DNA from: Thermocladium modestius JCM 10088
GTDB lineage: Archaea > Thermoproteota > Thermoprotei > Thermoproteales > Thermocladiaceae
Direction: 5' to 3'
DNA: 64,000 nt
NCBI GenBank assembly: GCA_001315925.1
Contig: BBBF01000002.1
Span: 1 to 64,000 of the forward strand
Part shown: piece after piece, positions 1 through 64,000 of the stretch
Layout: each line of letters opens with the position of its first letter
Numbering within the stretch: position 1 is the first letter of the stretch
Translations under genes and position numbers: made by a program
Notes under the pieces: model-generated
What the model was told of the DNA's origin: nothing
Database searches by the model: none
Seen by the model: only the letters and a program-made list of their open reading frames with translations

Positions 1-167
1 CCCCCCCACCCCCCCCAAAGGACGGAACTTTACATTAGCGTTATCAGGGAATCCTTCAGGGTGAGGGAGGCCAGCTGGCGCTGGGCCTAAATCCTAAGGC
101 AATTTATGAAGCAATGAACGGGATTAGTATTATCTGGGGCGATAAGTTGCTGGGAAGAGATTATTTC
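1..167. other. Left edge, no gene established
   Basis: The window opens with C7-A-C8. A plus-strand frame without stops runs from about position 45 into the tail of the minus-strand gene that follows. It reads LNPKAIYEAMNG and looks protein-like, so this may be the 3' end of a frameshifted gene that begins outside the window. I could not match it to a family. Confidence 0.25.
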
Positions 168-569
168 TTATTGTATGGCTTTCATGCAAACCGATGCTTG
201 CTTAATTATATTGATCAATAGCCCTATCATTCGTTGCGTATCTTCTTCATTTAATTGATTGATCAAATCAGATAACGTGGCTTTCGGTGCATTTGCTATC
301 GCGTCGATATCCAACGATGGAGAGATGCAGCCTATTAAGGTTGATAATAGGATTATGGTAGCTGGATTTACCTTACTTAATGCATCCAATAACTGGGTTG
401 CCTTATGAATTAGATCTATTACCTTGGGTTCCATCAATAGCTTTATCAGCTCCTCGAATTTAGTGGATGCATCGGCTTCCGCCAGCAAACCTATTCCAGA
501 TGCGTTTAATTTATCGTTTATGGACTTCAACAGCTCCATTATCTCCTTGATCTCTCCATCGCTGGACAT
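168..569 (-). CDS. Small helical protein, DUF1641-like
   Basis: A 133-residue protein, predicted almost entirely helical, with no signal peptide or membrane segment. The central part (about residues 48-95, including LIHKATQLLDALSKVNP) resembles the helices of DUF1641 proteins, such as the one encoded between formate dehydrogenase and FdhD at 36378 in this window. The ATG start is supported by a minus-strand TATA-like box at 594-604, about 26-30 nt upstream. The gene contains no long G/C tract and is intact. DUF1641 proteins accompany formate dehydrogenases in some archaea, but no redox gene is next to this one, so the role is unknown. The family assignment is a resemblance by eye. Confidence 0.5.
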   Translation of the reverse strand: MSSDGEIKEIMELLKSINDKLNASGIGLLAEADASTKFEELIKLLMEPKVIDLIHKATQLLDALSKVNPATIILLSTLIGCISPSLDIDAIANAPKATLSDLINQLNEEDTQRMIGLLINIIKQASVCMKAIQ

Positions 570-593
570 GGAATTGGATTCTCTATGGATTTT

Positions 594-604
594 AATAAAG
601 TTGT
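594..604 (-). promoter_or_regulatory. TATA-like box of the DUF1641-like gene
   Basis: The minus strand reads ACTTTATTAAAAT about 26-30 nt before the ATG at 569, the spacing expected for an archaeal TATA box and a nearly leaderless mRNA. Confidence 0.5.
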
Positions 605-863
605 CTTCCTAGAGGACAGGTTGTAGGATGCGGGATGAGGATGATGGTAATGGGGGCCTGTCGTGTTGTTCCTAGGATGGGATAGAATTGATTCGCAGCC
701 TTAAAGGTAATGGCGAGAAGAGGCGGGGCAGTGCCATTGTTCAATTCACGAGACGCGAGCTTTAGCATGATAAAAGGGCAATCGCTCTTTAGGGCAGGAG
801 TCAGGGATAATGAAGGGTCAGTTACATAAATTCTAAGGCATTGCTCATAGATTAGTGGGAATC

Positions 864-1342
864 ATGGGGGGGTCTTTTTGTCATATTGGAAACGAATAAT
901 AAGGGGGGGAGATCCTATCGTTCGTTTAATGAGCAAGGTAAATCCAGTGTTATATAGGTTCGTCAGGTTTTGCTTGAATAGGGCCTATGCATCGATTGAT
1001 TTCAAAAAGCTCGATGCAGACAGGAGATATGCGATAGATGTATTTGTAGATTCAATAAAGAATAGCGAGGATTCATGGAAATCGGTGGATGATTTGATAA
1101 CCTTCATCAAAAATGAATTGCCCAACTTATATAAGACAGCATTAACTGCGGTTCCCAAGGATATACTAGATAAATTAGTCGATTCCTTCTTCAATAATTG
1201 CCTAGAGTTGGACGAAGTTAACACGGATAAGAAACTCAGCGCGACCATCAAGGAAGTCCATGATGTATTGAAGAAGATGGAGCCCACTAGCTCAAGTGCG
1301 GCTTCAGAATCCCCCCTCTTATTAAGTTCAATTCTGAAATAA
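864..1342 (+). CDS. Uncharacterised helical protein
   Basis: About 155 residues, charged and mainly helical, with a low-complexity Ser-rich tail. No family was recognised. The continuous frame opens only at TTG 878, but an ATG at 864 is followed by a G7 run. If that run were G5, the ATG would read MGVFLSYWKRIIRG straight into the frame, so I place the start there and treat the run as two bases too long. A further G7 run near 903 stays in frame as Gly-Gly. It lies on the same strand just upstream of a KaiC/RadA-like ATPase that has its own promoter, so a functional link is not established. Confidence 0.5.
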
Positions 1343-1357
1343 ACAATTCCGGATAAG

Positions 1358-1365
1358 TATAAAAA
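1358..1365 (+). promoter_or_regulatory. TATA box of the KaiC/RadA-like gene
   Basis: TATAAAAA lies about 26-28 nt ahead of the ATG at 1391, which predicts an mRNA with almost no leader. Confidence 0.6.
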
Positions 1366-1390
1366 GGTATTATATTCGAATTAGACCTAA

Positions 1391-2272
1391 ATGAATGTAA
1401 GGAGTTTACGTGCGTCTCAGGACAATGGGAATGGATATGATTATTCCACTGCTCCATCTGCTCAGCCAACTTATTATGACAGTAACTACTACGGTAATAA
1501 TTATTATGATCCCTATGCATCCACAATGTATAGCTATAGCCCATATACCGATAGAACGCCCACGGGCATTCAATACCTAGATACATATATATTGCAAGGT
1601 GGATTAAAGAAGGGAGAAGTTTACTTGGTGGCAGGAGAAGCCGGAATGGGTAAGACCATTTTTAGTTTGCAGTTCTTGAAAACGGGCGCCGAGATGGGTG
1701 AGACTGGAATATACATAACAGTGGATGAGCCAAGCGAGGATGTGAAGCGAGGCGTTCAGGATGCATTGGGTTGGAATTTGGAGCCTTATGAGCAGCAGAA
1801 TAAGCTGGTCATGCATGATTTCAGGACGCATTTCAGACTTTATGCTAGCGATGATAAGCTATCCATAGATCCCAAGAATATAGCCAAGATATTGGTGGAG
1901 ACCGTTAGGAAGTACGGCGCGCAGCGAGTGGTGATAGATCCCATTGCTCCATTATTGATAACTAGCCATCAGGATGTGCTTTGGATAAGGGAGTACATGC
2001 GGGAATTGGTATTTAATCTGAAGAAGTTAAAGGACGTCACGACGCTGATAACGTCGGAGATACCAACTGGGGGGGAAACCACTAAGATAAGCAGGTTTGG
2101 AGTGGAGGAGTACTTGGCAAGCGGCGTGATAATAATGCACCTGTATGAGGACGAGAGAACCCATGAGATATACAGAGTCATGTATATAAGGAAGATGAGA
2201 TGGATGAGGGTTCAACCCATAAAATTGGCCTTTGATATATATGAACCATATGGAATCTTAATAAGGGGGTAA
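1391..2272 (+). CDS. KaiC/RadA-like RecA-superfamily ATPase
   Basis: A single-domain KaiC-type ATPase of 293 residues. Residues 1-50 are Tyr/Ser/Asn-rich and probably disordered. The ATPase core starts at about 57 (GIQYLDTYILQGGLKKGE). The P-loop GEAGMGKT is at about 82-89 and the Walker B-like segment QRVVIDPIAPLL at about 178-189. These archaeal proteins are stand-alone homologues of KaiC and RadA that bind ATP. Roles in DNA repair or signalling have been proposed, but no partner here specifies one. The gene is complete; one G7 run (near 2070) adds a glycine in frame. The srp54 gene follows on the same strand. It is not evidence of a circadian clock. Confidence 0.85.
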   Translation: MNVRSLRASQDNGNGYDYSTAPSAQPTYYDSNYYGNNYYDPYASTMYSYSPYTDRTPTGIQYLDTYILQGGLKKGEVYLVAGEAGMGKTIFSLQFLKTGAEMGETGIYITVDEPSEDVKRGVQDALGWNLEPYEQQNKLVMHDFRTHFRLYASDDKLSIDPKNIAKILVETVRKYGAQRVVIDPIAPLLITSHQDVLWIREYMRELVFNLKKLKDVTTLITSEIPTGGETTKISRFGVEEYLASGVIIMHLYEDERTHEIYRVMYIRKMRWMRVQPIKLAFDIYEPYGILIRG

Positions 2273-2339
2273 GCTATCTCAAGTCCTGGCGGCCCAGTAC
2301 CAGCCTCAATACGAGCAAGCGTATTAATAGGCGATTTTG

Positions 2340-3673
2340 ATGAAGGACTTGACGGATTCGCTTAGCAAGTTAGTCGATAAAATAAGGGGGGGGCAAGTCA
2401 TATAGATGAGGAGACGCTCAAGGAAGTATTGAAGGATTTACAGAGGGCATTGTTGAAAGCCGATGTTGATGTTAAGTTGGTCTATGAGCTCACTAAATCC
2501 ATAGAGGAAGAGTATAGGAAGGAGGAGCCGCCCTCCGGCATATCCAGTAAGGACTATCTGCTTTACTTGATCTATAATAAATTGATATCAATTATGGGAG
2601 GAGAGACCGAGGCCAAGGTGGAGTTAACCAAGCGACCATACGTTATACTGCTGGTGGGCACCGAAGGGAGCGGCAAGACAACGTCTGCTGGAAAGATGGC
2701 CTACTGGTTTTCCAGGAAGGGGTATAGGGTTGGATTAATAGAAACGGATACCGTGAGGCCGGGGGGGGCTCATGATCAATTGAGGCAGTTGGCCGAGAAA
2801 TTGAATATTCCATTTCACGTAGATCCCAACTCCAAGGATGCCGTGGACATAGCCTTGAAGGGCCTTGAGAAGATGAGAAAGGAGAAGGTCGATTTGATAA
2901 TAATAGACACCGCTGGTAGGCATAGAAATGAAGAGGAATTGATGAAGGAGATAAAGGAGATATATAATGCTGTGACGCCCGATGAGGTAGTATTAGTGAT
3001 AGACTCAACAATGGGAAAACAAGCCGCGGCTCAGGCTGAGGCATTTAATAGGAACGTGCCAATAAATTCCATTTTCTTGACCAAGATGGATAGCACGTCG
3101 CGGGGCGGCGGTGCATTGGCCTCGGTGGTAAGGACTGGCGCCAAGATAAAATTCGTGGGCAGCGGCGAGTATTTGGAGGATGTAGAGCTATTCAATGCGA
3201 AGAAATTCGTCCAAAGGCTGCTCGGCATGGGTAACCTAGAGGAATTAATGGAGAGAATGAAGTCCATTGAGGAAGAGGACCAGGTATTGATGGAGTTAAG
3301 CGAAGGCAAATTCAATATGCTCACATTCATGAAACAACTGGAATCCATGACCAAACTAGGGCCATTAAGCAAGCTCTTGCAGATGCTTCCCATGACCATG
3401 CTGCCGGCTCCCATGAGAAGCCTTAATGACGATCAATTGGAGGATGCGCAAATTAGGATGAGGCGTTGGCTGGCGGTGATGCGATCCATGACTAGAGAGG
3501 AATTGATGGATCCAAGCGTGCTCGATGCATCCAGGATAAAGAGGATAGCCCTGGGCTCGGGAACCACTCCGAAGGACGTGCGTGAACTGATTCGGCAATA
3601 TGAATTGATGAAAAAGATGGTGGGCGAATTAAAGAGAAGCCAGAGACGCTTAGGCAGATTCATAAAGCAGTAA
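2340..3673 (+). CDS. srp54: Signal recognition particle 54 kDa protein (frameshifted near N-terminus)
   Basis: GTPase of the signal recognition particle. It binds signal peptides and 7S RNA and docks with FtsY. The four-helix N domain starts at ATG 2340 (MKDLTDSLSKLVDKIRG). A G8 run at 2386-2393 then throws the frame; a G6 or G9 run would continue it into HIDEETLKEVLKDLQ. The G domain carries GTEGSGKTT (P-loop), DTVRPGGAHDQL, DTAGRH and TKMD, and the M domain is Met-rich at the C-terminus (LLQMLPMTMLPAPM). Family members usually have RPA(A/G)xDQL, so the Gly-Gly from a second G8 run is a likely in-frame expansion. The total length fits full-length archaeal SRP54. The protein is presumably essential, so the literal frameshift cannot be the normal state. 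Confidence 0.95.
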
Positions 3674-3692
3674 TGGCACCGGCGCTGTTCTG

Positions 3693-4197
3693 ATGCGCGA
3701 GTTCATCTTAATTACATCCACGCAATCAGCATTGCAATACATAGGACTACATTCCAGATTCATTCAAGGAGCCATGATGGTCTCCCATGGTTATAGGCAC
3801 AATGTAAATATCTACCTGGTATTCATGGATAAATCCAGGTATATGTTGATTAAGAGCGATGCAGTGAGAAGGATATTGCCCGATGAATCGAGCATTGCAT
3901 ATTTGATAAAGGATTTTTTATCGGGTGAGGCTAGGAAAGGAATCATAATTGGAGCCACGGAGCTACGTGATATATTAAGGAGGGCCCCCTCAACCCATAT
4001 TGATAATTCCTATGGTACGGGAATGTAATTCCCACGTGAGACTTGACCGGGATTTTACGCTCATCGCTAATTACTACTCCCCCCCGGATTTAGACTCATT
4101 ACTGTGCAGCAAGGGATTTGGGTTAAGCCGCATTTCCCTAGATCAAGCCTCCATAATCGTGAATTACGCGGCAGATAATGGCCTGGAAATACGTTAA
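3693..4197 (+). CDS. trmY: TrmY-like tRNA pseudouridine-54 N1-methyltransferase (frameshifted)
   Basis: A SPOUT-fold methyltransferase of the TrmY (DUF358) family, which converts pseudouridine 54 in the T-loop of archaeal tRNA to N1-methylpseudouridine using SAM. The N-terminal frame starts MREFILITSTQSALQYIGLH, followed by a segment around GYRHNVNIYLVF and ILPDESSIAYLIKDFL, typical of the family. The frame stops after the C5 run at 3985-3989. The next frame supplies the C-terminal part ending in SRISLDQASIIVNYAADNG, matching the family's ISLGP...HCITIVNxxLD region. Deleting one C joins them. The gene follows srp54 with a 19 nt gap, so the two are probably co-transcribed. Confidence 0.75.
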
Positions 4198-4472
4198 TGA
4201 GCCTCCTACTTCGCCGTTCCTTAAGTCACTAATCACCTCTTCGAGACTGGTTATTCCATGAATTGCGCATTATATATGCGGCCGGCAAAGCATTGACCTA
4301 AGATCTATATATCTTCCCCCCCAACGACTGAGTCCCCCCCATACAAGTTCTAAGCATCGTGCAGTAAACGATGATTGCAGAAAGTTAAATTGGTTGAAAA
4401 GGCATTCAAGGCCGGAGGGAACAATAAGGTTTAAAACGATACATGCAGTGCCTCCCCAAGTTGTCGAAGATA
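4198..4472. other. Intergenic stretch
   Basis: No convincing reading frame on either strand. It contains two C7 runs at about 4316 and 4334 and ends with the promoter of the helicase gene (TTTAAAA at 4430-4436). Confidence 0.5.
4430..4436 (+). promoter_or_regulatory. TATA-like box of the XPD-family helicase gene
   Basis: TTTAAAA lies about 40 nt ahead of the preferred ATG at 4473 and only 7 nt ahead of the first in-frame ATG at 4443. This favours the downstream start. Confidence 0.45.
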
Positions 4473-6329
4473 ATGCAATATTTTCCCTATGATTCGGCCA
4501 GGAAGCCACAGGAAAAATTGATAGAATCCATATTGTATGCTTTAGATGAGGGATTAAACGTAGTGGTGGAGGCTCCAACTGGCGTTGGAAAAACCGCTGC
4601 TGCCTTGGCATCAGCTTTCTTATGCGATGGATAGGGACTTAGACGTGATTTACCTGATAAGAACCAAGAACCAGGCCCAGGCGCCTATGAGGGAGCTGTC
4701 CAAATTATTGGAGAGGAAAGGCATAGCTATTCCTTACGTGCTGCTAAGGAATAGAGCGGATATGTGTTGTCTCACCTCTTCAAAGAAACTGGCATATAAG
4801 GATTTCTTAATGGAATGCAATTACCTCAAGTCTCAACATGAATGTCGATATTACGAGGGAACTATGAAGGGAGTACCGGAGTCCTTAATACAGGGAGTAA
4901 AATTGAGCTCACCGTCAAGTTACGTTAGGAGGTTCTGTGCGGCCGGTCTTTGTCCATACGATTCATCGCGTATGCTGTCCAACAAGGCCAGGTTGGTGAT
5001 ATTATCCTATTATTATTTGTTTGCGATGAATAGGCCGGAGACCGTCGATCTTAACCTGGAGAGCTCCATCTTGATCGTGGATGAGGTACATAACCTTCCT
5101 TCATCGATAATCGATTTAAACACGGTTCAATTAACTGAGTATACCATACGTGCATCGATAAATGAGGTAAAGCAGTACTTGACTGATGAAGAGGCCAGGA
5201 TTAAGGCCATGTCATCGCTTAAGACTCTTTTAACTATGTTTAGAAAGTTAAGGGAAAAGATTATGGAGGATGAAGAATCATTCAAGGAGAAACGCATAGA
5301 TGCATCGGATGTCTTGCCGTATTTTGATGGCATAGATACATTAAAGGCGATTCACGCTGATATAATGCAGGGGAAGAGAACCAAGGGGTTGCAATTCTTC
5401 TCATCGCCGTTGACTGAGGTATTGGAGTTCTATTCATTCATAATAACCAAGCTTCAGGGCCGTGGGCTATTCTATAAACCCAGCAAGGAAGGCGATGCGG
5501 TGTTAAGCAAATTGCTGGATCCATCCATAGTGAGCGGCGAGGTATTCAAGAAGGTTAATAAATACATATTGATGAGTGGTTCCCTTCCTCCCGTAGATTA
5601 CATTAAATTGATGCTTGGATTAAGGGATGATTATCGATTGGTGAGGGTTCCCTTGAATGAATATATAAGCATGGATAATATAAGGGCCGTAATATATCCA
5701 GCCGTCACCACTAAGTATGATATGAGGGATGAATCCATGTATTCCAAGATAGCTGAAGCAATAGAGTCTTTGTTCAATTCAACCAAGGCTGGGCTTTTGG
5801 CGGTTTTTCCATCATATGATGTCATGAAGCGCGTTAGAAAATATATTCATTCGCGCAATGTAATAACCGAACTGTCCAGCACATCAATAGATGGCGTCAT
5901 GGATAAGCTGGCCGATGATCCGCATCAATTGATATTGGGGGGGGTGGCTGGCGGCAAGTTAATAGAGGGAATAGAATTTAAGGTAGGCGATAGAAATGCG
6001 GTGGATACCATCGCTATAGTGGGCGTTCCATACCCTGAGCCCAGCGACTTCTTCAAATGATATTGAATGGTTTGAGCGCTAAGATAGGCAATAGGCAATT
6101 GGCGTGGCACATAGTATATACATGGAATGCATTAATTAAGGTAAAGCAATCAATAGGAAGGGGGGGAATCAGGTCGGAGAGGGATAGGGTATACGTCGTT
6201 CTAATGGATGATAGATTCGCCCAGAATAAGGCATTATTTGATGAGTTGAAAAGCTATCTAAGCGACGTTGCGGTAATAGACGAATTGGGAAAATTAATCG
6301 ATGATGCGAAATCATTCAATAAGCATTGA
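4473..6329 (+). CDS. XPD/Rad3-family DNA helicase (two frameshifts)
   Basis: A superfamily 2 5'-3' DNA helicase of the XPD/DinG group, ATP-driven and normally with a 4Fe-4S cluster. It begins MQYFPYDSARKPQEK, as in archaeal XPD. Motif I is EAPTGVGKT. Four cysteines between motifs I and II (CCLTSSK, ECNYLKSQHEC, RRFCAAGLC) fit the iron-sulfur domain. Motif II is VDEVHNL and motif VI is QSIGRGGIRSERDR, in which an in-frame G7 run probably added a glycine. Two breaks are not at long G/C tracts. Near 4617 (GCTTTCTTATG) one base must go to restore SAxxYAMDRDLD, and near 6055 the PYPEPSDFF segment is followed by the last part in another frame. About 610 residues overall, close to full length. It may be a real pseudogene or carry consensus errors. 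Confidence 0.85.
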
Positions 6330-6456
6330 ATTAGCATTGAATTCAAGATGGTGGAATCAGAAGCCATAACTATATAACTTGTTATTTAACGATGAATATA
6401 AATATTGAGTTAAATGATTTTGAAGAGTATTAAGCATTGCAAGATAAGCTTTATTA

Positions 6457-7608
6457 ATGAGAGGAAGCAAGCGGCATGTGGTCAAGGTACTGCTAGATAA
6501 TGTGACTAAGGTATTCGGCAAGGGAAAGAAAACCGTAGTGGCGTTGGATCACATAAGCCTGGAAATAAAATCGGAGGAATTCTTCGTTATACTTGGCCCC
6601 CCCAGTGGGGGGGGAGGCAAGACAACCACGCTAAGATTAATAGCCGGCTTAGAGGAGCCGACGGATGGGGGGGAAATATGGATAGGAGATAAGCTGGTGG
6701 CGTCCGCATCGAAGAAGATATTCATTCCCCCAAATAAGAGGAACGTCGGTATGGTATTCCAAAATTGGGCTCTTTATCCTCACATGAAGGCATTCGATAA
6801 TATAGCATTCCCCCCTCAAGATAAAGAGGGTTCCTAAGGATAAGATAAATAGCAAGGTAATGGAAGTGGCCAAGATGCTTGAGATAGATAAAGTACTGGA
6901 TAGATATCCGCGTCAACTATCAGGGGGACAACAACAGAGGGTAGCATTGGCTCGTGCCTTGGTCAAGGAACCTCAAGTGCTCTTACTGGACGAGCCCTTC
7001 AGCAACTTGGATGCCAGATTAAGGGCAACGGCTCGTGCCTTGGTCAAGGATATACATAAGAAGTTCGGCATAACATCAATCTTGGTCAGCCATGATCCAG
7101 CCGACATGTTAAGCCTAGCCGATAGGGCGGGGGGGTTATATTTAATGGAAAAATGAATCAAATAGGAGTCCCAATGGATCTCTACGACAAGCCCGCTAAC
7201 TTAGCAATAGCCAATCTTGTAGGCGAGATAAATATAATAGAAGGCACCTTAAAGGGCGGGGGGGAGTTCACCGCTAACGATCTATTAATTCGCCTTCCCG
7301 TGAAGTCCGATCTAAAGGCCGCGGTTCTCGGCATCAGGCCTGAGGATATGTCCGTGAAGAAGGATGAGGAGGTCTCGCCGGGCGAGTCTCCCCCCCTTGG
7401 ATGGGGGGGAGTAGTCAGGATAAGCGAGTATGCTGGGGGTAAATTCACGGTAGTGGTTGATATAGGAGGCAACACCTTGAGGATATCGGCCTCGGCGCCC
7501 ATTCCACGAGATGAGAAGGTATTCGTGGTAGCGGTTACAAACAAGATAAAGATTTTCGATAAGGAAACCGGCATCAATATTTTAAATGAGGAGCAGCGAT
7601 CCCAATAA
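6457..7608 (+). CDS. ABC transporter ATP-binding protein, MalK/GlcV type (two frameshifts)
   Basis: The cytoplasmic ATPase of a carbohydrate-type ABC importer. It has Walker A ([12 protein letters not shown], where family proteins have GPSGxGKTT, so a C7 and a G8 run each look three bases too long), Q-loop ([12 protein letters not shown]), signature [15 protein letters not shown], Walker [12 protein letters not shown] and the His switch VSHD. A C-terminal TOBE/MalK regulatory domain starts around [12 protein letters not shown]. Two out-of-frame runs split it: C6 near 6810 (C5 restores [12 protein letters not shown]) and G7 near 7129 (G5 restores [18 protein letters not shown]). The likely partners are the permeases and binding protein encoded on the minus strand at 9248-12470. 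The HD-domain gene begins immediately after its stop codon. Confidence 0.9.
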
Positions 7609-8154
7609 ATGGACTTGGATGAGTTGCCCAAAATTGTGGATGCGCTCTGCTTGCTTCCCAGGATAGGCTGGGTCAGCAGGGGAATAATGAATCCAGAAAC
7701 CGTGGGAAGGCACTCCCTTCTGGCCGCATTAATCGCCGCTCAACTCGCAAAATCGTTGGGCTTGGATGTTGGACGGGCCGCATTGCTGGCACTAATACAT
7801 GACGTGGCGGAATATAGATTAGGCGATGTGGTTAGGGATGTGAGGGAAATAGATATGTCGTATTGGCGCAGCATGGAGCAGGGGATAGCGAGGGATCTGG
7901 GATTAGGCGAGGAGTTCGAGGAGTACTCCATGGGCGACAGCAAAGAGGCCAAGGTAGCTGCCATTAGCGATAAATTGGCGACCTTTCTAAGGGCATGCAT
8001 TTATGCAAGGGAGAATGCCTCTATCATTCCCTTGATCAAGCGTTATGCCGAGATGATAAAGCCAATGCTGGGTTCCCTGGGCGGGGAGGCAGCGTTGGAG
8101 ATCGAGGGCGTCATTAGAAAATGCTTATTGAATTATTCTATTCATATGGATTAG
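7609..8154 (+). CDS. HD-domain phosphohydrolase, YfbR/HDDC2 type
   Basis: A 181-residue HD-superfamily metal-dependent phosphohydrolase. The metal-binding residues are seen in VGRHSLLAALIAAQLA (His, about residue 35) and LIHDVAEYRLGDVV (HD, about residues 65-66), with a later Asp in ISDKLATFLRA. This pattern matches the YfbR/HDDC2 group, which dephosphorylates 5'-deoxynucleotides; the exact substrate here is inference. The ATG directly abuts the stop of the ABC ATPase gene, so the two are co-transcribed, though a shared function is not obvious. The gene is intact and has no long G/C tract. Confidence 0.8.
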   Translation: MDLDELPKIVDALCLLPRIGWVSRGIMNPETVGRHSLLAALIAAQLAKSLGLDVGRAALLALIHDVAEYRLGDVVRDVREIDMSYWRSMEQGIARDLGLGEEFEEYSMGDSKEAKVAAISDKLATFLRACIYARENASIIPLIKRYAEMIKPMLGSLGGEAALEIEGVIRKCLLNYSIHMD

Positions 8155-8414
8155 GCAATTTTTAGGCAGGTTCTATTCTAGATTTACCAATATGTTTAAA
8201 GCAAGGGAATAAAAATGCACCCAGTGTTAACCGCATCTATGAAACGATCATCGCGATCTACAGAGGTGAGCGGTTTAGCTTGCCGTGGGTATGGCAAGTT
8301 AACGATGCATGGAGAAAGTAGATTTAGGGGGGCTTGAATTTCTCCCAGTAATTTCGACCGTTATAGGATCGCCGGAGAATCGGAGATAATCGCCTTAATG
8401 GGGGGATGGTTAGT
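8155..8414. other. Intergenic stretch
   Basis: No convincing gene. It contains two G6 runs and A/T-rich patches near 8195-8215 (GTTTAAAG) that could serve as a promoter for the MobA-like gene. Confidence 0.4.
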
Positions 8415-9258
8415 ATGCCACGGGGGAGTCTGTTCAATAATATTGAGCGGTGGGGGAGTCTCGCCGATTTCAATTGCCTGGGGAGCAACATGTGGATAAG
8501 GCATTGTATTTGGTGGATGGTAAACCCATGATAGAAAGAGCATTTTCCGCGGCCTCTGCCGTATCGAGTGAAGTTATAATCGCAGTTAATGATTGGACCA
8601 GGGCATCCAGTTACTCCATGTTGCAGGGAGCTAGGTTCGTCGTGGATGAGGGCTTTAAGGGACCGTTGGGAGGCATTTTTTCAGGTCTAAAGTCATGCAG
8701 TGGAGATATAGCATTGATATTGCCCAACGATATGCCTCGAGTGACTGATCGGTCTCTCTCGGAATTATTGGGAGAGTGGATGGGTTTGATGTAGTTACGT
8801 TTATCTTACCTAACGGCGCCTTGGAGGCGGTAATGGCGATTAAAGTCGACGAGGGTCGTAAATTAATTGAATTATTGAAGATCCATGGAAGAAATAAAAT
8901 AACCGATATATATAGAGGAGTGCCTAGGCTTCTTTTATTGAGCGCAGCCAAGCTGGGCATTTCAGGTGAATTGATCAATATTAACACGAGGAATGATTTG
9001 AATTTGATCGAGTTGCGAGGCGATTTTGATTCAGATATTCTTCTTAAGCGGGATTTCGATCTAAACGGATTTAATGGAACTGATGTTCAAAAATCGCTTT
9101 GGGGAACAATATCAACCGGGGATCCATGGAGCGAGGCCATTTATTATGCGGAAATGGGCGTCCCCCCCTTCTTGATGGCCCATACATTACTTGATTCAAG
9201 AAACCCAGAAGTTAGGCGTGTAGGGCATGCATTTCTCCGCGGTCTTGCTATCCCTTAA
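8415..9258 (+). CDS. MobA-like NTP transferase with C-terminal extension (frameshifted)
   Basis: The N-terminal half is a MobA/NTP-transferase fold: SIILSGG-GESRRF (nucleotide-binding loop), DKALYLVDGKPMIERAF and LILPNDMPRV (metal-binding Asp). MobA enzymes attach GMP to molybdopterin, which would suit the Mo/W-dependent formate dehydrogenases elsewhere in the window. A different nucleotide-sugar role is possible. The first frame switch is in the G5 run near 8451 (G4 restores LSGGESRRF), and another lies around 8775 (GAGAGTGGATGGG) before DGFDVVTFILP. The last ~90 residues (after NTRNDLNLIEL) form an extension seen by eye that I cannot name. The exact start is uncertain because a further G5 run lies just after the chosen ATG. 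It is convergent with the permease gene, overlapping by 11 nt. Confidence 0.7.
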
Positions 9259-10101
9259 TCCCGCCAAAGCTAAATCCCTTGAGTAGCCTACCCATAACTA
9301 TGTAGCTGAGTATCATGACTGGCAATGCCACTATTAAAGCCGCCGAGGCAGGAGGCCCCCAATCGACTACTTGATTTCCTATCGCCAGTGCAGCAAATAT
9401 GGTAACAGTCTGTGCACCGGTTGGCGGGAAATTGAATTGCCACGGAGTCTCCGTTAGTACCAATGGATAAAACAGCAAGTGCCAGTTAAATATAAATGAC
9501 AATATGAAGGAGGCGGCCCATGAACCATGGTTATTGGCATTATTAACCTAAACAATATATACGTGGATGAGGTACCCTCCAATTGAGCTATCTCTTCGTA
9601 TACGTCGGGCACGTCTTGGTATATGTTGAACATGGTCCACGCCACCATGGTTATGGTAAATATCGGGGGGGTGCCCATCATTAAGATCCACCAGGTATTT
9701 ATGAGTCCAACACTTGATGCGAATACGAATAATGGAAAAATAAAGCTGGTGGCCGGAAGAGAGTATAGATATATGGAGAGCAACAGCAAGCTGTATGATT
9801 TTCGCTTTGCCATTATGTAGGAGGCCGCTCCCGCAAATATTGTGGATATTGTGGCCGCGACCAAACCCACCGCCAAGCTGGTCATTATGTAGGGAACGGA
9901 CTCCCTGAGCGCCTCCAAGAAATACTGCGACGTTACGTGAGTGGGGTATAGGAGTGGAGGGAAGGTGAAGTCCAAATTGTTCGGTCTAAAGGCTATCAAG
10001 AACATCCAATAGACGGGCATTATCAAGAACATCAATATGATTGCCGCTACCGCCCAGAGAATCGTATGGAAAGCTAAGTCCGGCATTTTAATGCTGGGCA
10101 T
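9248..10101 (-). CDS. ABC transporter permease, MalG/GlcU type (frameshifted)
   Basis: An inner-membrane permease of the binding-protein-dependent carbohydrate family, with about six hydrophobic segments. The EAA loop that contacts the ATPase is visible as DVYEEIAQLEGTSSTYILFRLIMPI. After this loop the frame breaks near 9535, not at a long G/C run. The last membrane segments (SFIFNWHLLFYPLVL... and ...LKGFSFGGIKG) continue in another frame. The C-terminal KGFxxGGxKG tail is typical of MalG-type proteins. It overlaps the upstream permease gene by about 14 nt, so the two are translationally coupled. They probably form the channel for the importer whose ATPase lies at 6457-7608. Confidence 0.85.
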
Positions 10102-10940
10102 CCTTACCCACCCCCCCTCTCCCCCCCCTCAATACCAAAAGGAGAAGCACCGCCGGCACGGTTGCCATTAATGTCAACACGGCTGCCATGACCTCCCCCC
10201 CTCCTGAGAAATTGCCCATGAAGAACATCATTAGGTAAACCAGGAGAGGTAGGGTGGTGGAGGAGTAACCGGGTCCTCCCTGAGTTAATATGAATGGAGT
10301 GTCGAAATTGCCCATAGAAAGGACCAACGTTATCAGAAAAGCCGTTAGAATGCTTTTAAACGAATATGGGATCACTATTTGGGAGTAGTATTGGGACATG
10401 GTAGCTCCATCAACCATGGATATCTCTTTTAGTTCCTTGTTGATGGATTTGAAGCCGGACAGTATTATCAAGTATGCAAATGATACGGAGCTCCATATTC
10501 CAACGATGATGACTCCCCCCCATATGGAGAAGTTGGGCACGGTTATCATATCTATCGGCTTTAAGTGCAGTATGGAGAAGACGTAATATATCGGTCCATA
10601 TCTGGCGTCGAATATGGTTCTCCACACGAGGGTAGATGCGGTGAATGGTATGGTGAAGGGAAGCAAGATGAGGAGGGAAAGGGGGGGAGTTTGCCACTTG
10701 TCCGGCAAACTATCCACTCTCACCGCTAATGCCAACGCCATTAAGACCGCAAATACGGCCACCGATATGGAGAATACCAGCGTGTTGATCAGTGAGATAT
10801 TGAATATATTGATTGGAAAACCATGCAAGACCCCCCCCTAAAATTTGCCCCCCCACCAAATAAAAGGTAGCCAGCATCGGTATGAGGCCGAACCCCCCCA
10901 CCACATAGGCGACGTATGGCCATAGCCAAGTCCTATTCAT
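10088..10940 (-). CDS. ABC transporter permease, MalF/GlcT type (frameshifted)
   Basis: The second permease of the carbohydrate-type importer. The N-terminal frame (MNRTWLWPYVAYVVGGFGLI) holds the first membrane segment and breaks at paired C8 and C7 runs near 10831-10854. The main frame carries five more segments and the EAA loop KELKEISMVDGATMSQYYSQ. Hydrophobicity and length (about 280 residues) fit the MalF-like group with six membrane spans. C-terminal Gly-rich stretches come from further tracts. It sits between the solute-binding protein gene and the MalG-type permease on one strand, the usual order of these operons. Confidence 0.85.
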
Positions 10941-10994
10941 TGGAACGACCCATAAAATGATTATTTTAATGTTTTATTTTCTAAAATTATCGCA

Positions 10995-12470
10995 TTAGCT
11001 GCTGCAGGGACCGTAGGTCTGCACTAGGTCGCTGGTCCATGATTGCGCAGCTTGCTTCAGCGCGGCTTGAGCGCTCTCCGTTCCCAGCAAGTAATTGTAA
11101 ACCTGCGAATTAAACTGTGGTATTAGATCAGTGTATGTTATGGGTATGTTGGGTGGATTAGCCCATGCATTCAAGGCAGCCTCGTATATTCCCTTTATTA
11201 TTAATCTATCGTGAAGCGGTATGCTGCTATTGGAGAGCAATGCGTTGGTCGCCATCTTGGATACGGGGAACTTATGGAAGAGTAGGTAGGCATCCTCCTG
11301 CATTTGAGGCGATACTAGAAAGGCCAGGAACTCCGCGGCTGCTTGCTGGTGCAGGGAGTACTTGCTAATGCCCAGGAAGTCCGTGCCGGTCTCGGCATAT
11401 CCACCGGGAAGCGGAGCAACCAGCGTCTGGTTGTAGGCAGATGAAGAGAGATACGATAATTGCGTGCTGAACATGAATGCGCCTGGGGCGCCTCCCTCGT
11501 ATAAGTTGGGCAAATTGTCGTATTCCACGACGGTCACGTTAGGCGGCGGCTCGTATGAGACCAACTGGCCGTAAACCTCCAATGCTTGCAACCCGCTGGT
11601 GGAGTTAAATGATGGCAGTGGATAGGAGCAACCGGGGGCTGGCTTGCCCATGAACATTATATTAAATGTTGGAACGCCTCCCACATTTCCCTGGTTTAAC
11701 GTGGAATTCCTGGCGTAGAACCATCCATACACGGCTGGGAATGCGTCTATTATCCCGTGGGCAGCATGATCGTCTATTAATAAGCCCGTCTTCGTTATTC
11801 CATTACTTGTCAAGAATTTATCTACCTCTAATACGGTCGTCCAGTTCTGCCAAGTCTGGGGGGGATTAAATTCAGCTCCATACTGGGATTGGAATTCGTT
11901 GGCCAACGTTGGATTATCGAAGATGGTGGAGTTATACGCCAGCAGATAAACCGCCGTCTCGTACACTATGCCTATATACTCCTCTTGACCTGTGGTGGTG
12001 TTAAAGTACAAGCCGCCAAATGCTTCCTGGGGGGGCTGTATTATATCGCTCATATTGAACATATTGAGATAAGGAGCTAAATTGACTAAATACGGCGCAA
12101 CCCTCAATGCTGATGTAGAGGTAAACCCAATTATATCATATTGTGTGGAATGGGCCTCCAAGGCCGTGAGTTCCACGGTTATATAGTTGCTGAATGGTTC
12201 TTGAATAACCTTTACGGATATATTGGGATGTAGTTTATGGAACTCATTGCCGGCATATTGAATGAATTGTGCAGATTCGCCGGAGAAGGTCACCACGGTC
12301 AAGGTTATGTTGGATGAGCTGACGGCAGCCGGCGAGGTGGTGGTCGATGTCGAGGATGTCGGAGAAACGGGATGTTTGCTTGTCCCAACATAGTATGCGG
12401 CGATCGCTATGACTAGAACTACTATCACCACGATAGCTATTAAGAGGGGGGGACGATTTACTCCTCTCAT
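10995..12470 (-). CDS. Extracellular solute-binding protein of a sugar-type ABC importer
   Basis: A 491-residue secreted or membrane-tethered binding protein. Residues 1-30 are a hydrophobic N-terminal anchor (LLIAIVVIVVLVIAIAAYYVG), followed by a Ser/Thr-rich linker like the glycosylated linkers of crenarchaeal binding proteins. The body (about residue 55 onward: ITLTVVTFSGESAQFIQYAG) has the layout of extracellular solute-binding protein family 1, with many NxS/T sites. It is the only large gene of the transporter that is intact. Several G/C tracts fall as whole codons (Pro-Pro, Gly-Gly). A minus-strand TATA-like box TATTTAAAT lies about 25 nt before the ATG. The substrate is probably a sugar or oligosaccharide, by family only. 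Confidence 0.88.
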   Translation of the reverse strand: MRGVNRPPLLIAIVVIVVLVIAIAAYYVGTSKHPVSPTSSTSTTTSPAAVSSSNITLTVVTFSGESAQFIQYAGNEFHKLHPNISVKVIQEPFSNYITVELTALEAHSTQYDIIGFTSTSALRVAPYLVNLAPYLNMFNMSDIIQPPQEAFGGLYFNTTTGQEEYIGIVYETAVYLLAYNSTIFDNPTLANEFQSQYGAEFNPPQTWQNWTTVLEVDKFLTSNGITKTGLLIDDHAAHGIIDAFPAVYGWFYARNSTLNQGNVGGVPTFNIMFMGKPAPGCSYPLPSFNSTSGLQALEVYGQLVSYEPPPNVTVVEYDNLPNLYEGGAPGAFMFSTQLSYLSSSAYNQTLVAPLPGGYAETGTDFLGISKYSLHQQAAAEFLAFLVSPQMQEDAYLLFHKFPVSKMATNALLSNSSIPLHDRLIIKGIYEAALNAWANPPNIPITYTDLIPQFNSQVYNYLLGTESAQAALKQAAQSWTSDLVQTYGPCSS

Positions 12471-12490
12471 GATATTACCTCAAAAACGAC

Positions 12491-12499
12491 CCATTTAAA
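12491..12499 (-). promoter_or_regulatory. TATA box of the ABC importer operon
   Basis: TATTTAAAT on the minus strand sits about 25 nt before the binding-protein start codon, so the binding protein and both permeases can be transcribed from here. Confidence 0.55.
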
Positions 12500-12651
12500 T
12501 ACCTATTTTCAGTATATTCCTATCAATATATATTAGAATATATGTAAATGATAATATTAAAGATAATTGAATAGCTATAAGTTCAATGCAAGACCGTTAG
12601 GATAACTCGATGCGATATGCTTAATAATAACGACAGCTATGCCAGATCATT

Positions 12652-12963
12652 ATGGCAGCTGACAAATACATGAACCTGGCCTTAATAGTTAGCGTGGTCG
12701 CGGCAGCGTTAATAGAAGTGGCACTGGCATTTATTTACTTCGTGGGAATATATGGAATATTCAATTGGCCATATATATCGATCTTAATAGTGCTATTATT
12801 ACTGGGTTTTCCGGCCTATTATGGCTATTCCAAGTCAACCAAGCATGCAATGAGCTTCATTCGATACGCCACTCCCTTGGCATTGATTTTAGCAATAATA
12901 GGACTGATTTTGGGCCACATGCATGAATTCTCGGGCATAATTTCGCTTTTTCTGGCTACATAA
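12652..12963 (+). CDS. Small membrane protein, three predicted membrane segments
   Basis: A 103-residue hydrophobic protein with membrane segments at about residues 8-30, 37-55 and 70-90, and a short His/Glu-containing extracytoplasmic stretch near the end (GHMHEF). No family was recognised. It is followed 32 nt later by another small membrane protein gene and then by alba. A TATA-like TTAATAATA lies about 28-35 nt upstream. The frame is intact and free of G/C tracts. Confidence 0.6.
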   Translation: MAADKYMNLALIVSVVAAALIEVALAFIYFVGIYGIFNWPYISILIVLLLLGFPAYYGYSKSTKHAMSFIRYATPLALILAIIGLILGHMHEFSGIISLFLAT

Positions 12964-12995
12964 TAGAGGAGGCCACGGGGGGGATATTGTTAAGG

Positions 12996-13178
12996 ATGGA
13001 TTTCAGGGAATTCAGCAAGACTTGGACAGACGTGTTTGCGGTGGGCATGAGCATATTCGTGGTTTCTATACTATTAGTGCTCATATCCACCAAGCTGGTC
13101 GTGATACCAATGATAGGGGACGCCATAAAAGGATTGGGAATATACATGATATATTCTGCGGCAAATGCCAACAACTAA
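12996..13178 (+). CDS. Small membrane protein, about 60 residues
   Basis: A short protein starting MDFREFSKTWTDVF with one or two hydrophobic segments (VGMSIFVVSILLVLIS and IKGLGIYMIYSAA). No family was recognised. I prefer ATG 12996 to the upstream in-frame TTG at 12987. Together with the preceding gene it looks like a two-gene unit of small membrane proteins. Confidence 0.5.
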   Translation: MDFREFSKTWTDVFAVGMSIFVVSILLVLISTKLVVIPMIGDAIKGLGIYMIYSAANANN

Positions 13179-13321
13179 CCATTAATTGATGGTGGCTCAC
13201 TTTGAATGCGGGTAACTAATGTAATGTATTTTTCCATTGTCATGAATCGACTGAAAGGTGATTTTAAGCCACATGGTTCTGTAATTAACAAGGCTTTGGG
13301 CATCAATTTGGAACGCAATGC

Positions 13322-13328
13322 TTTAAAA
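13322..13328 (+). promoter_or_regulatory. TATA box of alba
   Basis: TTTAAAA about 31-37 nt ahead of ATG 13359 marks the alba start. It argues against the longer open frame beginning at 13206. Confidence 0.55.
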
Positions 13329-13358
13329 GGGTTATGGGTAGGAGAGAGCGGACAGCAT

Positions 13359-13649
13359 ATGGCGTCTCCACAAGAAGCTACGATACTGGTAGGAAAGAAA
13401 CCAACCACGAACTACGTAATAGCAACGGTGATGCAGTTCAACCAGGGCAGCAAGAGGGTTACCCTGAAGGCAAGGGGGGGCGGAGCTATAGCCAGGGCAG
13501 TGTCCGCCGCCATAATGGTAAGGGATAGGTTCCTTCAAGGCCAAGTTGATATAAAGGAGACCAGGATATCCAGCGACAGAGTTCAAGGGCAAGGCGGAAA
13601 GGACAGGAACGTCGCTGCAATAGAGATAGTTCTCGAGAAGAAGCAGTGA
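13359..13649 (+). CDS. alba: Alba DNA/RNA-binding chromatin protein
   Basis: An abundant archaeal chromatin protein that dimerises and binds double-stranded DNA and RNA. MASPQEATILVGKKPTTNYV is the typical N-terminus with the conserved KKP motif (lysines 15-16 in usual numbering). The family's GSKRVTLKARG-GAIARAV and IDIKETRISSDRV-like segments are present. A G7 run inside the ARG-GAIARAV loop adds one glycine in frame (Alba usually has KARGxAIxxAV). The open frame extends upstream to 13206, but the promoter and family length place the start at 13359, giving 96 residues. Confidence 0.92.
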   Translation: MASPQEATILVGKKPTTNYVIATVMQFNQGSKRVTLKARGGGAIARAVSAAIMVRDRFLQGQVDIKETRISSDRVQGQGGKDRNVAAIEIVLEKKQ

Positions 13650-13759
13650 AGGATTAAAATAAATAGAATGGGCTCAACTTTGGATTGTTTTGCTGCACTT
13701 TGGTCCTGGTTAATGATAATTCCCCCCCTTATGGGAGGCCATGAATAAATATATTTAGC

Positions 13760-14844
13760 TCACTTTGATATAATTTCTGCGCCAGATGATGTGACGAGTA
13801 TCATGTCCTCTATTCTGACCCCCCCACTCTATCCCTTATATAGACGCCGGGTTCTATGGTTATCACTTGGTTCTCGTGGAGCACGTCATCGCTGCTTGGG
13901 CTGACGAATGGTTTCTCGTGGACTTCCACCCCCCCCACTCCGTGACCTAAGCTGTGCATGAAGTACTTGGAGAATCCATATTCTTCCAGCACCTTTCTTG
14001 CCACGGCATCGACATCCCTAGCCTTTGCTCCTGGTCTCACGGCCTTTATTGCTTGATCGTGTGCATCCTTAACGGCATGGTATACATCCATTGCGAATTT
14101 ATCGCTTTCCTCCAATAACATGGTTCTGGTTATATCGGCACAATATAGCCTATACCTGGCGCCTATATCCATCACCACCGCCTCAGTCTTGTCTATCATC
14201 TTGTCACTGTAGGTGTGATGGGGGGCTTTGCCCCATTCCTTCCCGATCCTATTATGGGTTCGAATGCAACTCCATCGCTCCCCCCTTTTCTATCATGTGC
14301 CTATAAATAGATGCCGCTACATCCCTTTCCCTCCTGCCATGCAGTCCCTCCTCTAATACATCGCCGAGGGACTCCAGTGTTATCTTGGCGGCCCTCCTCA
14401 TGAGATCTAGCTCTTGTTGGGTTTTGATGCTCCTGGCATCCAGTATCTTTTCGCGGACATCTATTATAGCTGCATTAGGTGCCTTGCTTCTCACCTCGCT
14501 TATCAACCAATTCCTCGTATCGTCGACCTCTATCACCTTATTTCCTCCTCCTATCAGCATTCTCATCAATTCCTCCCTATCTATCATTTTTATATCGTCG
14601 GGAGCATTCATCTTATATGAGGCGTAGCCCAGCACAGTTACGTCACTTTCCAACATCTCCCTTGCTCTATAGTAGTCGAGCACCGGCGCTATAACGGTGA
14701 TGGAGTCCCTAGTAGCGATTGTGGCGAATGCATCTTCATAGCCCAGCAGATAACCCATATCATAGGGATCCGTCAATATCAATTCATCCGCCCCCCCTCT
14801 TCATCTATCAATCTAAGCATTGCATCTAGTTTTTGCTTAATCAT
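13760..14844 (-). CDS. M24 metallopeptidase, Xaa-Pro dipeptidase type (multiple frameshifts)
   Basis: A cytosolic creatinase/prolidase-fold peptidase that cleaves Xaa-Pro dipeptides using two metal ions. The five expected metal ligands are visible across frames: VVMDIGA (Asp), DITRTM (Asp), HSLGHGVGG (His), ITIEPGVY (Glu) and VRIED (Glu). The N-terminal creatinase-like domain begins MIKQKLDAMLRLIDEEG. At least four G/C tracts break it: near 14801 (G7, G5 restores EEGADELILTDP), near 14281 (G6, G4 restores KGSDGVAFEPIIGSG), near 14221 (C6, C4 restores KPHHTYSDKMIDK) and near 13820 (G7 before VRIEDMILV). Total length about 355 residues, normal for the family. A minus-strand A/T-rich box at about 14862-14873 is a candidate promoter. 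Confidence 0.88.
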
Positions 14845-14929
14845 GCGTTAAGTGTGAGGGGTTTATTTTAATCTTTTCTTGCATTCCCGTCGAAGAAGCC
14901 CTTCCGAGGATGTCTGAGGTTTTTAACAA

Positions 14930-16004
14930 TCACTTTTCGCGTTTTCCATCTATGAAATCGTCAACCCATGCCTTGGCCACGTCGGGTGGGGGGGCATGTA
15001 CTGGCGGGTTCTTGAACGCCCATGCAGTGACGCTATACAGAGGACCACCCACCTCTCTGTCAAGGGCAAGCCTGGTTAGCCTCAATACATCCACCGTTAT
15101 GCCGGCGTTGTTCCAGGGATCATGCACTTCCAGCATTACCTCCATTCTAACCGGCACTCCTGCAAGGCCTTGCGCCTCTATTAAGGTATGGGCTATTTTC
15201 CTGCTCTTCAGGAACGGTATGTATGCAACCGGCGATATGTATGCATCGAATTGTTGATCCTCTGCCATCCTCTTCACCGCCTCGGTCTTGGTCTTCTCCT
15301 TCTGACCCTTTCTATACGATAGGTTCAAGAAATCAGGCGTTCCTCCCACGTTTATTTGGTAGGTATCCACTATCTTAACGCCCCTGATCTCCAGTAGGTG
15401 CACCAGCGTCTTGTGTAGGATGGTTGCCCCTATTTGGTTCTGTATATCATCGCCCAGCAATGGCAGGCCTGCCCCCCTCGAATTTTTCCTGCCACTCCCT
15501 CGATACTGCTATTTGGGAGGGCATGGCATTTATGTAGGCCGCTCCAGCCTTAAGAGCCGCCTCCGCGTATGCCTCGCTTGCCTTTTGGGATCCGTGGGCA
15601 GGTAACTAATCAATATCTGGGCGTCGCTTGCCTTCAGTTCGTTGACAACATCATCCAAGGAACCCTCTACAATGGGCACTGCGTTGCCCCCCCTGAGTTC
15701 GGGCGCAATGCCGTCTAATAGCGGGCCGGCCTTGACGGGTACGCCCACCTTGCCCACATCCGTTACCTTGTATGCATTATTTGGAGGGGGGCAAATATGG
15801 CCTCTCCCAGGTCCTTTCCTACTTTTCTGGCATCAACGTCGAACGCCGCCACGAACTTTATGTCTTGGATCTTGTATCCATTTATGGATTTATAGGCCAC
15901 GCCCGTCGCTCCTCCTCCCGTTGAGAGTAGTAAGTAACGCCCTGAACCAATGCGGATGCGCAGTTGCCCACGCCCGCTATGGCTACCTTTATATTGGACT
16001 TCAT
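14930..16004 (-). CDS. ino1: Inositol-1-phosphate synthase (frameshifted)
   Basis: Converts glucose-6-phosphate to inositol-1-phosphate with NAD. In archaea this feeds inositol phospholipid headgroups and sometimes compatible solutes. It belongs to the mycobacterial-type branch: [18 protein letters not shown] (NAD-binding start), [30 protein letters not shown]-like [27 protein letters not shown] and [11 protein letters not shown]. Breaks occur near 15930 (between QGVTYY and [11 protein letters not shown], not at a long tract), near 15786 (six-G run before the [12 protein letters not shown] segment), near 15690 and near 15475 (C6 in [15 protein letters not shown]). Length is about 350 residues as expected. 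The start codon lies opposite the tmk promoter region, so the two genes are divergent. Confidence 0.9.
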
Positions 16005-16020
16005 GGCCTCCGTTATATTA

Positions 16021-16062
16021 ACAACTGTTAATAAATTTTACTATTAATAGCTGTTAATAGTG
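16021..16062. promoter_or_regulatory. Divergent ino1/tmk control region with repeated TTAATA/GTTAAT motifs
   Basis: Between the divergent starts is an A/T-rich block with imperfect inverted copies of AACAACTGTTAATAA and TAATAGCTGTTAATAG. The minus-strand TATA-like AAATTTATTAAC (16030-16041) lies about 26-37 nt from the ino1 start. The repeated CTGTTAATA units could be operator half-sites for a shared regulator. Confidence 0.45.
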
Positions 16063-16094
16063 GGTCCAAACCTAAAAACCCGGACACAGCATCC

Positions 16095-16731
16095 GTGGGG
16101 GGGATGGCATATTCGTCGCAATAGAAGGCATAGATGGAAGCGGTAAGTCAACTATAGTTTCCTCCGCCGTCTCCAAGTTAAGGGAAATGGCTTCTCCATA
16201 TACGCCACCAAGGAACCCTCCAGCAGCGAGGTGGGGGGGAGGCTCATTCGATCGTGGGCCCTCAAGAAGGAGACTCAAATGCCCCCATCCATCCATCTAT
16301 GCACTGCTCTTCGCAGCGGATAGAACCATACATTACATGACCGAGGTATCTCCGGCTTTGGCCGTTAACGACGTAGTCATCAGCGAGAGATACATGGAGT
16401 CCACAATAGCTTATCAAGGCGCCCTTGGGCTGTCCATTGATTGGCTAATAAGTTTGCACAAATACATCCCCCCCGATCCGATATAGTGATAATACTTGAC
16501 TTAGATGTAGATGAAGCAATGCGTAGGTTGGAGAGGAGAGGCGACTTGGAGGTATTCGAGAGAAGGACCGTGTTGGAGAAGGTAAGGAACATATTCCTAG
16601 AGAGGGCCCACGAGAATGGATATGCGGTGGTGGATGCATCTAAGAGGCCGGAGGAAGTGACCTTGGACGTGGTGAACATCATATCCAAGGCCCTTTATGA
16701 CCGCGGCGGCCCACGTAGGATAAAGCCATGA
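16095..16731 (+). CDS. tmk: Thymidylate kinase (frameshifted)
   Basis: Phosphorylates dTMP to dTDP for DNA synthesis. P-loop FVAIEGIDGSGKST, the ERYMESTIAYQ segment (DRY/ERY dTMP-binding motif) and ILDLDVDEAMRRLERRG all match Tmk. The start is GTG 16095: a G7 run directly after it should be G5 to read VGDGIFVAIEG. Other breaks are a missing G near 16189 (GGG expected for EMGFSIYATKEPSSSEVGRL), a change around 16280 before PSIYALLFAADRT, and a C7 run near 16470 (C5 restores KYIPRSDIVIILDL). The product would be about 205 residues, normal length. The gene is convergent with the long surface-protein gene and overlaps its 3' end by about 50 nt. Confidence 0.9.
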
Positions 16732-18813
16732 TTAAGGCAACGGCGGATCCCGCTGCCAAGCCCGCGGCCACCCCCCCACTCCAATCCTCGTTATCCCGCT
16801 GCTCCGGGAATCGGACGGAACCGTTAAGTTGGTGGAATTAATTAAGGAGAGCAATGCATTTTCATCCACCACAGCCGGGAGATTTACAATGAATGATTGC
16901 GTCACCACCACGTCCAATGAGTATGGAGCTGTGGTGTTTATCACTAAATAGCTCTCCAATTCCCTTTGAAGCCCAGTTAAGCTCTCCAATTCATACTCGT
17001 ATTTAGCCATGGATAATGATGCATTGGCTCTTTCGCTTCCTATGGATCCATTTATGGCCAGCTTGAGATTCAGCAAGGTCTCGCTCACGTTGAAGTACAT
17101 CCTGAGCGCCTCCAAGGAAGCATTGCTCAACTCCTCCGCGGTCCTCATCAACGTAGTGGAATCCGCGGTTGAATTCCCGTACACAGGCGCCGCCAGCCCC
17201 ACGGCATTCGTAGCATTGGCTAACGCGCCGTGAAGCGATGCCAGCGATGAATTTAATGCCTTTTGCGTTGCGCCGAGGGCCTTGTATAATATGAAGAGGG
17301 AGGAATTCGCGTTGGAGAGCGAGTCGCTTATGTTAGTTAAGGTCGACGTCAGCTGCACCCCCCCGCGTTGGCTCAATTGATTGCCCACGCCCGTCAGCTC
17401 TGTCTCCATCGTGCTCAGCTCGGCGTTAGTTATGGCTATGTTCTGCCTAACCCCCCCGCCTAGCTCCGTTAACAATAGGCCTAGCGTGGTGGATATGGAG
17501 GTCTTGGCCGCCGAGATTGCTGCCAGCATGGCCAACCTTTGAGTTGAGTTTATATTGCTCTCGTTTATCAATGTCTCCAAATAATTCAACTCCGACGTTA
17601 TATTGAGGTATGTGGAATATAGGGCATTGTATTGCGTGTTAACGGTAGCCGATAATTGCTTTAACGCAAATTGAGCGTTGGCTAGGGTGGAGTTAGCCGA
17701 GTTCACTACCCCCCCATATGCATATATTATATCGGATGTGCTCTCCCTCTGAAGCGTGTTTATCTCCCTTATTATGTTGCTCACGTTATTCATGACCCGT
17801 AATGTGGCTTCCTTGAGCTGGGGCACCGTGTAATTCAATTGATAAAGGGCGGAATATTCAAGCTGAACAGCCCCCCCTGAGCTCCTCGGCCTGCAGTTGA
17901 ATCAATCGCTCTATAGCAGTGGTTTCATTTACTTGCGCCGCGGAGAACTTGAAGATATTGGCGGTGTAGTTAAGCATAGTGGATAAATCGTAGAGCTCCG
18001 TCAGCAACTCCGTGGAATTGCCCAATAAGTCATTGTACTTTCCATAATTGCTCAGTTGAGCAATGGTGGAGTTCAGTTTAGCTATCGCTTGGGATAGGTA
18101 CTTCGAATAAAGCCCAGTGTCCAAAGTGGATACTATCACCACGGGCTGAAGCCTTATGCTCCTCCACGGCCCTAAATTGGTTATTCTGTAGTCCACGGTT
18201 AGATTGTAATTGCCAGATGATTGCCAGTAGACCAGGCTTGTGGAGCCAAGCGTTGCGAACCCGCTGGGGGGGGTTTGAGTATAAGAGTAGGCCACTCCAT
18301 CCTGCTTCACTAAATAAATGCTGTTGGTGGGAGGAACGGGCGACTCACTCATCAACCCAAATATAGTTGAACCAAGGTACCGTTGCCTCCGTTTATTATG
18401 GAGGAATCATACGACGTGGAGTTCACCAGTAACGTCTGGTTTAAGTCAATTATGTTGATGGAGTAGAGCGGATTGGTGAACTGGACCTGAACGCTTGCTT
18501 CCCCGTATGCCGGCACTGTTATGTTCCAATATACCAGATCACCGCTTACTGTGGAATTACCGCTGGAGTACGTTATGGTGGAATAGGGAGGCAGTTTGAA
18601 GCCTATTATCAATTGCTGGGGATAGCTGGAATTGCTGACGGCCTGCGCCGTGTATATTATGGAGGCGCTGGTTCCCTGACCAGGCGAGTAAGTAACTTGG
18701 TAATTAACTGTGTACGTTATCGAAAAACCCGCGTGCAGCACCAGCGCTACGCTAATCGCCGCCAACAATGCTGGAAATAACGCTGAGCTCAGCCTCGATC
18801 CTATCCACCTCAT
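16679..18813 (-). CDS. Large two-anchor surface protein paired with a LolD-type ATPase (frameshifted)
   Basis: About 710 residues once joined. The N-terminus is a hydrophobic anchor or signal (ALFPALLAAISVALVLHAG). Next is a beta-rich ectodomain with many NxS/T sites, then a ~350-residue mostly helical region rich in Asn, Ser, Leu and Ala that probably forms long coiled or helical-bundle stalks. The normal C-terminal frame, restored by reading G5 instead of G7 near 16771, ends in a membrane helix (GVAAGLAAGSAVALIMALSYV) and a basic tail. Frames also break near 18352 and at the C6 run near 17871. It starts inside the end of the ABC ATPase gene (62 nt overlap), so the two are translationally coupled. 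No known family was recognised. It may be the membrane partner of that ATPase although it lacks the usual four-helix FtsX/MacB permease layout. Confidence 0.7.
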
Positions 18814-19599
18814 TGGATGCGCCGATTCTCTTGTTAACTAATAAATCTATGTCCAAACACCTCTTATATGCGGCGGCCGCCCTCCTAATATCCACCGCAT
18901 CCGCTCGCACCTCCGCGGAACCGCCCTCGCTTAGCTTTCCATTTCTAAGCGTTACTACCCTCTTGCCTATCCGCGCCACATCCGGGTTGTGAGTGGCTAT
19001 TATGAAGGTCTTCCCCAAGGCATTTATGGCTCGTATTATGGATAAAAGCTGGGCTGCGCTGACCGCATCTATTGCGCCCGTGGGTTCATCCATTATTATG
19101 AAGGAGGGATCCATGCCCATAGCCCGCGCAACGGCGACCCTCTGCTGCTGGCCGCCCGATAGCTGTGTGGGCTTGTTTCCTGCCCTATCTCCCACCCCCC
19201 CACGAGCTCCAGCAATAGCCTGGCCTTGGTCTCCGCCTCCTCCCTGGAGTAAAGGCCGCTCATCAACATGGGCAGCTCCACGTTCTCCAGCGCAGTCAGG
19301 TTTTGGAGCAAGTTATATTGCTGAAAGACGAATCCAATCCTCCTCAACCTGAACCTCGTTAAATCCTCCTCATCCATCTCCGTGACGTCTGATCCCTCTA
19401 CGATTACCTTACCCGCCGTGGGTTTATCCAGGGTCCCCATTATGTTGAGGAGGGTAGTCTTTCCACTGCCGCTCGGTCCCATTACCACCACTATCTCTCC
19501 TCTCTCCACGCTGAGGTTAACCTCCATCAATGCATCCACGTATACCGACTCCGATAGGCGATATCGCTTGCTTACATTAATCAATTCTATGACGGCCAC
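18752..19599 (-). CDS. ABC ATPase, LolD/MacB-FtsE type (frameshifted)
   Basis: A nucleotide-binding subunit of the LolD/MacB/FtsE type. Walker A is MGPSGSGKTTLLN, followed by the subfamily-typical DVTEMDEEDLTRFRLRRIGFVFQQYNLL (Q-loop), signature [15 protein letters not shown], Walker B FIIMDEPTGAID and His switch ATHNPDVA. A C7/G7 run near 19195 splits the frame; G5 restores LELVGVGDRAGNKPTQLSGGQ. A C-terminal extension of ~60 residues (RRAAAAYKRCLDIDLLVNKRIG...) is longer than in LolD. Such ATPases drive lipoprotein extraction, peptide efflux or mechanotransmission through two-component permeases. Here the only coupled gene encodes the two-anchor surface protein. Confidence 0.88.
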
Positions 19600-19801
19600 A
19601 CGTAAACCCCGCTATCCAATCAATAAAAACCTTGCACCCTCCCTATCGCCGCTTGGCATTTATGGTCCTCATTGACGGCCCGCTTTGACGCCGGCATTAA
19701 TTAGATGAACTAAGTGGCGCTCAAGAGGAGTCGTCATGAGACGCCATATTAGATAATATAATGTAATGCTCCCAGCGGGAGGGGGAGTTCCTCCCATAAC
19801 G

Positions 19802-19807
19802 TTAAAA
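19802..19807 (+). promoter_or_regulatory. TATA-like box of the SLOG-family gene
   Basis: TTAAAA lies 23-28 nt ahead of the GTG start at 19830, consistent with a leaderless mRNA. The preceding ~200 nt hold no gene. Confidence 0.5.
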
Positions 19808-19829
19808 GCCTCTCCGCTCGATTTCAAGC

Positions 19830-20399
19830 GTGACCATCAATAGGCATGTACAAATATCCGTGGCAGCACACAGTGGGGGGGATTACTCCAAGGAGGACGA
19901 GGAGAGGGCTAGGGTATTTGTGCGCGAAGCAGCCAAGTGCAATCCCATCTTAATACTAGGAGGATATTGGGGATTGATGAAGGTGGTCGTGGATGAGGCC
20001 TACGGCCTTGGGCTCAAGGTGGTTCTAATGCTTCCCATGGAGAAGGAATCCGTGGATCCCCCTCCCGGCGTTATCTCTATTAGGACGGGTATGGAGTATA
20101 GGGCTAGGTCGGTGCCGTTGGCGAGGAGCGGCGATGTGCTTGTGGCGCTGGGCGGGGGGGAGGTGGGCACAATGATAGAGGTATTGATGGCATATGCGAT
20201 GGGTAAGCCCGTAGTGGTCTTAACTGGAAGCAACTTCTCCACGGATGGGCTGGCAGCATCCTTTCCAAACGGCTTCGATAGACGGAGGACGGCCCCGGTT
20301 AACTACGTTGATGACCCCCCCATAAAGGCCGCTCAATTGGCGTGCAGCGGAGCAGGCGCTCGGCTTGCCGGCGATTGGGGGGGAGGCGAGGACGTCTAA
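19830..20399 (+). CDS. SLOG/LOG-family nucleotide-binding protein (TIGR00725-like)
   Basis: A 189-residue Rossmann-like protein of the LOG/SLOG superfamily, whose members bind nucleotides or nucleotide-derived signals; some are cytokinin riboside 5'-monophosphate phosphoribohydrolases. Visible landmarks are VQISVAAHSGG near the start, ILILGGYWGLMKVVVDEAY (glycine-rich loop) and SGDVLVALGGGEVGTMIEVLMAYAMGKPVVVL, which corresponds to the family's GGxGTxxE motif (here GGEVGTMIE, with a glycine probably added by a G7 run). The C-terminus is affected by C7 and G7 runs and may be wrong. It is followed closely by a radical SAM gene on the same strand. Confidence 0.75.
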   Translation: MTINRHVQISVAAHSGGDYSKEDEERARVFVREAAKCNPILILGGYWGLMKVVVDEAYGLGLKVVLMLPMEKESVDPPPGVISIRTGMEYRARSVPLARSGDVLVALGGGEVGTMIEVLMAYAMGKPVVVLTGSNFSTDGLAASFPNGFDRRRTAPVNYVDDPPIKAAQLACSGAGARLAGDWGGGEDV

Positions 20400-20452
20400 G
20401 CAGAGTGAACATTGGACCCAACAATTAAAAATGCTTGGCGGCAAGCGATCCA

Positions 20453-21515
20453 GTGCTTTGGCTGCTCTTGACCACCGGCGCATGCAATCTAAGGTGCAGT
20501 TACTGCGGCGGTTCGTTTGAGAGCAGGGTGGTTCCGTACAAGACTACCTATGACTTGAGCAAGTTGAGGAAATTGATGGAAGACGATCCAGAGCCCACGG
20601 TCATATTCTACGGCGGCGAGCCCCTCCTCAATCCCAAATTCGTGATGGAGGCCATGAATTCGTTGCCCGCAGTGCGATGGGGAGTGCAGACCAATGGGTT
20701 CTTCGTGGACTTGCTCCCGGACGAGTATTGGAATAGGATGTCCGTGGCCTTATTGTCAATAGATGGCAGGAGAGAGGTCACCGATGCGAATAGGGGGAAG
20801 GGGGTTTATGATAGAGTTATGAGGTCCTTAAGCAAACTACGCCGATTCCCGCTGAAGATAATTGCAAGGATGGCGGTGACTCGATTGACTGATATATACG
20901 TTGATGTGACTCACTTATTGAATTCCGGGTTCGATCAAGTGCATTGGCAATTGGATGTTATATGGAGCGAGAAGTGGGATGTGTGGTCATGGGCGGAGAC
21001 CAGTTACTTGCCTGGAGTGAGGAGGTTGGTTGAATTGTTCGTTAATGAATTGGAGAGGGGGGGCAGGGTCCTGGGATTAATTCCAGTCCTAGGGGGGGTA
21101 TTAAGCGCTCACTTCTTCGAACCGTATAGAGCCTCGCCCTGTGGTGCGGGGTACAGGTCCGTGGCCGTCTCCTCTGATGGCAGGGTACTGGCGTGCCCCA
21201 TAGCGGTAAGGGAGAAGTGGGCAGTGCTAGGCCACATTGAAACCGGCTTTAAGCTAATGGAGCCGGAGCTACCGGAGCCCTGCAATTCATGCGAGTATAG
21301 GAGGTACTGCGGAGGTAGGTGCCTCTATGCATTGAGGGAGAATTATTGGGGGGGCAAGGATGCCGAGAAGGTGGACGAGATAACGAAGGAAACAATAAAA
21401 TCCATCCTATCCATAATACCCAAGGCGGAGGCGTTGATGGAGAGGGGGGGCATAATAGATAGGGAAGCCCTTAGATACGACCCCCATCCTGGACTCCACC
21501 GAAGTAATACCGTGA
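20453..21515 (+). CDS. Peptide-modifying-type radical SAM/SPASM enzyme, AF1577-like
   Basis: A radical SAM enzyme with a C-terminal SPASM-type iron-sulfur region. The cluster-binding CxxxCxxC is in TGACNLRCSYCGGSFE. Family hallmarks follow in order: FYGGEPLLNPKF, QTNGFF, ALLSIDGRREVTDANRGKGVY, HWQLDVIWSEKW, SPCGAGYRSVAV, VLACPIAV and C-terminal cysteines in CNSCEYRRYCGGRC. This matches the AF1577 family annotated as putative peptide-modifying enzymes. I use GTG 20453 because the family starts right before this point; an upstream in-frame TTG exists. Near 21481 a C5 run should be C4, giving the family ending DSTEVIP and a stop at 21513. Read literally, the frame runs on 110 nt into the tRNA gene. 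Substrate unknown. Confidence 0.85.
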
Positions 21516-21580
21516 TAAAAAGAATGCGAGGCTCACCCTTCCAAGACAAGGGAGCGGGCTCTATTTTCGCAGCGAAGTGC

Positions 21581-21586
21581 TTAAAA
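21581..21586 (+). promoter_or_regulatory. TATA-like box of tRNA-Gln(UUG)
   Basis: TTAAAA 25-30 nt before the first tRNA base. Confidence 0.5.
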
Positions 21587-21610
21587 ACGTCCTTGGAGTT
21601 ACCATGTCTG

Positions 21611-21689
21611 AGCCGGGTCGTCTAGTGGTCAAGGATGGTGGGCTTTGGACCCATCGACCCCCCCGGTTCGAATCCGGGCCCGGCTACCA
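21611..21689 (+). tRNA. tRNA-Gln (anticodon UUG), CCA encoded
   Basis: A cloverleaf can be drawn in full. The acceptor stem AGCCGGG pairs with CCCGGCT, giving the A1-U72 pair typical of archaeal tRNA-Gln. The D arm is GTCT...GGAT. The anticodon stem GTGGG/CCCAT carries loop CTTTGGA, anticodon TTG. The T arm is CCCGG-TTCGAAT-CCGGG, then discriminator A and encoded CCA. The C7 run between anticodon and T stems gives a 7-nt variable loop; five Cs would give the usual 5-nt loop. No intron is present. Confidence 0.95.
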
Positions 21690-22052
21690 GAAGAACGTGG
21701 TTTTTGCTAAATTATACATAACCTTAATCTCGGCATCTTCATGATAAACTATGATTGGTACCACTGCCTTAGAATGAGGGCCCACGTCTTCTCCGTGAAA
21801 ATCACGATAATAGGCGCTTGTCCAGTAAGTGTTCTAGGCCATGTAGAGAGGGTGACCTCCCATTAAGTCGTGGGCTTCGCTTGGATTTGAACTGTAGGTG
21901 CTTTAGTGGGGGGAGTGTGTAATCGAGGGTGACCCTTTTTCCAGGACAGGGAAGGGGGGGATCAACCTATGTATTGTAATAGAAACAGCATGTCGAATGC
22001 ATATATTGCATGGATAATAATTACTTATATTGCCTGTGTTCCTCTTCATTCT
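21690..22052. other. Gene-free stretch between tRNA-Gln and tusA
   Basis: No reading frame could be supported. It holds a small inverted repeat CGTGA-AAA-TCACG at 21794-21806, two copies of GAGGGTGACC (about 21847 and 21926), a G6 and a G7 run, and the tusA promoter (CTTATAT, 22024-22030). The sequence around 21840-21930 could be a decayed mobile-element remnant, but nothing identifies it. Confidence 0.4.
22024..22030 (+). promoter_or_regulatory. TATA-like box of tusA
   Basis: CTTATAT 23-29 nt ahead of ATG 22053 sets the start and implies no leader. Confidence 0.5.
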
Positions 22053-22298
22053 ATGGTTGATGAGTTAATCCTGGACGTTCGTGGCAAGATGTGTCCAATG
22101 CCCGTAATGGAGGTAAGCAAGGCGGCTAGACAAGCAACTCCAGGCCAAGTAATAAGGGTGCTGGCCACGGATCCCGCAGCCAAGTCAGATATAAGTGCCT
22201 GGGCACAGAGGACAGGCAATGAGATAGTGGATATAAGGGACGAGGAAGGCTACGTGGTAATCATCGCCAAAATAGTGAACCCCCCGGCAAGTAATTGA
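22053..22298 (+). CDS. tusA: TusA-family sulfurtransferase
   Basis: An 81-residue TusA/SirA-fold protein. The sulfur-carrying cysteine is in the family motif RGKMCPMPVMEV (CPxP). TusA proteins receive persulfide sulfur and pass it on in tRNA thiolation, molybdenum cofactor synthesis or sulfur oxidation. The gene is convergent with a DsrE-like gene, a pairing typical of archaeal sulfur-trafficking modules. The open frame begins upstream at 21969, but promoter position and family length favour ATG 22053. A C6 run near the end is in frame. Confidence 0.85.
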   Translation: MVDELILDVRGKMCPMPVMEVSKAARQATPGQVIRVLATDPAAKSDISAWAQRTGNEIVDIRDEEGYVVIIAKIVNPPASN

Positions 22299-22342
22299 AA
22301 TTTAATTATTCAACAGAAAAATAGTTAATTCTCTTCTTTGCA

Positions 22343-22769
22343 TTAAATGAAGAGTGTTACGTTTGCATCGCTTGATCTCTCTAGGAATGTGGCTGCGCCC
22401 ACCACATCGCTTACGAAGTCGGCTAAATCCTCTCTCTTCACCTTGAGCAGATCCATGGTTGTGGAGCAGGCATAGATCTTGACCTTATCCCCCCCGGCGA
22501 TCTCCTTGGCCTGCCTCAATAAGTCCCACCACGGCGGCAGGCCCGCTTCCTGCATTGCGCTAGCCATGTTGCCGGCGAATTGAGAATAATCAGTCGATAT
22601 CTTCTCCATGGTCTTCTGCATGAAGTTCTTGGATATCGACAACAAACCCCCAGAACGTAAAGAATATCTCCACGTCCCAGCCGCTGGCGGCGGCCGCCGA
22701 TGATAGTATGGCCACAGGATACAGTTTATCTGCGGTTCCGGACCATGCTATTATGGATAGCTTCGGCAT
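22343..22769 (-). CDS. DsrE/DsrF-family sulfur-trafficking protein (frameshifted)
   Basis: About 142 residues with a DsrEFH fold. It opens MPKLSIIAWSGTADKLYPVAILSSAAA, followed by EIFFTFWGLL. The C-terminal half has YACSTTMDLL, where the cysteine aligns with the reactive cysteine of DsrE-type persulfide carriers. A G5 run near 22648 must be G4 to join WDVEIFFTFWG to LLSISKNFMQ. It lies tail to tail with tusA, 44 nt apart. The two proteins probably exchange persulfide sulfur, as in TusA-DsrE modules of other archaea. A C6 run near 22491 is in frame. Confidence 0.82.
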
Positions 22770-22830
22770 AACAAATCGGAATAATCACTATGGATAAATC
22801 AATCAATTAATGCATAAAATGCAGAAAACG

Positions 22831-23034
22831 TTAAGCTGAGCCGTATAATAAGTACTTGCCGTCTTGAGATGCAAGCCCTTGCGTGGCGGGCCTTCTCGTG
22901 GTTATCCTGGCCCAAGAGGAAAACCTATATTCACTAAATGCTCGGATGGGAACGGCATTGCCATTAAATGGGAATTCATTGCCCTTTATATCCCGCCCTC
23001 CTTTTACGTGTAAGAGCTTTGAAGCGGAATCCAT
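22831..23034 (-). CDS. Small basic protein, unknown
   Basis: A 67-residue basic protein with a plausible composition (WARITTRRPATQGLASQDG) and no G/C tracts. It is not recognised as any family. Its ATG lies only about 27 nt from the oppositely oriented MFS gene start, so the two promoters would overlap. It could be a real small gene or chance. Confidence 0.4.
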   Translation of the reverse strand: MDSASKLLHVKGGRDIKGNEFPFNGNAVPIRAFSEYRFSSWARITTRRPATQGLASQDGKYLLYGSA

Positions 23035-23039
23035 TATAA
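23034..23039 (+). promoter_or_regulatory. TATA-like box of the MFS transporter gene
   Basis: TTATAA about 22-27 nt before ATG 23061. Confidence 0.45.
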
Positions 23040-23060
23040 GCGGACCGTAGCTCCGGGTCT

Positions 23061-24350
23061 ATGGATGAGGTGTCGTCCGTCGTGGAGGAGTTACCGTGGG
23101 TTAGAGCTCACTCCCTGGCATTCCTGACCTTTTCCCTGGGGGACGGCGATCGAGGCCTACATCTACTCTATTGCCTACATAGCCACAGGTGGGTGAGCGT
23201 TCCGAGGGAATTCACCGCTCTTCTCTCCATATGGCCGCCGCTGTGGTTGCTGGTGGGTGGGGGGGCTGTCATGGGTCCCGTGGCGGATATTATAGGTAGA
23301 AAGAGGAGCCTGTACCTAACATTGATTATGTACGTCGTGGGAGCCTTAGGGCTGGTCCTCAGCCATGATTACTCATCTCTGTTGATATTTCTAGGCATGT
23401 TATTGCTGGCCACGGGAGGCGAGTATAACATCATCATGGCCGCATCCCACGAATACTTCCCGAGGAGGTATAGGAGCAGAGCCGTGTTCCTCATCCTTAA
23501 CTTCACCAACGCTGGCGGAGCTCTGGCTTCGCTTCTCGCGGTCATGAACATCTCATCGCCCTCGCTTCAAAGGATAGCCATAGGGGCCACCATACTGGTT
23601 GCGGCTCCCATGTTGTACATATTGAGGACGAGGCTTCCCGAGTCCATTCGCTGGCTCGAGTTCAAGGGCAAGGTGGATGACGCCATTAATGAGGCGACGA
23701 GGCACTACGGCGAAATAGCTCCAGAGAAGAGGAGGAGGGGGGGGTTGCAAGCATTGCATTGCCATCCAGCCTTGCTCGGTTGGTAATAGGCGCTCTCCTG
23801 GGTTGGTCGTACACCGCCGGCATCACGTTGATAGCCCTAACCCTCGGCCCATATTTCATGCCTAGCTTGACCAATTGGTTGATACTGGCATTCTCATTGG
23901 CATCGCTGGCTTCTGGCGCTGCAATGGGCTTGATGGCTGATAAGTTGGTAGGAGAGCATTGTTGCTGGCATCATCGGTTCCATTACTTGTATTGGCGTCA
24001 TTGATGGCATTGACATCCAGTGCTTGGACTCGCGAGCCCCCCCTTCTTTTCTGGTCGTTGTTCGTGCCATTCTCCGCCCTCGCCAACGTGTTTTACTTGG
24101 GAGAGGATACGTTGAAGTCAGAGTTTTGGGCTACTGGGAGGAGGGCATTGTTTACGGCCGTGGTGAGGGCGTCATCTCTCGGCGCCACGATACCCGTGAT
24201 CTTCCTGCTTGCATACTTGCCCGTTGCGGCGTATCTGGCAGTGACGGCCGTCGTGTTTGCAATTGGGGGGGCTGTGGCTGCCATGGCTTGGTACTTCATG
24301 GGGGTGGAGACTGGACGGGGTACCAGCGTAGGGCTTGGGATTGTGCCTAA
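23061..24350 (+). CDS. MFS transporter, sugar/metabolite:H+ symporter-like (several frameshifts)
   Basis: A major facilitator of about 430 residues. The conserved loop between helices 2 and 3 is GPVADIIGRKRSLYL, and the end of helix 6 is RTRLPESIRWLEFKGK, both as in the sugar/metabolite:H+ symporter group. Frames break near 23136 (G5, G4 restores FSLGTAIEAYIYSIAYIAT), near 23190, at the G8 run near 23737, near 23960 and at later runs. The C-terminal frame as read runs straight into the PfkB kinase (to 24504), which I take as an artefact because a kinase start codon (GTG 24343) lies at the junction. The exact stop is uncertain. The adjacent sugar kinase suggests the imported substrate may be a sugar or nucleoside. 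Confidence 0.78.
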
Positions 24351-25277
24351 CCATTTATTCGACTTAATAGTCGTATCTGATTGCGTCTTGGATATCTATT
24401 ACATCGTCGATAAATTGCCCATAGGGGCTGGGGGACTTCGTCGTTTCTCGGCGGACAGCCCTCTCGCCTGGCGGTGCGTGCGCCACTGCATTGCTGGCCC
24501 GTAGGCTGGGGGGGCTCGAGGTGGCGGTCATAGATGAGGTCGGCGATGACCCGTTCTCGGAGGCCCTAATTGGAGCATTGAAGGATGCCGGCGTCAATAC
24601 GGGATTCATGAGGAGGATTCATGGCTTTACTACGGTATCCAATGACATAATATCAAGCGATGGCCATGCCTTCGTGGGGGGGGTACTTGGGGGGGGTTGG
24701 GGGGGCTGGACTTGACTTGCGGGACTTGGATGAGAATGCGTTGCGGGGCTCCAGAGCGGTGTTCATCAATGGCACCTATGCCGCGCTCTCCGGAGCTGCC
24801 GCTGATGCCTTGATGGAGCTCGCCAGGATGGCTAGAAGAAGCTCTCTCCCAGTCTTCCTGGATCCGGGCCCCGTCATTAATGAGAGGACGAGGAGATTAG
24901 TGGAGGAGGCGGACGTCGTATTACCAAACGAGGAGGAGGTCAAGTCATTGTTTCACGCCTCCCTAGAGGAAGCCATCCACGCGATTAGAAATGCAGGTAA
25001 GGTATTCGCCATCAAGCTGGGCAGGGGGGGAGGCGCGGTGGTCATAGACGGGAATAGGACTATCCATTGCGGCCCCCCCTCAAGTCCTCGGAGTATTATA
25101 ACCACGGTCGGCGCCGGCGATGCGTTTAATGCGGGATATGTGGCGGGCATGTTGAGGGGATTAGATCCCATCGCTTCGTGCAGATTGGCTAACGCGGTGG
25201 CATCGCTGAGGCTGGAACACTTGACTCCGCTGGAGGTACCCGACTTAGGCCACTTGCTTCATTCTATGGACAAGTAA
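24343..25277 (+). CDS. PfkB-family sugar/nucleoside kinase (frameshifted)
   Basis: A ribokinase-fold kinase of about 310 residues. Its hallmark C-terminal motif TTVGAGDAFNAGYVAGML (anion hole and catalytic Asp in GAGD) is present. The N-terminal substrate region is FDLIVVSDCVLDIYYIVDKLPIGAGD and the lid segment ALSPGGACATALLARRLG. A G5 run near 24430 must be G4 to read GAGDFVVSRRTALSPGG. Three runs (G8, G8, G7) between 24675 and 24707 scramble a loop that should read AFVGVLGVGGAGLDL. Family members phosphorylate ribose, fructose, 2-keto-3-deoxygluconate or nucleosides; substrate not assigned. It follows the MFS gene. Confidence 0.88.
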
Positions 25278-25339
25278 GCCAATAAGTCGGCACTTGTCTC
25301 AATCCTAGGGCTGGTTATTGGCATTGGCCATTGCATAGG

Positions 25340-25346
25340 TTTATAA
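25340..25346 (+). promoter_or_regulatory. TATA box of the MNT-HEPN pair
   Basis: TTTATAAAG about 25 nt before GTG 25369. Confidence 0.55.
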
Positions 25347-25368
25347 AGAACGAGGAAATTATATTAAT

Positions 25369-25870
25369 GTGATTGAAGAGCCCTATGGATCTTTATTGAA
25401 TAAATTGCTTAACCTGTTGGTTAACCGTTTCAGGGATGAATTGTACTCGGTGGTGGTTTACGGAAGCGTGGCTAGGGGGCGATAATAGAAAGGATAGCGA
25501 TATAGATCTTTTAATCATAGCGGAGGGTTTGCCGAAGTCGATGATCGGAAGGTATAGGATATTCGAGCAAGTAGAGCTCCAGCTCATGGGTGACGTGGAG
25601 AAACTTTATGATGAAGGTTACTACGTATCTTTCTCGCCAATAATGAAGACCCCCCCCGAGGAGGCCTCTCATTTCTCTCCATTATATATGGATATGGTAG
25701 AAGATGCAGTAATTCTATTCGATAAGGATAATTTTTTTGGGAATATATTGAAGAGGGTTAAGGAAAAGTTAAATGAGTTGGGCTTCGAAAGGGTTTGGCT
25801 TGGTAGAAAGTGGTATTGGAGGAAAAGAGATTATAGGTTTGGGGGGGAAATAATAGACTTCGGCGATTAA
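25369..25870 (+). CDS. MNT-type minimal nucleotidyltransferase (frameshifted), partner of HEPN protein
   Basis: A MNT-domain protein of about 167 residues. The active-site signature YGSVARG...DSDIDLLII is complete once the G5 run near 25475 is read as G4 (SVARGDNRKDSDID). In HEPN-MNT modules the MNT protein acts as antitoxin, in characterised bacterial cases by AMPylating the HEPN RNase. The GTG start agrees with the TATA box, and the in-frame ATG of the literal frame at 25436 would omit the active site. The HEPN gene starts 2 nt after its stop. C7 and G7 runs later in the gene remain in frame. Confidence 0.85.
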
Positions 25871-25871
25871 C

Positions 25872-26294
25872 ATGGTAAGTAACGATGACTTAGCCAGATC
25901 GTATATTAGGCAAGCCGAGGAGAGGATAAAGCATGCCCGGGAAGCATTTCATGATGGCAACTATCCATTTACCATGAGACAATGCCAAGAATCCGTGGAG
26001 CTTTTCCTTAAGGCAAGCCTAAGGTTGGTCGGCGTCGAGCCTCCGAAATGGCATGATGTAGGAACTACTTTAAAGAGGGAACGGGAGAGATTTCCAGAAT
26101 GGTTTAGAAATGAAATAGATGAATTGGCCAGCATCTCTAGGATTCTAGCCAAAGAAAGAGGAACTTCTATGTATGGCGATGAGGAGACAGGAACGCCGCC
26201 TGAATTAATTTACTCGAAGATAGACGGCGAGAGCGCTATAAGGATGTGCGAAAAAGTTAGAGAGTTAGTTGAAAAACTAGTGGAATCTCTATAG
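25872..26294 (+). CDS. HEPN-domain protein of a MNT-HEPN pair
   Basis: A 140-residue all-helical HEPN protein. Helix 1 is RSYIRQAEERIKHAREAFHDGN and the conserved second helix is RQCQESVELFLKASLRLVG, followed by PKWHDVGTTL. HEPN proteins are usually metal-independent RNases with an R-x4-6-H motif. Here no clear R-x4-6-H is evident in the C-terminal third, so it may be a non-RNase HEPN as in many archaeal pairs. The gene is intact and without G/C tracts. Confidence 0.85.
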   Translation: MVSNDDLARSYIRQAEERIKHAREAFHDGNYPFTMRQCQESVELFLKASLRLVGVEPPKWHDVGTTLKRERERFPEWFRNEIDELASISRILAKERGTSMYGDEETGTPPELIYSKIDGESAIRMCEKVRELVEKLVESL

Positions 26295-26343
26295 GCGAGG
26301 CTTTTTTAAAGGAAAAGGAATGAGATTAACCGAGTTTAAGCTA

Positions 26344-27379
26344 TCAATGGGTCCTTATGATGTCATCGATCCGCTTCAAGTCGTCTTGGCTTAGCTTTAC
26401 GCTTAGGGCGCCCAGATCATCCTCTAAGTGCTCCATTTTGCTGATGCCTATTATGGGTATAATATTGACTCCGAGCCTTTCTTGCATGCTGATCAACCAT
26501 GCCAGCGAGGCTTGGCCTAATGTGATGTCCCTTGACTTGGCCACCTCGTTGAGCTCCAAGAGAATTCTGAGGTTTCCGTCATTCATGTACCCTTGCATGC
26601 TGCTCGATATTGCTGCTCTAGAATTGTTGGGCGTGATCCACTTTCTCGCGTTGAAGTCAACGTACTTGCCCGTGAGCACTCCCTGAGCCAGGGGGAGAGT
26701 AGGCCAATATAGCCACTCCATATCTCTTGGCAACGTGGATCTTATCCCTCTCGATATCCCTGTTAAGTATATTGTAAACCTCCTGCATTGTAACGAAGGG
26801 CTCCATTCCGTGCTTATCGGCCAACTCCATGAATTCCACCACGTCGTGGGCTGGATGATTGCTTTCGCCGATGTAGTTCACAACCCCCTCCTCTACTAAG
26901 TTGTTGAGCGTTCTGAGGGTTTCCATTTTCGGCGTGTCGGGATCGGGCCAATGTATCTGGTATAGATCTATGTAATCCACCCCAGCTCCTCAGCGATTGC
27001 CTGACCTGCCATCGAATATGCTTCCTGGACAGCCCCCCTCCCCCCCGTTGGGCCAGGCAGCCATTTGACCCCCCCTGACCTTAGTGGCCAACACTATGGA
27101 CTCTCGGTCCACGGTCTTTAGGAATTGACCGACGACTCTCTCGGAATTACCGACGTGATTGAGGTCCACGGGGGACATCGCTCCATGATACCTATTGGCA
27201 GTATCGATGCAGTTGATTCCCTCATCATGGGCCCTCTTCATGATCTTCATGACGGCATCCACGTCGACCTTATGAACCCCCCCATATTCATCCCTCTCGT
27301 CGAGTCTGGGCAAGTACCAAGTGCCCAGGCACAACTGCGAAACCTTGACTCCGGACCAACCGAGCTTAACGTACTGCAT
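26344..27379 (-). CDS. Aldo/keto reductase (frameshifted)
   Basis: A NADPH-dependent TIM-barrel oxidoreductase of about 345 residues. The catalytic tetrad is visible: Asp and Tyr in CIDTANRYHG, Lys in LATKVRG and His in YQIHWPDPD. The cofactor-binding end reads IIPIIGISKMEHLEDDLGAL. Frames break at C6-C6 runs near 27034-27045, near 26985 (YIDLYQIHWP frame begins) and near 26705 (AYSPLAQGVLTGKYVDF restored). I choose ATG 27379 (MQYVKLGWSGVKVSQL, typical of the family) over 27391. A minus-strand TTTAAATAATC box at about 27399-27409 supports it. Substrate unknown. Confidence 0.85.
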
Positions 27380-27486
27380 GATAGCCTTCATGTTTTTGAT
27401 TATTTAAAGGTACCTAAAACCTGCCCTTTAGGGGCGATAGTTTGATGCTCCTCCCAAGCGCTTGGCGGCAGCGTCAACCATGATCA

Positions 27487-29263
27487 TCAATGAATCCCCC
27501 CCGCTGGCCTTCGCGCATCAACCAATGCAGGCCCCCCCGCATTGAAGTCCACGTATAGGGCCGGGGCTGGGTAGTAACCATTGAGTTGCTGGATGTAAAC
27601 ATCATAATCAAACCAATAGTCCACGGGGCTAGTGCAGACAGAGAACTTGGGAGGCGTCATGCTTATGAAGACCGCGGACCCGATGGCGGACACAGACTGC
27701 GACTGGGCGGAGACCCCCACAATCAAGTAGTTGAGGAACGGCTCCAAGCCCGGCGGGACCTCTACCCCCATTGCCTTCAACATGGCGCCAAGGCTGCCGG
27801 ACAAGGCAAACAACGGCGTCGCGCTACCTGGGAATCAATGGAGCCAAGGGTTAAATATATCGCGTCATCTTTTAGGAGAGTTATATTGAGGTCGCCGTAG
27901 TTCATTAACTCATCAATGTAGTTCATCATGGTGGTGGGGGGGCTCATGGTTCCCGCCTCGAGCTCCCCCCCCACGCTCGTATTATTATACGCTGCGAACC
28001 ACGTCATTATTGCCCACCGAATTGGGGGGGTGATGGAGCCATAGCATGGATCGCCCACCGGTCCCTTGCACTCATACTCCGTGTAATTGGCCACCTCCAA
28101 ATAACCCACCAAGTCTATTCCATATGCTCCAAGCCGCGTGAGGCTGGGAGCAGTTGAAGGGGGAATGCCCGAGTAACTACAATAAGACGAAGAAAAATCA
28201 TAATTGGGGTTTGCGAAGACGCATTGATAGCTCAACAGCATGTAGCTGGATCTACCCGTGGGGAGGCTTAGCTCGTAGCCGTATCCGGGCGACACTATGT
28301 TAACCCCCGTGGTGGTCGGTATGGATAGGGTCGAGTAGAAGCCCACCTTGGTGTAGGAGATAATGGATAATTGAATTAAGGAGTCGGCAGTTATGCTGGC
28401 TATGTAGTTGGACTCGTTATAGGTCCCCCCCCGCCGGCGTAGTTCCTCTCTTGTCTCACCATCCCCCCCGCCACTATGGGGAATGGCGTGTTGTTCTCCT
28501 CCAGGAGAACCTTGGTTAATTCCCAGTACCAACACTCGCCGTAGTTCTGGTACGGGCCGTTGCCTATGGCCACGCATCCCAGCGAGATCTCGCCAGGGGG
28601 GGCTGCGGCGCGCTCGATGATGCCGTGAAGCGCATGGGGGGGAACCATTGATGGCTAATGTGGGCGCCTTGGGGGGGATCCCGCTGAAGTTCACGTCCAG
28701 ATATATCATGGACCCCTCGGCCAGGCCGGGAATTATGGGTATTGTTACGAAGCCCGTGGAGACGCCGGGGGGGGAGCCTCCGTAGTAGCCTATGGAGCTT
28801 ATGAATAGGGTGACGGAGGGTCCGGCGTCGTCCGGCGTCATCCCCAGGTAGCGGTCGAGCTCGTCAGCGTACTCGGTGTAGCCGCCGAGATTCATGGAGA
28901 AGCTCGTGGAATTGCTGAGGTAGCGGCCGACGTCTACGAAGCCGTTCACGGCGGGTCCTACAGCGTACACCGAGAACCTGGCATTGGCGCGTGGGTACGG
29001 CTTGGGCGCGTTCATTATGTTGACTTGAATCGATGGGTATTCTCCGGGCTGGTCAAACGCCAACACGTCGAGGGGGGGCCACGGAAGCCTGGGGGGGTAC
29101 CTGACATACGTGAGGGAGTAGCCTCCCACGAGTATCTGAAGATGGCGTGGCCGGCGTGGGCATATATGAAGAGGCCTAGATAGGCAATAATTATGATGGC
29201 TAGGACGGCGAGCAACGGCTTCATGAATGTATTGCGCCTCTCAATTAATATTTTTTTCTCCAT
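27487..29263 (-). CDS. Large exported protein of unknown function (many frameshifts)
   Basis: About 590 residues if all frames are joined. The N-terminus has a hydrophobic signal or anchor (FMKPLLAVLAIIIIAYLGLFIYAHA). The rest is Gly, Pro, Ser, Tyr and Asn rich with many NxS/T sites and several cysteines (for example GECWYWELTK and SYCSYSG), which suggests a secreted beta-rich protein. It carries at least eighteen runs of six or more G or C, the densest region of the window, so the protein order is only approximate. I considered a thermopsin-like protease because one occurs at 47.5-49.8 kb, but the diagnostic segments are not evident. It is divergent from the coiled-coil repeat gene. Confidence 0.55.
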
Positions 29264-29288
29264 TCAATTACATTGAGAATAAATTATC

Positions 29289-30056
29289 ATGGAAACATAT
29301 TTAACACTGCTGATAGCCCTCTTCGCAGTGGAGACAGTAATAGAGACCACCATCACTAAGGCGATGGATGCAGTGCTCAAAAAGATTGGGGAAGGCAAGA
29401 AGCTATCCATGGAGGATTTAGTGGTGCTAATGATGGGTTTATTTAGAGAGACCAAAAATAGCGTGGATGAGACGAATAAGAGGATGGATGAGATAATCAA
29501 CATGGTCATGAATATGAACGATAAGGTGGATAAGAGGATGGAGGAGACGAGCAAGAGGATTGATGTGGTTGTGAACATGGTTATGGATATGAATAATAGA
29601 ATTGATAAGAGAATTGAAGAGACGAATAAGAGGATTGATGAGATGAATAAGAGGATGGATATGATGATGGATGTGTTAACTAAGAGGATGAATGAGATGA
29701 GCGATAAGGTGGATAAGAAGATCGAGGAGACGAATAAGAGGATCGATATTGTTATGAACATGGTTATGGATATGAATAATAGAATTGATAAGAGAATTGA
29801 AGAGACGAATAAGAGGATCGATATTGTTATGAACATGGTTATGGATATGAATAATAGAATTGATAAGAAGATCGAGGAGACGAACAAGAGGATCGACGAA
29901 ATGGTGGGCGTGCTGATTAAGAGGATGGAGGAGATGAGCGATAAGGTGGATAAGAGGATGGAGGAGACGAGCAAGAGGATTGACATGCTTTATGACCTAT
30001 TGGGAAAGATATATGATGCCTTGATAAAGGACGCGGTCAGGCGAGGCAGTGACTAA
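29289..30056 (+). CDS. Coiled-coil repeat protein with N-terminal membrane anchor
   Basis: A 255-residue protein. Residues 1-25 are hydrophobic (LTLLIALFAVETVIE) and could be a membrane anchor. From about residue 55 on it is a continuous coiled coil of degenerate repeats on the pattern KRIDxxxNMVMDMNNRIDKRIEETN. Two 75-nt units starting at 29739 and 29814 are nearly identical, coding RIDIVMNMVMDMNNRIDK plus RIEETNK or KIEETNK. The C-terminal 25 residues (LYDLLGKIYDALIKD) break the pattern. There is no G/C run longer than 3 within the repeats, so recombination rather than slippage drives its variation. Function unknown; similar proteins are scattered in Thermoproteales. Confidence 0.75.
   Translation: METYLTLLIALFAVETVIETTITKAMDAVLKKIGEGKKLSMEDLVVLMMGLFRETKNSVDETNKRMDEIINMVMNMNDKVDKRMEETSKRIDVVVNMVMDMNNRIDKRIEETNKRIDEMNKRMDMMMDVLTKRMNEMSDKVDKKIEETNKRIDIVMNMVMDMNNRIDKRIEETNKRIDIVMNMVMDMNNRIDKKIEETNKRIDEMVGVLIKRMEEMSDKVDKRMEETSKRIDMLYDLLGKIYDALIKDAVRRGSD
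29555..29970 (+). repeat. In-gene direct repeats of about 75 nt (25 codons)
   Basis: Consecutive degenerate units. The units beginning at 29739 and 29814 are a 75-nt step apart and almost identical. A related unit begins at 29555. The pattern follows Met/Ile/Asn/Lys coiled-coil periodicity. Confidence 0.8.
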
Positions 30057-30307
30057 ATATCTTTTCTTCCTCCGAATCCTGATGCATTGATTGATGGTTA
30101 TTGTTAAAGAAAGAGAGGAGAATTTCGTTTTATTTGATCTATTTGAGGAGGATAGTTAGGAGAATCATAATGCCTCCCCAGTCCGGTGAAGAGGGGGGGT
30201 TGGGCATCGCCTTCTCACTGATCATCAAGTCATGCCCCCCCTCCCTTCTCAGGGAGAGACAATGGCGGAGCATTGAGGTGAGAGACCCATCCCAAAGGAA
30301 GAGTGGC
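30057..30307. other. Short stretch without a supported gene
   Basis: A 71-codon open frame (30101-30316) has basic, repetitive composition and two G/C runs. I do not consider it a gene. Nothing else was recognised. Confidence 0.4.
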
Positions 30308-30697
30308 TCACATTGATGGATCTATATAGACGTGGTTCCTTGACCCTCGCTCGGCGACTCCTTCCTCATTTTTCTCCAGCCACCTGAATAATGGGATCAA
30401 TAGCCTCCGTAATTCCCGTCCCTTCTCGGATAGGGCGTAATTGACCGTCACGGGCCTCGTATTCTTGACCATCCTAGTAACCAGCCCCCCCGCCTCCTCC
30501 ATTTCCTTCAGCCTAGTCGACAAAACGCTGGGTCTTGGATTTCCTATGCTTCTCGCCATCTCGTTGAATCCAATGCCCTCCTCCACGTTGCCCAGCAATC
30601 CAATTATCAAGAGCGTGTACTCCTTGCCCAGTAGCCTCAATATCTTCTGTGATGGGTAAATGCAGATCTCCCCCCGTCCTCCGCGTATATCATGCAT
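30308..30697 (-). CDS. HxlR-family winged-helix regulator
   Basis: A 129-residue transcription regulator of the HxlR type: ILRLLGKEYTLLIIGLLG, GIGFNEMARSIGNPRPSVLSTRLKEMEEAG-GLV and a wing with YALSEKGRELRRLL. In HxlR proteins the first segment starts with a conserved Cys; here CIYPSQKILRLLG provides it. A C7 run adds one Gly in frame in EAGGLV. It is next to, and divergent from, the HMA/MerA pair, so it may control mercury or metal resistance instead of the usual MerR/ArsR-type regulator; that is inference. An A/T-rich box (CTTTATAAG on the minus strand, about 30733-30741) lies upstream. Confidence 0.85.
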   Translation of the reverse strand: MHDIRGGRGEICIYPSQKILRLLGKEYTLLIIGLLGNVEEGIGFNEMARSIGNPRPSVLSTRLKEMEEAGGLVTRMVKNTRPVTVNYALSEKGRELRRLLIPLFRWLEKNEEGVAERGSRNHVYIDPSM

Positions 30698-30831
30698 GCC
30701 CTCTCCGACACTTCTTTTGCTCAGCGTAGATGTCTTATAAAGCTTTGGAGATATAACAAAAGAGGACGGGGGGGTGGCAGGGGGGGGCGGTCTTCAAAAC
30801 AGTAGTTGCTTCGCTATCAATTACTACATGC

Positions 30832-30838
30832 TATATAA
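30832..30838 (+). promoter_or_regulatory. TATA box of the HMA/merA unit
   Basis: TATATAA 24-30 nt ahead of ATG 30862. Confidence 0.6.
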
Positions 30839-30861
30839 GTCCCTTGCTTGCATGCATAGAC

Positions 30862-31089
30862 ATGACCGAGAAAATAGTAAAGATGAGGGTTTTTGGAATG
30901 ACGTGTGATGACTGCGTTAGGGCGGTCACAAACGGAATTAAGAGCAAGGAAGGGGGGGTAATAGATGTTAGGGTCTCCCTGTCGGATGGATCCGCGGTGG
31001 TTAGAATAGATACAGATAAGGTGGATCCCCCCCATGAGCTGGAGGTGCTCCCCCCCGTGTTCACGAAGACCCGCTATAGGCTCAGGTGA
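30862..31089 (+). CDS. Heavy-metal-associated (HMA) domain protein, MerP/CopZ-like
   Basis: A 75-residue single HMA domain. The metal-binding motif GMTCDDCVRAV (GMTCxxC) is at about residues 12-22. Such proteins bind Hg(II) or Cu(I) and hand it to a reductase or pump. No signal peptide is present, so it acts in the cytoplasm. Three G/C runs (G7 near 30954, C7 near 31026, C6 near 31051) give Gly-Gly and Pro-Pro, and the C-terminal end may be frame-altered. It could be the N-terminal HMA domain of the following mercuric reductase, as in many MerA proteins, now encoded separately or cut off by a frameshift. Confidence 0.8.
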   Translation: MTEKIVKMRVFGMTCDDCVRAVTNGIKSKEGGVIDVRVSLSDGSAVVRIDTDKVDPPHELEVLPPVFTKTRYRLR

Positions 31090-31105
31090 GGGAGGTGGCA
31101 GATTC

Positions 31106-32542
31106 GTGAGGAATGAGTATGATTTGGTGATACTGGCTGGGGAGCGGCTGCGTTCTCGGCCGCAATAAGGGCATCAGAGATAACGAGCGGTCAAGCATCA
31201 ATAGCCATGATTGGGTTTGGGAATCTAGGAGGGACATGCGTCAATGTGGGCTGCGTGCCCAGTAAGTACTTGATAGAGGCGGCCAAGGTCGCCTTCACTC
31301 AAAGGAACCCGCGATACCCAGGCATCTCCTCCACGGAGACCAGAATAGATTTCAGCGTATTAATGGAATCGCTGATGAGTGCGGTTGAGGGTGAGAGGAA
31401 GGCTAAGTACGTCGACGTCATCTCCCAATACGATAATGTGGATTTGATTGAGGGTAAGGCATCCTTCACCGGGCCCAGCGAGGTGTTGGTGGATGGGCCC
31501 TCCGGCGCGGTGAGGATAAAGGGGTTTAACTTCCTAATAGCCACGGGATCCAGCCCTGCCGTGCCTGACATAGAGGGGCTGCGCAACGTTAAGTACTTGA
31601 CCAGCAACGACGTGTGGGGACTACGGGAGCTGCCGAAGAGCTTGGCCGTATTGGGAGGCGGTGCAATAGGGTTGGAGCTGGGCCAAGCCTTCTCGAGGCT
31701 GGGATCCCGCGTCACCGTGATTGAGGCGATGCCCACCATATTGCCGCAAGCGGAGCCAGAGGTATCGGCGGCCCTCCTGGAGTCGCTGAGGGGAGAGGGC
31801 ATCGGTTTTGAATTGAAGGCGAGGGTCTCCAAGGTATATGAGGAGGGAGGCGAGAAGGTGATTCGGCTGGTCACATCTGATGGTCAGAAGGAGGTGAGGG
31901 CAGATGAGGTTTTGGTGGCCACGGGCAGATTGCCCAACGTGCTGGGCCTTAACCTGGAGGCGGCCGGGGGGGTTGAGTACTCCCGAAGGGGGGGGTGAGG
32001 GTTGATGACGCGTTGAGGACCAGCAATCCCAGGATATACGCGGCTGGGGGGGACGTGGTGGACCAACGATTGATGCTGGAGACGTTGGCGGCCAGGGAGG
32101 GGGGGTGACGGCGGTGGAGAACATGTTTGAGCATGCGGGGGGGATGAGGATAGACATGATGTCGATTCCGTGGGCGGCATTCACGGAGCCGCAGGCAGCA
32201 TCCGTTGGATACACGGAGAGGGAGTACTCGGAGAGGGGGGGTGGGTGTAGCTGTAGGTCTATTGGCTTGGCGTCGGTGCCCAAGGCCAGGTTGATGCGGG
32301 AGAGCAATGGTTTGTTCAAGATAGTGGTGGATCCCAGGACTGATAAGGTGGTCGGCGTGCACGTGTTGTCGCCCAACGCTGCTGAGATAATAATGGAGGG
32401 AGCATATGCCGTGAAGCATGGATTGACGTATAGGGACATCATAGATAGCGCCCACGTGTTTCCGACGATTGCCGAGGGAATAAAGCTGGCCGCTCAATCT
32501 TTCATTAGGGACGTAAGCAAGATGAGCTGCTGCATGGAGTGA
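31106..32542 (+). CDS. merA: Mercuric reductase (frameshifted)
   Basis: A flavin disulfide reductase that reduces Hg(II) to Hg(0) with NADPH. The redox-active CVNVGCVPSK and NADPH-binding VLGGGAIGLELGQAFSRLG are clear. The second FAD motif RIYAAGDVVD falls between two frames near 32030. The dimer-interface end has HVLSPNAAEIIMEGAYAVKHG and HVFPTIAEGIKLA. The last residues KMSCCME carry the vicinal cysteine pair that defines MerA among its relatives and receives Hg(II). Frame breaks: G4 near 31138 (G5 restores ILAGGAAAFSAAIRA), G7 near 31989-31995 and G7 near 32100. The GTG start lies 17 nt after the HMA gene. Confidence 0.9.
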
Positions 32543-32697
32543 CAAAAATAGGTAATTATCCTTTGGGGGGGTCAAGGCGGCTTCAGCGGCTCCCCTTTTG
32601 GGTAGGGTTTTAGTGCCATTTGCATTATTTGCATTGCCGCGATTCAATGCCACTCGTCGGCATGCAGACAATGCAGTCCTAGTCCGTTTTAGGTCGC
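32543..32697. other. Intergenic stretch between convergent genes
   Basis: Nothing was recognised. A long minus-strand open frame crosses it, but it mostly mirrors merA. Confidence 0.4.
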
Positions 32698-33299
32698 TTA
32701 AAGGGGGGGTAGGTGGAGTCCCAATGCGAAGTTGACCGCTGCGGCGAACATTAGATACATTAGCCAAGTGCCTGTCACCAAGTGCCAGAGCCCCCCCTTT
32801 ATCCTCGTCCAGGACGCTGATTGCAGTAGACTAGCAGGTATGTCGGATATATAAACTAGTGCTAGCAAAATGAAAAGTATCATAACGGGGGGGTAATCCG
32901 CCACGTATCCGAAGACGAAGGCGCCCACTATTGATATCCACAGGAATGCTATCGCCATGTATCCGTCCACCCTTGCATCGCCGCCCACGTATTTGTTCAA
33001 TCCCAAGGCAAACCAATGAACTCCATATGCGGTGAACGCCAGCGCAGCCATATAGAGAACCGGGGGGGTCGACTGAAATGCCTTGAATATCGTTAATCCC
33101 AGCCATAAATAGATCCCGGTTAGGAACTGTAGAAAGCCGGGCATCCATATGCCCCCCCACTGCCCGAGCGAGTGATTGAGCGCGGGGCTGTTTTCCTTGG
33201 GGGGGTAATCGAAGAACTCCTTCCCGCCATAAACGTAATACCCCCCCACCCCCCCTAGGCCAAAGAAGCCCACTGCTATTGGGGGGGGAGAGGTTGCAT
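32698..33299 (-). CDS. Membrane protein, GPR1/FUN34/YaaH-like (possible acetate transporter)
   Basis: About 198 residues with six hydrophobic segments. The pattern GFFGLG near the N-terminus, GIWMPGFLQFLTGIYLW, AALAFTAYGVHWFALGLN and YMAIAFLWISIVGAFVFG resembles the GPR1/FUN34/YaaH acetate/succinate channel family. This is by eye, with the N-terminal NPAPLGL motif not clearly present. The start is probably ATG 33299 with a C8 run that should be C6 (MQPLPPIAVGFFGLG). The literal frame starts inside at 33273. Several G/C runs add residues in frame. Confidence 0.5.
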
Positions 33300-33362
33300 A
33301 ATTTAGCTATTTTTACTCAGTTTTTAAGCATTTTTATTTATAAATATTTCGATTTATATTTG

Positions 33363-33370
33363 TTTATTTA
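33363..33370 (+). promoter_or_regulatory. TATA-like box of the first formate dehydrogenase operon
   Basis: TTTATTTA 24-31 nt before ATG 33394, inside a strongly A/T-rich 80-bp region. Confidence 0.5.
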
Positions 33371-33393
33371 CACAAGCAATAAAAGGATTTTAT

Positions 33394-36381
33394 ATGGAAT
33401 ATCATTCCTCAAATGTGTCCTTCACCGTAAAGATAAATGATAAGGAAGTGGTTGCACATAAAGGAGATACCGTCCTAAAGCTGCTCGAAAACAATGGGGG
33501 GGTTTATGTACCTCATGTATGTTATAATCCTTACTTGGGCCCGTTAAGGACATGCGATACATGCGCGGTGGAAGTAAATGGAAAGATAGTGAGGGCTTGC
33601 GATACGCTAGTGGATCAAGGCATGGTCATAAATACCGATACCGCTAGGGCAATCAGCGCGAGGCAAAAAGCATTTGGGGGGGCTATCTTGAGGAACCACG
33701 AACTGTATTGCACACTTTGTGATAATAATGTTGATTGCGAGCTTCACGAGGCCGTGTCCAAGCTGGGTATATATTCGCAACACTTCGTCCCGAAACCCTA
33801 TGACGTAGATGATTCGAATCCATTCTATGTATATGATCCCAAGCAGTGCATCTTATGCGGCAGATGCGTTGAGGCGTGTCAAGACGTGGTGGTCAATGAG
33901 GTGATAAGGATTGACTGGGGGGGAGCCAATCCTCCTAGGGTTGTGTGGAGTAATGGAAAGTCAATAGATTACTCCTCCTGCGTGTCTTGCGGCACTTGCG
34001 TCACCGTGTGCCCGGTAAATGCATTGATGGAGAAGTCAATGCTGGGCGAGGCTGGGTATTTCACGGGCATTAAGAAGGAAACCAAGGAGAAATTGATATC
34101 AGCATTGAAGGCCGGGGGGGAAAAGAGTTTTTCTCCCTTCGTGCTGGTCAGCGATATAGATAAGCAATTGAGGAAATCCCTGATAAGGAAGACCAAGACG
34201 GTATGCACGTTCTGCGGAACTGGTTGTTCATTTGAGGTATGGACAAAGGGCAGGAAGATTCTCAAGGTGGAACCAAAGCCGGAGTCCCCGGCCAATGGGA
34301 TAGCCACTTGCGTGAAGGGGAAGTTCGGCTTGGACTTCGTTAACAGCGGCGATAGGCTTACTAAGCCATTAATTAGGGAGGGCAATCACTTCAGGGAGGC
34401 GACTTGGGAGGAGGCCCTTTCCCTGGTGGCCAAGAGGTTGATGGAGATAAGGGATAAATACGGCTCCGACTCCATAGGGGGGGTAATAGCTTCCTGCACG
34501 TCCTCCAACGAGGAGGGATATTTAGCCCAAAAGTTCGCCAGGCAAGTAATAGGCACCAACAACGTGGATAACTGCGCGAGGTATTGCCAAGCCCCGGCAC
34601 TACGGGGGGGCTGATAAGGACGGTGGGATACGGGGGGGCGGACAGCGGTTCATCCGACGACCTAGCCTGCGCTGACTTGATAATATTGATGGGCACAAAC
34701 ACTGCCGAGGCTCATCCGGTGATAGCTGGCAAGATAAAGAGAGCTCATAAGCTTAACGGCAAGAAGCTGATCGTCATAGATGTGAGACGACATGAAATGG
34801 CGGAGAGGGCGGACTTATTCGTGACCCCCCAAGGTGGGGACCGACATCGTATTATTGAACGGGATAGCCAAGTACATAATAGATAAGGGATGGGAGGACA
34901 AGAAGTTCATAAGCGAGAGAACGGTGGGATTTGAGGATTATAGGAAAAGCTTGATGAGTACACCTTGGACTACGTGGAGGAGGTCACGGGGATTAGCAAG
35001 GACATAATTATCAAGATGGCCGAAATGATACATGAGAGCAAGGGAGTTGCAATAGCCTGGGCAATGGGCATCACCCAGCATCAAGACGGCAGCGAGACAT
35101 CCACTGCTATATCTAACTTGCTATTGTTGACGGGAAATTACGGCAAACCATGCGTCGGGGGGGCATTTCCATTGCGGGGGGGCCACGCCAATGTTCAAGG
35201 TGTCAGCGATGTGGGGGGCGCTCTACAACTTCCTTCCAGGGTATCAATCCTTGAACGACGAGGAAATAAGGAGGAGGTTCGAGGAGGCATGGAATTGTAA
35301 GTTACCAAGGAACCCCCCCGGCATACCCAGTACAGAGATGGTCGACGCCATATTGGATGGAAGGATACACGCCATGTATATAATGGGGGAGGACAAGGTA
35401 TTGGCGGACTCCGATCAAGCAAAGACAAGGGAGGCATTGGGCAAGCTCGATTTCTTGGTGGTGCAGGACATGTTCATGACAGAGACAGCCAAGTATGCGC
35501 ATGTAATACTACCAGCGGCGGCATTCTTGGAGAAGGATGGCACATTCATCAACACGGAGCGGAGGATACAGAGGTTCTATAAGGCCATGGAGCCCCCCCT
35601 CGGCGAATCCAAGCCCGATTGGGAGATAATCCAGGCACTGGCCAATAAAATGGGATATGGATGGAACTACTCTCATCCCTCCGATATAATGAAGGAGATC
35701 TCCGAATTAGCCCCCCCAATATTCGCCGGAGTGACTTATGATAGATTGAATGGGTTCAAGAGTCTCCAGTGGCCCGTCAGGAAGGATGGCGCTGACACTC
35801 CATTTCTATACAAGGATGATTTTCCGCTTCCCGGCGGTAAGGCTAGGTTCTATGTAACCAAGACAGTGATTGCGGCTGAGACGGACGAGGAATACAACCT
35901 ATACCTTGTGAACGGCAGGATGTTGGAGCACTTCCATTGGATGCACATGACGGGTAAATCAACGGGCATAATGCACAAGGTTCCGGAAACGTTTCTAGAG
36001 GTTCCTCCCGAATTGGCAGAAAGGCTGGAGTTAAAGAATGGGGGGGATACGGTTATGGTTAAATCCAGGGTTGGAAAGTTAAAGACCAAGGTGTTGATAT
36101 CCAACAGGGTCTCCGGCAATAGGGTATTCCTCTCCATACATGATAACAAGGATTCCAATGTAAATTTGGTCACGCTTGATGAAAGGGACCCAACGGCCAA
36201 GACTCCCGCCTATAAGGAGACCCCCCCAGTCAAGATAGAGAAGCTAGCATCGTGCCAGTCATGCGAGCCCCCTCTTCCCAAGTGGAATCCCAGGAACTCC
36301 GAGAGGACTCCCCAGGTGGGGGGGGTCAAGGTGGAGGAGAAGTGGGCTAGGAAGGATTACATCAAGGTGATAGATGAATGA
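33394..36381 (+). CDS. fdhA: Formate dehydrogenase alpha subunit, long NuoG-type form (frameshifted)
   Basis: A molybdo- or tungstopterin oxidoreductase of about 990 residues. Domains in order are a [2Fe-2S] domain (VCYNP...[10 protein letters not shown]...RAC), a His-Cys [4Fe-4S] site ([19 protein letters not shown]), a two-cluster ferredoxin domain ([13 protein letters not shown] and [13 protein letters not shown]), the MPT-domain [4Fe-4S] site ([15 protein letters not shown]) and the catalytic domain. The active-site region is [13 protein letters not shown]; the cysteine replaces selenocysteine (family HCARVCHGP). Frame breaks: near 34594-34614 (C4 then G7; C5 restores YCQAPGTTGLIR), C6 near 34845, a missing G near 34952 and G6 near 35211 (G5 restores [13 protein letters not shown]). 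Followed by a DUF1641 gene overlapping by 4 nt, then fdhD. Confidence 0.92.
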
Positions 36382-36703
36382 CCGAGGAAGCGGAAATAGA
36401 TAAGATCCTTGATCTGGCGAAGAAGTTGGTGGACTCAGGGCTGCTTGACGTGGCGGCGGCAGTCTTGGATAACAAGGAGGAAATATTGTCCGAGATAGCC
36501 GATTGGCTTCAGAACAATGGGAGCCTTTTGAAGAACTTCTCCACGGTATTCTCAGCGTTAAGCAAATTGGACCCGGATACCATGAGGAAGGCCAGGGGGG
36601 GTTCAGGGACTTGGTTGTAATGCTGAACGACCCCGACGTGATGGCAGGCCTATCGTTTTTATTGAACTTCATGAAGGCTATAGGTGAGTCACTGCATGAG
36701 TGA
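36378..36703 (+). CDS. DUF1641 protein of the formate dehydrogenase operon (frameshifted)
   Basis: About 107 residues, helical and acidic, with the DUF1641 pattern ([23 protein letters not shown] ... [21 protein letters not shown]). DUF1641 proteins occur beside formate dehydrogenase and FdhD genes, and an assembly or electron-transfer role has been guessed but not shown. A G7 run near 36595 breaks the frame; G5 joins [13 protein letters not shown]. Its ATG overlaps the fdhA stop (ATGA), and fdhD starts inside its last codons, so all three genes are translationally coupled. Confidence 0.85.
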
Positions 36704-37453
36704 GAGGATTAGGGTGTTGAGGTACGTGGAAGGCAAGGCCTTCCTAGATTATGATGGCATAGCTGTGGAGGAACCATTGAGGCTCACGATCGTTCACGGC
36801 GGCTCGCATAGAACAATCTACATAATGAGGACGCCCATCGATGATAGGGAATTAGCAGTGGGCTTCCTGTTCACGCAAGGCATCATAGGAGGCCTGGACG
36901 ATATAGAACATATCGAGGAGAGCGGGAACTTCATGACGATATACTTGGCGAAACCCTTCAACTTGGAGCGGGAGTTCATGGTTAACTCCAGTTGCGGGGT
37001 CTGTGGTGCCGGGTCTCTTCCTGGGTTAATTCTCGGGGGGGGTGGCTCCATAAAGGTCCATAGCAAGGTGCTTATTGAGATGCCGAGGATAATGGCTGCC
37101 CGCCAGAGGATATTCTCGGAGACCGGCGGCTACATGCGGCTGGCGCATTCAACGCCTATGGCGATCCATTGTTCGTGGAGGAGGACGTGGGGGGGCGGCA
37201 CAACGCTGTGGATAAGTTGATAGGAAAGTTATTGATAGCAGGCATTGATCCGAGAAGCTTGATATTGCAGGTGAGCGGGAGGGTTGGTTATGAGATAGCC
37301 GAGAAGGCTGCCATTGCTGGGTTTCCCATTATTTCGGCGATTTCTGCGCCAACCACGTCCGCCGTTCAATTGTGTGAGCTAGCCGGCATATCGCTGGTGG
37401 GATTCGTGAGGGGGGCAGCAAGCTCAACGTATATTCACATCCAGAGAGGATAA
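36696..37453 (+). CDS. fdhD: FdhD sulfurtransferase for formate dehydrogenase (frameshifted)
   Basis: FdhD passes sulfur from a cysteine desulfurase to the molybdenum cofactor and is required for formate dehydrogenase activity. The functional cysteine loop is [10 protein letters not shown]. Other family landmarks are [45 protein letters not shown] and [13 protein letters not shown]. Near 37128 a single missing C (GGCCTACAT expected) breaks the frame between FSETGG and [23 protein letters not shown]7 run at 37188 adds a glycine. The start ATG lies within the end of the DUF1641 gene. Confidence 0.92.
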
Positions 37454-37579
37454 TGGATGTACCGCGTTAAATCGCTGACCTCATCATGATCATTCATGGA
37501 ATAAAAGTCACGCCCTGTCGCTGTTAGTGATCCCCCCCCATGGCTAACCAATCTTAGCGGATTAACCAGTAGGTTGTTA

Positions 37580-37634
37580 TATGTCGCAGATATGTCGCAG
37601 ACAGTCTCCTGGCTGGTTCTTCCTGGCTGGTTCT
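37580..37634 (+). repeat. Two adjacent short tandem duplications
   Basis: An 11-mer (TATGTCGCAGA) and a 14-mer (TCCTGGCTGGTTCT) are each present exactly twice head to tail, 5 nt apart. Both are mixed-sequence units, so these are duplications of a different kind from the G/C runs. Confidence 0.9.
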
Positions 37635-37825
37635 TGTTAAATGCATCGATGTCGCTGTCTATTGTGATGGGAATTGCAATAGTTGCTGAGCCCCCCCATC
37701 CTTTAATTCGTGTTCTTCAAGCACGTGGATTTCACTGGATTTAGGAAGCGCGTTGCTTAATCATGCTTTTAGCGACCTTTATCTATGCCATTACACGCTG
37801 AATTGATGGGTATGGGGGGGCACAA

Positions 37826-37836
37826 AATTAAAAAGG
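37826..37836 (+). promoter_or_regulatory. TATA-like box of tRNA-Gln(CUG)
   Basis: AATTAAAAAGG about 25-34 nt before the first tRNA base. Confidence 0.5.
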
Positions 37837-37859
37837 GCATTGGCACGCCTTATTTGAGG

Positions 37860-37938
37860 AGCCGGGTCGTCTAGTGGTCAAGGATGGTGGGCTCTGGACC
37901 CATCGACCCCCCCGGTTCGAATCCGGGCCCGGCTACCA
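37860..37938 (+). tRNA. tRNA-Gln (anticodon CUG), CCA encoded
   Basis: Identical to the tRNA-Gln at 21611 except for anticodon base 34 (loop CTCTGGA, anticodon CTG). Acceptor AGCCGGG/CCCGGCT, T arm CCCGG-TTCGAAT-CCGGG, discriminator A and CCA are all present. It has the same C7 run and therefore the same 7-nt variable loop. Confidence 0.95.
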
Positions 37939-38238
37939 AGGAGTTATAGTTATATCTATTTTTATGAAAGTTTAGGAGGAGCGGAAGGTCTATTCTGCGT
38001 GTTCTCTTTAATTTGGGTTTTAGGGGGGGATGAATTAGTTAGGTCGTGACTTGATTAGGAGGTGATCCTTGTATATGGAGTTTGGGGGGGAATCTCAGGC
38101 TTTGCGGGAAGCAATCTCAGCAACTTAGTGCGCGGGGGGAGAGGAGTTAATGTCTGGGAAGGAGCGCCGTGGGGGGGAATGTTGCGTCCGTAATTGTTGA
38201 GCAATTCGCTATTATTAGGTGGCTGATCATTATGCTCG
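37939..38238. other. Stretch of 300 nt without a supported gene
   Basis: It contains several G6-G7 runs. Short open frames on both strands have no family resemblance. The 3' end of the exported-protein gene may extend into it if more tracts are miscounted. Confidence 0.35.
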
Positions 38239-39179
38239 TCATGGTGGTGCTGGGCATGTTCCACATATTGCGGGGCCCTTATTGTAGTAGGTATTGTTGG
38301 ATATTTGTGCTATTGAATTGACGGACCACAACGCTTGCATGACCCACCAAGTCTCCAAGCTGCTGGGGGGGCAGGACAGCCATTCGTAAAATGATGAATC
38401 GGCACCATCATATATCGTGAGGGCTTGTTGGTATTCAGGCGAGTGATCCGAGTTATCCGTGTTGGCGCAATTAATGGTCCACGGCACGAAGGTCCTGTAT
38501 TCATTATTGACGCTCTCCAATTCTACCCACTCGCCGTATTCGCCGATAAATGTTCCATAGGCTATCGTCGATGATGTTAGCACGCCAGCGACGTAAAATG
38601 AGATCGTCTGATTCTCGTACCCGCCGAAGAACTCGGCACCGGGGGGGAAGTACTTGCTAAGCGTTGGACTGGTCAAGTCATATATAACATATCGTTCAGT
38701 AACTACAAACGTGGTATCGCCACGTGAAAATCCCTCCTCGCCGTGCCCTCCCTTATTACCACCTCTCTAAGGCCCGCATCCAATTCCGCGTTGTCACCGC
38801 GTATTAGGATGCCTATGTTGGATATATTACCATGAGCATGCACGGCAAGCAATGCATAGTAATCGAAATTGCCTAGCATCACTATTAATGAATAATTATA
38901 TATGCCGTGGATTGCCAAGGCCTTAGCAATGAGGCTTGCTAAATCGCCCGCCTCATGCGTTTCATTATAGGGCGGCGATGTGTAATTTATGAACTCCACC
39001 GAGTAATGATTTACTGCCCTAAAGGATGCCCCCCCTTTATAAACTGTATTGATTGAACTAAATGGATCGATGAACGCTGCTAAAATCAATACGAAAAGGA
39101 CCCACATTAAAGCCACGCTCATCAACAACATGATGCCCACCCGATTCATGTAGTTTTTACCGCGATGAGGCGCGTGCAT
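38239..39179 (-). CDS. Membrane-anchored exported protein, unknown (frameshifted)
   Basis: About 310 residues. The N-terminus has a short basic stretch and a hydrophobic anchor (GIMLLMSVALMWVLFVLILAAF), followed by a predominantly beta ectodomain with NxS/T sites. Near 38717 one G appears to be missing: GTGGGCGAT would join FHVGDTTFVVTERYVIYDL across the two frames. The C-terminal half has cysteines (INCANTDN, WLSCPP, ICGTCPA). No family was recognised. A perfect 19-bp palindrome and an A/T-rich TATA-like box lie upstream, suggesting regulation. Confidence 0.6.
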
Positions 39180-39218
39180 TGTTCTTACCTCTTTCGTAGC
39201 TACTCTACAACTTGAATG

Positions 39219-39227
39219 TTTTTAAAT
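39219..39227 (-). promoter_or_regulatory. TATA-like box of the exported-protein gene
   Basis: The minus strand reads ATTTAAAAAC about 40-48 nt before the ATG at 39179, right beside the palindrome at 39236. Confidence 0.4.
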
Positions 39228-39235
39228 ATTGAAGA

Positions 39236-39254
39236 AAGTCTGTTTAACAGACTT
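39236..39254. promoter_or_regulatory. Perfect palindrome AAGTCTGTT-T-AACAGACTT, candidate operator
   Basis: Two 9-bp arms match perfectly around one central base, immediately upstream of the TATA-like box of the exported-protein gene. The position and symmetry fit a binding site for a dimeric regulator acting on that promoter. Confidence 0.6.
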
Positions 39255-39428
39255 GTCAATCCTCAATAGAATATAGGCCGGTATTTATTTTTGTATATTA
39301 TAATTGATTGTGAAGATAGATTAAATGGAGCGAGTGGATCCTGCCTGGCAAGGATGCGATTGGGGGCGGGGTGAGGTTGTAAGCTGTTATCAATTCTTAG
39401 GGCTAGGTTGCCCGCCCGCTCATATCGG

Positions 39429-41511
39429 TCATGCCTTGCTTATCTTGACTGGTACTACCTTGTACTCAGGCATCTTGGCGTACTTATCCACGTGCTCCAC
39501 CCCCCCGACCAAATTATTCACAATCGCCTCGACGAAGTGGAACGTGGAGAAGACCACTCCTCGCGGTACTTTATCCGTGACAATTGCCTTTGCGGTTATT
39601 GCTCCCTGCCTCGCCTCAATTCTAATGAGCTCCCCCCCGCTCCTGATCCCTAGCCTGGCGGCGTCATCTGAGTTTATCTCTATTAGGGGCTCCGGGTATT
39701 CCCGTGATAGTATGTTGGATTCCCGGGTTAAGACCCCCCCGGAGTGCCAGTGATAGTAGCTCCTCCCCCCCGTGGTGAGTATGAATGGGTAGTCATTGTC
39801 CACCCACTCGCTCGGCGCCGTCCACTCCACCGGGACGAGATCGGCCATTCCCCCCCGTGGAAATCCCCCCCCTCATATAATCTCCTAGTCCCGGGGGTGG
39901 CCACGCGATGGCACTGGCCATTGTAGCCCATAGTTCTCCAGCGCCTCGTAGGTCACCCCCCCCGCGTATTGAGGAACTAGCCTGCTTATCTCCGACATGA
40001 CGTCGCGGGGAGAACCGTAATCGAACCCCCCCCTCAACCCCCCCAAGGCATTGGCAAGCATTACTATTATCTCCCAATCCGGCTTGGCCTCCCCCCCGGC
40101 GGTTCCCTGGCCTTCCTGATCAATTGGATTCTCCTCTCCGTGTTCGTTATGGTTCCCTCCTTCTCCATGAATGAAGCGGCGGGCAGGATTAGGGTGGCAT
40201 GCTTGGCCGTCTCCGTCATGAATAGGTCCTGCACTATAACGAACTCCGTCTCCTCCAAGGCCTTGGGGGGGACATCCGCGGCGCAAGCCTCCGTTATTGC
40301 TGGGTTCTCTCCCATTATGTAAAACGCCTTAACCTTGCCGCTCACGCCGGCCTTGAACATCTCGGTTAAGTAAAGCCCCGGCTTATCGCTTATCTTGAAT
40401 CCCCAAGCTTCCTCGAACTTAGCCCTGCCTTGATCCCACACCCTCACATAGCCTGGCAGGAAATCGGGCAGCGCAGCCATATCGCTGGAGCCTTGCACGT
40501 TGCTGTGGCCCCTCAAAGGCGCGACACCAGTCCCCCCCCTCCTCCCCCCCACGGCGCCCAGTATAAGCGCTAGATCGGCCACCGCCATTACGTTCTCCGT
40601 CCCATGCTCGTGCTGTGTTATTCCCATGGCATAGAACATCATAAGTTTGCCCCCCCAGCAATTATCTCAGCCGCTCTCCGCACCATCTCAGGCGCAACCC
40701 CCCCCGTTATGTCAGCCACCTTCTCCGGGTTGTACTTCTCAACCACCCTAGCGTACTCCTCGAATCCCCCCCTCACCTTATCGAGCATTGATTTATCAAA
40801 GAGCCCCCCCTCCTCTATCACAACGTGGGCCAGCGAGTTGAGCAGCGCTATATCGGTTCCGGGCCTGTGCCTGAGCCATACGTCAGCCATGGTGGCCAGC
40901 TTTATGCCTCGGGGGGGGTCCGCCACTACCAGCTTAAGCCCCCCCCTGGCCCTATTCCTTATTATGCGCGCCCCCCCTATTATGGGGGTGCTGCTCCGTG
41001 GTGTTGGATCCTATAATGAATGCTGCATCTGCCTCATCTATATCGTCTATGCTGGCGGTCATGGCGCCCGCGCCCAGCGTCCTAATCAATCCCTCTATAG
41101 TGGTGGAGTGACAGCTTCTGGCGCAGTGATCCACGTTGTTGGTGCCGAAGGCCCTGGCCAATTTCTGCATCAAGTAATTCTCCTCGTTGGTTGCCTTGGC
41201 TGAGCTTATGAATGCAACTGAATCAGCTCCATATTCCCTCCTGATTCTGGTCAATTCCTCCGCCGCTATCCTAATGGCCTCCTCCCAGGATATGGCGCGA
41301 AGCCTGACTTGGTGCGAAGAAGGGGGCCTCGTCAATCTATTGGGCGAGGTAACGAATTCCATACCTTTCCATCCCTTCACGCACAGCGTTCCCTTATTTA
41401 TGGGATGATCAGGATCCGGCGTGATCCTCACGGTTCCCCCCCCAGGTCCTGCACTATTATGCCGCAGCCCACGCCGCAATAGGGGGGGCAAATGGTCCTG
41501 GCAGTTCCCAT
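39429..41511 (-). CDS. fdhA: Formate dehydrogenase alpha subunit, short form (many frameshifts)
   Basis: A second molybdo/tungstopterin formate dehydrogenase of about 690 residues, without the NuoG-like N-terminal domains. It starts MGTARTICPYCGVGCGIIVQD ([4Fe-4S] site), with an in-frame C7 run adding one Pro. The active-site region is NNVDHCARSCHSTTIEGLIRT, with cysteine rather than selenocysteine. Other landmarks are YAMGITQHEHGTENVMAVADL, PLRGHSNVQGSSDM, YIMGENPAITEA and TNTERRIQLIRKA. At least five G/C runs break the frame, including G8 near 41441 (G6 restores VQDLGGTVRITPDPDHP). The gene is divergent from AsrA/AsrB-like electron-transfer genes, from which it is separated by 99 nt with back-to-back TATA-like boxes. 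Confidence 0.88.
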
Positions 41512-41533
41512 GAGTTATTTTGTTCAAACTAGT

Positions 41534-41541
41534 TAATAAAT
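41534..41541 (-). promoter_or_regulatory. TATA-like box of the short fdhA gene
   Basis: The minus strand reads ATTTATTAA about 23-30 nt before ATG 41511. Confidence 0.5.
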
Positions 41542-41581
41542 ATTGATATATAACAATGTTTTTCAATTCATTAGGTAATGC

Positions 41582-41590
41582 TTTTATTTA
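41582..41590 (+). promoter_or_regulatory. TATA-like box of the AsrA/AsrB-like genes
   Basis: TTTTATTTA 21-29 nt before ATG 41611. Confidence 0.5.
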
Positions 41591-41610
41591 GGATCTGCAA
41601 TAGATATGCA

Positions 41611-42562
41611 ATGAGATATTATTTATTGAGGAGGGAGGATTTGCCCAGGTACGTGGACTTTTTGATGAAGCTTGGATTCCGAGTGATTGCTCCAAAGGTG
41701 GAGGGAGGCGCGCTGGTTTACGGTTATTTGAGTAAGGGAGAGGAGTTCGTGGACGCTGTTCCCACGTTCTTTGCAAAGCCCTTCATGGGAAAGGAAAGCA
41801 TATTCGATTTGAATTCGTCGTCTCTTCCCCCCCCACCATATACTTCACGAGGTCCTGCGAGGCGGCAGGGGGGGTAGGCATGCTGGACGACGTCAGATTG
41901 AAGGGTCCATTCGTGGATGCCATCTATATGAAGAAGAGGAAATCCATAAAGCTGGCCAACTTGGCATGTACTCGGTCCTGCTCCCCCAAGGCCTTCTGCG
42001 GCAGCTTGCAAGGACCGAGGCTCGAGTCTGGCTTCTCGATGCAGTTAACCGATGTGGGGGGGGTGATTACTTCGTTGAATTGAATGATGATGAATTGCCC
42101 GCGGCCGACTTCATGAGGCCCGCCGGCGCCGAGCTGCTGGGGGGGAAGGCGCGTGAAGCGGTCCGTGGAGTGTTGAGCGAGCAAGCTAAGGTATCCTTGG
42201 ACTACGAACTTAAATGGAATGATGCAATATGGAATGAATTGGCGGGCAAATGCATAGAGTGCGGCGCATGCACCCTGGCTTGCCCCCCCACTTGCTTCTG
42301 TTACTCCGTGGATTATAGGGATTGGAGCAGGCAGGAGGATAGTTGCCTATGGGCTGGCTTCACCAGGATGGCCGGCGGGAATCCGCGTCAATCCCTGGAG
42401 GCAAGGCTCAAGCAGCGATTCTATCACAAGCTGGAGTATCATAGGGATCGCTATGGCTACATCCTGTGCACCGGGTGTGGGCGATGCACTATGGCCTGCC
42501 CCGTGGACATTGATATTCGATCCATAATGACCCGCTTCTCAAGGGTGAGTGGAAGTGATTGA
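41611..42562 (+). CDS. AsrA/HydB-like iron-sulfur electron-transfer subunit (frameshifted)
   Basis: About 315 residues, related to the beta subunit of sulfhydrogenases (HydB) and anaerobic sulfite reductase subunit A. It starts MRYYLLRREDLPRYVDFLMK. The middle holds a cysteine group (LACTRSCSPKAFCGS) typical of these proteins. The C-terminal ferredoxin region has CIECGACTLACPPTCFC (with an in-frame Pro from a C7 run) and CTGCGRCTMACPVDID. Frames break at C8 and G6 runs near 41826-41875 and near 42000-42061. It precedes and overlaps the AsrB/HydG-like gene, with which it would form an electron-transfer dimer. Next to formate dehydrogenase it suggests NAD(P)-linked formate oxidation; that is inference. 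Confidence 0.85.
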
Positions 42563-43383
42563 TAAGGGAATGGCCAAGCTAGAGACCTTAATACCGCTGA
42601 GGAGCAGAATAGTTTCCAGGAAGGAGGAATCCCTCGATACAGTCACCTTGGGATTTGATAGGTCCCTTCCCTCGGCCATGCCGGGGGGGCAATTCATAAT
42701 GGCATCCACAACAGATGGAGAAGTGCCCATATCGCTTGCAGGGGGGGAGAACCTGATCACGTTCAAGAGGGTGGGCAGGACGACGGGTAAGCTACATGGA
42801 TTAGGCGTGGGCGATTTCATTGGGATCAGGGGGGGTCCCTATGGAAACTCCTGGCCAAGCAAATACGATAGTTACGTAATTCTGGCGGGCGGCATAGGAA
42901 TACCTCCCATAAGGTTCTTCATGGATCGCTATGCCGGCCGCAAGGATATAACGTTGCTATATGGAGCTAGGAATCCAAGCGAGATAATATACAGGGAACT
43001 ATTAATGGAGGAATGGCCTCGTAAGGCAAATGTATTGGTGACCGTGGATAGGGGGGGGAGATGAGGGGGGGTGGAGGGGGGGTAATGTGGGGGGGGTCGT
43101 CACGTCTTTGCTGAATAAGGTTAAGTTGAGGAGCGGGGGGGAGGCGGCCTTGATAATAGGACCGGAGGTGATGATGATGCATGCCGTGAAGGATTTATTG
43201 GGTATGGGCATGGATCCCGGCGATGTGTACCTATCGCTGGAACGGCACATGGAGTGCGGCGTCGGCTTTTGCGGTCACTGCAATATAGGCAAGCATTACG
43301 TTTGCGTTGATGGTCCCATATTCAGCTATAAGGAAATCAAGGGGGGGGAGTTGGCCAGGGAGGGATGGCCGGTAATAGGTTAA
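42549..43383 (+). CDS. AsrB/HydG-like FAD/NAD(P)-binding subunit (frameshifted)
   Basis: About 275 residues of the ferredoxin-NADP reductase-like group found as gamma subunit of sulfhydrogenase and as AsrB. The FAD domain has PGGQFIMAS, LAGGENLITFKRVGRTTGKLHGL and the NAD(P)-binding segment VILAGGIGIPPIRFFMDRY, followed by TLLYGARNPSEIIY. The C-terminal [2Fe-2S] site is MECGVGFCGHCNIGKHYVCVDGPIF. Clustered G7, G6, G7 and G7 runs at 43051-43095 break the frame. The GTG start overlaps the end of the AsrA-like gene by 14 nt. Together the two subunits could move electrons between the short formate dehydrogenase and NAD(P). Confidence 0.87.
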
Positions 43384-43438
43384 GCCGCAGTTCCAGTTAA
43401 ATGAAAGGCAGCTTGAGTTCCTTCATGTCTAGCTGGGA

Positions 43439-44668
43439 TCACTCAAGCGAGGCGCTTATTTTTCTTCCGTCGAATGCCATGGATCCAAAGAATTTCTTGT
43501 ATAGATATATGTTGGCTACATTCACCGCCAATGCTAGTGTGAAGGGAATGGGTATGGGCAAGTAATCCAACATCGCGCCGGACGCCGTGGTGGACACCGC
43601 GGATGGAAAAAGCCTTGCCGCTTGGTTCACTCCAGCAGTTGTGGAACGCGCTCCCTGCTAACCAACCCCCCCATCATCAATGATTGCTGGGCCGGCAGCG
43701 CAGCGACCCTGAACATAACGAAGGCCAAATATGCCATCACGGCGATAATCAAGTCATTGCTGAGGGGGGGCAGATATCCGATGAAGGGCAGCGCCACTAA
43801 TGCCGCCGTGGATATGGTTCTCGTCACTATTATTGCATTAACGAACCCCATGCGCTGCGTCAATGTGGGGGGGGTGGCCAATGACATGAGCGCTGCCCCC
43901 ACTCCGCCTAGGAAGAATATGTTGCTGACCATGCCCTTGGTAGCGTGGAAGAGCAGTTCGAATAATATGGGAAGGAACGGCGTCACCAATCCTTGCCCAG
44001 TGCCGTTTAACACGCCCACTGCGGCGAACATCTTCATGACCTTCCTATCCCTCTCGCCACTTCTCCCGTCCCTCGTTTTGGTGATTTTTCTGGGCCTATA
44101 GTCATCCTTTATTGGCGCGATGGCGATCAACGATATAGAGGATAGGATCAATGATATTGTGAATGATTCCGAATACCCCCCCAGGTGAACCATCAATACG
44201 CCGGCCGCCCCCCCAGCCAAGCCGGAGCCCACGTTGAGGAGCGAGTAGGTCATCGTTCTCTCGCTATCCTTAGTCTTATCGGCCAGTATGGCGGTCATCA
44301 TGGGCGCCACCACTGCGCCTACGCTGCCGCTGGCCAACGCGCCCGCCGTGCCGAAGCCCCCCCAAGCGCGGCTGCCACAAGGAGCAAACCGTAATTCCTG
44401 GTAAGCAATAATATGGCGGTGGCTGTTGGAAGCATTGCCGTGGCCAGCATCAACATGTTTTTCCTGCCGTATTTATCGCCCAGCCTCCCGAAGTAGAGCG
44501 ATAGCGCGGGGGGGCGGTGAATGCGCCGACTCCGAAGAATATTCCTATTAATGTCAGGGATAGGTGGATCACGTTGTATAAATAGAGGCTGGTGGCTATG
44601 CCCAGCGCTCCTGCTGCCATGCTTCTAAGAACCCTTGATGCTAATATTAGCAATATATCTCTATCCAT
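43439..44668 (-). CDS. MFS transporter A (frameshifted)
   Basis: About 400 residues with roughly twelve hydrophobic segments across frames. The N-terminus is MDRDILLILASRVLRSMAAGALGIATSLYL. The helix 2-3 loop (GDKYGRKNMLM) can be read in an alternate frame near 44465, where a C6 run broke it. The second half contains AGGAAGVLMVHLGGYSESFTISLIL and a long cytoplasmic loop of charged residues (RPRKITKTRDGRSGERDRK). Frames also break near 44355 and near 43645. Substrate unknown. It is the first of three MFS genes on the same strand. Confidence 0.75.
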
Positions 44669-44740
44669 GCTAGGGAGAAAATTAACTGCTTAAAAAATTT
44701 ATCGATATCGAATACATTATCGGAACACGAACGGCGGCCT

Positions 44741-45854
44741 TCACACCCTCACCGCCTCCAACCTGGCGTTCCTGAAGAATGCGTAGAACAAGGCGGTGGC
44801 CAAACTATAGAGGCCCGCGGTTATGAAGAATGGAGAATATAGGTTCCCCCCCTCCCCCCCGAACAAGTAACCCCCCCCTATGGATGGGCCGGCCGCCCTG
44901 GGTATCGAGCTGAGGAGATTTATGAAGCTGGTGGCGCTGGCTCTTCTATTCTCGGGCATCAGCTTCAATATCATGGAGCTCAACAATGGATTACCCATGT
45001 TCATCAATGCATTCCGCACGACGAAGATGGCGCTGGCCGCCGGGAAAGTCGGCGAGAAGGGCAGTGCAATTAATAAAGCTATGGCGCTCACGTGAGTTAG
45101 CACTATTGCCTTCACGGTGCCCACCCTGGCCGCCAATCTAGCGCTGCCAGCACCGTCAACGCCAGGGTTAGATCGGATAAGGCGAAGACAGGGCTCATGT
45201 CGCGGGCGGATTCATTGAACCTCAGCTCGAACCATAATGACATGAGAGGGATAACTATCCCGGCGCCCAGCCCGATAACCGCCTCCGTGGAGAATTTGCC
45301 CATGGTAATATCTACCTTAAACGACGTGTGCCCGGACCCCCCCTTGTAATTCTCGCTAACCATGGATATGAGCAGCAATGACGTGAATGCTATTCCGGAG
45401 TCGACTAGGAAGATGAACCTTATTGGAACTCCGAGCGGAAGCAATGCGCCGATGAAGGATGATACTATGGAAAGGGAATTCATCAAACTCAAGTCCCCCT
45501 CCACGTTCCTGGTCTTCTCCGCCAGCATCGCATTAACCAAACCTCCTCCTCCCCACGATGATGAGAAGATATAGGCGTAGGGGGGGATCTTCATGAAGAG
45601 GAAGAGAAAGGAAACCGCAGACACCAACCTGCTTATCAACGCGTATCGCTTTCTCCCGTGCGCATCAGCCAATATCGAGAAGGCAAATGCCAGCGATGAG
45701 GAAAACACTATGGATGCCGAGAGAAGCAAGCCGACGTAGAAGGGAGGAAGGCCCAATTGCGTCAAGTATATGGGCACCACTATCGTGTTGGCCCCCCCCA
45801 AGCAACTCCGGATATGGAGGACGATGACACTAAAAGCAACTCCTCTTTATTCAT
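44741..45854 (-). CDS. MFS transporter B (frameshifted)
   Basis: About 370 residues. The start is ATG 45854 (MNKEELLLVSSSSISGVAWG), with the C7 run near 45800 throwing the frame before ANTIVVPIYLTQLGLPPFYVGLLLSAS. The helix 2-3 loop ADAHGRKRYALISR is clear, and the second half has PENRRASATSFINLLSSIPRAAGPSIGG. The break near 45125 comes between the 229- and 131-codon frames (LAARVGTVKAIV). A minus-strand TTATTAAAT at about 45880-45889 is a candidate promoter. Repeat copy 1 lies directly upstream of this gene. Confidence 0.78.
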
Positions 45855-45962
45855 TCGCGCATTTGCCTGTCCATTCCATGGATTTAATAAGTTTGCCCTT
45901 ATGTTTTAATGTTGTGGTTATCGAACATCGCGTCCATGCTGGGAAATAATCTATTTGTCTGA

Positions 45963-46193
45963 CCTCCTCCCCCCCGCCCTTTAGGGGGTTCCCCCCCCGG
46001 GGTCTTGGGGGTTACGCCCCCCCCTTGGCGCTACTCCGTTTCCCCCCCTACTGGTATTGGGGGGGTAGTCGGCCCCCCCAGCCCCCCCCATCCTCAGAGA
46101 GTCGACCAGCAAGAAACAAAAAACCGACAAAACATGACCTGAAAACACACCCCCAGCCCCTAGAAGGAGCGAGGCCTGCCCCATCTCTTATCA
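45963..46193 (-). repeat. 231-bp repeat, copy 1 (probable IS200/IS605 TnpB 3'-end relic)
   Basis: It shares its whole length with copy 2 at 52310, in the same orientation. The end at 45963 carries CCGCCCTTTAGGG, an imperfect palindrome like those at IS605-type ends. Read on the minus strand the repeat gives a Gly/Arg-rich peptide (LRMGG...NTSRGNGVAP) reminiscent of variable TnpB C-terminal tails. No full tnpB or tnpA is present. The repeat fact is certain; the IS605 origin is inference. Confidence 0.85.
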
Positions 46194-46251
46194 GAAAAAG
46201 AAGAGCGAAGCTTCATGGCTTTAATTTCTTCAACTAAAGGTCAGGTTGCAA

Positions 46252-47450
46252 TCACATAACCAACCTAGTGGCCTCGTCCACGGCCTTGGCATTCCTTCGT
46301 ATCAACGGGGGGGCCAATGCAGACACGAATATTATCAATAAGCCGAACACGTACCTAAGGCCTATGAGATCCGCGAGCGTTCCAGTCAGCATTGGAGTAA
46401 CTATGCCCACCAGGCTCATTACGGCGAAGAATTGGCTGTTGGCTGCGTTTCTCTCCTCGGGCTTGAATGTCCTGCTTATTGATATCAGGGACAAGGGGGG
46501 GTATGTCAAGCCATGGGGGGGAAGCCGAGCACCAGCAATGCTATTGCTAGCTCAATTAGGCTTCCGGCCACGGTCATGAGCAGTAAGCCAAGCACGGTCA
46601 TCGATATGGAAATCGCCATGTGAGCCCAAACACCTCCTATGGGCCTAACGGATAGGTAAAGCCTAGCCAATAGGGATGTGATGAAGAACAGAGAAAAGAG
46701 CCCCGTCGCCTCGGAGTAACTTGCATGGAACTGGGAGACGGCGTATATGCCGCCGAATGCGGTCAGCGTGGAGAAAGGTATGTTATAGGCCAGTATGTTG
46801 TACGTCGCCGTCTTGAATCCTGGGTTGGAGATCACCTTTGAGGCCCCCCGCTCCGCTGCTCCTCGCCCTCCGGGAACTTTATCAAGGGGGGGGACATCGC
46901 CGCCACCAACGCGCCGAAGGGGGGGGCAAAGAAGAGAAACGATGATCTCACGCTGAAGTGCTGCAGTATTGCGGACTCGATGGCGGGGCCCACCACCAAG
47001 CTAACGCTGAGCGAGAGCGTGTAAATGGATAGCAAGCGTTCCCTGGCCTTCCTGTCCGGAAGCATCCCCCCCGCCGACGTTATTATGTTGGGCATTATAT
47101 TGCCCATGACAACCCCCCCGGCCACTGCGGATAATATCCATAGAGATAATGGGGTGGCCAGGTAGAATAACGGCAGTATTATGGCGTAGCCCATCGATGA
47201 TATCATGAAGATCCTCCTGCGTTCCCCCCAGAGTTCAGCCTAGCATTAATCAAGCTGCTTGCCAAGAACGTGCCCAACCCCATCAAGGCGGATAGCGCGC
47301 CTATTTCCGTGTTATTATATCCAAGGAAATACCTGCCAGTAAGGGCACAGTAGTCATGGCCATGTTGTTGCTGGCCCTCATGGCAAAGGTCATTGTGACT
47401 ATTATGAGCAACACCAACAAGAAATTCGCTTCGTTGCTCTTGATCTTCAT
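46252..47450 (-). CDS. MFS transporter C (frameshifted)
   Basis: About 400 residues. It starts MKIKSNEANFLLVLLIIVTM, supported by a minus-strand TATA-like CTTTAAAAG at 47474-47482, 24-32 nt upstream. The helix 2-3 loop is followed by RRIFMISSMGYAIILPLFYL, and the second half has RTFKPEERNAANSQFFAVMSLVG. Frames break near 47225 (C6), near 46840 and near 46510 (G6, LGFPPMAW to LTYPPLSLISISR). Helix count is about twelve. Substrate unknown. Repeat copy 1 begins 59 bp downstream of its stop. Confidence 0.78.
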
Positions 47451-47473
47451 GTCAATGCATCGTTGATGATCAG

Positions 47474-47482
47474 CTTTTAAAG
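47474..47482 (-). promoter_or_regulatory. TATA-like box of MFS transporter C
   Basis: CTTTAAAAG on the minus strand, 24-32 nt ahead of the start codon. Confidence 0.5.
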
Positions 47483-47490
47483 CTTCGTAT

Positions 47491-49839
47491 CTATTTCCCT
47501 CGCCTGCGCAGGAGCATGGATATCGCCAGCACCAATATGCCGATGCCCACCAGAGCAGCTATGCGAGGCGCATCGTATCCGTAATCTATTAGAAAGCTGC
47601 GGGCCAGCCTATACCCGGTTGAATCCTCGACTATCAGGGTTAGATTGTTGATGCCCATGTCCGTGAAATTTGCGATAATCTCGCTCCCAGTTCCAATCAC
47701 GCGGCCATTCATTAACCACTCCACTTTATATGGCGGGACCCCCCCGCCCATCGCCGTTGCCGTTCCCTTGACCGCATAGTCATCCAACACGAAATTGGAG
47801 ATGGGAGTTATCGATACGTTTACCGTGGGATCGGGATTGACAATTAACTCGATCTCCCGCTCGACGGAGTATCCTGCGGAGTCCGTCAGAACTATTGTCA
47901 AGTTATGTTGGCCCGCTCCGGGCAATATAGGTTGTGATATGTTTATGAGAGACCCATCCAAGAAAGCGCTCACTTCGTATGGCGGGGTTCCATTGTATCC
48001 ATTAGCGATCACGGAGATCGATTCCCCCCCGTAATCTATATTGGATGCATTTATTGATGTTGATAACGTGGGGTCAGGATTAACCTTCAAGTCGGTTGTC
48101 CAATTAACGGCGTAGCGCCTCTATCATGCATTATCACCTCGATTACGTGAATGCCGGGCTCTATTGCCTCCAGGGGGTACGTCACCTCGTTTGCTGCAGT
48201 GATTTGCCCGGCCAGGCTGCCATTATTCATTACATAAAAGGTGTATGGTGGTTCCCCCCCCGCGGTTCCGCTTAAGTTAAGGTATATTGTTTGCCCAGCA
48301 TCTGTCTCGCTTGTGCTGATGGAGTGCCTAAACAATGGATCTGGAACCACATCTATTACGCCGCTGCTTGTCTTAATCGTGGAGCCCCGAGAATCCATCA
48401 CGGTTATTTCGTAGTTATACTTCCCGATAGCCAAGCCGCCTGTATTCAGCTGGAATGAGTGTGCGGCATAGGTAGTGGCGTATCTTTCCGCGATCGATCC
48501 ATTAAGAAATAGATAATAAGTATATGGCGGCGACCCCCCCGCCCACCAATGCAGATGCGTTGACGATTTCGCCGACCCCCTCGTCCACGGTAGCGTTGGG
48601 GGGGATATCTTGGCCTAACAAGGTTAGTCTAACTATGAATGGAATGCCCAGCTTAGCGGCGCCGGGAACCAACGTCACTCCTCCATCCGCATAATGAATG
48701 TTTGCTCCATAGCTGGTCTCGGCGGTGTCGCTGCCAAATGCATATATTGACTTGGGCTCTTCATAAGTTCCATTTACTATGTAGAGCAATCTAAGGGATG
48801 CATTTATATCGCCCAACACGGCCTCCGAGGCATTTCCATCCCCAACAATTACCAGCTCCGCATCGTAATAAGATGGACCTGACCCCCCCACCAATCGATA
48901 ACCGTTCACCTCTATTGCGGCGGATGAAATGTTGGGGGGGACAGCTATTGTTACGTTATCATACGTGGTCAAGTTATTTTCAACGCCATACGCGAAATGA
49001 ACCATCACCGAGTCATTACCCCCCCGCTGTATCCATGTGATCAACCTCACGTGAAATGGCAGGGAGTAGCTTTGATTTAAGTAGGGAAAGGCATAATAGT
49101 TTCCGATCGATGATGATGATAAGACTGTTCCCATTCCCCCCCTCACAGTGTCGTTGCTCAACCCTCCGCTTCCGGTCAAGTTCCATATATTATCTATGGC
49201 GTAGTACGTCATGGATGATGTATCGATGGCAATTACGTTCTGGAGCCAGTAATCGTATTCCTTACCGTTTGTTGAATTCACGGCCAGCACCACGTTTAAT
49301 TGAAGCGAGGCGGCGTGGGGGGGCGCGGCTCCCATCGGCTTGCTTTCATTAACGTAGATGGAATAAATGGAGGCTTCCCCCCCCACCGCCCCATTTGCCA
49401 ATTCCTCATATGGAATGAGGGTTCCCGATTCATTCAATATGCCGTAATCTGCCAATCCAAGGGGGGGCGCGGGAGGGTTGATATATGATAGGAAGGGATT
49501 TACCGGTATCGTGCCATACGAGTAGAGGATCGCCGCAGATGAATTGCCCGGATTCTCTATTATCAGGTACCAATTCCCAGGCCCGATCTCCCTACTTCCG
49601 CTCAGATTCACTCCAATATAGGGCTTGCCCCATTTGCCTTCCCCGAACTGTGTTTGATTCACTATGTATGCCTCTATCGTGGTGTTGGAAGATATGTTGA
49701 ACCAGAGCTCGTAGCCGTCCCAGTAATCGCTTATATTTATCGGCAATGACGTGCCCGCCCCAATCACTGCTTGGGAGGCATGTATTAGGGTGGCCACCGC
49801 CAATGCCATTATTGATGCAATTATTATTGCCTTAATCAT
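47491..49839 (-). CDS. Thermopsin-like acid protease with Ig-like repeats and C-terminal anchor (frameshifted)
   Basis: About 780 residues. A signal peptide (IIIASIMALAVATLIHASQA) is followed by a peptidase A5 (thermopsin) domain: PLGLADYGILNESG, LQLNVVLAVNS, YDYWLQNVIAIDT and DNIWNLT are characteristic. After about residue 440 come two or three Ig/PKD-like repeats, each with a PxYxxxxxxNG core (EPPYTFYVMNNG, TPPYEVSAFLDG, VPPYKVEWLMNG). The C-terminus is a membrane helix (IAALVGIGILVLAISMLL) and a basic tail, so the enzyme stays on the cell surface. Thermopsins are acid-stable secreted endopeptidases. Frames break near 48540 (C7) and near 48110. Its ATG overlaps the stop of the upstream aminopeptidase gene (ATGA). 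Confidence 0.85.
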
Positions 49840-52238
49840 TGCCTCAGCCTCCCATACACGCTGAGGAGCTCGAGGCCCACCTTTATCCCCATATCGGCCT
49901 CAGGGATATTCAAGCCATTCAGGAATGCCATTAATTCCCCCCTCCTGGCCCAGGCCTAGAAATGGTATTGATGCCTCCATTATCCTGGAGAGAGTCCCGG
50001 TTGCTTGGTACAGCCTCCTCAGCTTATCTATGTTTACCTTCAGCCAAGATAGCGTGATTCTCCTAGTGAATGGATTATATGAACCAGCGGAGAACGCGGC
50101 GCCTACGTCTTGCCGCTTCACGTCGCCTGACAGCAATAATCCAAGCGCCAATCCATATTCGGAGGGGGGGTCCCGTATGCTCATCATCGATAAAAGAACC
50201 TTGACTTTATCCTCATCGTTTTTCAACTTGAAGTAGAGCGAGGCAAGGGTCTCGAAGGGCCTCTCGCCCACCACGGCGTAGGCAGTGGCTACTGCCCTCC
50301 TCATGTTTGGGTCAATCGATTCAAACCTGGATACATCGCTCGCCAGCCTTTTAGCGTACTCATCATCTACTTGAGCCAATCTATTGGCCACTATACCCCC
50401 CCTTAAAAGCGCGCTGTTGGGGTCTCTTCTCCCCCCCTCCAACAGCCGCAGCTGGGCTCCGTGAAACTCCGCGCTGTGGGGGCGTATAGATACATTTATG
50501 GCGAATAGCGTGGATAATTGGGAGGAGACTTCCCATGCAGGCAAGTAATCCTCCTCCTCGTGGAATTTCGTTATGAAGGATAGATAATCCTTGAGCTTCA
50601 CGCTGCCCTGAAGCAGGTTGGCATATATGTCGCTGACGATTCCCCACCTATCTATCGCCGTCTTGCTTGCCTTTAACGCGGCATCCCAATCCCAATACCG
50701 TGCCCTATAGAAACCCGTCTGGTCGATGTTCAGCTTAAACGATGAAATGCTTCCCCCCTATTGTCAAGTCCCCCTCCATTAATTGGGCTTGCTTGTCTCC
50801 ATTCAAGTAATACGTAAGCGGCACCGGCCACTTGCCCTCCTCATCCCCGGCCAGCTTGAATCTGGCCTGCTTGAGCTTGATTCCATCGCTTCCCAGCGAT
50901 GCTGAGATGACTGGGTACCCGGCCTTGGTGATCCATGCCTCCATTATCTTAACGACGGGCTTTCCAGATGCCTCCTCCAGGCTCTTCCATAGGTCCTCCG
51001 CAGCGGCGTTGGAGTATTCATGGGCTTTCAAGTACTTCCTGAGTCCATTACGGAAATCCCCCCCTCTCCCAAGAAGGCCTCCATCATGCGTAGGACGCTG
51101 GCTCCCTTACCGTAACTTATCTCATCGAATATTTGCTCTATCTCCTCCTCCTTATTGACAGGAACATGTATGGGGGGGTGCGTCGTGGAGAGGGAGTCCC
51201 TCATCATGGCTCCCCCCCCGGTCTCGTTGAGGAGGAAATCATACCAATGCCTCCACTCGGGGGGGAATAGCGTATCTATTGCCTTATAGCTCATGAATGT
51301 GGCGAAGCTCTCGTTCAGCCATAAATCGTCCCACCACCTCATTGTAACTAAGTCGCCGAACCATTGATGGGCCAGCTCATGCGCCACCACCTCGGCCACC
51401 CTCCTCCTCTCTCCCTCGCTGCTGTTCTCGTCCGCCAGCAGCGCGGTTTCCCTGAACGTTATGGCGCCCCCAATTCTCCATGGCTCCAGCGGCGAATTCC
51501 GGCACCGCTATTAGGTGGAGCTTGGGCAATATATATGGTATATTGAAGTAATCCTCATAATACTTTATGACCTTCTTGGCCACGTCCAAGGCAAACAACC
51601 CCCCCTCTTGGCCTTGCCGGGCGGCGTCGCCACAATAACGTCTATGTTGCCCAGTCTATCCCGCACCTCTTCGAATTTGCCTATTCCTAGATATAATAGA
51701 TATGTGGACATCTTGGGGGTTTCCTGGAACTCTATGACTTCTTGCCTCCCTCCTCCATTACCCGGGCAGGAGGCATGTTAAATATAGCATCCAAGTCCTT
51801 ATCTATCTTTATGGTTACCTTGAAGATGGCCTTATATGCAGGGTGATCTATGCATGGAAACATCCTCCTAGCCCCCCCGTCGCCTCGAATTGAGTCGTTA
51901 TCATGTAGCCCCCCCTCATATGGAGCCCTATAGATGCCCATCAATAGGTCCGGCACCTTCCCCCCCTCGAACTCTATCTCGACGCGCTCCCGCACGGGGG
52001 GGTTCTTGATGCTTATTGCTTTGCCATCATATGAATGCTCGCCGTCGCGTCCATCTACTTTGACCCTCAAAATGGTTAGGTCCACTGCATTTATGTTAGT
52101 AACATCTTCATTACTCATATATATGGTAACGGACCCCCCCTTATAGGATAATTTCCTATAGTCCACGTCCAAGTATAGGTCGTATTTGTTCACTTGCATT
52201 GGCGGATCATCATGCATCCCTATTAAAGGTTGCGTCAA
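49836..52238 (-). CDS. M1-family zinc aminopeptidase (several frameshifts)
   Basis: About 780 residues, gluzincin family M1 (tricorn-interacting factor F/aminopeptidase N-like). It removes N-terminal residues from peptides. Substrate-binding GAMENWG and the zinc site [11 protein letters not shown]...NESFA are present. No signal peptide is visible, so it is probably cytosolic. Frames break at C6-C8 runs near 51740, 51600, 51470, 51063 and 50752, and near 49940. The expected ending ([25 protein letters not shown]) lies in the frame that stops at 49836. The start is TTG 52238 or ATG 52217; a minus-strand TTTTATTAAAG box at about 52254-52263 fits either. It forms a coupled operon with the thermopsin-like protease. 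Confidence 0.9.
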
Positions 52239-52309
52239 CTCATTAGAGGTCTTTAATAAAACGCCCGTCCCCCCCGCCTTAATGGTTGAATAGAAGGAAA
52301 CGTAGCCAA

Positions 52310-52533
52310 CCTCCTCCCCGCCCTTTAGGGGGGGGTTTCCCGGGGGTCTTGGGGGTTACGCCCCCTTTACGGGCGCTACTCCGTTTCCCCTACTGGTATT
52401 GGGGGGGTAGTCGGCCCCCAGCCCCCCATCCTCAAAGAATTAACCGAGGGGGGGGTGAAAAACCGACAAAACATGACCTGAAAACACACCCCCCAGCCCC
52501 TAGAAGGAGCGAGGCCTGCCCCATCTCTTATCA
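52310..52533 (-). repeat. 224-bp repeat, copy 2 (probable IS200/IS605 TnpB 3'-end relic)
   Basis: It matches copy 1 at 45963 along its whole length, except that almost every G/C run has a different length and a short central stretch differs. The palindrome-like CCCGCCCTTTAGGGG is at the 52310 end. It lies upstream of the M1 aminopeptidase gene, whereas copy 1 lies upstream of MFS transporter B. Confidence 0.85.
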
Positions 52534-52599
52534 CGTGGAGGGGGGGCCTCGCCGCCGTTCATCCCATAAAGATAAAACCGGGCTTGCGCAGAAGAAGCG

Positions 52600-53341
52600 A
52601 TGTGCTCGGTATACATAGTGGGAGTTGGCCCCGGCGATCAGGGCTTGGTCTCGATGAGGGCCCTAGAGATTATAAGGGGAGCGGATGTATTGGTTTACGA
52701 TAGGTTGATCCCGCAAGGTCTCCTCAAGCTTGCTAAGCCCGGCGCGGAGTTGATATTTGCGGGCAAGGAGTTGGGGCATCATGTTATGGAGCAGGAGGAG
52801 ATAAATGAAGTGTTGGTGAGCAAGGCGAGGGAGGGAAAGACAGTAGCTAGGCTTCACGGTGGGGGATCCATTTTTGTTCGGCCGCGGGTTTGAGGAGTGC
52901 CTTGAGGTGACCCGTAATGGAATAAAATGCGTGGTAGTGCCCGGCATAAGCAGCGCCATAGCCGCGCCGGAGAGGTTCTTGATACCCGTGGTGTTGAGGG
53001 GGGGCGTCGCCAGCAGCGCGGCGATAGTCACGGGCACTGAGGATCCAGGCAAGCGTCGTCGCTTCGTGGATTTCAGGGAGTTGGCGGGGGGGAGGGTGGA
53101 TACCATCGTGGTCCTCATGGGCAGGCATAGAATAAGGGAGATAGCCAAGGAATTGATTGAGGGTGGCCTCGATCCCGGCACTCCCGTGGCGGCCGTAAGC
53201 AGGGCGTTCATGGATGGGGGGGAGAGGGTTATTTTCACGACGCTGGGCGAGGTTAGCGGGGGGGATGGGCTGGAATCCCCCGTCGTGTTCGTTATAGGAA
53301 ACGTGGTGAATGCAGCTAAGTCCCTTGTCGATAGTCAATAA
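52600..53341 (+). CDS. cobA: Uroporphyrinogen-III C-methyltransferase (frameshifted)
   Basis: SAM-dependent enzyme that methylates uroporphyrinogen III twice to precorrin-2, for siroheme, heme by the alternative route, or cobalamin. It starts MCSVYIVGVGPGDQGLVSMRAL with the typical GxGPGD loop and DVLVYDRLI. The motif RLHGGDPFLFGRGFEE is split by a G5 run near 52861 (G4 restores it). Later landmarks are VVVPGISSAIAAP and AAIVTGTEDP. In-frame G7 runs add Gly residues. About 247 residues, as expected. It lies between repeat copy 2 and the recombinase gene. Confidence 0.92.
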
Positions 53342-53397
53342 TACCGGTGCGGCGATCCGAATCGATTTAAAGCTCGTGGATTCATAGAGATGATTGG

Positions 53398-54162
53398 ATG
53401 ATACCCGCAATATCTTACATAAGGGTATCCACGGAGGAACAGGATCCGGAGAACCAGCGCGTCTACCTGGAGAAATGGGCCTCGGAGAGGGGGGGCTTCA
53501 CAATAGTCAAGCACTACGTGGACTTCGCGGTGAGCGGCAGCACCAGCGTGATGGATAGGCCTGCCTTCCATAGCATGGTTAGCGAAGCGCCATCGCTTAA
53601 TCCAAGGCCCATAGCGTTGCTAGTGTATGAAGTGTCCAGGCTGGTGAGGAATTTCCAGGAATTCTTTAGGTTGCTGGATATAGTGGAGAATAGAATGGGG
53701 GCTTCTAATAGTCTCCACATCAGAGAAAGAGAGCGTGCTTCAGAACTTGGATGGAGCCTATCGCCAATTCCTAAGGACCGTGCTGGCGTTCGTGGCAAAC
53801 ATGGAGAGGGACTTCATAAGGCAGAGAACCAAGGCAGCTATGGATAGGCTGAGGGCAGAGGGGAAGATAAGGAGCAAGTTGGAGTCCATACCTCCAGAGG
53901 TCATGGAATCCGTTGTGAGAATGTATGGGGGGGAGGGCCTATCAATGAGGGAGGTGGCTAAGAGGAGCGGGGGGGTGAGCGTGTACATGGTGAGGAGAAT
54001 ACTGGGCGGCAATGGTTATAGGCCCGGCCCCTACACGTGCCGAGGTGCTTCGGCAAGATGAGGATAACCGATAGATCGCTGAAGCAGTTGGATGGCAAGT
54101 ATGCCGTCGTGGAGAGGCTCTACTGTCCTAGGTGCGGTTATGAAGAAACAAAGGTATTATGA
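53398..54162 (+). CDS. Serine site-specific recombinase with C-terminal zinc ribbon (frameshifted)
   Basis: A resolvase/invertase-type recombinase. The N-terminal catalytic domain has ISYIRVSTEEQDPENQR with the nucleophilic Ser, then VYEVSRLVRNFQEFFRLLD. The second frame continues RQFLRTVLAFVANMERDFIRQRTKAAMDRLRAEG (the linker helix) and a helix-turn-helix (LSMREVAKRSGG-VSVYMVRRIL). Adding one C near 54043 joins on a zinc ribbon YTCPRCFGK...LYCPRCGYEE ending at 54162, which I treat as its last domain. A separate tiny zinc-ribbon protein is possible. A break near 53700 (G6) splits the catalytic domain. Archaeal recombinases of this type are often linked to mobile elements. Confidence 0.78.
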
Positions 54163-54185
54163 TGTTTTGATGAGTCGTGAATATA

Positions 54186-55959
54186 TCATGCCTTCTCCTT
54201 AACGGCTTGTTCCCTCTTCATCATGGTTGGAACGCTGAACACCAGGGCTACCACCACGTTTATGAGAAGCGATAATAGCCCTATGAATATCAATACGTGG
54301 GCCACCGGGTATAGGCTGGTCTTCAGAGGGCCGAAGTGATTGGCGACCTCCACCAAGTATAGGCCAGATGCTATGCCGGCCACCCAACCGGCCATCAATG
54401 CGTATTTGTTCAGCCTATTGGTAATCAATCCCAGGAACACGGGCGGCAGCGTCTGGAGTATTATTATTCCTCCAAGTAATTGTAGTTGAATGGCGTAGGT
54501 GGCCGGTACCGTGAACACGAATCCCAAGGCTATGAACTTGAATATCACGGAGGCCCACTTGGAGGCCCTGGTCTCTCCCTGCGGGGTTATTTTGGGATAG
54601 AGGGGGCCTTATTATGTTCCTGGTGAGCAAGTTGGCTTGTGCTATTGCCATTATTGCGGCGGGCACTAGTCCTCCTATGAAAATGCCAAGCAGAACTATG
54701 CCGGCAAGCCAGTCCGGGAGGGATGCCACAGCCAACGCAGGCACCGCCAGTATGCCCGCGCTGCTTAGAGGGAACTTGCTCAGTATCGCCATGGCTGTTG
54801 GATCGGCGTAGACCAATATGCCCAGCATAGCCAGTATTGCCAACCCTATTCCGTAAATGGGAAGAAGGGCCGTGCTCATGGCCAACTGCTTCTTTCCCTG
54901 CGAGCTGAGCGAGCGTTTATTGCGTGGGGGGGTATAGGAAGAGGGCCATGGCGCTTCCCAGCCATAGAGTTGCGTATCCCCCCATGCCAGGGATGCGGCT
55001 GGCTTCAGATTCGTTATGCCCGTGGTTAGCCAAGCAACCTTGTGCGCGGCCAATTGCTGGGCGAAGGCTTGGGCATTGGCGAAGGCAGTGGCGAATCCAC
55101 CGTACTTGAGCGGCACTACTATTATTAGGACTATAACTGACAAGAATATGAGGGAATCCTTCAGCACAGCTCCAAGGGTGGCGCCGCGTAGTCCGCTTGT
55201 GAAGGTGAAGGCAGCCAGTATTATGAAGGAGACCGTTAAGGCTATGTCGGACACCTCCACCACGTTCTTCACCAGTCCATATAGCATTATAGTCAGCACT
55301 GCCTGCATTCCAACTATTTGCAATGCTATGTAGGGCAGCTCAGCTATTATTCCCGTGATCGCCACGAGACCAGCCAATGCCTTGCTGGAGAATCTGTCTG
55401 CCACCATATCGGCGGCGGTCACGTATCCATGTTTCCTGGACCACTCCCAGAGCCTGGGCATGGTGAGCATCGCTATGGCGAACGTTATGGAAACGTAAGG
55501 AACCGCGAAGAAGTAGAGAGCCCCGCTGGCGAACATGCCTGATGGAACTGCCACGAAAGTATATGCAGTATATAGATCAGCGCCTATCAGGAACCAAACC
55601 AGGAACGTCCCCAGCCTCCTCCCGGCAAGGGCCCACTCGTGGAGTTGGGACATATCCCCCCTCCTCCACCTGGCGCCGTAGAATCCCAACGCAACAAATA
55701 CGACGAATAATGCAAGGAATAACGCCCACCCAGTATCCCTATCATGAGCTCTCACCCCAGTACAACAGCACCGCGCTATCGCAAATAATATTGCAGATAA
55801 CGCCAACCAAAGCGTCTGATACCAATAAAAGAAGGGAACTCCCAGCAAGGTTGGATTCACGGTATTATATGAGGGCAGGTCAAGGTATATTATTAAAGGT
55901 ATTATTATTAGAATCACCGCTATTATTCGTTTCACCATGGTATTGCCCCTATTGCTCAT
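54186..55959 (-). CDS. Sodium:solute symporter with N-terminal DUF3311-like region (frameshifted)
   Basis: About 590 residues. Residues 1-65 (IIPLIIYLDLPSYNTVNPTLLGVPFFYWYQTLWLALSA) look like the small DUF3311 protein that often precedes MctP-type monocarboxylate symporters. From about residue 75 follows an SSS-family transporter: GFYGARWRRGDMSQLHEWALAGRRLG, TFVAVPSGMFASGALYFFAVPY, and a core of about twelve further helices. Breaks occur near 54970-54925 (C6 and G7 runs; the frame should read AWGGYATLWLGSAMALFLYPHAIN) and near 54607. The fusion may be real or may hide a stop between two genes near 55770. Organic acids such as lactate or pyruvate are likely substrates. Confidence 0.82.
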
Positions 55960-56277
55960 AGAATGGTAGCAATAATAATATTTTTAAGTTTTATCTGGAA
56001 TTTTATTTAAATAATAAATAAAATAGTCAACATAAGTAATTAAAGCGTGGGATAAAGACCTCAATACAAGCGAAGGAATTGCCAAAAAGGCTCCTGTCGC
56101 GAGGCTCCGGGAAAATCGAGGGTTAGGAATACCATCGACCCCCCCCCCCCTTCCATGGCCCTTGTTTGCTGGGCTCTCTCGCTAAATTGGTATTGCCCGA
56201 TATATTATCGCGCGTTATCTAGCTTCCTCAAGGATCCTTCCATTGAAGATGCGCTTAAAGCTTTGGTTTGGGAAAAA
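55960..56277. other. Intergenic region with a C12 run
   Basis: Contains A/T-rich promoter DNA of the symporter gene (55975-56020), then about 130 nt with no gene and the longest homopolymer of the window, C12 at 56139-56150. Confidence 0.6.
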
Positions 56278-56285
56278 CTTTTATT
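56278..56285 (+). promoter_or_regulatory. TATA-like box of the MmgE/PrpD gene
   Basis: CTTTTATT 21-28 nt before ATG 56306, which sets the start. Confidence 0.55.
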
Positions 56286-56305
56286 GGCTTCATGACCTCC
56301 CAACT

Positions 56306-57694
56306 ATGGACTCGATAAGTAGCTCGATTTCCCGTTATGCAATTAGCATTAAGTACGATGATTTGCCGGAAAAAGTGGTTCATGAAGCAAAGCGGCGATT
56401 GCTGGACAGCTTGGGAGTAGCGCTGGCCGCTTACTCGGCGGAGCCGGTCAAGATAGCTAGGTCCGTGGCCCTGGGTTCTCCGGGCAGGTCCACTTTACTG
56501 GGCTCGGCCGGTCAAGTCGGGGGGGTCGAGTGGGCCTCATTTGTCAATACATTGATGATACGGTACTTGGATTTCAACGATACGTATCTATCTAAGGAAC
56601 CTCTCCACCCCCCCTCCGATATGTATGGACCTGCCATCTCGGTGGCGGAGCAGGAGAAGGTGAGCGGCGCCGCGTTGATAACATCGGTGGCGGTTGGTTA
56701 TGAGGTAGCCGTTCGCCTCTGCGATGCGGGTTCTTTGAGACTTCATGGTTGGGATCACGTGAATTATACGGGCGTGGGGGGGCATGTGTTGGTGGCGGGC
56801 AAGTTAATGGGATTGGATGAGGGGCAGCTTGGAAATGCGTTATCGATACATGTTGTTTCCCATGCATCGATGAGGCAGACGCGCGTTGGTGAATTGAGCC
56901 ATTGGAAGGCCGCCACCACGGCTAATCAGGCACGGAATGCGGTGTTCTCCGCGCTAGTTGCCCGCTCCGGCATGACTGGACCGGATAAGCCGTTCGAGGG
57001 CGAGATGGGGGGGTTCATCAAGCAGTTGCTGGACGGGGGGGACTTCGACTCATCCCCCCCCTGAGGATATATCCAATCTATCTAAGCCAAGCCGATTATT
57101 GGATACATACATAAAGCCGTATCCGGTGGAGTATCACGCGCAATCAGCAGTTGAGGCGGCAATTAATATAAGGAATGAATTGGGCCCCATTGATCCGGAC
57201 CAGGTAGAGTACGTTAAAATAGAGACCTTCAAGGCCGGATATGATATAATAGCGAAGGATCCGGAGAAGTGGGATCCCAAGACGAAGGAAACCGCGGATC
57301 ATAGTTTGATGTGGGCCACTGCGACCGCATTATTGAAGGGCGATCTTTGGCTGGGAGACTACGAGCCGCATGAGATACGGAACCCCCCCAAGGTGCTTTC
57401 ATTGGTGAGGAAGACGAAGGTAAGCGTGGAGCCAGAGCTAGATAAGTTATACCCAAAGGCAATACCCAACAAAGTCGTAGTGAAATTAATCAATGGAAAG
57501 GAGTATGAAAGGAGGTTGATTATCCCAAGGGTCACCCGATGAATCCCATGACGGACGAGGAGGTGGAGGCCAAATTCAAGAAATTGACGAAATCGCTGTT
57601 GACGGAGAAGCAACAAGCGGAGGTAATCGAAGCTGCGTGGAAGTTGGATGCATTGACCAACATATCGAAGTTAATAAAGGCCACAATGATATAA
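56306..57694 (+). CDS. MmgE/PrpD-family protein, 2-methylcitrate dehydratase-like (frameshifted)
   Basis: About 460 residues. The start ATG 56306 (MDSISSSISRYAISIKYDDLPEKVV) fits the promoter. Family landmarks are RLLDSLGVALAAY, NTLMIRYLDFNDTYLS, PLHPSDMYGPAISVAEQEKVSG, HVNYTGVGGHVLVAGKLMG and SHWKAATTANQARNAVFSALVA. The second frame begins PEDISNLSKPSRLLDTYIKPYPVEYHAQSAVEAA after G7 and C8 runs near 57036-57062. The C-terminal end PKGHPMNPMTDEEVEAKF lies in a third frame from about 57530. PrpD dehydrates 2-methylcitrate in propionate degradation. Other members act on itaconate or related acids, so the substrate is open. Confidence 0.88.
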
Positions 57695-57737
57695 TTCCAT
57701 TCTTAAGAGAGGCACGAGCGCGTAGAAATTCAATTAC

Positions 57738-59683
57738 CTACTTCAAGAAATCCTCTATATTGCCCCCCCTGGCCCTGAGGGAATTCACGTGCCTAATCAG
57801 CCTCTCTACTTCGGTTCCAAGGTACTTCCTACACTCGGATTCATGTATTTCATTATCATGCCTCATCTCGCTCAGCGCCTCCTCTATGGTTCCTTTGCTT
57901 ATAACCTCGTATATTCGCGCCTCCCTCTTCCCCCCCGGACTGGCCCTCACCACCCGACCAACCCTCTGTATCATTTGCCTCGGCGACCCCCCCGTTCCCG
58001 ATGCGATTATGGCGACATCGCGTCGGGCACATCAACTCCCTCGTCCAGCACTGTGGTGGTGATCAAAACTCTGGTACGTCCCTCGCTGAATCTCTTGAAC
58101 GCTTCCTCCCTTCCCCCCCGTGCCTTGGACGTTATGAGTTCCGCATCATTCATGGCCAACGCCTCATATATTTCCCGCGCTTGATCTATATACTGCGTGA
58201 ATATTATGATCTTGCTTCCGGCATCTCTCTCCGCCTTTGTCAACTCCACTATGGGCTTTATCTTCGCCTTCGCCTTGGCGGCTATGTTTCTTAGCACTAT
58301 CGGGTTATCTCCGGCCTCCTGGTATGTATTCCTCTCCTCCCAATCCATGTCGACGTATATTCTATAGTGGCGTATCGGCACCACCAATCCGGCGGCCATC
58401 ATGTCGTCATACGATGCCTTGAACACGACATCGCCAGCCGACATGTATATCAAGTGTTGATTCTCATCCTCCCTATCCGGGGTGGCCGATAGGGCCAGCC
58501 TATACGGAGCTGTTAACCTGAATGCAACCTCTTTGAAAGTCTCGGCAGGGACGTGATGGGCTTCGTCGAATATGGCTAAGTCGAAGTAATCCTCCACCTC
58601 GCCTATATGTTTTATTGCGGAGTTGTATATAGCCACCGTTACATCCCTCACCTCGGTTTGACCATTCCCCCCCAACGCACCGACGCTGGCTCCTAATATG
58701 GTTTCCACCCTCTTCATCCATTGCCTCATCAATTCGGCCGTCGTCACCAAAATTATGGTTCGCACGGATAACGTGGCCATTGCTTCATGGCTATGAATGT
58801 CTTTCCTCCCCCCCCGGTCGGGATGACTATCGTCCCCCCCTATACCCGTTCTTGATCCACGCATCAACGGCGTTATTTTGGAACCCCAATAGATTAACAT
58901 CCCTTCTGGGCAGCTCTATTCTTCTGACCGTGGGCTCGCATTTAGCCATTATGAAGCCGTGCTTGGAGATTATGTCCACCACCTCCTCCTCCATGAATAT
59001 GGGGAACTTGATGATCCACCGTCCATTGACGTTGGATACCCCCCCCACCCCCCCGCTCCACCGCGTGGAACCATCCCTCCATTAATTTCCCATCCTTGCT
59101 GATCCTGTTGTACCTTATCTTAAGCGAGTAGAGATCCCGTAGCAGGGCGGAGGTGATGAAGTTTAGCGTCGCTGTTCCCCCCCTGCACACCTCCGCCCTC
59201 CGCCACTCCCTTCTCCGCTCGAATGATTGCTTGCTGTTCATTATCATGTCCACGATGTAGGCCGGCACCGGTTTTTCCGGCGACAGTTTCCTCACCTCGT
59301 CGAGCACCATTTTGGCATATTCATCGAAATTCGATGCCTTGGCTATTAAGTCCCCCCCTCCTCATTATTGCCTTCGCCGCGCAATATATTGAGGCATTCC
59401 TCCCTTCATTTAAATCATCGCATTCTCGATCAGCCTGCAAGTAGTTCTTCCCTCCCTTCATTTCGATGAGCATGGACTCCGCTTCGCGGTGGCTTAATCC
59501 CAACAATTTCTTGAGTTTCTCCAATTGCTCTTCATTGTTGACGTGGCCGATCCACTTCTCTCCATTCCATTTGAAGCCCATCTTTTTCAATTTCTCCTTG
59601 ACAGCAAAAATCGTATCCCAATCCCAATCTCTCTCCACCTCTACTCCATTAATGGATGCCCTAAATCTCATGTCGTTATGCAT
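57738..59683 (-). CDS. XPB/SSL2-like superfamily 2 helicase (many frameshifts)
   Basis: About 640 residues. Helicase motifs in order are motif I (PTGGGKTFIAMEA, readable in an alternate frame near 58815), Ia (VRTIILVTTAELMRQW), II (DLAIFDEAHHVP), III (LALSATPDRED), V (RVLITTTVLDEGVDVPDA) and VI (MIQRVGRVVRAS). The DEAH box and the GRVVR ending are typical of the COG1061/XPB group of DNA helicases. An N-terminal domain (ASINGVEVERDWDWDTIFAVKEKLKKMGF) resembles the damage-recognition region of XPB-like proteins only loosely. G/C runs break it near 59355, 59180, 59045, 58840, 58810, 57986 and 57930. I choose ATG 59683 because the literal GTG at 59743 nearly touches the divergent gene start. Confidence 0.8.
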
Positions 59684-59701
59684 GTAATGCTCCGTCGCCG
59701 T

Positions 59702-59712
59702 TGATAAATTTT
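59702..59712. promoter_or_regulatory. A/T-rich box shared by divergent helicase and folP-like genes
   Basis: TGATAAATTTT lies about 20-30 nt from the helicase ATG on the minus strand and 33-60 nt from the folP-like starts on the plus strand. Confidence 0.4.
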
Positions 59713-59744
59713 TCAGCCGCTCGTAAGAGGCGATTTTCCGCACA

Positions 59745-60765
59745 ATGATCCATCAGCCAGGTATGAAATATCGTGAGGATGCATTAATTCGAGCCTTAAA
59801 ACCCATCATAGCCTCCCTTGAAAGCAAGGTTTACCATAGCCTTTATCAAGTGGAAGGGGGGGAAGACCCGTTTGTGGGAGTAAAATTCAATGGAGATCCA
59901 TTGGTGATGGGAGTTATAAATGTAAGTCCAGAGTCGTTCTATCCATCCTCGGTTAGACGCATTGAGCAAGTCACGGCTGCCGCCAGGGCTATGGTAGAAG
60001 CTGGGGCGGCGTGGTGGATCTGGGAGGAATGTCGACCGCCCCCCCTTCAAGAGCACGTGGATATCGGAGGAACTGGAGGCGGACAGGTTGATGGCCGCGG
60101 TCAAGTCGATAAGGGATGAGCTAGGCCACAATGTGGTAATTTCAGTGGACTCGTTTAGACCCAAGGTGGTGGAGAAGGTAGCTAGGCTGGGCATTGACGT
60201 AATAAATGACGTAACTGGGCTCTGGTTCAGCGAGACCCTGGCCGACGTGGCGGCAGATAATGGATTGCAGATGATACTGTGCGCCAGGGAGCTACAGGAC
60301 TCTGGGCGGGATCCGGTCGAGACCATTATTGATGAAGGAAGGCGAGCCATAGAGGTGGCTGCCAAGCATGGCGTGGAGGATGTAATAATAGATCCATGCA
60401 TAGGCTTCCCGCCGATAACGGGCGATCCATCAATCAACCCATTGCTGCCGCTTCGCGGTAATAGGTATGAGAATTGGGCTGCGCGCGACGTATACGTGTT
60501 GAGTCACGTGGATGAATTGAGGGCATTGGGCAAGCCGCTGTGCGTGGGCGCATCTAGGAAGGGCTTCATTCGTAAGTCGCTCGGCAAGGCGATGGGGGGG
60601 CGCGAGCTAGGCGGCTCCCTGGGAGTGGCGGCATACCTGGCCATGAAGGGCGTGGACTTGATACGGGTTCACGATGTCGAGGAAACCGTGGATTTAATCA
60701 GAATTATGAGGATCATCAAGAGATGCGAGGGCAGGGGGGGCTTCGGCGAATGCTTGTTAACATAG
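59745..60765 (+). CDS. Dihydropteroate synthase-like protein (frameshifted)
   Basis: A TIM-barrel pterin-binding enzyme of about 340 residues. The DHPS motif VMGVINVSPESFYPSSVR is followed by WVDLGGMSTAPFKS (restored across C7 near 60045), ISVDSFRPKVVEKVARLGIDVINDVTGL and CVGASRKGFIRKSLG near the end. Classic DHPS joins p-aminobenzoate to a pterin; archaeal homologues may serve methanopterin-type or other pterin pathways. Frames switch at about 60010 (missing base in GCGGCGTGGTGGATCTGGG) and at C7. The start is at 59745 (TTG/ATG region) or ATG 59763 (MKYREDALIRALKPII). In-frame G7 runs occur in VEGGEDP and AMGGREL. Confidence 0.85.
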
Positions 60766-60805
60766 ATATGCGACATGCTTAAGAATAGTTAGGCATTGGC
60801 GTGGT

Positions 60806-61647
60806 GTGACTAATAAGGCCAGGGGGGGATACCTTTACTTGGCATCCCTAGTGCTGGTGTGGGGAGCAGCGTATCCATTAACCAAAATGGCATCGGAATA
60901 CGCGTCTCCATGGTGATCTCGTTGTTCAGAACCGGACTCGGCGCGGCGCTTCTCTACCCAGCAGCAAGGCGAGTCGTGATAAGCAGGGAAATGGTCGTAT
61001 CCGGGTTATTAAACATGGGATTATTCCTGGTATTCCTGAATGCATCCATAATGCTGTCTGTGAATCCCGGTCTCTCGGCCGTCCTCATATACACCCAACC
61101 CCCCCTCTTCGTAGCCGCTCTACAAGCCGCTTTTTCCCGCCGCAGTCCACCGCCGGGCAGGATGTTAGCGTTGACGGCAGGCTTCTTCGGAGCGCTCTTG
61201 ACCGCGTGGAGCAGCTTCAGCGTGGGTAATTTATTAGCGCTCCTCGGCGGCTTCTCGTGGGCCCTCGGCACGATTTACTACGCATCGAAGGTGAGTGAAC
61301 GAAACGTCACCGTGGCCAATGAATCGATGACCCTCCTATCTGTGCCCTTAATAGCTGCATTGACGCCGCTAGATTACTCCATCCATTTATCTATAAAGGC
61401 AATCGCGCTCTTGCTATTGGTTGCCTTACTCGCCCAAGTGCTGGGCTTCCTCCTTTGGTTCAATGCATTGGAGCTCGTAGATCCATCGCTTGCATCATCT
61501 ATACTGCTGGCAACGCCGGTGATGGCGTTGATATTCAGCTCATTAATGCTGGGAAGCCCCCCCTTGACCCACATGGATGAAGTAGGCGTGGCCATTACCC
61601 TGGCATCCGTTGCATCGATAGTAACAATGGAGAGACGCAAGCAATGA
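60806..61647 (+). CDS. EamA/DMT-family transporter (one frameshift)
   Basis: About 280 residues with ten hydrophobic segments in two EamA repeats. The first is GGYLYLASLVLVWGAAYPLTKMASEYASPW and the second includes LLGGFSWALGTIYYASKVS. The frame breaks near 60909, where CCATGGTGATC should have three Gs (SPWVISLFRTGLGAALL). GTG 60806 is the likely start. DMT transporters export amino acids or metabolites, or import nucleotide sugars; no substrate is assigned. The gene follows the folP-like gene by 40 nt. Confidence 0.85.
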
Positions 61648-61876
61648 GTTGAGCCAATGCCTTACGAGCCTCTTCTCCCTCCCCCCCCTTCATTAGGGCG
61701 TGGGTCCCCCCCCTGCTTCTGAATGTAGTCTCGATCCCCCCCGTTAAGCATCCACGGGGCTTGCCCTCCAAGGCAAATCACGCTTCGTGAGTGTGGACCA
61801 TGAGGCTGGATTAATCTTTTCCATTCCTTAAAAACATTTTAGTAATGCCCATCTTTATCGGGTGCATTCGATTAGA
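61648..61876. other. Intergenic stretch
   Basis: C-runs at 61681, 61707 and 61737 lie in a sequence whose minus strand reads as a short open frame (DRDYIQKQ...EEARKALA) of uncertain meaning, possibly a transposase-tail relic. The TATA box of the methyltransferase gene lies at its end. Confidence 0.35.
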
Positions 61877-61884
61877 GATATAAA
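61877..61884 (+). promoter_or_regulatory. TATA box of the methyltransferase gene
   Basis: GATATAAA 21-28 nt before ATG 61905. Confidence 0.6.
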
Positions 61885-61904
61885 CGCTGGGTCATTGTAG
61901 AGAC

Positions 61905-62554
61905 ATGGGAGTCTCCGGCGATGTAATAAGGGCTTTCAATGCGTGGGCGACCGATTACGATGCTTGGTACGCCGAGAATCCGCGGCTTGCCTCGCTGGAG
62001 CTTGCCGTGCTCAAGGCAATCGAGTTACGCGGCCGTGGCGTGGAGATAGGCGGTGGCTCCGGCTTCTTCTCGTTAATTCATCAATCAATCGTGCTGGAGC
62101 CGCGTGGGGGGGCATGGCGGTTCTGGCCAAGGCCAAGGGGGGGCTTGACGTGATTGTTGGCGTGGGCGAGCTTCCGCCAATAAGGGATTCATCGCTTGAT
62201 TATGCATTAATGGTGGTGACCCTCTGCTTTCTAAAAGATCCATCACAAGTGATGCGGAGAGCCGGCATCATGTTAAAGCCAAACGGCTTATTCGTGGCTT
62301 GCATAGTGCCTCGGAACGGGCCGTATGGTGCCAGGTACGTCGATGAGGGACGGAAGGGCCATAGGTTCTATTCAATGGCGACGTTCTATACCGTGGCGGA
62401 AACCATGGATATGATGAGGACGGCGGGCTTTAGCGTATCGCCTAAAGTCATTGCATCTCTGGGTCCAGTTGATGGTCCTACCACGGTGGATCCAGGAGAT
62501 GCCGAGGGGGGGTTCGGGTTTGCCTGCGTGAGCGCGTTTAAGCAGGCAACTTGA
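61905..62554 (+). CDS. Class I SAM-dependent methyltransferase (frameshifted)
   Basis: About 215 residues. The N-terminus FNAWATDYDAWYAENPRLASLEL is followed by the SAM-binding loop GVEIGGGSGFFS (motif I), an acidic segment, LPPIRDSSLDYALMVVTLCFLKDP (motif IV) and VMRRAGIMLKPNGLFVACIVPR (motif V-VI). This is the ubiquinone/menaquinone-type methyltransferase (UbiE-like) fold. A G7 run near 62106 and another near 62140 break the frame. Substrate unknown. Leaderless start at ATG 61905. Confidence 0.85.
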
Positions 62555-62597
62555 TAAAATGAACGACAAACCTACCTTTTAAGGCGGGGGGGTAAAG

Positions 62598-62606
62598 GTT
62601 TTAAGC
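62598..62606 (+). promoter_or_regulatory. TATA-like box before the repeat relic
   Basis: GTTTTAAGC 22-30 nt before ATG 62628. It would allow transcription of the relic or of a small protein. Confidence 0.4.
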
Positions 62607-62627
62607 TTCGTCGGCACATCTTTCTTC

Positions 62628-62750
62628 ATGACGCCCTCCCCCCCTGGTCAATTCCCTGAGGATGAGGAGCGGGGGGGCCGATTACCCCCCCCGCAATACC
62701 AGAGGGAGGTGCCCACGAAGTTGAGTTTAAAACAAGAGGACAAATATAAT
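62628..62750 (+). repeat. Third, diverged copy of the repeat (probable TnpB-tail relic)
   Basis: The plus strand shows the minus-strand features of the other two copies in the same order: TGAGGATG, GCCGA-TACCCCCC and AATACCAG. With normal tract lengths it reads VNSLRMRSGGRLPPAIPEGG, close to the VNSLRMGAGGRLPPNTSRGN read from copy 2. The surrounding sequence (62628-62834) is a 68-codon open frame of unusual composition, which I do not call as a gene. Confidence 0.55.
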
Positions 62751-62828
62751 TCGTTTCCTACTAAACCATCACTAACACAAAAAGTTACTGAAATTAGCAG
62801 ATGTTTCCGCCAAGTTGTTCAACGAGCC

Positions 62829-63176
62829 TTATAGCTGTCCCCCCCCTCCGGTTCCGTATATGCTAATTGCTATTTTAACTATTCTCTCCACCTCCTCTCG
62901 CGGAAGTAGCTTGGAAATGGAGTTCAGGCCAGCCACCTTATCTACTACGTCCGAGGCGGACGAGCCGCTGCGAAGCAATTCCCCCCCGGCAATCGTGATC
63001 ATTTTCTCCTTGGTGGCCTCCACCTCGGTCCAGTGATATTGTGTCTCGCCCACCTTCACATAGCCGGGCCTGGGGATGGAAGCCGGCCATTGATTGCCGC
63101 ATTTCTTGCATAGGAACATTATTGGTTCTCCTGCCATTATTGATATATCGTGGGAGCCGCATTTTGGACAGGACAT
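62829..63176 (-). CDS. Zinc-ribbon protein, archaeal, unknown
   Basis: About 115 residues. An N-terminal zinc ribbon MSCPKCGSHD...FLCKKCGNQW (CxxC-x17-CxxC) precedes an alpha/beta domain of unknown type. The C-terminal end (SIYGTGGGGQL) is altered by a C7 run. The TFIIS-like second ribbon is absent, so it is not transcription factor S. The gene is followed by the relic-bearing interval and preceded by the THEP1 gene on the same strand. Confidence 0.6.
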   Translation of the reverse strand: MSCPKCGSHDISIMAGEPIMFLCKKCGNQWPASIPRPGYVKVGETQYHWTEVEATKEKMITIAGGELLRSGSSASDVVDKVAGLNSISKLLPREEVERIVKIAISIYGTGGGGQL

Positions 63177-63250
63177 ACTGCATTCGGAATGGGTGCATCA
63201 AAATAAATGTAACCCTCAAGGAAGGGGGGGAGACACCGGTGCTTGGCGCT

Positions 63251-63789
63251 TCATCGATTTAACATTATATCCATTATGTAATTCACGACTAGCGGTGGAA
63301 TATCATTCCGATTGTGCGGAGCTATCCTGAATAGCCTGCCCTCACAGATGTGCATCACCTCATTCACCAGTCTTTCATGAACGGTCAATACGAAGGGCCT
63401 TTTCTTAATGGCATTGATGACAGTATTCATGAAATCCGGATGAAGCATCTCCATGGGTCCCACCTCATCGATGACCAACACATCGCTCATCCCCCCCGCA
63501 ATGGATTCTAAGCCCCCCCAGGAAATTGCGTCGAGATCCACGCGATACCTGCCCACCCGCGGGCTCCCCCCCTCCCCCCCAATCAACGCCATGATTCGCT
63601 CGCCCCCCCTGCCGGCGGCGTCCACTATGGCAAACCCAACACGCTTACCCCCCCCGCTTCTTCTCTCTTCCGTGTAGAATCCGCTGACGCTTATGCCTTT
63701 GCTGGAGAGAATCTCAACGATTCGCTTCACTGCGGTGGTTTTTCCCGCCCCCCCTGGAGGGCCCGTCAGCAGCGCGCCCCCCTGGGCAC
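63251..63789 (-). CDS. THEP1-type nucleoside-triphosphatase (frameshifted)
   Basis: About 178 residues, a P-loop NTPase of the THEP1 family (ATP/GTP hydrolysis, cellular role unclear). Walker A is LLTGPPG-GAGKTTAVKRIVEIL, where a C7 run adds a glycine (family GxPGxGKTT). Further landmarks are GFYTEERRSGGGKRVGFAIVD and Walker B DVLVIDEVGPMEML. The true start is GTG 63789; a C6 run near 63777 (C4 expected: VPRGALLTGPPGAGKTT) separates it from the main frame, which literally starts at 63730. It begins 1 nt after the stop of the nucleotidyltransferase gene, so the two form an operon. Confidence 0.88.
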
Positions 63790-63790
63790 G

Positions 63791-64000
63791 TTAGTTCACT
63801 TGCTTGGCCGCTAACATTGCGCTGACTTCCTCCACGTCCTTCACGGTATCTATGGACCTCCAGAATGAGTTGTTGTATATCACCGCCCTTATCTTTCCTT
63901 CCCTGGCCAGCTTTGGAAACACTCCCTTCTCTATATCGCCTTTGTCCGCCATCATGTCTATGGTTTTCCTTTTCATCACGTATACGCCGGCATTTATCAT
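63791..64000 (-). CDS. Sugar-1-phosphate nucleotidyltransferase, C-terminal part (cut by window edge)
   Basis: Sixty-nine residues of a nucleotidyltransferase in the mannose/glucose-1-phosphate family. INAGVYVMKRKTIDMM, EKGVFPKLAREGKI and WRSIDTVKDVEEVSAML match the family's NAGxYVF, FEKDVFPKL and WxDIGTPxDYxxA segments. The N-terminal nucleotide-binding motif lies outside the window. It probably makes a nucleotide sugar for glycans. Stop and THEP1 start are 1 nt apart. Confidence 0.82.
   Translation of the reverse strand: MINAGVYVMKRKTIDMMADKGDIEKGVFPKLAREGKIRAVIYNNSFWRSIDTVKDVEEVSAMLAAKQVN

Follow-up and report, generated by a model that had tools for sequence, protein, structure and literature searches.

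A frame break in srp54 at a G8 tract

Is the srp54 gene of Thermocladium modestius JCM 10088 truly interrupted near its start, or is the interruption an error of the sequence record? In the window analysed here (64,000 nucleotides, positions 1 to 64,000 of contig BBBF01000002.1; features in Table 1), translation from ATG2340 gives MKDLTDSLSKLVDKIRGGQVI up to a stop codon at 2403; in the frame closed at 3673, the reading includes GGASHIDEETLKEVLKDLQ. The original prediction that a G8 run puts the N-domain start and the remainder of SRP54 out of frame with each other thus holds for this record, as does its claim that no in-frame start just past the run would give a full N domain: the first usable start is TTG2429, from which the Pfam match to SRP54_N begins only at profile position 27. 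The resulting 414-aa frame matches SRP54 (E 2.3e-64) and SRP_SPB (9.9e-27), and similar to other SRP54/Ffh signal recognition particle GTPases (PF00448, PF02978, PF02881) the gene has their domain order, with both the GTPase and the signal-peptide-binding domain present; a complete N domain in one frame is prevented in this record by the G8, whereas relatives possess it. In Thermocladium sp. UBA166 (L004, apparently genome G012), whose SRP54 is 94-95% identical to the protein here, tract 1 is G6 and srp54 is open over 442 aa from the same ATG. The original prediction had named a clean G6 in all reads as its refutation, and G6 is the length in this relative. The gene is likewise open at 442 aa in G011, and most other family members have no stop within it. 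We judge that the gene should still be called SRP54, and that its N-domain break is an error of the record.

Table 1. Features of the srp54 locus and of other affected genes in the window.
Feature	Position	Strand	Remarks
KaiC-family ATPase gene, upstream	1391..2272	+	C-terminus shortened at G5 (G4 in UBA166); same type of defect as srp54
SRP54 N-domain start, ATG2340	2340..2405	+	Read from translation; G8 shifts the frame into a stop at 2403
G8 tract 1	2386..2393	+	G6 in UBA166; net +2, frame broken
Remaining SRP54 frame, 414 aa from TTG	2429..3673	+	Partial N domain, GTPase domain, signal-peptide-binding domain
G8 tract 2	2761..2768	+	G5 in UBA166; net +3, in frame; extra Gly in DTVRPGAHDQL, a GTPase-domain motif
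Downstream gene, Pfam putative SAM-dependent RNA methyltransferase	3693..4028	+	111-aa fragment left of 175 codons; match to profile positions 33-94 of 198; reference 3977-4504, broken
tRNA-Gln	21611..21686	+	Three extra Cs; C7 against C4 in G011
Second tRNA-Gln, anticodon ctg	37860..37935	+	Same three extra Cs against G011

Compared with other SRP54/Ffh genes, run lengths here differ at two G tracts, one giving the frame break and the other an extra Gly in a conserved motif. At the second, DTVRPGAHDQL is turned into DTVRPGGAHDQL, and a single Gly stands at this site in all relatives whose motif was read (L004-L010); the same kind of change therefore also strikes a conserved GTPase motif of srp54. 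Tract 2 was not listed in the original prediction. The 46 bases ahead of tract 1 are identical to those of UBA166, and substitutions relative to that genome are distributed over codon positions 1/2/3 as 4/1/25 between the tracts and as 10/6/56 past tract 2. By this pattern srp54 has remained under purifying selection until now, in line with an intact gene in the living organism. These observations bear on whether srp54 might be a true pseudogene, or the 414-aa protein from TTG2429 a functional short form. The 414-aa frame does retain the GTPase and signal-peptide-binding domains, but no second intact copy of srp54 was found (the remaining matches are pieces of FtsY), and the identity ahead of tract 1, the purifying selection on the rest and the extra Gly placed in a conserved GTPase motif by the same kind of tract make either version most improbable.

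Lengthened G and C runs across the record

The window contains 349 G7 matches against 32 in shuffles; the tract is therefore not a chance event, and the excess belongs to the record at large, not to srp54. In 25 contigs (544 kb) of this genome (G000), G/C runs of length 4, 5, 6, 7 and 8 number 1057, 443, 285, 2085 and 634, respectively, and only two are longer than 8 (lengths 10 and 12), whereas A/T runs decay smoothly with length and the G/C run counts of relatives decay monotonically. When runs were compared one by one with G012 over an 18.9-kb colinear alignment and about 4 kb of further aligned pieces, 280 of 284 G/C runs of length 3 were unchanged and none was lengthened, 17 of 43 runs of 4 had grown to 7 or 8, and all 61 A/T runs of 4-5 were unchanged. 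Thus G/C runs of 1-3 and A/T runs are essentially as in the relative, runs of at least 4 are often longer, mostly 7, and length changes are confined to homopolymers in otherwise accurate sequence. About half of the G4 runs are not lengthened, and we found no context rule for which of them lengthen by flanking base, strand or position. We do not claim selection for frame-neutral +3 changes, as the step from 4 to 7 dominates in the 16S rRNA gene as well. Among 2,700 terminal bases of contigs, 21 long runs occur where 13.5 would be expected, most of them supplied by a few contig starts, which is suggestive only as a sign of read heterogeneity. The window itself starts with C7-A-C8 (positions 1-16), and the start of contig C14 has a similar sequence with C4 (CCCTACCCCAAAGGACGGAACTTTACATT); copies of one repeat therefore differ in run length inside one assembly.

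The consequences for coding genes are broad. Of the 16 genes in the 18.9-kb colinear stretch, 11 that are open in G012 are broken in the window, and the gene for the SRP receptor FtsY is frame-broken too, at a G6 run (AAGCTGGGGGGTTAAGG; L069, G000:C30:5000-8500). With so many genes affected, the suggestion that srp54 is a locus that discriminates well between the possible causes finds no support, and every other G-tract frameshift reported from the window should be weighed with the record-wide lengthening in mind. This genome, of 1.92 Mb, has an estimated completeness of 47.6%, and G011, of 1.9 Mb, one of 97%. The NucS/EndoMS homologue encoded in G000 (G000:C3:7878-8218) also appears split over two frames (matches at 7878-7970 and 7916-8218), as an artefact predicts.

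Ribosomal and transfer RNA genes

An artefact of the record should be present regardless of gene function, including in rRNA and tRNA, whereas phase variation or a mutator should spare constrained RNA genes. A single 16S rRNA gene was found in this genome (G000:C22:166-1745). It has 23 insertions that no other family member compared shares, 76 nt in total, within or next to runs of G or C, against 0-2 unique inserted columns in each of the family's seven other 16S genes without an intron. Insertions (single brackets) occur in the 790 loop (ATTAGATACCCC[CCC]TGTAGTCC), in the 690 region (GGGGTAGGGGCGAAAT), near the 3' end (GTAGGGG[GGG]AACCTGCGG) and at CACCACAA[GGG]GGGGTG, all of them universally conserved places, and AAGGGG[GGG]TG is also among the sites. 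Given the structure of the ribosome, a 16S rRNA with such insertions could not work. Two tRNA-Gln genes are lengthened by three bases as well (Table 1). RNA genes are beyond rescue by a frame shift, and the run lengths of the record are therefore not those of functional genes. No 23S rRNA gene was found in this record or in G012. Separately, the 16S gene of G001 (L113, G001:C1:129150-130828) exceeds the others in length by about 170 nt and has 177 unique columns; the excess is probably due to an rRNA intron of the sort that Thermoproteales are known to carry.

The RNA genes also weigh on programmed or tolerated slippage, in which the tract would be long in the DNA and the transcript or ribosome would slip back to yield full SRP54. 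The downstream srp54 frame is conserved as if translated, which fits such a mechanism, but the insertions in 16S rRNA and tRNA are left unaccounted for, the relatives checked do not conserve a frame-breaking tract at the site (UBA166 has G6 and an open gene, and G011 is open), and the 11 broken colinear genes and FtsY would need the same rescue. We regard slippage at srp54 as scarcely credible.

Affected and unaffected genomes

Of 398 sampled genomes of the phylum, three stand out by their exact-G7 counts, namely this genome (7958), G015 (4803) and G014 (3857), each remaining genome having at most 340. The latter two are Vulcanisaeta-like and belong to a neighbouring genus (e.g. L170-L177); their spectra peak at 7 with a shoulder at 8 and nothing beyond, each has a completeness of 67%, and the 16S gene of G015 compared with that of G013 shows the same kind of insertions as ours. 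The Vulcanisaeta sister genomes G013 and G017 have exact-G7 counts of only 2 and 5. The lengthening thus follows the record and not phylogeny, with three records in two genera affected and their sister genomes normal; the G014 and G015 records probably share the artefact, and all three presumably come from one batch. Were the G7/G8 tracts genuine features of the DNA in three thermophilic archaea, an unknown process would have to restore normal lengths in RNA, including rRNA and tRNA, a proposal to which we give almost no credence.

There remains the question of whether the expansions are real DNA produced by a mutator lineage, through replication slippage without effective correction, together with population heterogeneity at G tracts. 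Hyperthermophilic archaea such as Pyrobaculum lack MutS and MutL homologues, and frameshifts in short mononucleotide runs arise in S. acidocaldarius (PMC4471258). Exact-G7 counts are moreover moderately raised, at 38-310 per genome, in some genomes of the same order (G062-G072 and G079-G080; genera g6, of family f3, and g8). However, genomes with natural G tracts show a monotonic spectrum with no peak at 7 or 8, and the two sampled from this set (G064 and G066) fall smoothly with run length; the rise in g6 and g8 is a natural enrichment of G tracts, distinct from the artefact. NucS/EndoMS homologues are present in 25 of 25 family members, and the three affected genomes are not set apart in this respect, so that loss of this repair gene, which we had considered as a cause, does not explain them. 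Furthermore, A/T runs are unmoved, the coding sequence past tract 1 is still under selection, and 16S rRNA and tRNA genes are struck at universally conserved sites. A mutator origin therefore seems very unlikely to us.

Earlier reports and sequencing platform

The usual homopolymer error of 454 and Ion Torrent sequencing is plus or minus one base and affects all four bases. Similar to flow-based drafts of this kind, the errors here are confined to homopolymer runs and are accompanied by broken frames and low apparent completeness; they differ in that lengthening reaches up to 4 bases, is restricted to G/C and peaks at 7-8. This bimodal, 4-or-7 and G/C-only pattern is not that of an ordinary Ion Torrent flow-signal error, and we count it against reading the runs as an artefact.

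Published G-quadruplex surveys have met the same feature. Up to several hundred GnNiGn motifs (n>7) were reported in three evolutionarily distant archaea, all JCM strains, namely Thermocladium modestius JCM 10088, Methanogenium cariaci JCM 10550 and Thermogymnomonas acidicola JCM 13583, and were set aside from that analysis as having only two G-runs each (PMC8044849). Pairs of G7 or longer separated by 1-2 nucleotides occur here too, 52 times in 544 kb, the first bases of the window being one of them; excluded in that study, they are read here as products of run lengthening. In a 2020 survey T. modestius JCM 10088, with a G+C of 53.1%, was one of the archaea in which motif frequencies were highest (PMC7565180); the G+C of our 544-kb sample is 51.9%. 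Two JCM drafts, Vulcanisaeta souniana BBBK01 (PMC9872577) and Paenibacillus pini (PMC3961731), were made by Ion Torrent PGM. From these reports and drafts we infer that the defect stems from how the JCM draft series was made, with Ion Torrent PGM as the probable platform and a step of the instrument or software as the presumed cause.

Conclusions

Taken together, the defect is one of the record as a whole. It concerns G/C only, with a threshold of 4 and a ceiling of about 8, it extends to rRNA and tRNA, and two further records have it while their sisters do not. We are highly confident that the srp54 G8 is one instance of this batch-specific, record-wide G/C-homopolymer artefact and that the srp54 of the organism is ordinary and open. 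In the mechanism we propose, G or C runs of at least 4 would have been lengthened, mostly to 7 and sometimes to 8, in the sequencing, library preparation or assembly of the draft, and the living organism would carry an open srp54 with G6, or a length equivalent in frame, at tract 1. The original prediction had left sequencing error, population heterogeneity and slippage side by side. We favour the first, because lengthening in 16S rRNA and tRNA is beyond rescue by translational or transcriptional slippage as normally understood, and because it is common to three records whose close relatives lack it; neither slippage, phase variation nor a pseudogene is needed for srp54.

This draft and at least two like it distort gene calls, completeness scores and G-quadruplex surveys, and a peak at 7 in the histogram of G/C run lengths, or insertions in the 16S gene, would provide a simple screen for such records. 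They likewise distort any claim of slippage or phase variation in these archaea. For the biology of srp54 itself there is no consequence, the gene being an ordinary one.
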